Assembly (NCBI GenBank): GCA_902580855.1
Contig: CACHMF010000015.1
Span: 1-33,803, forward strand
DNA length: 33,803 nt
Source of the DNA: an uncultured Bacteroidota bacterium
GTDB lineage: Bacteria; Bacteroidota; Bacteroidia; Flavobacteriales; UBA7312
Direction: 5' to 3'
Below, one piece after another: positions 1 through 33,803 of the stretch (the first letter of the stretch is position 1; every line of letters begins with the position of its first letter). The notes beneath the pieces are model-generated. The model ran no database searches, had not been told where the DNA came from, and saw only the letters and a list, made by a program, of their open reading frames with translations. A program made the position numbers and the translations under genes.

Positions 1-1011
1 TACCAAAAAGATACCGCATAAAACAGGAATCAATAATTCTTTTCTAATAGAAATTGCGAATACAGCAATGATACCTCCTAAAGCTAAACTGCCAGTATCT
101 CCCATAAACACTTGTGCAGGGTAAGAGTTGTACCACAAGAACCCTACACAAGCCCCTACAAAGGCTGCCATATAAATCACTAATTCTCCTGAATTTGGGA
201 TGTACATGATGTTGAGGTAATCAGCAAAAAAGACATTACCAGAAACATAAGCGAGGATTCCTAAAGTAGCTCCAATAATGGCTGATGTTCCAGTTGCTAA
301 TCCGTCTAAGCCATCCGTCATATTTGCGCCATTACTAACCGCTGTTACCACGAAAATGACCATCAAAATGAACACAATCCAAGTAAGTGAAGCTGCATTC
401 CCACCTATCCAAGAAAGCACGACTTCGTAATCGAATTCGTTGTTTTTGACAAATGGTATTGTTGTTTTTGTGGATTTTAGTTCCTCTCCAAAAACTTGCT
501 CTGTTTCTATAGATATTGGCGCAGCTATCTTTTCCTTAAGAGTGATACCATCATGAAAATAAAGTGTTGCTCCTACTATCAAACCAAGCCCTACTTGACC
601 TAGTATTTTAAATCTTCCGGCAAGTCCCTCTTTATCTTTTTTGAACACTTTAATGTAATCATCTAAGAAGCCGATTGTACCAAGCCAAAGGGTAGAAATT
701 AACATTATAATGACATAGATATTATCTAGCTTAGCGAATAACAAAGTGGGAATAAGGATGGCTGCCAAAATGATAAGTCCTCCCATTGTTGGTGTCCCTC
801 TTTTAGCATCCTCTCCAGCCAAACCTAAACTGCGAACCTCCTCTCCAATTTGTTGCTTTCGAATAAGGTTTATGATACGACCACCAAAAACCATACTTAC
901 TAAAAGCGAAGTAATCACGGCTAATGCTGCCCTAAAAGAAATGTATTGAAACACTCCAGCTCCTGGAAGTTGGTAGGTGTTTTCTAGATATTCAAATAAG
1001 TAATAAAACAT
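1..1011 (-). CDS. mraY: MraY, phospho-MurNAc-pentapeptide translocase (3' end cut off)
   Basis: This integral membrane enzyme moves phospho-MurNAc-pentapeptide from UDP onto undecaprenyl phosphate, making lipid I. It is absent from the ORF track because it runs off the left edge; I translated it from the minus strand. The 337 visible codons contain GTPTMGG near residue 72, the catalytic FLDDYIK near 115-121 and the [10 protein letters not shown] motif near 236, separated by hydrophobic membrane segments. A hydrophilic insert with a run of Lys and Glu lies between the DD and NMTDGLDG motifs. The C-terminal part is outside the window. The ATG overlaps the murE stop by one base (TAATG), which points to translational coupling. 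The gene closes the visible part of the mra operon. Family assignment is very secure. Confidence 0.97.
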
Positions 1012-2474
1012 TATTTACTCAATAATTTAAATGCGTTTTTTAATTCTTCTACATCATCAAATGGGTGCTTTATCCCATTTATTTCCTGATACTTTTCGTG
1101 TCCTTTTCCTGCTACTAAAATGATGTCTCCGTGAACGGCAAGTGTACAAGCCGTTTTAATAGCCTCTCTCCTTTCAGAAATAGTTAGTGACTTTTTATAA
1201 TGATGAGGTTCTAATCCAGACTGCATCTCTCCTAAAATACTTGTTGGGTTTTCTGTTCTTGGATTGTCAGAAGTTAGAATGACTTTGTTGCTTAACTCAC
1301 AAGCCATTTTAGCCATCAATGGTCTTTTCGTTTTATCCCTATCTCCACCACAACCTACAATCGTTATTAATTGCTCATTACCATTTTTTACATCTTGTAT
1401 GGTTTGCAAAACATTTTTTAATGCATCTGGGGTATGAGCATAATCCACTATCCCCACTACTCCTCCCTCCGAACGAACAAGCTGGAATCTACCATCTGCT
1501 GCTCCTAATGTGCTTAGAGCTGTTAGTGTTTGCAGCTTATCTTCTCCTAGCAAAATGGCTGTAGCATATGTCGCTAATAAATTATAGGCGTTAAATTGTC
1601 CTGCCAATTTAGTCCACACTTCTTGACCATCTATATTTAAAAGCAATCCCTCAAATTGATTTTCTAGAACGCGACATTTGAAGTCTGCCATGCTTTTAAC
1701 AGCAAATGTTTGCTGTTCTGCTTTGCAATGATGAAGCATTGTCAAGCCATGTTTATCATCTTTGTTTACCAAAGCAAAAGCATCAGAAGACAAACCATCA
1801 AACAATGTTTTTTTTGCTAAAATGTAATCGTCAAATGTTTTGTGGTAATCTAAATGGTCGTGAGAAATGTTGGTGAAAAGTGCTCCTGTAAACTGAAGCC
1901 CTCCAGTTCTGTTTTGATGAATTGCATGCGAACTTGCTTCCATAAAACAATACTCACAACCAGCCAATACCATTTCCGACAACAAACTGTTTAAAGCTAT
2001 AGCATCAGGAGTTGTGTGAGTAGAAACAATCTCTTTATCACCAATTTTATTGACTATAGTAGACAACAAACCAACAGATTTACCCATTGACAAATACAAT
2101 TGATGCAACAAGTTTGCAACAGTTGTTTTTCCATTTGTTCCTGTAACAGCAACAAGTTTTAATTTCTCAGAAGGATTATCATAGAAATTAGCCGCCACCA
2201 AACCAAGAGCCATAGAGCTATCTTTAACTTTTAGATAAGTAATATGTTCTTTTATTTCGGACGGAAGTTCTTGCACCAAAATTGTTGCGGCTCCTTGTTT
2301 AATAGCTTTGTTAATAAATTCATGCCCATCAACTTGCGTTCCTTTTACAGCTACAAACATTGAGCCTTTATTTACTTTTCTAGAATCAAAACAAATTGAT
2401 GTAACTGATAAATCTATTGAACCAATCACTTTAGATAGCTCTACTCTATATAATATGTCTTGTAGTCGCTTCAT
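1011..2474 (-). CDS. murE: MurE, UDP-MurNAc-L-Ala-D-Glu:meso-diaminopimelate ligase
   Basis: This cytoplasmic Mur ligase adds the third residue of the peptidoglycan stem peptide. The 487-aa product has the Mur N-terminal domain, the ATP-binding TGTNGKTT motif at residues 111-118, a central Mur ligase domain and a C-terminal domain. In the latter, DNPR at 403-406 is the signature of meso-diaminopimelate-specific MurE; Lys-adding enzymes have a different motif here. So the wall is inferred to be of the DAP type, as expected for a Gram-negative. The start overlaps the ftsI stop by four bases (ATGA), and the stop overlaps the mraY start by one base (TAATG). It has no promoter of its own that I can see and should be transcribed with the upstream mra genes. 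Confidence 0.97.
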
Positions 2475-4561
2475 ATCAATTGCAAAGTGATGTTTTGTCC
2501 TTTTCTTATCGATTTACCTTTTGGAATAGATTGTCTTTTAATACTTCCTTTTCCCGAAAATTTTACGTTTAACCCATAATTCTCTAGAAGAAAAACAGCA
2601 TCTTGCAAACCCATCCCTACAACATTAGGCATAATGTTTCTCTGCAAATCATCAGCTATTTGTCTCGCTTTTAGTTCTACTTGATCGGCTTTAGCGTAAG
2701 TTAAAGCCCATTCAACATCCTCTTGGCTATCTATAGGAACTTCTAACTCCTCAAAAACAAGCTGTAAATCACTTTGGAAACCATCTTTAGATAGTGGAAT
2801 GCTTTGATCAGCTAATTGTTTTTCATCATGTAATAATAAGTCTGTGGCATACACATAATCTGCAATCGTCTTGAAAACTGGAGCTGCCACATCCCCTCCA
2901 TAACTTCCATTTTCTTTAGGATCGTTTACTACTACAATACAGGCATACTTTGGTTTGTCGGCTGGAAAATATCCTACAAAAGAAGCTTGGTATTTTGTTC
3001 TATCTTCTTCGGTTTTATTAGCGTAATCAATCCAGTTAGTGCCTGTTTTTCCAGCTATTTTGTACACCCTACTTTTGATGTTTTGAGCCGTTCCCTCTGC
3101 TACCACTCCTTCTAACATAGATTGCACTATACTGATGGTTGTTTTTGAGCAAATTGAAGGGCTGATTACCTGAGGAGAAAAACTCTTATCAAGTAACCCT
3201 TCATTTAAAACAGCCTGTACAAAATAAGGTCGCATACGCATGCCTCCGTTGGCAATTGCTGCATAAAAACTCAATGTTTGTAATGGTGTGATTTCTACTT
3301 CGTAACCGATAGACATCCAAGGTAATGTAGTTCCAGACCAATTGTCTTTTACTTGATGAGGGTGACGAATATTAGGGTTACTTTCACCAGAAATTGAAAT
3401 TCCTAAAGGCTCGTTTAAGCCCATACTGTATAATCTATTTACAAACTGCTCTGGCTTTTCTTTGTAGTGTTGGTTAATTAATTTAGAAATACCCACATTA
3501 GAAGATTTTTCAAATGCACTCTGCAGAGATACTCTTCCATAACCACCTTTTCTAGAATCACGCATAATTCTATCATAAAACCGATACACTCCACCTTCAG
3601 TATCTACCGTGTCATAAACATCTAAAAAACCATCTTCCAAACCAACAATCACAGATGCAAGTTTGAATGTAGAGCCTGGCTCAGTACTTTCCGCAATAAC
3701 ATAATTATAACTCTCTATACATTCTCCATCTTTTGTTTTTTTAAGATTCACAATGGCTTTTACTGCTCCAGTCTTCACCTCCATAAGTGCTACGCAACCA
3801 TGTTCTGCATCATGATGTAAAATTCTTTCAGCCAAAGCTTTCTCTGCAACATCTTGAAAACGGATATCAATTGTTGTCACTAAATCTTTTCCAGGAAATG
3901 GATCAGATTCTCTTATAGGCATCCATACACCACCAGATAATTTTTGTTCCAGACGTTCACCACTCTTCCCTTTTAAATACATATTGTAAGCCCCCTCTAG
4001 GCCTACAGATTTTGATTCCTTCCTGTCGTATCCAATGGTTCTTTCTGCTAACTCTTTGAATGGTTTTTGACGCTTATTTTTCTGATGGTAAATAAACCCT
4101 CCTTTATACCTCCCTTCTTTAAAAAGAGGTAAAGACTTCATCACCTTTAATTGATTGTAGTTTACTTTGCGTTTCACCAAAGCATACCTACTTTTTTTGT
4201 TACGCTCAAGATGAAAAAACTGCTCATACTCAAAAGCGGATTTATCGCCAAATAGATCAGCCAAACCTATTGATAACTCAAAAACATGATCATGAAACAA
4301 TGCATCAGTAGGCACAGAAGCATCCCATCGGATTTCATATTCTGGTATCGAAGTTGCTAAAAGCGAATAATCATCGGAATATATGTTGCCTCTTGAAGCA
4401 TCTACCTCTACAAGTCGAGTAATATTATAGTTTTCTGGATTCCAAATATGACTTTCGAACGCTTGAGTGTAAGCCACTTGTGACACAATACCAATAGCCA
4501 AAACAAACATACCAAGATAGATCAGCAAGGATTTTCTCTTTATGTGCTTTGGGTGGATCAT
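2471..4561 (-). CDS. ftsI: FtsI/PBP3-type division transpeptidase with C-terminal PASTA domain
   Basis: Class B penicillin-binding protein that cross-links septal peptidoglycan. The 696-aa protein has a short cytoplasmic tail, one membrane anchor (about residues 11-31), a PBP dimerisation domain (about 50-220) and a transpeptidase domain. The three active-site motifs are intact: STFK with Ser297 and Lys300, SSN at 353-355, and KTG at 505-507. The last ~65 residues (from about 632) form a PASTA domain, a feature of many Bacteroidota and Gram-positive division PBPs but absent from E. coli FtsI. It lies between ftsL and murE, the canonical dcw position, two bases after the ftsL stop. The placement argues for the septal rather than an elongation PBP. 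Confidence 0.96.
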   Translation of the reverse strand: MIHPKHIKRKSLLIYLGMFVLAIGIVSQVAYTQAFESHIWNPENYNITRLVEVDASRGNIYSDDYSLLATSIPEYEIRWDASVPTDALFHDHVFELSIGLADLFGDKSAFEYEQFFHLERNKKSRYALVKRKVNYNQLKVMKSLPLFKEGRYKGGFIYHQKNKRQKPFKELAERTIGYDRKESKSVGLEGAYNMYLKGKSGERLEQKLSGGVWMPIRESDPFPGKDLVTTIDIRFQDVAEKALAERILHHDAEHGCVALMEVKTGAVKAIVNLKKTKDGECIESYNYVIAESTEPGSTFKLASVIVGLEDGFLDVYDTVDTEGGVYRFYDRIMRDSRKGGYGRVSLQSAFEKSSNVGISKLINQHYKEKPEQFVNRLYSMGLNEPLGISISGESNPNIRHPHQVKDNWSGTTLPWMSIGYEVEITPLQTLSFYAAIANGGMRMRPYFVQAVLNEGLLDKSFSPQVISPSICSKTTISIVQSMLEGVVAEGTAQNIKSRVYKIAGKTGTNWIDYANKTEEDRTKYQASFVGYFPADKPKYACIVVVNDPKENGSYGGDVAAPVFKTIADYVYATDLLLHDEKQLADQSIPLSKDGFQSDLQLVFEELEVPIDSQEDVEWALTYAKADQVELKARQIADDLQRNIMPNVVGMGLQDAVFLLENYGLNVKFSGKGSIKRQSIPKGKSIRKGQNITLQLI

Positions 4562-4563
4562 AC

Positions 4564-4914
4564 TTAGTTTCCTCTTCGAATAATGTATGGTGGCTGTTTA
4601 CTTTTCTTCAATCCTTGCGCTGCCACCAATTGCTGCACTTGGGTTTGTTTTCCATGAAACATCAACTGCGATTTAGTTGTGATGTATTCCGCTCTTAAAT
4701 CTTGCAGTTCTGTCTCTAGCTGCGTAATGTGTCGCACATAACGCTCGGCCTTGTATGAATTATTGATATAAAAAACCATACACATCCCCACAAACATTAA
4801 AAACGGGGCTATATCAATGAAGCTTTTTTGCTCAAATGCTTTTCCGCTTAACAACTCTAAAAACTTACTTTTTAGAAGCCTGTCTGGTTTATTTTTTCTG
4901 TGTAAGTCAGTCAT
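4564..4914 (-). CDS. ftsL: FtsL-like division membrane protein
   Basis: A 116-aa bitopic protein with a basic, Lys-rich cytoplasmic N-terminus, one hydrophobic segment (about residues 33-50, IAPFLMFVGMCMVFYI) and a following helix with heptad-like Leu/Glu spacing. This is the architecture of FtsL, which pairs with FtsB and recruits FtsWI to the divisome. Sequence conservation in this family is poor, so the call rests on size, topology and its position between rsmH and ftsI. Its ATG overlaps the rsmH stop by one base (TAATG). Bacteroidota databases often label this position FtsL-like protein. Confidence 0.85.
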   Translation of the reverse strand: MTDLHRKNKPDRLLKSKFLELLSGKAFEQKSFIDIAPFLMFVGMCMVFYINNSYKAERYVRHITQLETELQDLRAEYITTKSQLMFHGKQTQVQQLVAAQGLKKSKQPPYIIRRGN

Positions 4915-5810
4915 TATACCTTTTCTGCTATCCTTAATTTGGCGCTTCGCGCTCTTGAATTTTGTTTTATTTCTTTTATTGATGGAAGAATGGGCTTTCG
5001 GTTTATTGCATTAAGAGGCAATTGAGTATTTCCGAAAAAATCTTTTTCTATCTCTCCTTCAAATTTTCCTTTCTTAATGAGATTTTTTACCAACCTATCC
5101 TCTAAAGAGTGATAAGAAATAACCAATAAACGACCGCCAGATTTTAAAACATCAACCGATTGCAATAGCATTTCTTCCAAAGCCGCCATCTCTTCGTTCA
5201 CCTCTATTCTGATTGCTTGAAATAACTGCGCTAAAATCTTGTTCGATTTGTAATCAGGCATATTGTTTTTGACTGCCTCTTTCAAATCATTAGTTGTCTC
5301 AATTTTTTGATCTACCCTAAAACCCTCAATCGCTAAAGCCATTGGATAGGCATTTTTTAACTCTCCATACTTTGTTAGTACTCGAGCTAAATCATCTACC
5401 TCATATTCATTAATCACTTGCTTAGCACATAATGGTTGCGACTGATTCATGCGCATATCCAACACTCCATCTTTTCGAATAGAGAAACCTCTTTCTGCTA
5501 CATCAAACTGATGAGAAGAAACACCTAAATCTCCCAACACCCCGTCTACCTTGGTTATTCCGTGTAACCTCAACGATTTTTTTAAGTAACGAAAGTTTTG
5601 ATTGATAAACACAAAACGCTCATCATCTATGCTATTCGAAAAAGCATCTGCATCTTGGTCAAAAGCAAATAATCGTCCATTTTCCAACTTTTGTAAGATC
5701 GCTTTGGAATGGCCCCCTCCACCGAAAGTGACATCCACATAAATCCCTTCAGGATTGATATCCAGCCCATCTACAATCTCATCTAATAAAACAGGCTGAT
5801 GATATTCCAT
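4914..5810 (-). CDS. rsmH: RsmH (MraW), 16S rRNA m4C1402 methyltransferase
   Basis: Methylates N4 of C1402 in the decoding centre of 16S rRNA using S-adenosylmethionine. The 298-aa product begins with the family hallmark MEYHQPVLLDE and carries the glycine-rich SAM-binding motif VTFGGGGHS around residues 28-35. Near the C-terminus come the conserved ISYHSLEDRLVK and a NSRARSAKLR tail. Length matches the family norm of about 300 residues. It sits second in the mra operon, with one-base TAATG junctions on both sides (from mraZ and to ftsL). Confidence 0.97.
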   Translation of the reverse strand: MEYHQPVLLDEIVDGLDINPEGIYVDVTFGGGGHSKAILQKLENGRLFAFDQDADAFSNSIDDERFVFINQNFRYLKKSLRLHGITKVDGVLGDLGVSSHQFDVAERGFSIRKDGVLDMRMNQSQPLCAKQVINEYEVDDLARVLTKYGELKNAYPMALAIEGFRVDQKIETTNDLKEAVKNNMPDYKSNKILAQLFQAIRIEVNEEMAALEEMLLQSVDVLKSGGRLLVISYHSLEDRLVKNLIKKGKFEGEIEKDFFGNTQLPLNAINRKPILPSIKEIKQNSRARSAKLRIAEKV

Positions 5811-6271
5811 TATTGTTCGATTTGCATTCCGCCCATCACCTCTTCTGCCAAGTCAGCAAAATCTACAGAGGCCTCTTTTAAAACTTGCTCATACTGCTCT
5901 TTATCCCAAATCTCAATCATGTTAACTGATGATGAAAGCACAATTTCTTTCTGGATCCCTGCAAACAAAATCAAGTCTTTAGGCAACTGCAATCGATTGT
6001 TTCCGTCTGCCTCTACCATCTTAACTCCAGCCGTAAATAATCGGATGAAGTCGTTATTCTTTTTCACAAATCGATTCAGCTTATTCACCTCACTCATCAA
6101 TACATTCCACTCACTTACAGGATGTAGCTCCAAGCATTTATTGAAAACGGAACGCTTAACCACAAAGCCATCAGGAAGGATGGTCGCTAATTGCTTTTTT
6201 AAAGCAACGGGCAACATCACACGCCCTTTTGCGTCTGCTTTGCACTCATATGTTCCAATCAGGCTTATCAT
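5810..6271 (-). CDS. mraZ: MraZ, transcriptional regulator of the mra/dcw operon
   Basis: DNA-binding regulator of its own operon. The 153-aa product has two SpoVT/AbrB-like half domains, recognisable by GTYECKADAKGRVMLP near residues 6-21 and EADGNNRLQLP near 86-96; the E. coli protein is 152 aa. It is the first gene of the mra operon and ends in a TAATG overlap with rsmH. A triple direct repeat that looks like the MraZ operator lies 40-70 bases upstream, so autoregulation is likely. The ATG at 6271 is the only start that preserves the conserved N-terminus. Confidence 0.96.
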   Translation of the reverse strand: MISLIGTYECKADAKGRVMLPVALKKQLATILPDGFVVKRSVFNKCLELHPVSEWNVLMSEVNKLNRFVKKNNDFIRLFTAGVKMVEADGNNRLQLPKDLILFAGIQKEIVLSSSVNMIEIWDKEQYEQVLKEASVDFADLAEEVMGGMQIEQ

Positions 6272-6294
6272 ACCATTCGGCTAGTTATAGGGTG

Positions 6295-6302
6295 TAAATA
6301 TA
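6295..6302 (-). promoter_or_regulatory. Candidate -7 element for mraZ
   Basis: On the minus strand TATATTTA matches the Bacteroidota -7 consensus TAnnTTTG at all but the last base. It would put the transcript start roughly 17-20 bases upstream of the mraZ ATG. No clear -33 TTG is seen; the MraZ-type repeats occupy that region instead. Confidence 0.4.
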
Positions 6303-6310
6303 TTGAAAAA

Positions 6311-6340
6311 GAAACCACTTTTTACCACTTTTTACCACAT
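6311..6340 (-). promoter_or_regulatory. MraZ operator: three direct GTGGT repeats with 10-bp period
   Basis: Read on the minus strand, three tandem 10-mers follow each other without a gap: ATGTGGTAAA, AAGTGGTAAA and AAGTGGTTTC. All share TGGT in the same phase. Known MraZ operators in E. coli and Mollicutes are direct repeats of a TGGG/GTGK-type core in the same helical phase upstream of mraZ. The position, just upstream of the candidate -7 element, suits a repressor or activator of the mra operon. Confidence 0.8.
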
Positions 6341-6425
6341 TGTTGATAAGTTTTTACATCTCCAACCATTTTATTTCACTCACTAGGTTTGAGAGGCGCT
6401 TTAAAATGGAGCTATTTTTTTTCTT

Positions 6426-6433
6426 TATTTTTG
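6426..6433 (+). promoter_or_regulatory. Candidate -7 element for the alpha/beta hydrolase gene
   Basis: TATTTTTG is a perfect match to TAnnTTTG, 16 bases before the ATG at 6450. An aaagga stretch immediately precedes the start codon. No good -33 TTG at the usual spacing was found. Confidence 0.5.
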
Positions 6434-6449
6434 GACAAAATTTGAAAGG

Positions 6450-7214
6450 ATGAAATTCGAGACAATTAAAGAGAATGGATTTGAATACATCGAAGCTGGA
6501 GAGGGTCCAGTAGTGGTTCTTCTGCATGGTTTGATGGGAGGTCTCGATAATTTTGAAGGCATCATTGAAGATTTGCCAAAACACGGATTCAAAGTGGTTG
6601 GGCCTTTATTACCCCTTTTCGAAAAACCCATGCTTAAAACAACGATTAAGCATTTCACAAAATATGTACATGAATTTCTTGAATTCAAAGGTTTTGAAAA
6701 AGTTACTCTTTTAGGAAACTCTTTAGGAGGTCATATCTCTTTAGTTTTCGCTAAAGAATATCCAGAAATGGTAGAAAGCTTAGTACTTACCGGAAGTTCT
6801 GGATTGTACGAAAATGCAATGGGCGACTCTTTTCCAAGAAGAGGAGACTACGACTATATCCAAACTAAGACGGAAGAGGTTTTTTACGATCCAAAAATGG
6901 CTACTAAAAAATTAGTTGATCATGTTTTTGAAATAGCCAACAAAAGAGAGTCTGTAATTCGCTTATTGGCAATGGCAAAGTCTGCTATTCGCCATAATAT
7001 GAGTAAGGATATTCCAAAATTAGATTTCCCAGTTTGTTTAATTTGGGGAAAACAAGATGGAGTTACACCTCCACATGTAGCAGAAGAATTTCATAACTTA
7101 TTCCCGCAATCCGACTTATATTGGATTGATCAATGCGGACACTCACCCATGTGGGAACATCCAAAAGAGTTCTTGCGAATTTTAGAGGAATGGCTTCCTC
7201 AGCATGTCAAATAA
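6450..7214 (+). CDS. Alpha/beta-fold hydrolase
   Basis: A 254-aa cytoplasmic alpha/beta hydrolase with no signal peptide. The oxyanion-hole HG motif is at residues 26-27 ([10 protein letters not shown]). The nucleophile elbow GNSLGG places the serine at 91. The acid is probably Asp203 ([10 protein letters not shown]) and the histidine His231 ([10 protein letters not shown]), so the catalytic triad is complete. The substrate cannot be deduced; relatives include esterases, MhpC-like C-C hydrolases and haloperoxidase-like enzymes. It is divergent from mraZ and ends 8 bases before yihA, so the two are probably co-transcribed. Confidence 0.9.
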
Positions 7215-7222
7215 GAACACCC

Positions 7223-7819
7223 ATGCAAGTCAAAAAAGCTGAGTTTGTAATCAGTAATACGGATATTAAAAAATGTCCCGCTCCTGCTATGCCCGAGTAT
7301 GCTTTTATTGGCCGTTCCAATGTTGGAAAATCGTCTTTGATAAACATGCTTACAAATCGTAAAAGCTTAGCAAAGACTTCAGGAAAACCAGGAAAGACAC
7401 AACTCATCAATCACTTCTTAATAAACGATAGTTGGTTCTTAGTAGATTTACCTGGATATGGTTACGCGAGCGTATCGAAAGGACAGCGCTTGGAATTTGC
7501 AAAATTCATCAAAAAGTACTTAGAAAACAGAGAAAATTTGATGTGCTTATTCGTATTGTTAGACAGTCGATTAAAACCTCAGAAAATCGACATGGAATTT
7601 ATGCAGTGGCTTGGAGAAAAAGGCATCCCTTTTGTTATGTGTTTCACCAAACAAGACAAACTTTCTAAATCTGCAGCTGCCAAAAACTTAGCCAACTACA
7701 AAAAAGAGATGAAACAAATTTGGGAAGAAATACCTCCCATTTTTTTAACTTCCTCTATTGACAAAAAAGGGCAAGATGAGGTGCTACGATTTGTAGAAAA
7801 GACCAATAAACTTTTTTAA
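7223..7819 (+). CDS. yihA: YihA/YsxC (EngB) ribosome-biogenesis GTPase
   Basis: TRAFAC-class GTPase needed for 50S subunit assembly and cell division. The G motifs are visible: G1 GRSNVGKSS, a G2 Thr in the GKTQ stretch, G3 DLPGYG, G4 TKQD and a G5-like TSS. The ORF track begins at 7133, but that extension lies inside the hydrolase gene in another frame. The ATG at 7223 gives a 198-aa protein of normal family length starting MQVKKAEFV, as is typical. Its TAA shares the self-complementary TTAA with the stop of the convergent gldC, leaving no room for a terminator. Confidence 0.95.
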
Positions 7820-8145
7820 GATTGTAATAATTTTTCCGCAAAATGGTGGCAGAAATCACGCATATCTGCAGCCATTTTATCTTCACTAGTAGCGCGCTCC
7901 AAAGTATCTGCCATAGACACTAAAGTTTGATGAAAAAAATGCTTCATTTCATCTACGCGCATATCTTTTGTCCACAAATCAATACGCAAAGTTTCTTTGG
8001 TTTTCTCATCCCAAATAGACATTAAAATAGCTTTAGCTTCAGCCGCTTTTTCACCTGTATCGCTTGCCTCCCAACGAAGTTGTTCAGGGATGTTGTTTTC
8101 GTCTAATCCTACTTGAATATTGATGTTTGATGTTTTGTGTGCCAT
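7816..8145 (-). CDS. gldC: GldC, gliding-motility/T9SS-associated protein
   Basis: The 109-aa product ([18 protein letters not shown]...) matches the small GldC family, which in Flavobacterium is encoded next to GldB and supports gliding motility. It is rich in charged residues, has no signal peptide and is presumably cytoplasmic. The ORF track starts 40 codons too early, inside gldB. The ATG at 8145 overlaps the gldB stop as TAATG and gives the family's usual length. Exact biochemical role is unknown. Adjacency to gldB strengthens the call. Confidence 0.9.
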
Positions 8146-9104
8146 TAGGGTTTGTATTTCGATTCGTTTAACAATAGTTGCGCATCCGGAATAGCCATCA
8201 GCTCCTGTAATGTAGTGGTAGGATGACGATCCATATATGCTCTCACAATCTGCCAGCCAGTCCAAACAGCCACCCTTCCTGGAGACTCCTTTGGCATACG
8301 GCCAGAAAAAGGAGCCGGCTCCATATATTTAATGATTTGTTCGTGTTTGTTTGTGTACAGTAAGTTTTCTTGAATAAAGAATTGCCAAATAGAAAACTCA
8401 CTCGCTTCACACCATTCTATTTGTGCTTTTGTGTAACCCATTAAAACAGAATCAGGTGTGCTTGGCAACAACTGTGCCAAAACATATTGCAACCTTCCAT
8501 TTTGCACCATTTGCGACAAGAAATTTTGTTGCATAGTAGGATACTCCGTTTTTAACCATCCTTTCATTGCTAGAGCAGTCATATAGTAAGGCTGAAACTG
8601 CTGATGCATATACGAAGGATATTTTTCTCCTAATTTTTGATAATAGTCCGATTCCTTTCCTAAAAACATATCCAAACCGATACCAATAACGCTATCAGTG
8701 TTGGCTACAGGATAATTGAAGGCACCATAATACGTAACCACTCTAGGTGTTATATGATTTGGGAAATGATGATTATATCTTTGAATAGCTGTTGTCAATT
8801 CTTGCTCATACACCTCAAAATCAGCAAATGTATTTTTTACATCAGCGTACACTTTTTGATAAATGCTATCCTGCTGAAAACTTTTTAAAGCATCTGCAAA
8901 AGAAGAATCGCTAGGTAAAGAAAGAATATACTGATGATAAACTTCCCAAAAATATCCATACTCCTTTTGCAATGAATCTAAAGAAACCTTATCTGGATTT
9001 AACTCATACAAAGATTCCAAATGCTGTATAGAAACAGGAATTTGTGTTTTATCACTTACACAAGAATTTATACACAAGAAGATAAGGATTAGGTATTTTT
9101 GCAT
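8145..9104 (-). CDS. gldB: GldB, gliding-motility lipoprotein
   Basis: A 319-aa predicted lipoprotein. A short hydrophobic signal ends in INSC, giving a lipidated Cys15, and the mature protein is helical and Tyr/Gln-rich. The C-terminal PKESPGRVAVWTGWQIVRAYM resembles the GldB family, whose domain is distantly related to DUF2268-type peptidases but is not known to be catalytic. Known from Flavobacterium genetics: GldB is required for gliding and supports the T9SS machinery. It is followed by gldC with a TAATG overlap and is divergent from nadE. A perfect TAnnTTTG sits four bases upstream of the ATG. Confidence 0.9.
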   Translation of the reverse strand: MQKYLILIFLCINSCVSDKTQIPVSIQHLESLYELNPDKVSLDSLQKEYGYFWEVYHQYILSLPSDSSFADALKSFQQDSIYQKVYADVKNTFADFEVYEQELTTAIQRYNHHFPNHITPRVVTYYGAFNYPVANTDSVIGIGLDMFLGKESDYYQKLGEKYPSYMHQQFQPYYMTALAMKGWLKTEYPTMQQNFLSQMVQNGRLQYVLAQLLPSTPDSVLMGYTKAQIEWCEASEFSIWQFFIQENLLYTNKHEQIIKYMEPAPFSGRMPKESPGRVAVWTGWQIVRAYMDRHPTTTLQELMAIPDAQLLLNESKYKP

Positions 9105-9108
9105 TGTA

Positions 9109-9116
9109 CAAAATTA
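9109..9116 (-). promoter_or_regulatory. -7 element for gldB, abutting the start codon
   Basis: On the minus strand TAATTTTG is followed by only four bases (TACA) and then the gldB ATG. This predicts a leaderless or nearly leaderless mRNA. A clear -33 TTG at standard spacing is not seen. Confidence 0.55.
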
Positions 9117-9127
9117 CGCTTTTCTAT

Positions 9128-9135
9128 TACCTTTG
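9128..9135 (+). promoter_or_regulatory. -7 element for nadE, abutting the start codon
   Basis: TACCTTTG is a perfect TAnnTTTG, followed by four bases and the nadE ATG at 9140. An ATTG at 9103-9106, 21 bases upstream, could be the -33 element; it overlaps the gldB start codon. Transcription is predicted to start at or next to the ATG. Confidence 0.6.
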
Positions 9136-9139
9136 CATC

Positions 9140-9919
9140 ATGCAAACCCAAGCAATCATAAAACACATCTATCAGTGGATGCAGAACTACGCTAAAACAG
9201 CTAAAAGTGGGGGCTTTGTTGTGGGTATTTCTGGCGGTATTGATTCGGCTATAACCTCTACTTTAGCAGCTAAAACTGGACTTCCTGTATTGTGTGTGCA
9301 AATGCCTATTCATCAAGTATCTGCACAAGTAAGCAGAGCGCAAGAACATGTGGCATGGCTAAAGAAAAACTACCCAAATGTAAGCTCAGTTGATGTAGAG
9401 CTGTCCAACATTTATGACAGTTTTATTGATATGGTCCCTGCAGGGAAAGATAGTGAAAATCGTTCGCGTTCTTTAGTAAATACGCGCGCTCGTTTGCGTA
9501 TGACTACTCTATATTACTTTGCGCAACTACACAACTATTTAGTTGCCGGAACAGGCAATAAAGTGGAAGATTTTGGTATTGGCTTTTACACTAAATATGG
9601 AGATGGTGGAGTTGACTTGAGTCCTATCGCTGACCTCATGAAAACGGAAGTATTTGCTCTTGGAAAAACACTAGGTGTTTGTCAAAGTATTTTAGATGCT
9701 CCTCCAACAGATGGACTTTGGAATGACAACCGCACCGATGAAGACCAAATAGGCGCTACTTACCCAGAATTAGAATGGGCCATGACTTTTGAAGGAAAGG
9801 ATAACAACTTATCTCAAAGGCAAAAAGAAGTACTGACTATCTATCGCTCTTTTCACCAAGCAAACCAACACAAAATGATTCCCATTCCTGTTTGTGAAAT
9901 TCCAAAAGAACTGAAATAA
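9140..9919 (+). CDS. nadE: NadE, ammonia-dependent NAD+ synthetase
   Basis: Final step of NAD biosynthesis: amidation of nicotinic acid adenine dinucleotide using ATP. The 259-aa protein has the PP-loop SGGIDS near residues 32-37, the NTRARLRM and AGTGNK motifs, a GDGGVDL segment and the late PTDGLW motif of the NadE family. There is no N-terminal nitrilase/glutaminase domain, so it is the short form, which uses free ammonia. The ORF track start at 9104 lies upstream of the -7 element; the ATG at 9140 fits both family and promoter. It is divergent from gldB. Confidence 0.95.
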   Translation: MQTQAIIKHIYQWMQNYAKTAKSGGFVVGISGGIDSAITSTLAAKTGLPVLCVQMPIHQVSAQVSRAQEHVAWLKKNYPNVSSVDVELSNIYDSFIDMVPAGKDSENRSRSLVNTRARLRMTTLYYFAQLHNYLVAGTGNKVEDFGIGFYTKYGDGGVDLSPIADLMKTEVFALGKTLGVCQSILDAPPTDGLWNDNRTDEDQIGATYPELEWAMTFEGKDNNLSQRQKEVLTIYRSFHQANQHKMIPIPVCEIPKELK

Positions 9920-9972
9920 AGGCTAAAGATACTTTTTAAAAAAGTAAAAAGATTTTGTTGTGTAGGATCTAT

Positions 9973-10974
9973 TTATTCTATCTCCCAGGTATTGGAACCG
10001 CGCAATAGCGTATCTAAATCGCCCTCGCCTTTTAATTCCACTGCTTGATCAATTTGAGCTTGTAGTGCATCTTCGTAACAAGTACGTTCTTCCGAATAAA
10101 ACACACCAAATGGTCTAGGAAGATCCTCTCCAAAAAAACGTGTGAGCAGATCTGCTTTTACACGATTTTTTTCATCATGCACCCATAACTCATCTTCAGT
10201 GACTTTGTCTAAAGAAACAACTATTGGCTTAAACCCGTCAAGCTTAATTCCTTTTTCTTTGTTTACGCCAAAAATAAGTGGCTGGCCATGCTCCAAAAAT
10301 AAGGTTTGCTCAGACTTAGTGGCCTTATCTGTATAGCCAAAGAAAGCTCCATCATTAAAAACATTACAATTTTGATATATCTCTAATAAAGAAGTGCCTT
10401 TATGTTCATTAGAACGCTGTAACATTTGGCGCATATGTTTTGGGTCCCTATCCATTGTGCGAGCTACAAAAGTGGCGTCCGCTCCCATGCACAAGGCTAA
10501 TGGATTGAAAGGATGATCGATAGAACCCATCGGAGTAGATTTAGTTTTTTTACCCTCTTCTGATGTTGGAGAATATTGTCCTTTTGTTAGCCCATAAATC
10601 TGATTATTAAACAATAAAATATTGGTATCGAAATTTCTTCTTAACAAATGAATTAAGTGATTTCCACCTATGGACAAAGAGTCTCCATCTCCAGTTATTA
10701 TCCAAACACTTAAATCTGGTCTAGCCGCTTTTAATCCACTTGCAATAGCAGTAGCCCGTCCGTGAATGGAGTGCATGCCGTAAGTCTCCATATAATAAGG
10801 GAAACGGGAAGAACAACCAATCCCAGAAATAAAAACGATATCTTCTTTAGGAACACCTATTTCTGGCATTACAGTTTGCACTTGCTTCAATATAGAGTAA
10901 TCTCCACAACCTGGACACCAACGAACCTCTTGGTCTGTGGCAAAATCTTTAGCGGTATATTTGTTAGTCTCCAT
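9973..10974 (-). CDS. korB: 2-oxoacid:ferredoxin oxidoreductase, beta subunit (KorB-like)
   Basis: TPP-binding beta subunit of a 2-oxoacid:ferredoxin oxidoreductase, here 333 aa. Visible are WCPGCGDY with Cys20 and Cys23, GIGCSS with Cys54 (likely [4Fe-4S] ligands with a later Cys), the TPP/Mg motif GDGD followed by NNQIYGLTKGQ, and the PFNPLALCMGA segment. Sequence style is that of the 2-oxoglutarate (KorB) group, although pyruvate or other 2-oxoacids cannot be excluded. Its ATG lies inside the end of korA (11-base overlap), so the two subunits are coupled. No separate ferredoxin-like delta subunit is nearby. Confidence 0.93.
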   Translation of the reverse strand: METNKYTAKDFATDQEVRWCPGCGDYSILKQVQTVMPEIGVPKEDIVFISGIGCSSRFPYYMETYGMHSIHGRATAIASGLKAARPDLSVWIITGDGDSLSIGGNHLIHLLRRNFDTNILLFNNQIYGLTKGQYSPTSEEGKKTKSTPMGSIDHPFNPLALCMGADATFVARTMDRDPKHMRQMLQRSNEHKGTSLLEIYQNCNVFNDGAFFGYTDKATKSEQTLFLEHGQPLIFGVNKEKGIKLDGFKPIVVSLDKVTEDELWVHDEKNRVKADLLTRFFGEDLPRPFGVFYSEERTCYEDALQAQIDQAVELKGEGDLDTLLRGSNTWEIE

Positions 10975-12799
10975 TTAATAAGTCTAATAGGTGATTTTTA
11001 ATTTCTCTTGATTGAAACGGTGTTCCTTTAATCTTATTAAGACCCTTAGCATCTACTAAATATTTATCTCTTATCAATTTAATTAACTGTCCATTATTGA
11101 TTTCTGGAATAACTATATGATCATACCCTTCAAGCAATTTACCTAAGTTATTAGGGAACGGAACGATATATCTTAAATGTGCATGTGCCACAGATTTTCC
11201 TTCTGCTAACAGTTCTTTAATAGCTGATTTAATAGCGCCATAGGTTGAACCCCAACCAAGAACTAAAATTTTAGCTTGTTGTGCTCCGGAATCTAATTGT
11301 TGATCTGGAATAAAATCAGCAATTCGCTCCACTTTTTCAGCTCTTGTTTTTACCATCATTTGATGGTTGTCTGAATCGTAAGAAACATTTCCTGTTTCAT
11401 TTTCTTTTTCCAATCCACCTACGCGATGTTCTAACCCTTGCATACCTGGAACAGCCCAATTACGCACTAATTTCTCATCTCTTTTGTATGGCAAATAATC
11501 CGTATTAGCTGTTGCCATTTTAGGTTTAATACTAGGTAAATCTTTACTCTGTGGGAAACACCATGGCTCGGCTCCATTAGCAATATATCCATCAGAAAGG
11601 AAAAATACAGGAGTCATATGTTCTATTGCAATACGGCAAGCTTCTAAAGCTGCCGAGAAACAATCAGAAGGAGTCGAAGCCGATATTACTGGTACAGGGG
11701 CCTCTCCATTTCTACCATAAACTGCTTGTAATAAATCTGCTTGTTCTGTCTTAGTTGGCAATCCTGTAGAGGGCCCTCCTCTTTGCACATTCACAATAAC
11801 CAAAGGCAACTCCAACATGAAAGCTAAACCAATAGCTTCTCCTTTTAGGGCTACACCCGGTCCAGAAGTTGCTGTGACCCCAAGCGCACCTCCAAACGAA
11901 GCACCAATGGCTGCAGATATTGCGGCAATTTCATCTTCTGCTTGAAAAGATCGAACCTTAAAGTTTTTGTGCTTCGCTAGTTCATGTAAAATATCAGAAG
12001 CCGGAGTAATAGGATAAGAACCGTAAAATAAATCTAATCCAGATTGTTGTGCTCCAGCAATAAAACCCATTGCAGCGGCTTGGTTACCCATAATGTTGCG
12101 ATAAGTCCCTCTAGCCATTTTGGCAGGCTTTACTTCGAAACGGCCAGAAGATACTTCACAAGTATTAGCAAAATTATAACCTGCTTTTAACACTTTTATA
12201 TTAGCATCAAAAACATCTGGTTTGTTCTTAAATTTATCAGAAAGAAATTGAATTGTATGGTCAAGAGTTCGGTTATACATCCAATAGATAAAACCAAGCA
12301 CAAACATGTTTTTACAGCGATCTTTTTCTTTAGTTCCCAGTACAGAGTCTACTAAACATTCTCTTGTGAGTTTGGTTACATTCATCTCACTTACTTGATA
12401 ACCTTCCAAAGAATTGTCAAATAAAGGATTCTGTTCTTCTGAAAAGCCGGCGAGCTTCATGTTTCTTTTATCAAAACCATCTAAATTTAAGATGATTGCT
12501 CCCCCTTTTTTCAGTCTTTTAATATTTGCTTTTAGTGCAGCTACATTCATTACTACCAAAACATCACACTCATCACCGGGCGTGTAGATTTCAGTACTAC
12601 CAAAAGAAATTTGAAATCCTGAAACTCCGGCTAGCGTACCTTGTGGTGCACGAATTTCTGCAGGGAAATCTGGGAATGTACTTAGATCATTACCGTGTAA
12701 AGCTGTTGTATTGGTAAACTGCGTACCTGTCAGCTGAATTCCATCTCCGGAATCACCTGCAAAGAAAATAACTACTTTTTCTACTGTTTCTTGAGTCAT
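10964..12799 (-). CDS. korA: 2-oxoacid:ferredoxin oxidoreductase, fused gamma-alpha subunit (KorA-like)
   Basis: The 611-aa protein joins an N-terminal gamma domain (about residues 1-190, starting with FFAGDSGDGIQLTG) to the alpha/pyrimidine-binding part. The alpha part begins near residue 240 (GNQAAAMGFIAGA) and includes YGSYPITPASDI, QAEDEIAAI, TSGPG and QRGGPSTGLPTK. This gamma-alpha fusion is the usual form of the two-subunit KorAB enzyme, which interconverts 2-oxoglutarate and succinyl-CoA with ferredoxin as electron partner. The ATG directly abuts the nfu stop (TAAATG), and the 3' end overlaps korB by 11 bases. Substrate preference is inferred, not shown. Confidence 0.93.
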   Translation of the reverse strand: MTQETVEKVVIFFAGDSGDGIQLTGTQFTNTTALHGNDLSTFPDFPAEIRAPQGTLAGVSGFQISFGSTEIYTPGDECDVLVVMNVAALKANIKRLKKGGAIILNLDGFDKRNMKLAGFSEEQNPLFDNSLEGYQVSEMNVTKLTRECLVDSVLGTKEKDRCKNMFVLGFIYWMYNRTLDHTIQFLSDKFKNKPDVFDANIKVLKAGYNFANTCEVSSGRFEVKPAKMARGTYRNIMGNQAAAMGFIAGAQQSGLDLFYGSYPITPASDILHELAKHKNFKVRSFQAEDEIAAISAAIGASFGGALGVTATSGPGVALKGEAIGLAFMLELPLVIVNVQRGGPSTGLPTKTEQADLLQAVYGRNGEAPVPVISASTPSDCFSAALEACRIAIEHMTPVFFLSDGYIANGAEPWCFPQSKDLPSIKPKMATANTDYLPYKRDEKLVRNWAVPGMQGLEHRVGGLEKENETGNVSYDSDNHQMMVKTRAEKVERIADFIPDQQLDSGAQQAKILVLGWGSTYGAIKSAIKELLAEGKSVAHAHLRYIVPFPNNLGKLLEGYDHIVIPEINNGQLIKLIRDKYLVDAKGLNKIKGTPFQSREIKNHLLDLLNGD

Positions 12800-13060
12800 T
12801 TAAGATTCAATTTTGTCTACATCAACCACTTCTTTCACTTCTGGAAGTACTTTTTTAATTGCTTGTTCCACTCCAGCTTTTAGCGTCATAATACTAACCT
12901 GACAATCGCTACACGCACCAAGAAGTTTCACTTTCACCACATAATCATCAGTTACTTCGACTAAACGGATATCTCCTCCGTCTGACTCCAAATAGGGACG
13001 CACTTGTGTTAAGGCCTCCTCTATCTTGTTAACAATGTTTTCATCGGTAATGATTCCCAT
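12800..13060 (-). CDS. NifU-like C-terminal domain protein (Nfu), Fe-S cluster carrier
   Basis: A stand-alone Nfu domain of 86 aa. The pair Cys50-x2-Cys53 (GACSDCQVS) is the cluster-binding CxxC, and RPYLESDGGDIRLVEV is the typical family N-terminus. Nfu proteins carry Fe-S clusters to client apoproteins. It has neither the NifU scaffold domain nor an A-type domain. It lies between mrp and korA with gaps of two and zero bases, so it is clearly co-transcribed. The Fe-S-dependent KorAB is a plausible client. Confidence 0.93.
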   Translation of the reverse strand: MGIITDENIVNKIEEALTQVRPYLESDGGDIRLVEVTDDYVVKVKLLGACSDCQVSIMTLKAGVEQAIKKVLPEVKEVVDVDKIES

Positions 13061-13062
13061 AC

Positions 13063-14193
13063 CTAATTATTTGAAGAGCAACCGCTCATTGTGGTAATTT
13101 CCACTTTTTTAGTTGCTGCTAAATTTACATTTCTCTTATTCAATTCCTCTACCACATTTTCAGCCATTTTGGCAAATGCAATAGCGGCAGGTGTTGCTCC
13201 TTGAAGCACAGCAGGTCTTCCTACATCTGCTGCTTCACGCACCGACTGCACTAATGGGATTTCTGCTAAAACTGGTAAATTTAGTTGTTGTGCCAATTGC
13301 TGTGCTCCACCTTCTCCAAAGATATAATATTTGTTATCAGGTAGTTCGGCAGGAGTAAAGTAAGACATGTTTTCTACAATACCCAGAACTGGCACTCCAA
13401 TACTTTCCATTTGGAACATAGCAACTCCTTTACGTGCATCTGCCAACGCAATATTTTGTGGTGTACTAACTACAACAGCTGCGGTTACCGGAATAGATTG
13501 CACCAATGACAAATGAATGTCTCCTGTTCCTGGTGGAAGATCAATTAACATGAAATCCAAATCACCCCAATCAGCATCCCACAACATTTGATTTAACGCT
13601 TTTGAGGCCATGGCTCCACGCCATACTACTGCCTGATCCATATTGGCGAAAAAGCCAATTGACAATAGCTTAACACCATAACTTTGAACAGGTAATATTT
13701 TCTTTTTACCATCTACTTCCCTTCCAGTCGGTTTTGCCTTTTCTACATCAAACATTATAGGTATAGATGGTCCGTAAATATCGGCATCTACCAAGCCAAC
13801 TTTATAACCTTGTTCCGCTAAAGCAACTGCTAAATTTGCTGTGACGGTCGATTTTCCAACCCCTCCTTTGCCAGAAGCGATGGCTACAATATTTTTCACT
13901 CCTGGAATTTTATTTCCACGAATTCTTTCGGCTTTTTGTTCAGGAGCGTTTACAGTAATATTAACCTTCACATCTGCCTTTTCATATACATGCTCATGGA
14001 TAGCTTTCAAGCACTCAACCTCAACCTTCTTTTTGTATTGCAAAGTCGGATTCTCAATCTGAACTTCTAACACTACTTCAGTACCAAAAACCAACACATT
14101 GGTTACAGCGCCTGCAGAAACCAAATCAACACCACCACCTGGCAATGTGATTGTTCCCAACGCTTTTAACACTTGATCTTTCGTGATTCGCAT
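13063..14193 (-). CDS. mrp: Mrp/ApbC-type P-loop ATPase, Fe-S carrier family
   Basis: The 376-aa product has an N-terminal MIP18/DUF59 domain (about residues 1-85) and a C-terminal Mrp ATPase with the deviant Walker A GKGGVGKS at 108-115, a DADIYGPS motif and DLPPGTGD. The ORF track starts at a TTG at 14202, but that codon lies inside a perfect promoter -7 element; the ATG at 14193 gives the family-typical MRITKDQVLKAL start. The usual CxxC after ENMSYFT, which bridges a cluster in ApbC/Nbp35 homologues, is replaced by PAELPDNKYYIFG. Cys61 and a Cys near the C-terminus remain. First gene of the mrp-nfu-korA-korB operon. Confidence 0.93.
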   Translation of the reverse strand: MRITKDQVLKALGTITLPGGGVDLVSAGAVTNVLVFGTEVVLEVQIENPTLQYKKKVEVECLKAIHEHVYEKADVKVNITVNAPEQKAERIRGNKIPGVKNIVAIASGKGGVGKSTVTANLAVALAEQGYKVGLVDADIYGPSIPIMFDVEKAKPTGREVDGKKKILPVQSYGVKLLSIGFFANMDQAVVWRGAMASKALNQMLWDADWGDLDFMLIDLPPGTGDIHLSLVQSIPVTAAVVVSTPQNIALADARKGVAMFQMESIGVPVLGIVENMSYFTPAELPDNKYYIFGEGGAQQLAQQLNLPVLAEIPLVQSVREAADVGRPAVLQGATPAAIAFAKMAENVVEELNKRNVNLAATKKVEITTMSGCSSNN

Positions 14194-14199
14194 AAGTTG

Positions 14200-14207
14200 C
14201 AAAGATA
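14200..14207 (-). promoter_or_regulatory. -7 element for the mrp-nfu-korAB operon
   Basis: On the minus strand TATCTTTG is a perfect TAnnTTTG, followed by six bases and the mrp ATG at 14193. It overlaps the upstream TTG used by the ORF track, which argues against that start. A leaderless or very short-leader transcript is predicted. Confidence 0.6.
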
Positions 14208-14233
14208 GGTAATTGTGCCCTATTTAGAATGAA

Positions 14234-14557
14234 TCAAATAAGTTCTTTTGCGGGGTCCCAAAAGTGTTTTTGAAAATCTTGTATCTTATTATCAACAATT
14301 ACAATTCCTTCGTTTTCTAACAATTTTTGCATGAGGTTTGTTCCGTCAAAATGAAACTTACCGGTAAGCAAACCCTTACAATTAACTACTCGATGCGCAG
14401 GAACTTTTCGCGTATCACACTTATTCATAGCCCAACCAACCATACGTGCCGAACGGGCCGACCCTAAATGCTTGGCAATTGCTCCATAAGAAGTTACACG
14501 ACCTTCAGGAATCTGTTCGGCCACAGCAAACACTCTTTGAAAAAAATAACCACTCAC
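14234..14557 (-). CDS. Alkyltransferase-like protein (ATL; MGMT fold without the catalytic Cys)
   Basis: A 107-aa protein consisting only of the DNA-binding domain of O6-alkylguanine-DNA alkyltransferase. The reactive PCHRV motif is PAHRV, with Ala54 replacing cysteine, so it cannot accept an alkyl group. The winged-helix segment GRVTSYGAIAKHLGSARSARMVGWAM, including the arginine finger region, is intact. Known ATL proteins bind O6-alkylguanine and hand the lesion to nucleotide excision repair; this role is inferred here. The start is a GTG one base after the trmB stop; the next in-frame Met would delete the DNA-binding helix. It is co-transcribed with trmB. Confidence 0.88.
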   Translation of the reverse strand: MSGYFFQRVFAVAEQIPEGRVTSYGAIAKHLGSARSARMVGWAMNKCDTRKVPAHRVVNCKGLLTGKFHFDGTNLMQKLLENEGIVIVDNKIQDFQKHFWDPAKELI

Positions 14558-14558
14558 T

Positions 14559-15227
14559 TTAGTAATTTAATTTAAATCGACAGTAGGTAATCGGCATTCC
14601 TTTTTGCAAGTAGATTTGCTCGTAATGCGTGCGAATCTCCATATGCTCTCGCTGTAATTTTGCATTGTATAAATCGTGTTCAGCGTCTTCTAAAATATGT
14701 CCCTCTCCATGAATAATCCCCAATGTGTATCCGTGTAAAAACTGACTGTCTGTTTTTAAATGTATAACACCTTCTTTTTGCAAGAGGTAATTATAACGAT
14801 TTAAAAATAATGGATGAGTTAAGCGCTTTTGGGCTCTTCGCTTTTTCAATTGTGGGTCGGGGAATGTAATCCAAATCTCATCAACTTCTCCTTTTGAAAA
14901 AGCCAATTCGATAAACTCAATACGCATACGTAAAAACCCTACATTGGCTAAAGATTCTTCTTTAGCCTGTGTAGCTCCCGTCCACATTCTAGAACCTTTA
15001 ATATCGATTCCTAAAAAGTTTTTATTGGGATATTTTTTAGCTAATCCAACACTGTACTCTCCTTTTCCGCAACCTAATTCTAACACAAGTGGATTATCAT
15101 TTTTAAAGAATTCCTTTTTCCACTTTCCCTTCAACCCAAAACCTTCCTTCAGCTCATCCAATTCAGGCTGAACTACATGTGGGTAGGTTTCAATTTCTGC
15201 AAACTTGCGCAACTTATTCTTTGCCAA
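14559..15227 (-). CDS. trmB: TrmB, tRNA (guanine-N7-)-methyltransferase
   Basis: Forms m7G46 in the tRNA variable loop using SAM. The 222-aa protein has the SAM-binding LELGCGKGEYSVGLAK (about residues 49-64), GIDIKGSRMW, and the family signature FPDPQLKKRRAQKRLTHP. It begins MAKNKLRKF, matching the common M(G/A)KNKL start in Bacteroidota, and that first codon is a TTG, with no in-frame ATG that would keep this N-terminus. The gene is divergent from the glycosyltransferase gene, with which it shares a palindromic promoter region. Confidence 0.95.
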   Translation of the reverse strand: MAKNKLRKFAEIETYPHVVQPELDELKEGFGLKGKWKKEFFKNDNPLVLELGCGKGEYSVGLAKKYPNKNFLGIDIKGSRMWTGATQAKEESLANVGFLRMRIEFIELAFSKGEVDEIWITFPDPQLKKRRAQKRLTHPLFLNRYNYLLQKEGVIHLKTDSQFLHGYTLGIIHGEGHILEDAEHDLYNAKLQREHMEIRTHYEQIYLQKGMPITYCRFKLNY

Positions 15228-15243
15228 TGTTTCTAATTTTAGA

Positions 15244-15263
15244 CAAAAATAGGGCTATTTTTG
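15244..15263. promoter_or_regulatory. Palindromic divergent promoter between trmB and the glycosyltransferase gene
   Basis: CAAAAATAGGGCTATTTTTG is a perfect inverted repeat of 9 bp with a two-base centre. Each arm is a perfect -7 element (TATTTTTG) on its own strand, so two promoters sit back to back and point outward. The plus element ends four bases before the GTG start of the glycosyltransferase gene; the minus element ends 16 bases before the trmB TTG. Confidence 0.6.
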
Positions 15264-15267
15264 AAGC

Positions 15268-16314
15268 GTGAATAAGAAAAAGCGCATACTCTTGGCCCCA
15301 TTAGATTGGGGACTCGGACACGCTACACGTTGTATCCCTATTGCCAACGCTTTAGAAGCGAATGGTTATGAGGTTGTTTTTGCTGCCGACGGTCGACCAC
15401 TAAATTTACTGATGCAAGAATTTCCTAAGCACCATTTTATTAAGCTTTCTGGATACGAAATTCGCTATCCAAGAAATGGAAACATGGCCGCCAGCATGTT
15501 GTGGCAACTCCCAAAAATCATGCAGGGCATCAACGCTGAACGTAATACTCTAAAAGGAATTATTCAGGATTTTGAAATTGATGGCGTTATTTCTGATAAT
15601 CGTTTTGGTCTTTACTCCGAAGAAGTACCTTGCGTATTCATAAGTCACCAATTACGCATACAAGCACCCTACTTTCAGGACTTCATTCAACGAATGAATT
15701 TCAAATACATTAAAAAATTTGATGCTTGTTGGGTGCCTGATGATGAGCAGCATACTTTAAGTGGGAAACTTACTTCTGGAATTACTACTCCTTTTCCAAC
15801 TAAATATTTAGGAATACTTAGTCGATTTACTAAAATAGAGAAAAAAGACAGTTTTGAAGTGCTAGCTATTGTGTCTGGTCCTGAACCACAGCGAAGTATA
15901 TTTGAACAAAAATTACGCACCCAATTAAAAGATAAAAAAGCACTTTTAGTTTTAGGAAAACCCGAAAAAGAAATAACTGAAACTTATGGTGATTTGCGTA
16001 TAGTGTCACATTTAAATGGTCAAAAACTAAATCAAGCAATGGTAGATGCAGATATAGTTATAAGCCGATCGGGTTACTCTACTATAATGGACCTAGCAAG
16101 ACTAGGTAAAAAAGTTATTTTTATTCCAACACCTGGGCAAACAGAACAGACTTATTTAGCAGAGCATTTTTACAAAGAAAATATTGCCTTTGCAATGCAT
16201 CAAAAAGATATGAATTTGGAGCTAGCGCTAGAAAAAAGCACTTCTTTTAACGGATTTCAGGTTAGTGAAGAAAATACAGACTGGAATTCCCTTTTTAAAC
16301 TTTTCGAAGAGTAA
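15268..16314 (+). CDS. MurG-like/GT28-type glycosyltransferase
   Basis: A 348-aa GT-B-fold protein. The N-terminus RILLAPLDWGLGHATRCIPIANAL is the nucleotide-sugar transferase start seen in GT28/UDP-GlcNAc transferase-like proteins. The C-terminal half has ADIVISRSGYSTIMDLARLGKKVIFIPTPGQTEQ, the donor-binding region shared with MurG and EarP-type enzymes. Acceptor and sugar are not deducible; it is not MurG itself, which belongs in the dcw cluster downstream of mraY. The start codon is GTG at 15268, directly after a promoter -7 element. Its last 20 bases overlap the 3' end of the convergent phoR. Confidence 0.85.
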   Translation: MNKKKRILLAPLDWGLGHATRCIPIANALEANGYEVVFAADGRPLNLLMQEFPKHHFIKLSGYEIRYPRNGNMAASMLWQLPKIMQGINAERNTLKGIIQDFEIDGVISDNRFGLYSEEVPCVFISHQLRIQAPYFQDFIQRMNFKYIKKFDACWVPDDEQHTLSGKLTSGITTPFPTKYLGILSRFTKIEKKDSFEVLAIVSGPEPQRSIFEQKLRTQLKDKKALLVLGKPEKEITETYGDLRIVSHLNGQKLNQAMVDADIVISRSGYSTIMDLARLGKKVIFIPTPGQTEQTYLAEHFYKENIAFAMHQKDMNLELALEKSTSFNGFQVSEENTDWNSLFKLFEE

Positions 16315-17317
16315 AAGAAAAGGTTGTTCCCACACCCTCCGTACTACGTACATTTATATTTTGCTTATGTGCCTCAATGATATGCTTAACAATAGCAAGA
16401 CCTAATCCTGTTCCTCCCTGCTCTCTTGAACGAGATTTGTCAACTCTATAAAAGCGTTCAAATAGACGAGGTAAATTATCTTCTGAAATTCCAATACCAT
16501 CATCAGCCACCTCTATTAAAATATTTTCTCCCATTTCATAAAACCGAACCTCTGTAGAGCCTCCTTCCCTTCCATACTTTATAGAGTTAACAATTAAGTT
16601 GAACATAACTTGCATAATTTTGTCACGATCTCCATTAACTTTAATTGAAGGATAATCTTTTTCAAACTTCAGTGAAACTGAACGCTTCTTAGCCTTCATT
16701 TCTACTTGATCAAAAACATCCTGTGTCATAGAAACAATATCCCAATCCGTAAACTCTAAATCTAAACGATCAGATTCAATTTTAGAAATCATTTCTAAAT
16801 CTTCTACAATATTTATCATGCGATCTACACTTTTACTAGTTCGCCTAAGATATTGTTCATTTACTGTTTCATCATGTAAAGCGCCATCGAGCAATGTATG
16901 AATATAACCTTGAATGTTAAAAATAGGTGTTTTAAGCTCATGTGAAACATTACCTAAAAATTCTCTACGAAAGGATTCCATTAACTTTAAGTCATCAATT
17001 TCTTTTTCTTTTTGAGCTGTTAAAACCTCTACATCTTGACTTACTTTATCTAAATCTGTTTCCGTTAATTCAGAAACACCTTTTTGTTTGTACAACGATT
17101 TATAAATTAACTTTACTCTGTCGTAAACATATTTTTTTATAGTTGTGTAAATCAAAAAATATGTGCCAAAAAAAACAACTATTATTAATGCTAATATCTC
17201 TACAAATAAAGTTTGATTGGTAAATACTATCTGAAACAATAACAAAAAAATCAGAGAAAATACCGTTAACACAATGGCTAACAATGTTGCTATACTTTTA
17301 GGAGATGATTTCTGCAT
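16295..17317 (-). CDS. phoR: PhoR-like sensor histidine kinase
   Basis: Membrane histidine kinase that should phosphorylate the adjacent PhoB under phosphate limitation. The 340-aa protein has two transmembrane helices (about residues 8-33 and 38-60) with almost no periplasmic loop and a linker helix. HisKA has His126 in FLGNVSHELKTP, and the ATPase domain has an N box (NLIVNSIKYG), G1 DDGIGI and G2 GGTGLGLAIVKH. No PAS domain is evident between membrane and HisKA, unlike E. coli PhoR, so sensing probably goes through PstSCAB-PhoU. Its ATG overlaps the phoB stop (TAATG). The 3' end overlaps the convergent glycosyltransferase gene by 20 bases. Confidence 0.92.
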   Translation of the reverse strand: MQKSSPKSIATLLAIVLTVFSLIFLLLFQIVFTNQTLFVEILALIIVVFFGTYFLIYTTIKKYVYDRVKLIYKSLYKQKGVSELTETDLDKVSQDVEVLTAQKEKEIDDLKLMESFRREFLGNVSHELKTPIFNIQGYIHTLLDGALHDETVNEQYLRRTSKSVDRMINIVEDLEMISKIESDRLDLEFTDWDIVSMTQDVFDQVEMKAKKRSVSLKFEKDYPSIKVNGDRDKIMQVMFNLIVNSIKYGREGGSTEVRFYEMGENILIEVADDGIGISEDNLPRLFERFYRVDKSRSREQGGTGLGLAIVKHIIEAHKQNINVRSTEGVGTTFSFTLRKV

Positions 17318-17991
17318 TATTGTTGAAATTTATAACCAACACCTTTGACTGTTTTAATATAATTGTCATCAATTTTTTCTCGAAGCTTACGAATGTGGAC
17401 GTCGATAGTTCTGTCACCAATAAATACATCCTTACCCCAAACAACATCTAAAATCTCTTGTCTGGAAAATACCTTGCCTGGTTTTGAAACAAGTAATAAT
17501 AATAATTTAAATTCCTTTTTTGCTAAGTTAATTTCTTGATTCTGAAAAAAAACTATGTGGCTTTCTTGATTTATTTTAATATCTCCAAGATCTATAACAT
17601 GATTCGACTCTGAAGACATTTTTCTTCGTAGTAATGCCTTAACCCTACTTAAGAGAACTTTTGGCCGAATAGGTTTTGTTATATAATCATCTGCCCCTGC
17701 TTCGAGACCTGCAATTTGTGAATAATCTTCAGATCGAGCTGTTAAAAAAGTAATAATAGTATTTGATAGTTCTGGAATAGCTCGCATTCTTTCACAAGTT
17801 ACTATACCATCCATATCAGGCATCATCACATCTATAATAACTAAATCAGGAGTTTTTTCTTTAGCAATATCAATAGCTGTTAAACCATTATTTGCAGTTA
17901 AAACTGCGTAACCTTCTTGTCTTAAATTGTAACTCACAAACTCAAGGATATCCGGCTCATCATCAACTACTAATATTTTAGTATTGCTCAT
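17317..17991 (-). CDS. phoB: PhoB-like response regulator (OmpR family)
   Basis: A 224-aa response regulator with a receiver domain and a C-terminal winged-helix DNA-binding domain. The phospho-acceptor is Asp54 in VIIDVMMPD, with the acidic pair at 10-11, a Thr in FLTARS and the Lys in ITKP. The C-terminal part ends in the OmpR-type TIDVHIRKLREKID...TVKGVGYKF. It precedes phoR with a one-base overlap. It is divergent from the porin/pst genes that carry TTAACAT repeats, which it is the obvious candidate to bind. Confidence 0.94.
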   Translation of the reverse strand: MSNTKILVVDDEPDILEFVSYNLRQEGYAVLTANNGLTAIDIAKEKTPDLVIIDVMMPDMDGIVTCERMRAIPELSNTIITFLTARSEDYSQIAGLEAGADDYITKPIRPKVLLSRVKALLRRKMSSESNHVIDLGDIKINQESHIVFFQNQEINLAKKEFKLLLLLVSKPGKVFSRQEILDVVWGKDVFIGDRTIDVHIRKLREKIDDNYIKTVKGVGYKFQQ

Positions 17992-18008
17992 ATTTAGATA
18001 TTTATTTA

Positions 18009-18016
18009 CAAAAATA
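18009..18016 (-). promoter_or_regulatory. -7 element for phoBR
   Basis: On the minus strand TATTTTTG is a perfect TAnnTTTG, about 17 bases before the phoB ATG. A TTTG at 18035-18032 lies 15 bases upstream, shorter than the usual -33 spacing. Confidence 0.5.
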
Positions 18017-18053
18017 TTATATAAAAATTATCAAATCATGAATTTATAATTTA

Positions 18054-18071
18054 TTAACATAAAATTAATAT
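18054..18071 (+). promoter_or_regulatory. Candidate Pho box upstream of the porin gene
   Basis: TTAACAT-N4-TTAATAT is a direct repeat with an 11-bp period, the geometry of PhoB/PhoP boxes. It ends 20 bases before the porin -7 element, so it occupies the -33 position and could replace a -33 element in an activated promoter. It also lies about 40 bases upstream of the phoB promoter on the other strand. Confidence 0.6.
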
Positions 18072-18091
18072 TTAATGCATCATTGATAACT

Positions 18092-18099
18092 TACATTTG
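18092..18099 (+). promoter_or_regulatory. -7 element for the porin gene
   Basis: TACATTTG is a perfect TAnnTTTG, 24 bases before the ATG at 18124. The TTG inside it is the spurious start used in the ORF track. Confidence 0.6.
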
Positions 18100-18123
18100 C
18101 ATCAAACTAATTTAAAATTTAAA

Positions 18124-19089
18124 ATGAAAAAAACAATCTTATCAATAGCTCTTTCATTATTCGGGCTTGGTGTTATGGCACAAGGACAACCGCACGTAAA
18201 AATCTTTAGTAATTTTAATTACGAACTTTCAGGTGAAGAAAATCCTTTTAAAGCATTTGAAGTAAATCGAGCATATCTTGGATATGGTTATACTTACAAT
18301 GAAAATTTTAGCGCAAAGGTTACTTTTGATGTTGGTAATGTTGGTGCAGAAAAAAACGAATATTTAGCGTTTTTAAAAATTGCACAAGTAACTTGGAAAG
18401 CGAATAGTAACTTGAAAATTAATTTTGGACAAGTTGGCACAAAGAACTTCAAGTTTATGGAAAAAGCATGGGGACATCGTTATATCTACAAATCTTTACA
18501 AGACAAAAATAAATGGGCTTCTCCTGCAGACGCGGGTGTCACAGCTGATTACAAAATTAATAGTTCACTAAGTCTAGATGCGCAAGTTCTAAACGGAGAG
18601 GGTTTTATGAAAAATCAAGGAGAAAACGGCTTATTTCGTGGTGGCGTAGGTCTTACTTTTAATGCAACAGACGAATTGGCTGTAAGATTACATCGTGATG
18701 TTTCACCAAGATCATCTTACACAGAAACAGATGCACATCAAAACACCACTTCTGCTGCTGTTGCTTACAGTGGAGAAGGATTTAATGTTGGTTTTGAATA
18801 CAACATGCAAGAAGGAGCAAATAATGTAACTGATCAAGTTCGTAAGGGAACTTCAGTATATGGCGCATATGATTTAGGTGATGGCTTATCAATTTTTGGT
18901 CGTTATGACGAACTTACTTCAGAAAATGACTGGAATTTAGATAAAGATGGAACATTTATGATTGCAGGTGTTGAAAAAGTGATGACAAAAGGAGTTAAAG
19001 CTTCATTAAACTATCAAAGTTTTACTGAAGCAACAGATGGCGCTGAATCAGAAAACACTTTGTACGTAAGCTTAGAATATAAATTCTAA
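18124..19089 (+). CDS. Outer-membrane porin of the phosphate regulon (OprO/P-like)
   Basis: A 321-aa beta-barrel protein. A signal peptide (MKKTILSIALSLFGLGVMAQG, cleavage after AQ or MA) is followed by alternating polar and hydrophobic strands. It has FSAKVTFDVGN and NLKINFGQVGTKNF segments reminiscent of phosphate-selective porins and ends in a C-terminal aromatic strand, LYVSLEYKF. The location between phoBR and pstS, with a candidate Pho box, suggests it admits phosphate across the outer membrane; selectivity is inferred. The ORF-track start (TTG 18097) falls in the promoter, so ATG 18124 is chosen. A rho-independent terminator follows. Confidence 0.85.
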   Translation: MKKTILSIALSLFGLGVMAQGQPHVKIFSNFNYELSGEENPFKAFEVNRAYLGYGYTYNENFSAKVTFDVGNVGAEKNEYLAFLKIAQVTWKANSNLKINFGQVGTKNFKFMEKAWGHRYIYKSLQDKNKWASPADAGVTADYKINSSLSLDAQVLNGEGFMKNQGENGLFRGGVGLTFNATDELAVRLHRDVSPRSSYTETDAHQNTTSAAVAYSGEGFNVGFEYNMQEGANNVTDQVRKGTSVYGAYDLGDGLSIFGRYDELTSENDWNLDKDGTFMIAGVEKVMTKGVKASLNYQSFTEATDGAESENTLYVSLEYKF

Positions 19090-19112
19090 AATTTTATAAT
19101 TTGATAAAATAG

Positions 19113-19147
19113 AGCCCGAGTGACATAATTAATTCGGGCTTTTTTTA
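19113..19147 (+). terminator. Rho-independent terminator after the porin gene
   Basis: AGCCCGA pairs with TCGGGCT across a 14-base loop, directly followed by seven T residues. It separates the porin transcript from pstS. Confidence 0.88.
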
Positions 19148-19157
19148 TTTAAAAAAC

Positions 19158-19175
19158 TTAACATTTTCTTAACAT
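19158..19175 (+). promoter_or_regulatory. Candidate Pho box upstream of pstS
   Basis: TTAACATTTTCTTAACAT is a perfect heptamer direct repeat with an 11-bp period. A third copy, TTAACAC at 19201-19207, lies 32 bases downstream of the second and 19 bases upstream of the pstS -7 element. The same heptamer and period occur before the porin gene. Confidence 0.72.
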
Positions 19176-19226
19176 TCGACCTTCATTATATCATAATTCG
19201 TTAACACCTTTTTTTGGATTGTAATT

Positions 19227-19234
19227 TATGTTTG
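19227..19234 (+). promoter_or_regulatory. -7 element for the pst operon
   Basis: TATGTTTG is a perfect TAnnTTTG. It contains the ATG (19228) used by the ORF track, which therefore cannot be the real start of pstS. TTAACAC lies at the -33 position. Confidence 0.6.
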
Positions 19235-19266
19235 TAGTTTTAAAAATGTTAAACAAAAAAACAAAA

Positions 19267-20211
19267 ATGAAAAACATCGTAAAAATTTTAATCGGAATTA
19301 CTACAATGGCTTTAGTTGCCTGTGGTGGTAGTGGAGAAAAATCAAACGAGAAATCAAGCTTAACAGGAAATGTAAAAGTTGACGGTTCTTCTACAGTTTA
19401 TCCAATAACTGAAGCAGTTGCTGAAGAATTTAGAACTGTAGAGCCAGGAGTTAATGTAACAGTAGGAGTTTCTGGCACCGGCGGTGGATTTAAAAAATTC
19501 ATGAGAGGCGAAATTGATATAAATGACGCTTCTCGCCCAATAAAGAGCAAAGAAGCTGACGCATGCGCTGAAATTGGAATTGATTTTGTTGAACTTTCAG
19601 TAGCATATGATGGACTTGCAGTCTTAGTTAATCCAGAAAACGACTGGGTTGATTATTTTACTGTTGAAGAATTAGAGAAAATTTGGAATCCGGACGCTCA
19701 AGGAAAAGTAATGTATTGGAATCAAGTACGCGAAGGTTGGCCAAATGAAGAACTACGTTTATTTGGTCCTGGAACTGCTTCTGGAACATATGACTATTTC
19801 GCAGAAGCTATTTGTGGAAAAAAGGTTGGAACCCGAGGAGACTATACTGCGTCTGAAGATGACCATGTTTTAGTTCAGGGTATAGCTACAGATAAAAGCG
19901 CCTTAGGCTTTTTTGGATTGGCTTATTATGAAGAAAACAAAGATAAATTAAGATTAGTTGGTGTAGATAATGGAAATGGTGTTGTTATTCCAACAATGGA
20001 AACAGTGAGCAACGGAACATATGCTCCCTTATCAAGACCAATATTTATATACGTAAGTAGCGAAGCTGCCAAAAAAGAAGAGGTAAATACATTTGTTAAT
20101 TTTTATTTAGAAAGCGCTCCATCATTAGTGTCAGAAGTTGGTTATACTCCTTTACAGGAAAAAGAATACACTGAGCAAAGGAGAAAATACAATGAATTTA
20201 TAAGTAAATAA
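19267..20211 (+). CDS. pstS: PstS, phosphate-binding lipoprotein of the Pst ABC transporter
   Basis: Periplasmic phosphate receptor of PstSCAB. The 314-aa product starts with a lipoprotein signal ending LVAC (Cys19), followed by a flexible Gly/Ser/Glu linker. The binding domain shows VDGSSTVYPITEAVAEEF, GVSGTGGGFKKF, DASRPI and GPGTASGTYDYF, all family hallmarks of phosphate contacts. The ORF track begins at 19228, inside the promoter; ATG 19267 gives a clean signal peptide (ATG 19246 is a less likely alternative). It is separated from pstC by a 78-base gap with a strong hairpin, probably to give more PstS than membrane subunits. Confidence 0.95.
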   Translation: MKNIVKILIGITTMALVACGGSGEKSNEKSSLTGNVKVDGSSTVYPITEAVAEEFRTVEPGVNVTVGVSGTGGGFKKFMRGEIDINDASRPIKSKEADACAEIGIDFVELSVAYDGLAVLVNPENDWVDYFTVEELEKIWNPDAQGKVMYWNQVREGWPNEELRLFGPGTASGTYDYFAEAICGKKVGTRGDYTASEDDHVLVQGIATDKSALGFFGLAYYEENKDKLRLVGVDNGNGVVIPTMETVSNGTYAPLSRPIFIYVSSEAAKKEEVNTFVNFYLESAPSLVSEVGYTPLQEKEYTEQRRKYNEFISK

Positions 20212-20244
20212 ATTGTAGTTTAGCAAACAACATTCTTTCTACTT

Positions 20245-20285
20245 TTTATCCAAGTTAATTATTAATTAACTTGGATAAATTTTTT
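20245..20285 (+). terminator. Strong hairpin with T-tract between pstS and pstC (attenuator-like)
   Basis: A perfect 16-bp stem (core ATCCAAGTTAATT / AATTAACTTGGAT, extended by three A-T pairs) with a three-base loop ATT is followed by six T residues and then the pstC start at 20290. It resembles an intrinsic terminator, though the stem is AT-rich. Because pstCAB-phoU have no visible promoter of their own, partial readthrough or RNA stabilisation is more likely than full termination. Confidence 0.75.
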
Positions 20286-20289
20286 GTTT

Positions 20290-21171
20290 ATGAAGAAACG
20301 AAGATTAGAATATTTTATTGAATTAATTCTCAAAGCGTGTGCCGTTGTTACTATTCTAACAACAATTGGAATCATTTGGGTATTACTTTCAGAAAGCTTA
20401 ACTTTTTTTAAAGAAGTTTCAATTAAGGATTTTTTAACGGATACAGAGTGGACTCCATTATTTGCAAAAAAACATTTTGGGATCTTACCGTTGATAAGTG
20501 GAACACTTCTGACAACATTTATTGCAGTTTGTGTAGCATTACCATTAGGGTTAGTTATAGCAATTTACCTTAGCCAATATGCGCCAAAGAGATTTCGTAA
20601 AATAATTAAGCCTCTATTAGAAGTACTAGCAGCTGTTCCAACAGTGGTTTATGGTTTTTTTGCATTAATGGTTGTTACTCCATTTCTGCAAAACTTAATA
20701 CCAAACATGGCAGGGTTTAATGCGTTATCAGCAGGAATTGTAATGGGAATTATGATAATTCCTTTTGTATCATCACTTAGTGAAGATGCTTTACAAGCCG
20801 TACCTAAATCATTGAAAAATGCTGCATATGGATTGGGGTCTACTAGATTTCAAACTTCATTTCGAGTTATGGTTCCCGCAGCATCATCAGGAATAATTGT
20901 TTCGGTAATACTTGCTTTTTCAAGAGCAATTGGTGAGACTATGATAGTTGCAATTGCAGCTGGTCAACAACCAAGACTTACTGCTAACCCTTTAGTTCCA
21001 ATTGAAACAATTACAGCATATATTGTACAGGTTGCCAAGGGAGATGTTCCTCATGGCACCTTGGAATACAGAACAATTTTTGCAGCAGGTATTACATTAT
21101 TTGTTTTTACATTCATATTAAATAATATCAGTTTTTGGATAAGAAAAAAATACAGAGAACAGTATGACTAA
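20290..21171 (+). CDS. pstC: PstC, phosphate ABC transporter permease
   Basis: Inner-membrane permease subunit, 293 aa, with six predicted transmembrane helices. The MetI-like binding-protein-dependent transport signature lies around [23 protein letters not shown] (EAA loop contacting PstB), and [12 protein letters not shown] is a typical PstC motif. The ORF track uses a TTG two codons earlier; the ATG at 20290 is preferred. It overlaps pstA by eight bases (ATGACTAA). Confidence 0.95.
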
Positions 21172-22021
21172 TTCAAAAAAGAATAGAATAAAAGATAAAT
21201 TATTTGAATATTTCGGTATTGCATGCACCTTTTTTGGACTTGTAATGCTAGCAATATTTATAGGGAATATTTTGATTGATGGTCTAACAAGAATCGATTT
21301 AGATTTTTTACAAAATCTACCATCGAGAAAGCCAGAAAAATCTGGCATATTGACAGCATGGACTGGCTCATTATGGATTTTATGTTTCACAACGCTTATT
21401 GCTTTTCCATTAGGTGTAGCAGCGGGGATTTATCTAGAAGAATATGGAAAGAAAAGTAGTCTTTCCTCATTACTAGAGGTTAATATATCTAATTTAGCCG
21501 GTGTACCTTCTATAATCTATGGATTACTTGGATTAGAAATTTTTGTACGAGTATTTTCTTTAGGCAACAGTATTTTGGCTGGTGCATTTACCCTTGCATT
21601 ACTTATATTACCAATAATTATAGTTGCAACAAGAGAGGCTATTCGAGCTGTTCCTCCAAGCATTAGAGCTGCATCCTATGGTTTAGGAGCTAGCAAGTGG
21701 CAAACAGTTTGGCATCAAGTGTTACCCGCCTCAATGGGAGGAATTTTTACAGGTGTTATACTAGCTATTTCTAGAGCAGTAGGTGAAACCGCCCCTCTGA
21801 TTGTAGTTGGAGCACTAGCTTATGTTCCATTCACACCATCCTCACCTATGGATGAATTTACTGTAATGCCAATTCAAATATTTAATTGGGTATCACGACC
21901 ACTACATGGTTTTACAATTAATGCAGCTGCGGCTATAATTATATTATTATTGATAACTTTCATCATGAATGGAATAGCGGTCTATCTTCGAAATAAATGG
22001 CAAAAGAAAATTAGTTGGTAA
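21164..22021 (+). CDS. pstA: PstA, phosphate ABC transporter permease
   Basis: Second permease subunit, 285 aa, with six hydrophobic helices. The EAA loop is [25 protein letters not shown], and [15 protein letters not shown] is the PstA counterpart of the PstC motif. It starts within the last codons of pstC and ends one base before pstB, so PstC and PstA are expected in equal amounts. Confidence 0.95.
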
Positions 22022-22022
22022 A

Positions 22023-22790
22023 ATGACAAATGAACTGAACTATATATTAGAATCAAAAAATGTGAATGTTTACTACGGAGAACTACATGCACTTAAAGAC
22101 ATAAATTTAAAAATTCAAAAAAATAGTGTGACAGCTCTTATTGGCCCCTCAGGTTGTGGTAAGTCTACCTTCTTAAGAGTATTTAATAGAATGAATGATT
22201 ACATTGATTCATTTAAAATAGAGGGGGACGTCTTCATGGAAGGTCAAAACATTTATGATAAAAAGGTTCGAGTTGATGAACTAAGAAAAAATATTGGAAT
22301 GGTTTTTCAAAAACCAAATCCTTTTCCAAAAAGCATTTATGAAAATGTTGCTTACGGATTAAAAATTCAAGGGATAAAGGATAAAGAATTTTTAATGGAT
22401 CGAGTGGAAAACTCATTAAAGCAAGCTGCACTTTGGGATGAGGTTAAAGATGATTTAAAAAAATCTGCATTAGCACTTTCTGGAGGACAACAGCAAAGAA
22501 TATGTATCGCAAGAGCATTGGCTGTTGAACCTAATGTTTTATTAATGGATGAACCAACATCTGCACTAGATCCTATTTCTACAGCAAAAGTGGAAGAGTT
22601 AATTAATGAATTAAAAGAAAAGTATACAATAGTTATTGTAACACACAATATGCAGCAAGCCAGTCGTGTTAGTGATAATACAGCGTTCTTTTACATGGGA
22701 GATTTAATAGAGCATGCTAAAACAGAAGATATTTTTAGAAATCCAAAAAAAGAACGAACACAAAACTATATAACTGGAAGGTTTGGTTAA
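22023..22790 (+). CDS. pstB: PstB, phosphate ABC transporter ATPase
   Basis: ATP-binding subunit, 255 aa. Walker A is GPSGCGKS at residues 41-48, the Q-loop is in [10 protein letters not shown], the ABC signature is LSGGQQQR, Walker B is [12 protein letters not shown] and the H-loop His is in [25 protein letters not shown] and the NYITGRFG C-terminus are PstB-specific. Gaps are one base to pstA and 11 bases to phoU. Confidence 0.97.
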
Positions 22791-22801
22791 AAATTTATGA
22801 A

Positions 22802-23458
22802 ATGACATTATTAGAACAAGAATTAAAGGATTTAAGACAAGAACTGTTAAATATGTTTTTAGCAGTAAATAATCAATTGACTAAAAGCGAAAAATCTTTT
22901 TTGGAATTTGATAAAGATCTAGCTTCCGAAATTGCGAATTCCGAAAAAAGAATCAATTCATTAGAACTAAAAATCGACAGAGATTGTGAAAATATTTTAG
23001 CACTATATTCACCTGTTGCTGTTGATTTACGTTTTGTGTTATCCGTATATAAAATCAATCATGAATTAGAACGTATAGCTGATATTGCAGATGGCATTGC
23101 TGATTATGTAAATGATTTAGATTCAGGATTTCCGAAAAATGCAGTTAAAGATGTACGTATTAAAGAAATGTTTATCCAATGTAAATCTATGTTTGAAAAT
23201 GTAATTGAAGCATTTGAGAAAGAAGATACTTCTATCGCAAGAAGAGTTTTTAAACAAGATGAATTATTAAACCAAATTAATTTGAATGGAAGTAAAAACA
23301 TAATCAAAAATTATTCTGAAAAAAATGCAAAATCTCTGTTCTTTTTACTTTCATGTGTGCGAAAATTAGAACGTGCTGGTGACCTCATAAAAAATATTTC
23401 TGAAGAGCTAATATTTTCTATCGAATCAAAAGTAGTAAAACACAAAAAGAAAAAATAA
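22802..23458 (+). CDS. phoU: PhoU, negative regulator of the phosphate regulon
   Basis: A 218-aa helical protein with two PhoU repeats. DRDCENILALYSPVAVDLRFVLSVYKINHELERIADIADGIADY is the first repeat's metal-binding helix pair, and LLSCVRKLERAGDLIKNISEELIF is the second. PhoU links Pst transport to PhoR and suppresses PhoB activation when phosphate is sufficient. It is last in the pst operon and followed by a terminator. Confidence 0.94.
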   Translation: MTLLEQELKDLRQELLNMFLAVNNQLTKSEKSFLEFDKDLASEIANSEKRINSLELKIDRDCENILALYSPVAVDLRFVLSVYKINHELERIADIADGIADYVNDLDSGFPKNAVKDVRIKEMFIQCKSMFENVIEAFEKEDTSIARRVFKQDELLNQINLNGSKNIIKNYSEKNAKSLFFLLSCVRKLERAGDLIKNISEELIFSIESKVVKHKKKK

Positions 23459-23483
23459 AATTATACTAATTAACAATTGCTTA

Positions 23484-23548
23484 GCATTAAGTTTTTAATT
23501 AATGCAATTAATCAACACTAAAAAATGCCTCTTAAAGAGGCTTTTTTT
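23484..23548 (+). terminator. Terminator region after phoU
   Basis: The main terminator is GCCTCT-TAA-AGAGGC at 23527-23541 followed by seven T residues. A second stem-loop (GCATTAA / TTAATGC, 8-base loop) lies just upstream at 23484-23505. The T-tract runs directly into the promoter element of the next gene. Confidence 0.85.
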
Positions 23549-23555
23549 ATTTTTG
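23548..23555 (+). promoter_or_regulatory. -7 element of the LuxE-like gene, fused to the pst terminator tail
   Basis: TATTTTTG is a perfect TAnnTTTG, four bases before the ATG at 23560. Its first T is the last base of the terminator T-tract, so the two signals touch. Confidence 0.5.
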
Positions 23556-23559
23556 GAGA

Positions 23560-24513
23560 ATGCATTGGGTTTTTGATAATAAGATTTCTTTTGAGAAAAG
23601 AGCATTAAGATTATTTAAAGAACAGTCTCAAAAATGCTTGCCCTATCATCAGTATTTAAACTTTCTAAAGACAGATATCGAAAGTATTTCCTCTTTAGCA
23701 GAAATTCCATTTTTACCTATCCAATTTTTTAAAACGCACTCAATAATTACGAACGGAAAAAAACCCGCTATAAACTTTATCAGCAGTGGTACAACAGGAA
23801 TGCAGCATAGTCAGCATTTAGTGGCTGACTTATCTATTTATGAATACAGCTTTCGAACAGCTTTCGAATTATTTTACGGCGATATAGAAAAATATAGATT
23901 TATTGCTTTACTGCCTTCATATTTAGAAAGAGAAGGCTCCTCACTAATTTATATGTGTGAAGACTTCATAAATAGAAGTAAGCATCAGCAAAGTGGTTTT
24001 TATCTAAATAACCTTGATGAGTTATCAGAAATTATAAAAGAAGATAAACCTACAATTCTACTAGGTGTGACCTATGCTTTGCTAGACTTAGCAGAACTCG
24101 GTCCATTTCAGCTGAACAATACCATAATCATGGAGACCGGAGGCATGAAAGGGAAACGAAAAGAAATGTTGAAAGATGAACTTCATCAAACACTTTCCAA
24201 TGCCTATGGTGTTGATCTTATACACTCCGAATACGGAATGACTGAACTGCTATCACAAGCCTATTCTAACGGAAGTGGGCGTTTCAGCACACCTCACTGG
24301 ATGCGTGTATTTTCTAGAGACATAGAAGATCCTTTTAGCTTAACAAACAACGGAAAGACAGGAGGGCTTAATATCATTGATTTAGCTAACATACATTCTT
24401 GTGCATTCATAGCCACGCAAGACTTAGGACGCGTATATACTGATCAAACTTTTGAAGTATTAGGGCGTTTTGAACAGTCCGATATTCGAGGATGTAATCT
24501 TTTAGTTCAATGA
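23560..24513 (+). CDS. LuxE-like acyl-protein synthetase/ligase
   Basis: A 317-aa protein of the LuxE/acyl-protein synthetase group in the ANL adenylating superfamily. ISSGTTGMQHSQH (about residues 75-87) is the AMP/phosphate-binding loop, METGGMKGKRKE a family motif, and SEYGMTELLSQAYS the adenylate-binding core. The C-terminal segment with DLGRVYT and GRFEQSDIRGCN resembles the hinge region. In luminous bacteria LuxE activates a fatty acid for the reductase LuxC; no luxCDAB genes are here, so a different carboxylate activation is likely. Stand-alone copies are common in Bacteroidota. The stop overlaps the next gene by four bases (ATGA). Confidence 0.85.
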   Translation: MHWVFDNKISFEKRALRLFKEQSQKCLPYHQYLNFLKTDIESISSLAEIPFLPIQFFKTHSIITNGKKPAINFISSGTTGMQHSQHLVADLSIYEYSFRTAFELFYGDIEKYRFIALLPSYLEREGSSLIYMCEDFINRSKHQQSGFYLNNLDELSEIIKEDKPTILLGVTYALLDLAELGPFQLNNTIIMETGGMKGKRKEMLKDELHQTLSNAYGVDLIHSEYGMTELLSQAYSNGSGRFSTPHWMRVFSRDIEDPFSLTNNGKTGGLNIIDLANIHSCAFIATQDLGRVYTDQTFEVLGRFEQSDIRGCNLLVQ

Positions 24514-25010
24514 AAATCACATTAGCAACTACAAAAAATTTAGATGCCATCATGGAGATGTATAACTCCTGTGTGCAGGGAATGCTCGCATTAGGCATTG
24601 ACCAATGGGATGAAAGTTATCCGAATCGAACAATTATTGAACAAGATTTAAAAGAGGGTTGTTACTATATTGGTATTATAGATAATGAAATTGTTGCTGG
24701 CATGCGTGTTGACAACATCCAAGACCCCACTTACCTCAATATAAACTGGGCAGATAAAAGCAACAATTTCATGGTGGTACATCGATTAGGGTCGAAAACC
24801 AAAGTATGGAATAAAGGAATAGGTAAACAAATGATGGATTTTGCCGAAAATATAGCTATTGAAAGTGGCTACTCTTCATTTCGACTGGATACCTATAGTC
24901 ACAACCCAAAAGCTATGGAATTTTATAAAAAACTTGGATATCAGCAATTAGGACATATTAACTTAAAGCCTGACAAAGACATTTACTATTGCTTTGAAAA
25001 GGTGTTTTAA
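24510..25010 (+). CDS. GNAT-family N-acetyltransferase
   Basis: A 166-aa GNAT protein. The acetyl-CoA pyrophosphate loop is WNKGIGKQMMDFAENIA (about residues 101-117), followed by the beta-5 segment FRLDTYSHNPKAMEFYKKLGYQQLG with the common NPKAMEFYKKLG motif. The substrate is unknown. Translation is coupled to the LuxE-like gene by an ATGA overlap, so the two may act on the same small molecule or protein; this is inference only. Confidence 0.87.
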   Translation: MKITLATTKNLDAIMEMYNSCVQGMLALGIDQWDESYPNRTIIEQDLKEGCYYIGIIDNEIVAGMRVDNIQDPTYLNINWADKSNNFMVVHRLGSKTKVWNKGIGKQMMDFAENIAIESGYSSFRLDTYSHNPKAMEFYKKLGYQQLGHINLKPDKDIYYCFEKVF

Positions 25011-25033
25011 TAAAGTATTTTTATCTTGCGAAC

Positions 25034-25453
25034 ATGATTACAAAAGAACAAGTTTTAGCTGCACAAGATGCTTGGGGAAATGGCATTGTAGCAATAGGAA
25101 AGGGAGCGCAAGATGCTCGAGAGTTTGTCAATAAAATGTATGTTGCTGGCGCACTTTTCAAGCCAACAATGGCTAAGGAGCAACCATTCAGAATTGAAGA
25201 AAATGATGCTGTATCTTACTTTGTAGGAGGATGTTGTGCAGAAGATAGTGGCTTTGCTTTAAAACCATGGTCGGCAGTTAGGTTTGTAAATGCGGATATC
25301 ATAATCAATGGTAATCAAGCTTTAGCTATGGGTCACTATTTCTTCACCAATAATGGAGAAGAAACAATGGTAGAATATTCTTTTGGATACGCTTTAGTAG
25401 ATGGTAAGTTGAAAATTAATCTACATCACTCTTCTTTACCTTGCCCGGGATAG
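25034..25453 (+). CDS. Small NTF2/SnoaL-like protein, function unknown
   Basis: A 139-aa protein with no signal peptide or membrane segment. An N-terminal helix (EQVLAAQDAWGNGIVAIGKG) leads into a beta-rich domain with YFVGG, GFALKPWSAVRFVNADIIINGNQALAMGHYFFT and a C-terminal FGYALVDGKLKINLHHSSLP. This pattern suits the NTF2-like fold. From memory, homologues in other bacteria and plants are sometimes mislabelled phosphoribosyl-AMP cyclohydrolase, but no HisI motifs are present. A near-consensus -7 element (TATCTTGC) sits four bases before the ATG. The gene ends four bases before the convergent tyrS stop. Confidence 0.7.
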   Translation: MITKEQVLAAQDAWGNGIVAIGKGAQDAREFVNKMYVAGALFKPTMAKEQPFRIEENDAVSYFVGGCCAEDSGFALKPWSAVRFVNADIIINGNQALAMGHYFFTNNGEETMVEYSFGYALVDGKLKINLHHSSLPCPG

Positions 25454-25457
25454 AAAA

Positions 25458-26726
25458 CTACTTTAAAATAATTAAGAAGTAATTCTTTTTACCCTTTTGA
25501 ACTAAAATATATTTGTTAGAAATCAAATCAGTGCTGCTAATTTGTTTTTCCTCATTTACCTTCTCTTTATTTATACTTACGGCATTGCTTTTAAGCATTC
25601 TTCGCGCCTCTCCTTTAGAACCGAAGACTTGTGTTTTCTCGACTGTGAAATCAACGATTCCACAATTAAAATCATTAGCAGAAACTTCAAATTGAGGCAC
25701 CCCATCAAAAACGGATAAGAAAGTATCCTCATCAAGAGATTTTAAATCATCTGCTGTGGATTTTCCAAACAAAATATTTGATGCTTTGATAGCCATTTCT
25801 AAATCTTCAGCAGAGTGTACTCTAGTAGTCACCTCATCAGCCAATGCTTTTTGCAAGACTCTTAAATGTGGCGCTTGTTCATGCTCTGTAATAATCGAAT
25901 TGATTTCTTCCTGTGATTTCAAAGTAAATATCTTGATATAATTTTTAGCATCTTCATCAGAAGAATTTAACCAAAACTGATAAAATTTGTAGGGTGAAGT
26001 TTTGGTCTTGTCTAACCAAACATTGCCTTCTTCTGTTTTGCCAAACTTACCTCCATCAGCTTTTTTAATTAATGGAGTCGTTACAGCAAAGGCCTGCCCA
26101 CCACCTTTTCTTCTAATTAGCTCTGTTCCCGTAACTATGTTTCCCCATTGATCTGATCCACCTAATTGAACCATACATTTTTTGTTTTTCCAAAGCCAGT
26201 AAAAATCGTAGCCCTGAACCAATTGATAAGAAAATTCAGTAAAGCTCATCCCTGTTTCTAATCGGCTTTTTACAGAGTCTTTTGCCATCATATAATTCAC
26301 AGACATATGTTTACCTACATCTCGAATAAAATCTAGAAATGAGAATTCTTTAAACCAATCGAAATTATTCACTACTTCTGCTGAGTTTTCTCCGCAATCA
26401 AAATCTAAAAATTTTTCCAGCTGAGCTTGCATGCACTTAAGATTGTGATTCAAAGTTTCTTCATCTAAAAGGTTACGCTCTTTTGATTTTCCTGAAGGAT
26501 CACCCACCATTCCAGTAGCACCTCCAACTAAAGCAACTGGTTTATGACCCGCTTTTTGCAAGTGTACCAAAATCATGATTTGCACCAAAGAACCAATATG
26601 AAGCGAATCCGCAGTAGGGTCAAAACCAATATAGGCCGATGTCATCTCTTTTGCAAATTGCTCTTGCGTACCAGGCATAATATCATGAATCATGCCTCTC
26701 CATTTCAATTCTTCTACAAAATTCAT
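25458..26726 (-). CDS. tyrS: TyrS, tyrosyl-tRNA synthetase
   Basis: Class I aminoacyl-tRNA synthetase, 422 aa. The HIGH motif is in SLHIGSL (about residues 41-47) and the KMSKS equivalent is KFGKT, the normal form in E. coli-type Tyr[13 protein letters not shown] and YQLVQGYDF give the tyrosine-binding pocket. The last ~70 residues form an S4 RNA-binding domain ([15 protein letters not shown]). Length is typical. A TAnnTTTG element lies 17 bases upstream of the ATG. The stop is a TAG, four bases from the stop of the convergent NTF2-like gene. Confidence 0.97.
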
Positions 26727-26743
26727 ACGATGAATATTTGAGA

Positions 26744-26751
26744 CAAATATA
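26744..26751 (-). promoter_or_regulatory. -7 element for tyrS
   Basis: On the minus strand TATATTTG is a perfect TAnnTTTG, 17 bases before the ATG. It is one arm of an inverted repeat (ATATTTG-AGA-CAAATAT) at 26734-26750 on the plus strand. A CTTG at 26770-26767 lies 15 bases upstream. Confidence 0.5.
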
Positions 26752-26784
26752 AGTAATGTGATTTTTCAAGGCACATTTTTTCGG

Positions 26785-26792
26785 TACCTTTG
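26785..26792 (+). promoter_or_regulatory. -7 element for the epimerase gene, abutting the start codon
   Basis: TACCTTTG is a perfect TAnnTTTG, followed by five T residues and the ATG at 26798. No Shine-Dalgarno-like sequence fits in between. Confidence 0.55.
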
Positions 26793-26797
26793 TTTTT

Positions 26798-27796
26798 ATG
26801 ATTTTAGTTACAGGAGGAACAGGAATGGTTGGAGCGCATTTGTTGCTTCATTTACTGGAAAAAGAAAAGAAAGTTAGAGCTTTAAAGCGTAAAAGTAGTC
26901 ACTTAAGCATTACTGAAAAAGTATTCAATTATTATAAGCAATCTGATTTATTAGAGCATATTGAATGGATTGATGGTGATGTGCAAGACATCCCTTCTTT
27001 AGAACTAGCCATGCAAGGCTGCGAAAGAGTTTATCACGCAGCGGCTCTTGTTTCATTTACAGCAAAAGATGTAAAGAAAATGTTAGATATTAATGTACTA
27101 GGAACTGGTAATGTAGTTAATGTAGCATTGAGTCAGAAAATAAAAAAACTAGGATATGTCAGTTCTATTGCAGCACTTAGTCGCTATGAAGATAATGATG
27201 AAGTAACAGAAGAAAATTATTGGAAACCAAATGCAAAAAATTCTAATTACGCTATTAGTAAATACCTTTCAGAACAAGAGGTATGGCGCGGAATCCAAGA
27301 AGGACTGCCTGCAGTGATTATAAATCCATCGGTTATTTTAGGACCTGGTGATTGGAATAGAGGAAGTGCTAAAATATTTCAAAAAGTTTGGGAAGGATTA
27401 AAATATTTTAGTTCAGGTGGAACAGGCTATGTAGATGTGGTAGATGTATCAAAATCACTTATTGATTTAATGGATAGTGAAGTGGTAAATGAGCGTTACA
27501 TTGTTAATAGTGAAAATCTCCTATTTCGAACAGTTTTTGATTGGATTGCTGAAGATTTAAATAAACCAAAAGCTAATATTAAAGTTACACCTTTAATTAA
27601 AGAAATAGTTTGGAGATTAGAAGGTATTCGATGTTTTTTTACTGGAAAAACACCTCTCATAACAAAAGAAACGGCTAATCAAGCCATGGCTAAAATGGCT
27701 TACTCTAATAAAAAATTAAGCGATTTTGGTTTCACACATATACCTATTAGAGAAAGTATAAAAAAATACAGTGAATGGTTTTTAAAAGAGGTTTAA
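26798..27796 (+). CDS. NAD(P)-dependent epimerase/dehydratase-like SDR
   Basis: Extended short-chain dehydrogenase/reductase, 332 aa. The N-terminal Rossmann motif is GGTGMVGAHL (residues 6-15). The catalytic Tyr-x3-Lys is in NYAISKY, with a Ser in YVSSIAAL, and INPSVILGPGDW is the usual segment after the active site. It resembles dihydroflavonol-4-reductase/epimerase-like proteins. Substrate is unknown. Its TAA shares the TTAA sequence with the stop of the convergent DUF4296 gene. It lies close to pyrC and the GT2 gene. Confidence 0.88.
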   Translation: MILVTGGTGMVGAHLLLHLLEKEKKVRALKRKSSHLSITEKVFNYYKQSDLLEHIEWIDGDVQDIPSLELAMQGCERVYHAAALVSFTAKDVKKMLDINVLGTGNVVNVALSQKIKKLGYVSSIAALSRYEDNDEVTEENYWKPNAKNSNYAISKYLSEQEVWRGIQEGLPAVIINPSVILGPGDWNRGSAKIFQKVWEGLKYFSSGGTGYVDVVDVSKSLIDLMDSEVVNERYIVNSENLLFRTVFDWIAEDLNKPKANIKVTPLIKEIVWRLEGIRCFFTGKTPLITKETANQAMAKMAYSNKKLSDFGFTHIPIRESIKKYSEWFLKEV

Positions 27797-28134
27797 TTTC
27801 CTAAATCAGCCTCCTGCTTTTTCAAAACCTCAACAACTTCTGTATAGATTTGCTCTAATAACTCTGATTCTTGTAAAGCATAATAAGTTAAGCTGCTATC
27901 TAAAATTGACTCGCTGATGTTATGCTTTTCATATAAGAGCTGAAACAAAGAATCTTCTTGCAGTTGACTTACAGCCTGAGTTTTTCTCCAAACAGAAATC
28001 TTTCCTTTTAACAAATGAACATCAGTTATTATGGATGTCATTTCTGTTTGTGACAGCACCTTGTTTGGCATTTCATTAATTGATGGACTACTGCAAGCCA
28101 ACAAAAAAACACTCATAATTACTGCATTCCTCAT
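27793..28134 (-). CDS. DUF4296-family lipoprotein
   Basis: A 113-aa predicted lipoprotein: MRNAVIMSVFLLACSS gives a short signal with lipobox LLAC (Cys15). After it comes a helical domain with VLSQTEMTSIITDVHLLKGKI, the recognisable DUF4296 pattern found in Bacteroidota, where function is unknown. The ORF track starts 48 codons upstream, but that extension crosses a perfect -7 element; ATG 28134 is five bases after the element and yields a proper lipoprotein signal. It is convergent with the epimerase gene and divergent from the Cys/His-rich lipoprotein gene. Confidence 0.85.
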   Translation of the reverse strand: MRNAVIMSVFLLACSSPSINEMPNKVLSQTEMTSIITDVHLLKGKISVWRKTQAVSQLQEDSLFQLLYEKHNISESILDSSLTYYALQESELLEQIYTEVVEVLKKQEADLGN

Positions 28135-28139
28135 GAACA

Positions 28140-28147
28140 CAAAGCTA
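28140..28147 (-). promoter_or_regulatory. -7 element for the DUF4296 gene, abutting the start codon
   Basis: On the minus strand TAGCTTTG is a perfect TAnnTTTG, followed by five bases (TGTTC) and the ATG at 28134. It decides the start codon choice and predicts a near-leaderless transcript. Confidence 0.55.
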
Positions 28148-28211
28148 AAATTATTTATGTAAAAAGAATAGTTTATCTTAGCAACTGAATTCGAATTTAA
28201 AACTAAAAATA

Positions 28212-28484
28212 ATGAAAAAGTTATTATTTGTATTTTCAATTGCATTGATGGGCTTAGTCGCTTGTGTTGGAGAGACACAAGATTCTTCCTCTGAATGTAC
28301 GACTGAAACTAAAAAAGAATGTTGCTCTTCTGATGAAGGTAAAAAAGAATGTTGTTCTTCTGACGAAGTTAAACAAGAATGTTCATCTTCCGAAAGTGAT
28401 AGCACCCATTCACATGACCATGCAGAGGGGGAAAGCCATGAGCATAATAACGCGGATGGCGAGGAAAACGCTCACGAGCACTAA
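28212..28484 (+). CDS. Small Cys- and His-rich lipoprotein with tandem repeats, function unknown
   Basis: A 90-aa product I do not recognise as a named family. It has a lipoprotein signal ending LVAC (Cys18), then an acidic Ser-rich linker. Three consecutive 10-residue repeats follow (KKECCSSDEG, KKECCSSDEV, KQECSSSESD, from residue 34), then a His/Glu tail rich in HxH motifs (HSHDHAEGESHEH). Cys pairs and His clusters suggest metal binding, for example copper or zinc, at the cell surface or in the periplasm; this is inference. A weak -7 element (TATCTTAG, 28174-28181) precedes it. A terminator follows. Confidence 0.8.
   Translation: MKKLLFVFSIALMGLVACVGETQDSSSECTTETKKECCSSDEGKKECCSSDEVKQECSSSESDSTHSHDHAEGESHEHNNADGEENAHEH
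28311..28400 (+). repeat. Three tandem 30-bp in-frame repeats in the Cys/His lipoprotein gene
   Basis: Unit boundaries are 28311-28340, 28341-28370 and 28371-28400. The first two units are nearly identical (AAAAAAGAATGTTG start in both); the third has diverged. Each unit is exactly ten codons, so copy-number change would keep the frame. Confidence 0.9.
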
Positions 28485-28506
28485 AAAAATACTTCTTAAA
28501 AAACTA

Positions 28507-28532
28507 AAGGCATTCGTTAGGATGCCTTTTTT
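28507..28532 (+). terminator. Rho-independent terminator after the Cys/His lipoprotein gene
   Basis: AAGGCATTC pairs with GGATGCCTT (one G-T wobble) across a four-base GTTA loop and runs into six T residues. It lies in the 49-base gap before the stop of the convergent pyrC and may also act weakly on that side. Confidence 0.85.
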
Positions 28533-28533
28533 A

Positions 28534-29868
28534 TTATCTATCAAATTGTAGTCTTTGTCCTTTTTGGCTTTCATCAAACACACCGTTAGCATACGCTAAA
28601 TGACCGTTTACCCATGTGTGTGTTATTGAAGATTGGAATGTAGTGCCTTCAAAAGGTGACCAACCACATTTATACAGCACATTTTCTTTACTCACTTCCC
28701 AAGGACTATTTAAATCAATTAATACTAAATCTGCGGCAAAATTTTCACGAATAAACCCTCTATTCTCAATTTGAAAGCAAACAGCTGGTGCATGGCACAT
28801 TTTTTCTACCAACTTTTCTAAAGTTATTTTTCCTTGATGGTAAAACTCCAACATAGCTGGAAGGGCATGTTGTACTAACGGACCTCCGGAGGGTGCTTTG
28901 AAGTAAGTATTGTCTTTTTCTTCTAGGGTATGTGGCGCATGATCCGTTGCTATCACATCTATTTTATCATCTAGTAAAGCTTGAAAGACAGCAGCTCTAT
29001 CAGCTTCCGATTTTACTGCAGGGTTCCACTTAATATGTGTTCCTTTTTCAGCATACTTACTGTCTTCAAACCATAGGTGATGAATGCAGACTTCTGCTGT
29101 AATACGTTTTTCAGCCAAAGGTATTTTGTTATCAAAAAGCTCCATTTCTTTGGCTGTAGAAAGATGAAAAACATGCAGTCGTGTATTGTGTTTTTTAGCT
29201 AACTCTACAGCCATGCTTGAAGATTCGTAACATGCTTCTACACTTCTAATTTTAGGATGGTATTCTATTGGAATATCCTCACCAAATTGTGCTTTATATA
29301 AATCTATATTTGCTTGTATTGTTGCTTCATCCTCACAGTGCACCGCTATCAACATTGGTGATTTAGCAAAAATTTCTTCCAATACTGAACGATTATCTAC
29401 TAACATATTACCAGTGGAAGAACCCATGAAAATCTTTACAGCTCCAACTGTTTTTGGATCTGTCTTTAACACCTCTTCTAGATTGTCGTTAGAGGCACCC
29501 ATAAAGAAAGTGTAGTTTGCTAAGGACACTTCCGAAGCTCTTTGGAACTTTTCTTCTAACAATTCCTGTGTTAAAGATTGTGGTTTCGTATTAGGCATCT
29601 CCATAAAAGAAGTAATGCCTCCTGCAATTGCTGCTTTAGCTTCTGTATAAATTTCTGCTTTATGCGTTAACCCAGGTTCCCTAAAATGTACTTGATCATC
29701 TATTACACCGGGAATAAGGTACTTACCGCTTGCGTCTACTACTTGTTCTGCAGCGCTTTCTATATTTTCTGAAATTTCTTGAATTATACCATTTCGAATG
29801 AATACATCTGATTGGAAAATCTTTCCTTCATTAACAATGGTTGCGTTTTTAATGAGTGTTGTTGTCAT
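28534..29868 (-). CDS. pyrC: PyrC, dihydroorotase (class I-like)
   Basis: Amidohydrolase of de novo pyrimidine synthesis, cyclising carbamoyl-aspartate to dihydroorotate. The 444-aa protein has PGVIDDQVHFREPGLTHK (about residues 53-70), AVHCED, the RLHVFHLS strand and ATDHAPHT with the catalytic Asp; VKIFMGSS may hold the carboxylated lysine seen in related enzymes. The first His of the usual HxH metal motif is Gln59. The ORF track starts at a TTG five codons upstream; ATG 29868 is preferred. The gene overlaps the end of the GT2 gene by 20 bases, so the two form an operon. Confidence 0.92.
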   Translation of the reverse strand: MTTTLIKNATIVNEGKIFQSDVFIRNGIIQEISENIESAAEQVVDASGKYLIPGVIDDQVHFREPGLTHKAEIYTEAKAAIAGGITSFMEMPNTKPQSLTQELLEEKFQRASEVSLANYTFFMGASNDNLEEVLKTDPKTVGAVKIFMGSSTGNMLVDNRSVLEEIFAKSPMLIAVHCEDEATIQANIDLYKAQFGEDIPIEYHPKIRSVEACYESSSMAVELAKKHNTRLHVFHLSTAKEMELFDNKIPLAEKRITAEVCIHHLWFEDSKYAEKGTHIKWNPAVKSEADRAAVFQALLDDKIDVIATDHAPHTLEEKDNTYFKAPSGGPLVQHALPAMLEFYHQGKITLEKLVEKMCHAPAVCFQIENRGFIRENFAADLVLIDLNSPWEVSKENVLYKCGWSPFEGTTFQSSITHTWVNGHLAYANGVFDESQKGQRLQFDR

Positions 29869-30598
29869 TCGATTTACGTTCAAAAGTTCTAAACCAACTT
29901 CTTACTTTCATCTGAATTACTCCTATAAAAGCTTCAAAAAAAATATCCGAACTCATCTTGGATATTCCTTCGGTGCGATCTGTAAAAATCACCGGAACCT
30001 CAACTACATTAAAACCATATTTCCATGCTTTAAATTTCATCTCTATTTGGAAAGCATAACCCACAAACTGAATCTTGTCAAAATTGATATTTTCCAATAC
30101 TTCTCTTCGGTAACACTTATATCCAGCAGTAGAATCATGAATAGGAAGCCCTGTAACAAACTTTACATATTTAGATGCAAAATAAGACATAAGCAATCGA
30201 CTCATTGGCCAATTAACAATGTTAACACCTTTCACATAACGAGAACCTATTGCTACATCTCCACCTTCAACACAGGCAGCATACAATCTAGTTAGGTCAT
30301 TAGGGTCGTGAGAAAAATCAGCGTCCATCTCAAAGACGAATTTATAATTTCTTTCTAGTGCCCATTTAAATCCGTGGATGTAAGCCGTACCTAAACCTAG
30401 TTTGCCAGTTCGCTCTTCAATATATAATCCTTGAAATTCTTTTTGAAGACCTTTCACAATATCAGCAGTTCCGTCCGGGGAGCCGTCATCAACAATTAAT
30501 ACATGAAAAGCTTTTTCTAAGAAAAACACCTTGCGTAAAATACGCTCAATATTTTCTTTTTCATTGTAAGTAGGAATGATGATTAAGCTGTCTGACAT
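29849..30598 (-). CDS. Polyprenyl-phosphate mannosyltransferase-like GT2 (DPM1 type)
   Basis: A 249-aa family 2 glycosyltransferase. The N-terminus SLIIIPTYNEKENI, VDDGSPDGT, MDADFSHDP (DxD metal/nucleotide site) and GSRYVKG match dolichol-phosphate mannose synthase-like enzymes. These transfer mannose or another hexose from a nucleotide donor to a polyprenyl phosphate on the cytoplasmic face. There are no C-terminal transmembrane helices, as in the soluble DPM1 class. Donor is inferred. It is followed by pyrC with a 20-base overlap. Confidence 0.9.
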   Translation of the reverse strand: MSDSLIIIPTYNEKENIERILRKVFFLEKAFHVLIVDDGSPDGTADIVKGLQKEFQGLYIEERTGKLGLGTAYIHGFKWALERNYKFVFEMDADFSHDPNDLTRLYAACVEGGDVAIGSRYVKGVNIVNWPMSRLLMSYFASKYVKFVTGLPIHDSTAGYKCYRREVLENINFDKIQFVGYAFQIEMKFKAWKYGFNVVEVPVIFTDRTEGISKMSSDIFFEAFIGVIQMKVRSWFRTFERKSNDNNTH

Positions 30599-30615
30599 TG
30601 TTCTTTATTAGATTA

Positions 30616-30623
30616 CAAAAGTA
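30616..30623 (-). promoter_or_regulatory. -7 element for the GT2-pyrC operon
   Basis: On the minus strand TACTTTTG is a perfect TAnnTTTG, 17 bases before the GT2 ATG. Confidence 0.5.
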
Positions 30624-30643
30624 AGGAAATGAAGTTGCCTTCA

Positions 30644-32536
30644 CTAAATAGCACCTTGTTTTATTTTATCCACTACGGAAGGATCTAATAATGTACTTAC
30701 ATCACCAAGATTATTAGCTTCTCCAGAAGCTACTTTTCTTAATATTCTCCTCATAATTTTACCTGACCTAGTTTTAGGCAAGCCGCTTACCACTTGTATT
30801 TTATCTGGTTTAGCAATTGGCCCAATTACTTGAGTTACTTGTGTTAAGATGGCTGCTTTTAACGTATCCTCATTTTTTATTTCCTCATCACAAATAACAA
30901 AAGCATAAATCCCTTGCCCTTTGATTTCATGAGGATAACCAACTACAGCAGACTCTACAACTTTTTCATAAGTGTTAATTGCATCTTCAACCTCTGCGGT
31001 TCCTATGCGATGTCCTGAAACATTGATTACATCATCCACTCTTCCAGTAATTCGATAAAATCCATTTTCATCTCTTCGACAACCATCACCGGTAAAATAT
31101 TTATCTTGATAAGCAGAGAAGTATACTTGTCGACATCGTTCATGATCGCCATAAGTAGTCCGTATCATGGATGGCCAAGGATACTTAATACATAAGTTGC
31201 CACTTACATTATTACCGTCAATCTCTTCCCCATCACCATCCACTAAACAAGGTTGTATTCCTGGTAAAGGCAAAGTAGCATAGGTTGGTTTTAAATCTGT
31301 AATTCCTGCTAATGGAGATATCATGATACCACCAGTTTCAGTCTGCCACCAAGTATCCACTATAGGACATTTTTCTTTTCCAATATGTTCATAATACCAT
31401 TGCCAAGCTTCTTCGTTTATAGGCTCTCCAACAGTTCCTATAACTTTTAAAGAATCTAGTTTATATGGTTTTACAAAACCCAATCCCTTGGCTTGTAAGG
31501 CACGAATAGCAGTTGGTGCAGTGTAAAAAATATTAACTTGATATTTATCTACAATATCCCAAAAACGACCAGCATCAGGATAACTAGGAACGCCTTCAAA
31601 CATCATAGTGGTTGCTCCTGCAAGTAGAGGCCCGTATATAATATAGGAATGTCCTGTAATCCAACCTATATCTGCCGTGCACCAATACACATCTCCATCT
31701 TCATATTGAAAGACATTACGAAATGAGTATTCAGCATATACCATATAACCAGCTGTGGTGTGCACTACTCCTTTTGGCTTTCCTGTAGATCCCGAGGTAT
31801 ATAATATAAATAAAGTATCTTCTGAATTCATCGCTTCAGCTGGCCGAATGTCACTAATTGAGGTCATTTCTTCATGCCACCAAACATCTCTTCCTTCCTG
31901 CATGAAAACCTCCTCTTTAGTACGTTCCAATACAATTACTTTTTTCACTGTATCGCACTGTTGTAATCCTTCATCAACAATGGCTTTCAGTCCTATTTTT
32001 TTTACTCCTCTAAAAGCGCCGTCTGCTGTTATTACAATATTACAGGTAGCATCATTAATTCTATCGGCTAATGACTGAGCTGAGAAGCCTGCAAACACCA
32101 CCGAATGGATAGCGCCTATACGAGCACAAGCTAAAACAGCAATAGCCAATTCTGGCACCATAGGCATATATAAACATATACGATCTCCTTTTTTTGCCCC
32201 ATTAGAACGTAAAACATTAGAAAACTTACATACTTCTCGATGCAGTTCCTTATAAGACAAGTGCCTACTCACTTCATTCGGATCATTTGGCACCCAAGTA
32301 ATTGCTGTTTTATCCCCTCTTTTCTTGAGATGCCTGTCTAAACAATTTTCGGTTATATTTAGCTTACCACCTTCAAACCACTTAACATTTGGCTCGTTAA
32401 AATTCCAATTCAAAACACTATCCCACTTCTTATACCAATAAAAACTATTTGCTTTGCCTGCCCAAAAAAGTTCGGGTGTCGCTACGCTTCTTGCATATTC
32501 CGTTTGATATTCTTCAAAGGAGTTGATTTTCTTCAT
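30644..32536 (-). CDS. acs: Acs, acetyl-CoA synthetase (AMP-forming)
   Basis: Activates acetate to acetyl-CoA through acetyl-AMP. The 630-aa protein has the N-terminal ACAS domain, the P-loop YTSGSTGKPKGVVHT, the WWQTETGG motif, the hinge Asp region TGDGCRRDENG and the C-terminal RSGKIMRR, whose Lys is the site of regulatory acetylation in Salmonella Acs. Length and motifs are normal for acetyl-CoA synthetase, rather than propionyl-CoA or acetoacetyl-CoA synthetase. A TAnnTTTG lies about 44 bases upstream. It is divergent from the lamin-tail gene. Confidence 0.96.
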   Translation of the reverse strand: MKKINSFEEYQTEYARSVATPELFWAGKANSFYWYKKWDSVLNWNFNEPNVKWFEGGKLNITENCLDRHLKKRGDKTAITWVPNDPNEVSRHLSYKELHREVCKFSNVLRSNGAKKGDRICLYMPMVPELAIAVLACARIGAIHSVVFAGFSAQSLADRINDATCNIVITADGAFRGVKKIGLKAIVDEGLQQCDTVKKVIVLERTKEEVFMQEGRDVWWHEEMTSISDIRPAEAMNSEDTLFILYTSGSTGKPKGVVHTTAGYMVYAEYSFRNVFQYEDGDVYWCTADIGWITGHSYIIYGPLLAGATTMMFEGVPSYPDAGRFWDIVDKYQVNIFYTAPTAIRALQAKGLGFVKPYKLDSLKVIGTVGEPINEEAWQWYYEHIGKEKCPIVDTWWQTETGGIMISPLAGITDLKPTYATLPLPGIQPCLVDGDGEEIDGNNVSGNLCIKYPWPSMIRTTYGDHERCRQVYFSAYQDKYFTGDGCRRDENGFYRITGRVDDVINVSGHRIGTAEVEDAINTYEKVVESAVVGYPHEIKGQGIYAFVICDEEIKNEDTLKAAILTQVTQVIGPIAKPDKIQVVSGLPKTRSGKIMRRILRKVASGEANNLGDVSTLLDPSVVDKIKQGAI

Positions 32537-32579
32537 TTTTATTCATATTTATTTAACTATCAATTCACATTGATAAATT

Positions 32580-32587
32580 CAAATATA
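32580..32587 (-). promoter_or_regulatory. -7 element for acs
   Basis: On the minus strand TATATTTG is a perfect TAnnTTTG, leaving a leader of roughly 38 bases. It lies 13 bases from the divergent -7 element of the lamin-tail gene. Confidence 0.5.
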
Positions 32588-32600
32588 AAAGATAAAATAG

Positions 32601-32608
32601 TAAGTTTG
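32601..32608 (+). promoter_or_regulatory. -7 element for the lamin-tail gene
   Basis: TAAGTTTG is a perfect TAnnTTTG ending 26 bases before the ATG at 32635. The GTG used as a start in the ORF track (32608) begins at its last base. Confidence 0.5.
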
Positions 32609-32634
32609 TGAGGTATAACCAAAAACTACACGCA

Positions 32635-33606
32635 ATGCGAAAAATCATTTTTCTACCTATTGTAATGCTTGCATTATTAGCGCAAGCACAAATAGTACAA
32701 CAAGATTGTGCAGAATTATTCATTTCCGAATATATTGAAGGAAGCCATAATAATAAGGCTTTGGAAATTTATAATCCAACAGATACAGACATAGACTTAA
32801 ATGGAACTTACGATTTAGTAAGATACTCAAATGGTGCAGGGGAATCCATTGAATCTGATATTCAATATGTGCAACCTTTAACAGGAACTGTTCCTGCCTA
32901 CGGGACATTTATCGCACTATTAGACAGGCAAGATCCTAACGGAACGGGATATGATACAATCTTATTTGCTGATTTATTAAATATTGGAAACACATTCGCA
33001 AACTCTGCATTTTATTCTACTGACTATAACTCTGGAACGAATGGCTGCAGAGTAATGGTATTTAACGGAGATGATGCACTAGGATTGAGAAAGAATGGAA
33101 ATACAGTAGATATATTCGGAAAAATTGGAGAAGACCCAGGTTATGCTTGGACAGATGATGCATCAGCTGGGTTTACTGATGCTAATGGTGGCGACTGGTG
33201 GACTAGAGACCACACACTAATCAGAAAGGCTAGTGTAAAGAAAGGTGTTTCTACTAGCCCTATTCTATTTGATCCAACTGCTGAATGGGATACACTAGCA
33301 AAAAATACTTTTACAGAACTAGGCACACACACTTGTGATTGCTACAACTCTACATCTGTTTCAGAACAAACAAAACAAATTAGCTTATATCCAAATCCAA
33401 TCAATAATAACAACATCCTAATTTTACAAGCCAATCAACCATTAGGAAATATCAGCTTAATAAACATGATAGGACAAACCGTTAGAAATTTTAAAAGCGA
33501 ACAAAATATTGTTACTATCAATACTCAACAATTAAGCAGTGGTACTTACTTCATACAAGTTAATAATAAGGATGGAGTATGGGAAGAAAAACTAATTATA
33601 CAATAA
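32635..33606 (+). CDS. Secreted lamin-tail-domain protein with T9SS sorting tail
   Basis: A 323-aa exported protein. The signal peptide is MRKIIFLPIVMLALLAQAQ. A lamin tail domain (LTD) follows: ELFISEYIEGSHNNKALEIYNPT is its typical first strand, with GDDALGLRKNG further on. The last ~70 residues form a type A T9SS C-terminal domain (ISLYPNPINNN ... GTYFIQVNNKDGVWEEKLIIQ), so it should be secreted through the type IX system and attached at the surface or released. LTD often accompanies extracellular nucleases or phosphoesterases, but no catalytic domain is seen here. It is followed by a TonB-dependent receptor gene. Confidence 0.9.
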   Translation: MRKIIFLPIVMLALLAQAQIVQQDCAELFISEYIEGSHNNKALEIYNPTDTDIDLNGTYDLVRYSNGAGESIESDIQYVQPLTGTVPAYGTFIALLDRQDPNGTGYDTILFADLLNIGNTFANSAFYSTDYNSGTNGCRVMVFNGDDALGLRKNGNTVDIFGKIGEDPGYAWTDDASAGFTDANGGDWWTRDHTLIRKASVKKGVSTSPILFDPTAEWDTLAKNTFTELGTHTCDCYNSTSVSEQTKQISLYPNPINNNNILILQANQPLGNISLINMIGQTVRNFKSEQNIVTINTQQLSSGTYFIQVNNKDGVWEEKLIIQ

Positions 33607-33614
33607 CAACAAAC

Positions 33615-33635
33615 GCCAAACGAAATTGGCATTTT
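33615..33635 (+). terminator. Weak hairpin after the lamin-tail gene
   Basis: GCCAA pairs with TTGGC across a six-base loop and is followed by ATTTTT. The stem is only five base pairs, so termination is probably partial and the next gene may be read from the same transcript. Confidence 0.4.
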
Positions 33636-33647
33636 TAGAGTTCTATT

Positions 33648-33803
33648 ATGCGATACGTATATCTTTTCTGCATACTATTTCTTAGTTATATTACTCAGGC
33701 ACAGCATATACTTAGTGGAAAAATTAGTGATTTAAATACGGGAGAACCTTTAATTGGCGCTACTATTTTACATGCTGATGGAGAAGGAACAGTAAGCAAC
33801 TAT
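33648..33803 (+). CDS. TonB-dependent receptor, N-terminus only (cut by window edge)
   Basis: Not in the ORF track; I translated 52 codons from ATG 33648. A signal peptide (MRYVYLFCILFLSYITQAQ) is followed by HILSGKISDLNTGEPLIGAT, the start of a carboxypeptidase-like regulatory domain. This domain typically forms the N-terminal extension of Bacteroidota TonB-dependent receptors. The plug and barrel would lie beyond the window, so another protein with this domain cannot be excluded. It follows the lamin-tail gene by 41 bases with no clear promoter. Confidence 0.7.
   Translation, partial: MRYVYLFCILFLSYITQAQHILSGKISDLNTGEPLIGATILHADGEGTVSNY

Follow-up and report, generated by a model that had tools for sequence, protein, structure and literature searches.

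TAnnTTTG elements placed 4-6 bases before start codons point to leaderless initiation as a second arrangement in an uncultured Flavobacteriales bacterium

The stretch of DNA studied here (the window, 33,803 nt) contains the divergent genes gldB and nadE, each preceded by a TAnnTTTG box only four bases before its start codon, and the question raised by this locus is whether such boxes are promoter -7 elements from which transcription would begin at or next to the start codon. The first-pass annotation had listed a perfect TAnnTTTG at 4-6 bases before seven genes, and all seven were present with the spacings given (Nx denotes the number of bases between TAnnTTTG and the start codon). For gldB (predicted leaderless coding sequence 8145..9104, minus strand; Pfam GldB_lipo, 1.8e-95) the element TAATTTTG lies at 9109-9116 on the minus strand, N4 to the ATG at 9104, and for nadE (predicted leaderless coding sequence 9140..9919, plus strand; Pfam NAD_synthase, 4.3e-46) the element TACCTTTG lies at 9128..9135 on the plus strand, N4 to the ATG at 9140. 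The other elements belong to mrp (TATCTTTG, 14200..14207, minus strand, N6 to ATG 14193; Pfam ParA/NUBPL, and FeS_assembly_P from residue 5), a glycosyltransferase gene (TATTTTTG, 15256..15263, plus strand, N4 to GTG 15268; Pfam Glyco_tran_28_C), a LuxE-like gene (TATTTTTG, 23548..23555, plus strand, N4 to ATG 23560), an NAD-dependent epimerase gene (TACCTTTG, 26785..26792, plus strand, N5 to ATG 26798; Pfam Epimerase) and a DUF4296 gene (TAGCTTTG, 28140..28147, minus strand, N5 to ATG 28134; Pfam DUF4296, 7e-16). Pfam profiles agreed with all seven gene names, that of the LuxE-like gene included, and TAHHTTTG is also matched by six of the seven elements, all except TAGCTTTG of the DUF4296 gene. 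An eighth, near match named at N4 of an 'NTF2-like' gene (TATCTTGC, 25022..25029, plus strand, N4 (GAAC) to ATG 25034) is weak and did not hold up: TAnnTTGY has no spacing peak genome-wide, the protein gave no Pfam match, and this sequence is probably not the same element as the seven. TAnnTTGY (SM5 of F. psychrophilum) was also considered as a second promoter motif for TATCTTGC and was rejected on the same lack of a genome-wide peak.

The window corresponds to contig 15 of a metagenome-assembled genome (MAG) of 1.34 Mb (75% complete, 34% GC), and the genome-wide analysis was performed on 65 of its 69 contigs (1.33 Mb). Genes were called on this sequence by our own dicodon score alone. Since the caller scores dicodons only, the choice of start codons was uninfluenced by upstream signals; it is also imperfect, and missed three of the seven window starts, that of nadE being placed 39 nt too late. 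A single motif, TAnnTTTG, was used for counting the leaderless class (N4-7) and the leadered class (N14-35), and chance levels were calculated from 100 dinucleotide shuffles of the upstream regions.

Within the window TAnnTTTG showed no overall enrichment (55 occurrences vs 50.5 +- 6.3 in shuffled sequence), and only its position relative to start codons is non-random. Over the 1.33 Mb the distances from TAnnTTTG to start codons were bimodal, with a peak at N4-N5, a gap, and a hump at N16-N29. The counts were 4 in total at N0-3, 36 at N4, 20 at N5, 7 at N6, 6 at N7, 11 in total at N8-13 and 178 at N14-35. Compared with the shuffles there were 56 vs 1.9 +- 1.4 elements at N4-5 (maximum of 7 in the 100 shuffles), 69 vs 4.2 at N4-7 and 170 vs 21.6 at N16-35, whereas N0-3 held nothing above chance (4 vs 4.2) and N8-N13 formed a nearly empty zone close to background. 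The first-pass annotation had proposed this comparison as a check, with a flat distribution counting against it; the distribution is not flat, and its sharp peak is split from the leadered hump. A peak at N4-6 was likewise seen for elements carrying a single mismatch in TTTG (70 vs a background of about 8 per position), and with these counted the leaderless set probably comprises some 110 genes.

These counts bear directly on the possibility that the boxes are a chance product of AT-rich upstream DNA, of start-codon context or of upstream in-frame stops. The lack of overall enrichment in the window would agree with such an origin, as would the fact that at N4 the TA is in frame with the ATG, so that TAA or TAG would end an upstream frame. 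The excess over the shuffles at N4-5 stands against it, as does the raw pattern TAnnTTTG-N4,5-ATG, which occurred 110 times in the genome vs 49 for the reversed pattern and fell to the control level at N9,10 (66 vs 62). Furthermore N5 is out of frame, the N4-5 peak remained with TA[CT]nTTTG, which cannot form an in-frame stop, and the spacing is conserved at orthologues (see below). At the genome level chance is thereby refuted and we regard it as extremely improbable, while individual genes could still owe their box to it.

The claim that leaderless initiation would be frequent within one small window stands as to frequency but not as to place: the pattern is genome-wide, and most recognisable promoters are still leadered. 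Leaderless-class genes made up 7 of the approximately 36 genes in the window vs approximately 6% on average in the genome (binomial p = 0.007), a richness that we take to reflect the choice of a striking window. For a leaderless message, the GTG start of the window glycosyltransferase is unusual; GTG and TTG alternate starts showed no enrichment at N4-7 genome-wide, and the start codon was ATG in 67 of the 69 leaderless-class genes, ATG being favoured by our caller.

Judged by their sequence, the seven TAnnTTTG boxes at N4-6 are identified as putative -7 elements of the Bacteroidota housekeeping sigma factor (sigma-A/ABfr). The known sigma-ABfr promoters of F. johnsoniae, F. psychrophilum and B. 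thetaiotaomicron (-33 TTTG / -7 TAnnTTTG) have the same -7 consensus, and they are further resembled here in the mostly non-G free positions, an A/T-rich patch near -18 and a weak or absent -33 box. In the 69 aligned leaderless-class elements G was scarce at the two free positions, as it was in the leadered class, and both classes have in common an A/T-rich patch 4-7 nt upstream and a preference for C/T after the element. No clear -33 TTTG was detected upstream in either class; since the promoters of F. johnsoniae likewise show little -33 signal (PMC6847099), this box is a weak criterion. The elements of the leaderless class also lie where heads of transcription units are expected: 51% of its genes are divergent from their neighbour, similar to 50% in the leadered class and compared with 16% among genes with no element, and another 30% are co-directional with a gap of at least 40 bp. 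A Shine-Dalgarno (SD)-like motif preceded only 10 of 1189 genes, and since its absence is general in Bacteroidota it is not diagnostic of leaderless mRNA; a 16S 3' end (anti-SD) was not found in the MAG.

Transcription starts 4 or 5 nt after the -7 element in F. johnsoniae (PMC6847099), and in F. psychrophilum the box occupies positions -12 to -5 (PMC9723704). If this spacing, which is borrowed from other genera, applies here, initiation 4-5 nt past the element would place the transcript 5' end on the A of the AUG or no more than about 3 nt away. With an element at N4-N5 the message would open on the A of the AUG or one nt ahead of it, whereas at N6-N7 a very short leader of 1-3 nt would remain in some genes. 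The ribosome would engage the 5'-terminal start codon with neither a leader nor a Shine-Dalgarno sequence. In the second arrangement in the genome, the element 16-29 nt upstream would result in leaders of about 12-25 nt. The N8-N13 gap would then correspond to leaders of about 3-9 nt that are avoided, presumably as they suit neither mode of initiation, and the sharp edge of the histogram lies at N4, below which the message would lose part of its start codon. The proposal that these mRNAs begin at or next to the start codon is thus supported by the distance histogram, the sigma-A context and the conservation of spacing at orthologues, with the start site itself deduced from the published spacing. 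Overall, we consider it very probable that the boxes act as sigma-factor -7 elements at N4-6 and give leaderless initiation at or near the AUG, as one of two arrangements in this genome.

A different outcome would follow if the elements were real promoters and the adjacent ATG was not the start, with translation beginning at a downstream ATG on leadered messages. The imperfect calling of starts from coding potential alone, as seen for nadE, leaves room for this. Orthologues were compared with a genome of another genus in the same family (G160, 145 orthologue pairs) and with one of another family (G174). In G160, 9 of 16 orthologues of leaderless-class genes were also leaderless (Fisher p = 3.6e-8), and in G174 3 of 8 (p = 0.013). 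Eight of the nine shared-leaderless pairs with G160 align residue 1 to residue 1, and the start codons are therefore supported. Matches to nadE in relatives open at residue 1, at the relatives' own start codons, in nearly all cases, and the start codon of the epimerase is fixed because its Pfam match opens at residue 2. In addition, wrongly placed starts would not cluster at N4-N5 with N0-N3 at chance. Translation from downstream ATGs is accordingly unlikely, and initiation at the adjacent ATG is retained. The Pfam-checked leaderless-class genes include those of class II tRNA synthetase, RbfA, RuvB, SmpB, DapB and TatD, which have core functions; the leaderless examples named for B. theta are transposases, sensor kinases and transporters.

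It is marginally less likely still that the N4-6 elements act as minor or secondary promoters, with the main transcripts coming from farther upstream, either leadered or by read-through. Leaderless mRNAs are a minority in the start-site maps of F. psychrophilum and F. johnsoniae (PMC9723704, PMC6847099), and 19% of the leaderless-class genes follow a co-directional neighbour at short distance, both of which would fit secondary promoters. A second TAHHTTTG at N14-100 was found in only 1 of 60 leaderless-class genes, however, and conservation at a fixed spacing implies use. At the gldB/nadE locus the intergenic region (9105..9139) is 35 bp long and holds two outward-facing -7 elements 11 bp apart, so that both promoters must fit into the 35 bp or sit inside the opposite gene. 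This gap is also 35 bp in relatives from the host's family (family f1), where the gldB box is kept at N4 (there as TAATTTTA) and the nadE box lies at N7 vs N4 here.

Compact divergent pairs, with both genes in the leaderless class and 35-38 bp between start codons, were observed at 9105-9139 of the window and at C1:61384-61420 and C33:8996-9034 of the genome G000. Divergent -7 elements 11-14 bp apart were 14 in number vs approximately 1-2 per spacing elsewhere, and leaderless-leaderless divergent pairs numbered 5 vs 2.1 expected. Two reports on bidirectional, pseudo-symmetric bacterial promoters (PMC12825309, PMC10268837) describe a comparable compact divergent initiation in short intergenic regions; unlike those promoters, the -7 elements of gldB/nadE are 11 bp apart and do not overlap. 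A bidirectional promoter with a shared TA was rejected for the host genome, where 6 such patterns occurred vs 4-12 for control patterns, away from gene starts.

For comparison across genomes, the share of N4-7 among all N4-35 elements was calculated, and an excess per Mb (TAnnTTTG-N4,5-ATG minus the reversed pattern) was determined for 130 genomes. The share was 27% here (69/258) and, in small gene-called samples of 160-200 kb from each of four genomes, 31% in G160 (12/39), 29% in G174 (14/49), 30% in G041 (6/20) and 9% in G021 (3/32). By this same measure leaderless spacing is roughly threefold more frequent here than in G021, which is called Flavobacterium-like from its size and GC only. The excess per Mb was 38.7 +- 2.8 in family f1, 54 in f42, 65 in G041 and 9.1 +- 1.3 in f3, and in f16 and f22 it was close to zero. 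Among named genomes it was 68 in Flavobacteriales AC_MB403, 60 in NIOZ-UU86, 23 in Muricauda sp. CP2A and 11 in Flagellimonas allohymeniacidonis. Family f1 includes the public MAGs Bacter13 and HE327_NSB013 and the ERR599163 and ERR598955 bins, which are labelled only Flavobacteriales or Cryomorphaceae and whose sequences upstream of nadE agree with those of family members, as their pattern counts do with the counts of the corresponding genomes analysed here; these public bins suggest a marine family. Genome reduction was considered as a cause: the leaderless excess per Mb decreased with increasing genome size over 47 genomes of the order (rho -0.59), and over 14 families it gave rho -0.34 (p = 0.24). 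Since the family-level correlation is not significant, genome reduction is not claimed. Loss of bS21 was rejected as an explanation, this protein being present in 8 of 10 family f1 genomes including the host.

Outside the class, family f23 had 550 occurrences at N4-5 vs 230 in the control and 563 at N18-23 vs 632. Of 30 N4-5 ATGs sampled from three f23 genomes, 26 began an open frame of 100 codons or more, compared with 0 and 3 when the other frames were read. The N4-5 excess, with none at N18-23, suggests that f23 may be mainly leaderless, with N18-23 as the only leadered distances compared with the control.

Leaderless mRNAs, the sigma-ABfr promoter and their combination (3.7-13% in three species) are already known. 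Leaderless mRNAs account for 5.5% in F. psychrophilum (PMC9723704), messages with leaders up to 10 nt for at most 13% in F. johnsoniae (PMC6847099), and those under 10 nt for 3.7% in B. theta; these values are mapped start sites whereas our 27% counts element positions, and the denominators differ. In the survey of Zheng et al. 2011 (PMC3160421), which took the E. coli -10 element as its reference, only one of 37 Bacteroidetes/Chlorobi genomes was reported to have leaderless genes. The leaderless mRNAs of Actinobacteria and Deinococcus-Thermus (PMC3160421) are alike in having a -10-like element some 12 nt ahead of the start codon and no SD; they differ in that the element is TAnnnT there and TAnnTTTG here, and in that most promoters here are leadered. 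New here are how often the leaderless arrangement occurs in this lineage, its conservation there and its uneven distribution over the phylum; no earlier report of these was found in the open-access literature. Taken jointly, the evidence inclines us to the reading that several Bacteroidota lineages, the host's family among them, hold leaderless sigma-A initiation as a standing, conserved second mode for core genes, and that f23 may have it as the main mode. If true, the phylum would not be uniformly leadered and SD-free as three model species suggest, and genes of both kinds, leadered and leaderless, governed by one promoter type would provide a natural system for studying start choice by non-SD ribosomes. 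As a practical rule, TAnnTTTG at N4-N5 would mark true gene starts in such genomes.

Several minor observations were made alongside. Two further genomes of the same class, G115 (N4-5 112 vs 47; N18-23 110 vs 142) and G072 (84 vs 41; 106 vs 115), are possibly leaderless-dominant because they have an N4-5 excess with none at N18-23. The f23 genomes G105, G113 and G136 (L260-L289) are GC-rich (57-61% in the loci checked), and a search of f23 for the green-sulfur FMO protein, run with no positive control, gave no match. In both f23 genera sampled a gene starting with MAGHSKWA (YebC-like) is in the leaderless arrangement, and in two f23 genomes (G136:C7:14076-14105, L261/L264; G113:C17:3101-3130) two divergent genes of this arrangement share one TA (CAAAACTAAATTTG in G136), with start codons approximately 24 bp apart. 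The nadE of the family member G165 (C3:52950-53715; L256, L257) is broken into two matches and contains one TGA, and is either a disrupted gene or an assembly error. Relatives of nadE with 63-68% identity occur in MAGs labelled Alpha-, Gamma- or Deltaproteobacteria (L130, L133, L134, L135, L138 and others), which indicates either horizontal transfer or mislabelled contigs.
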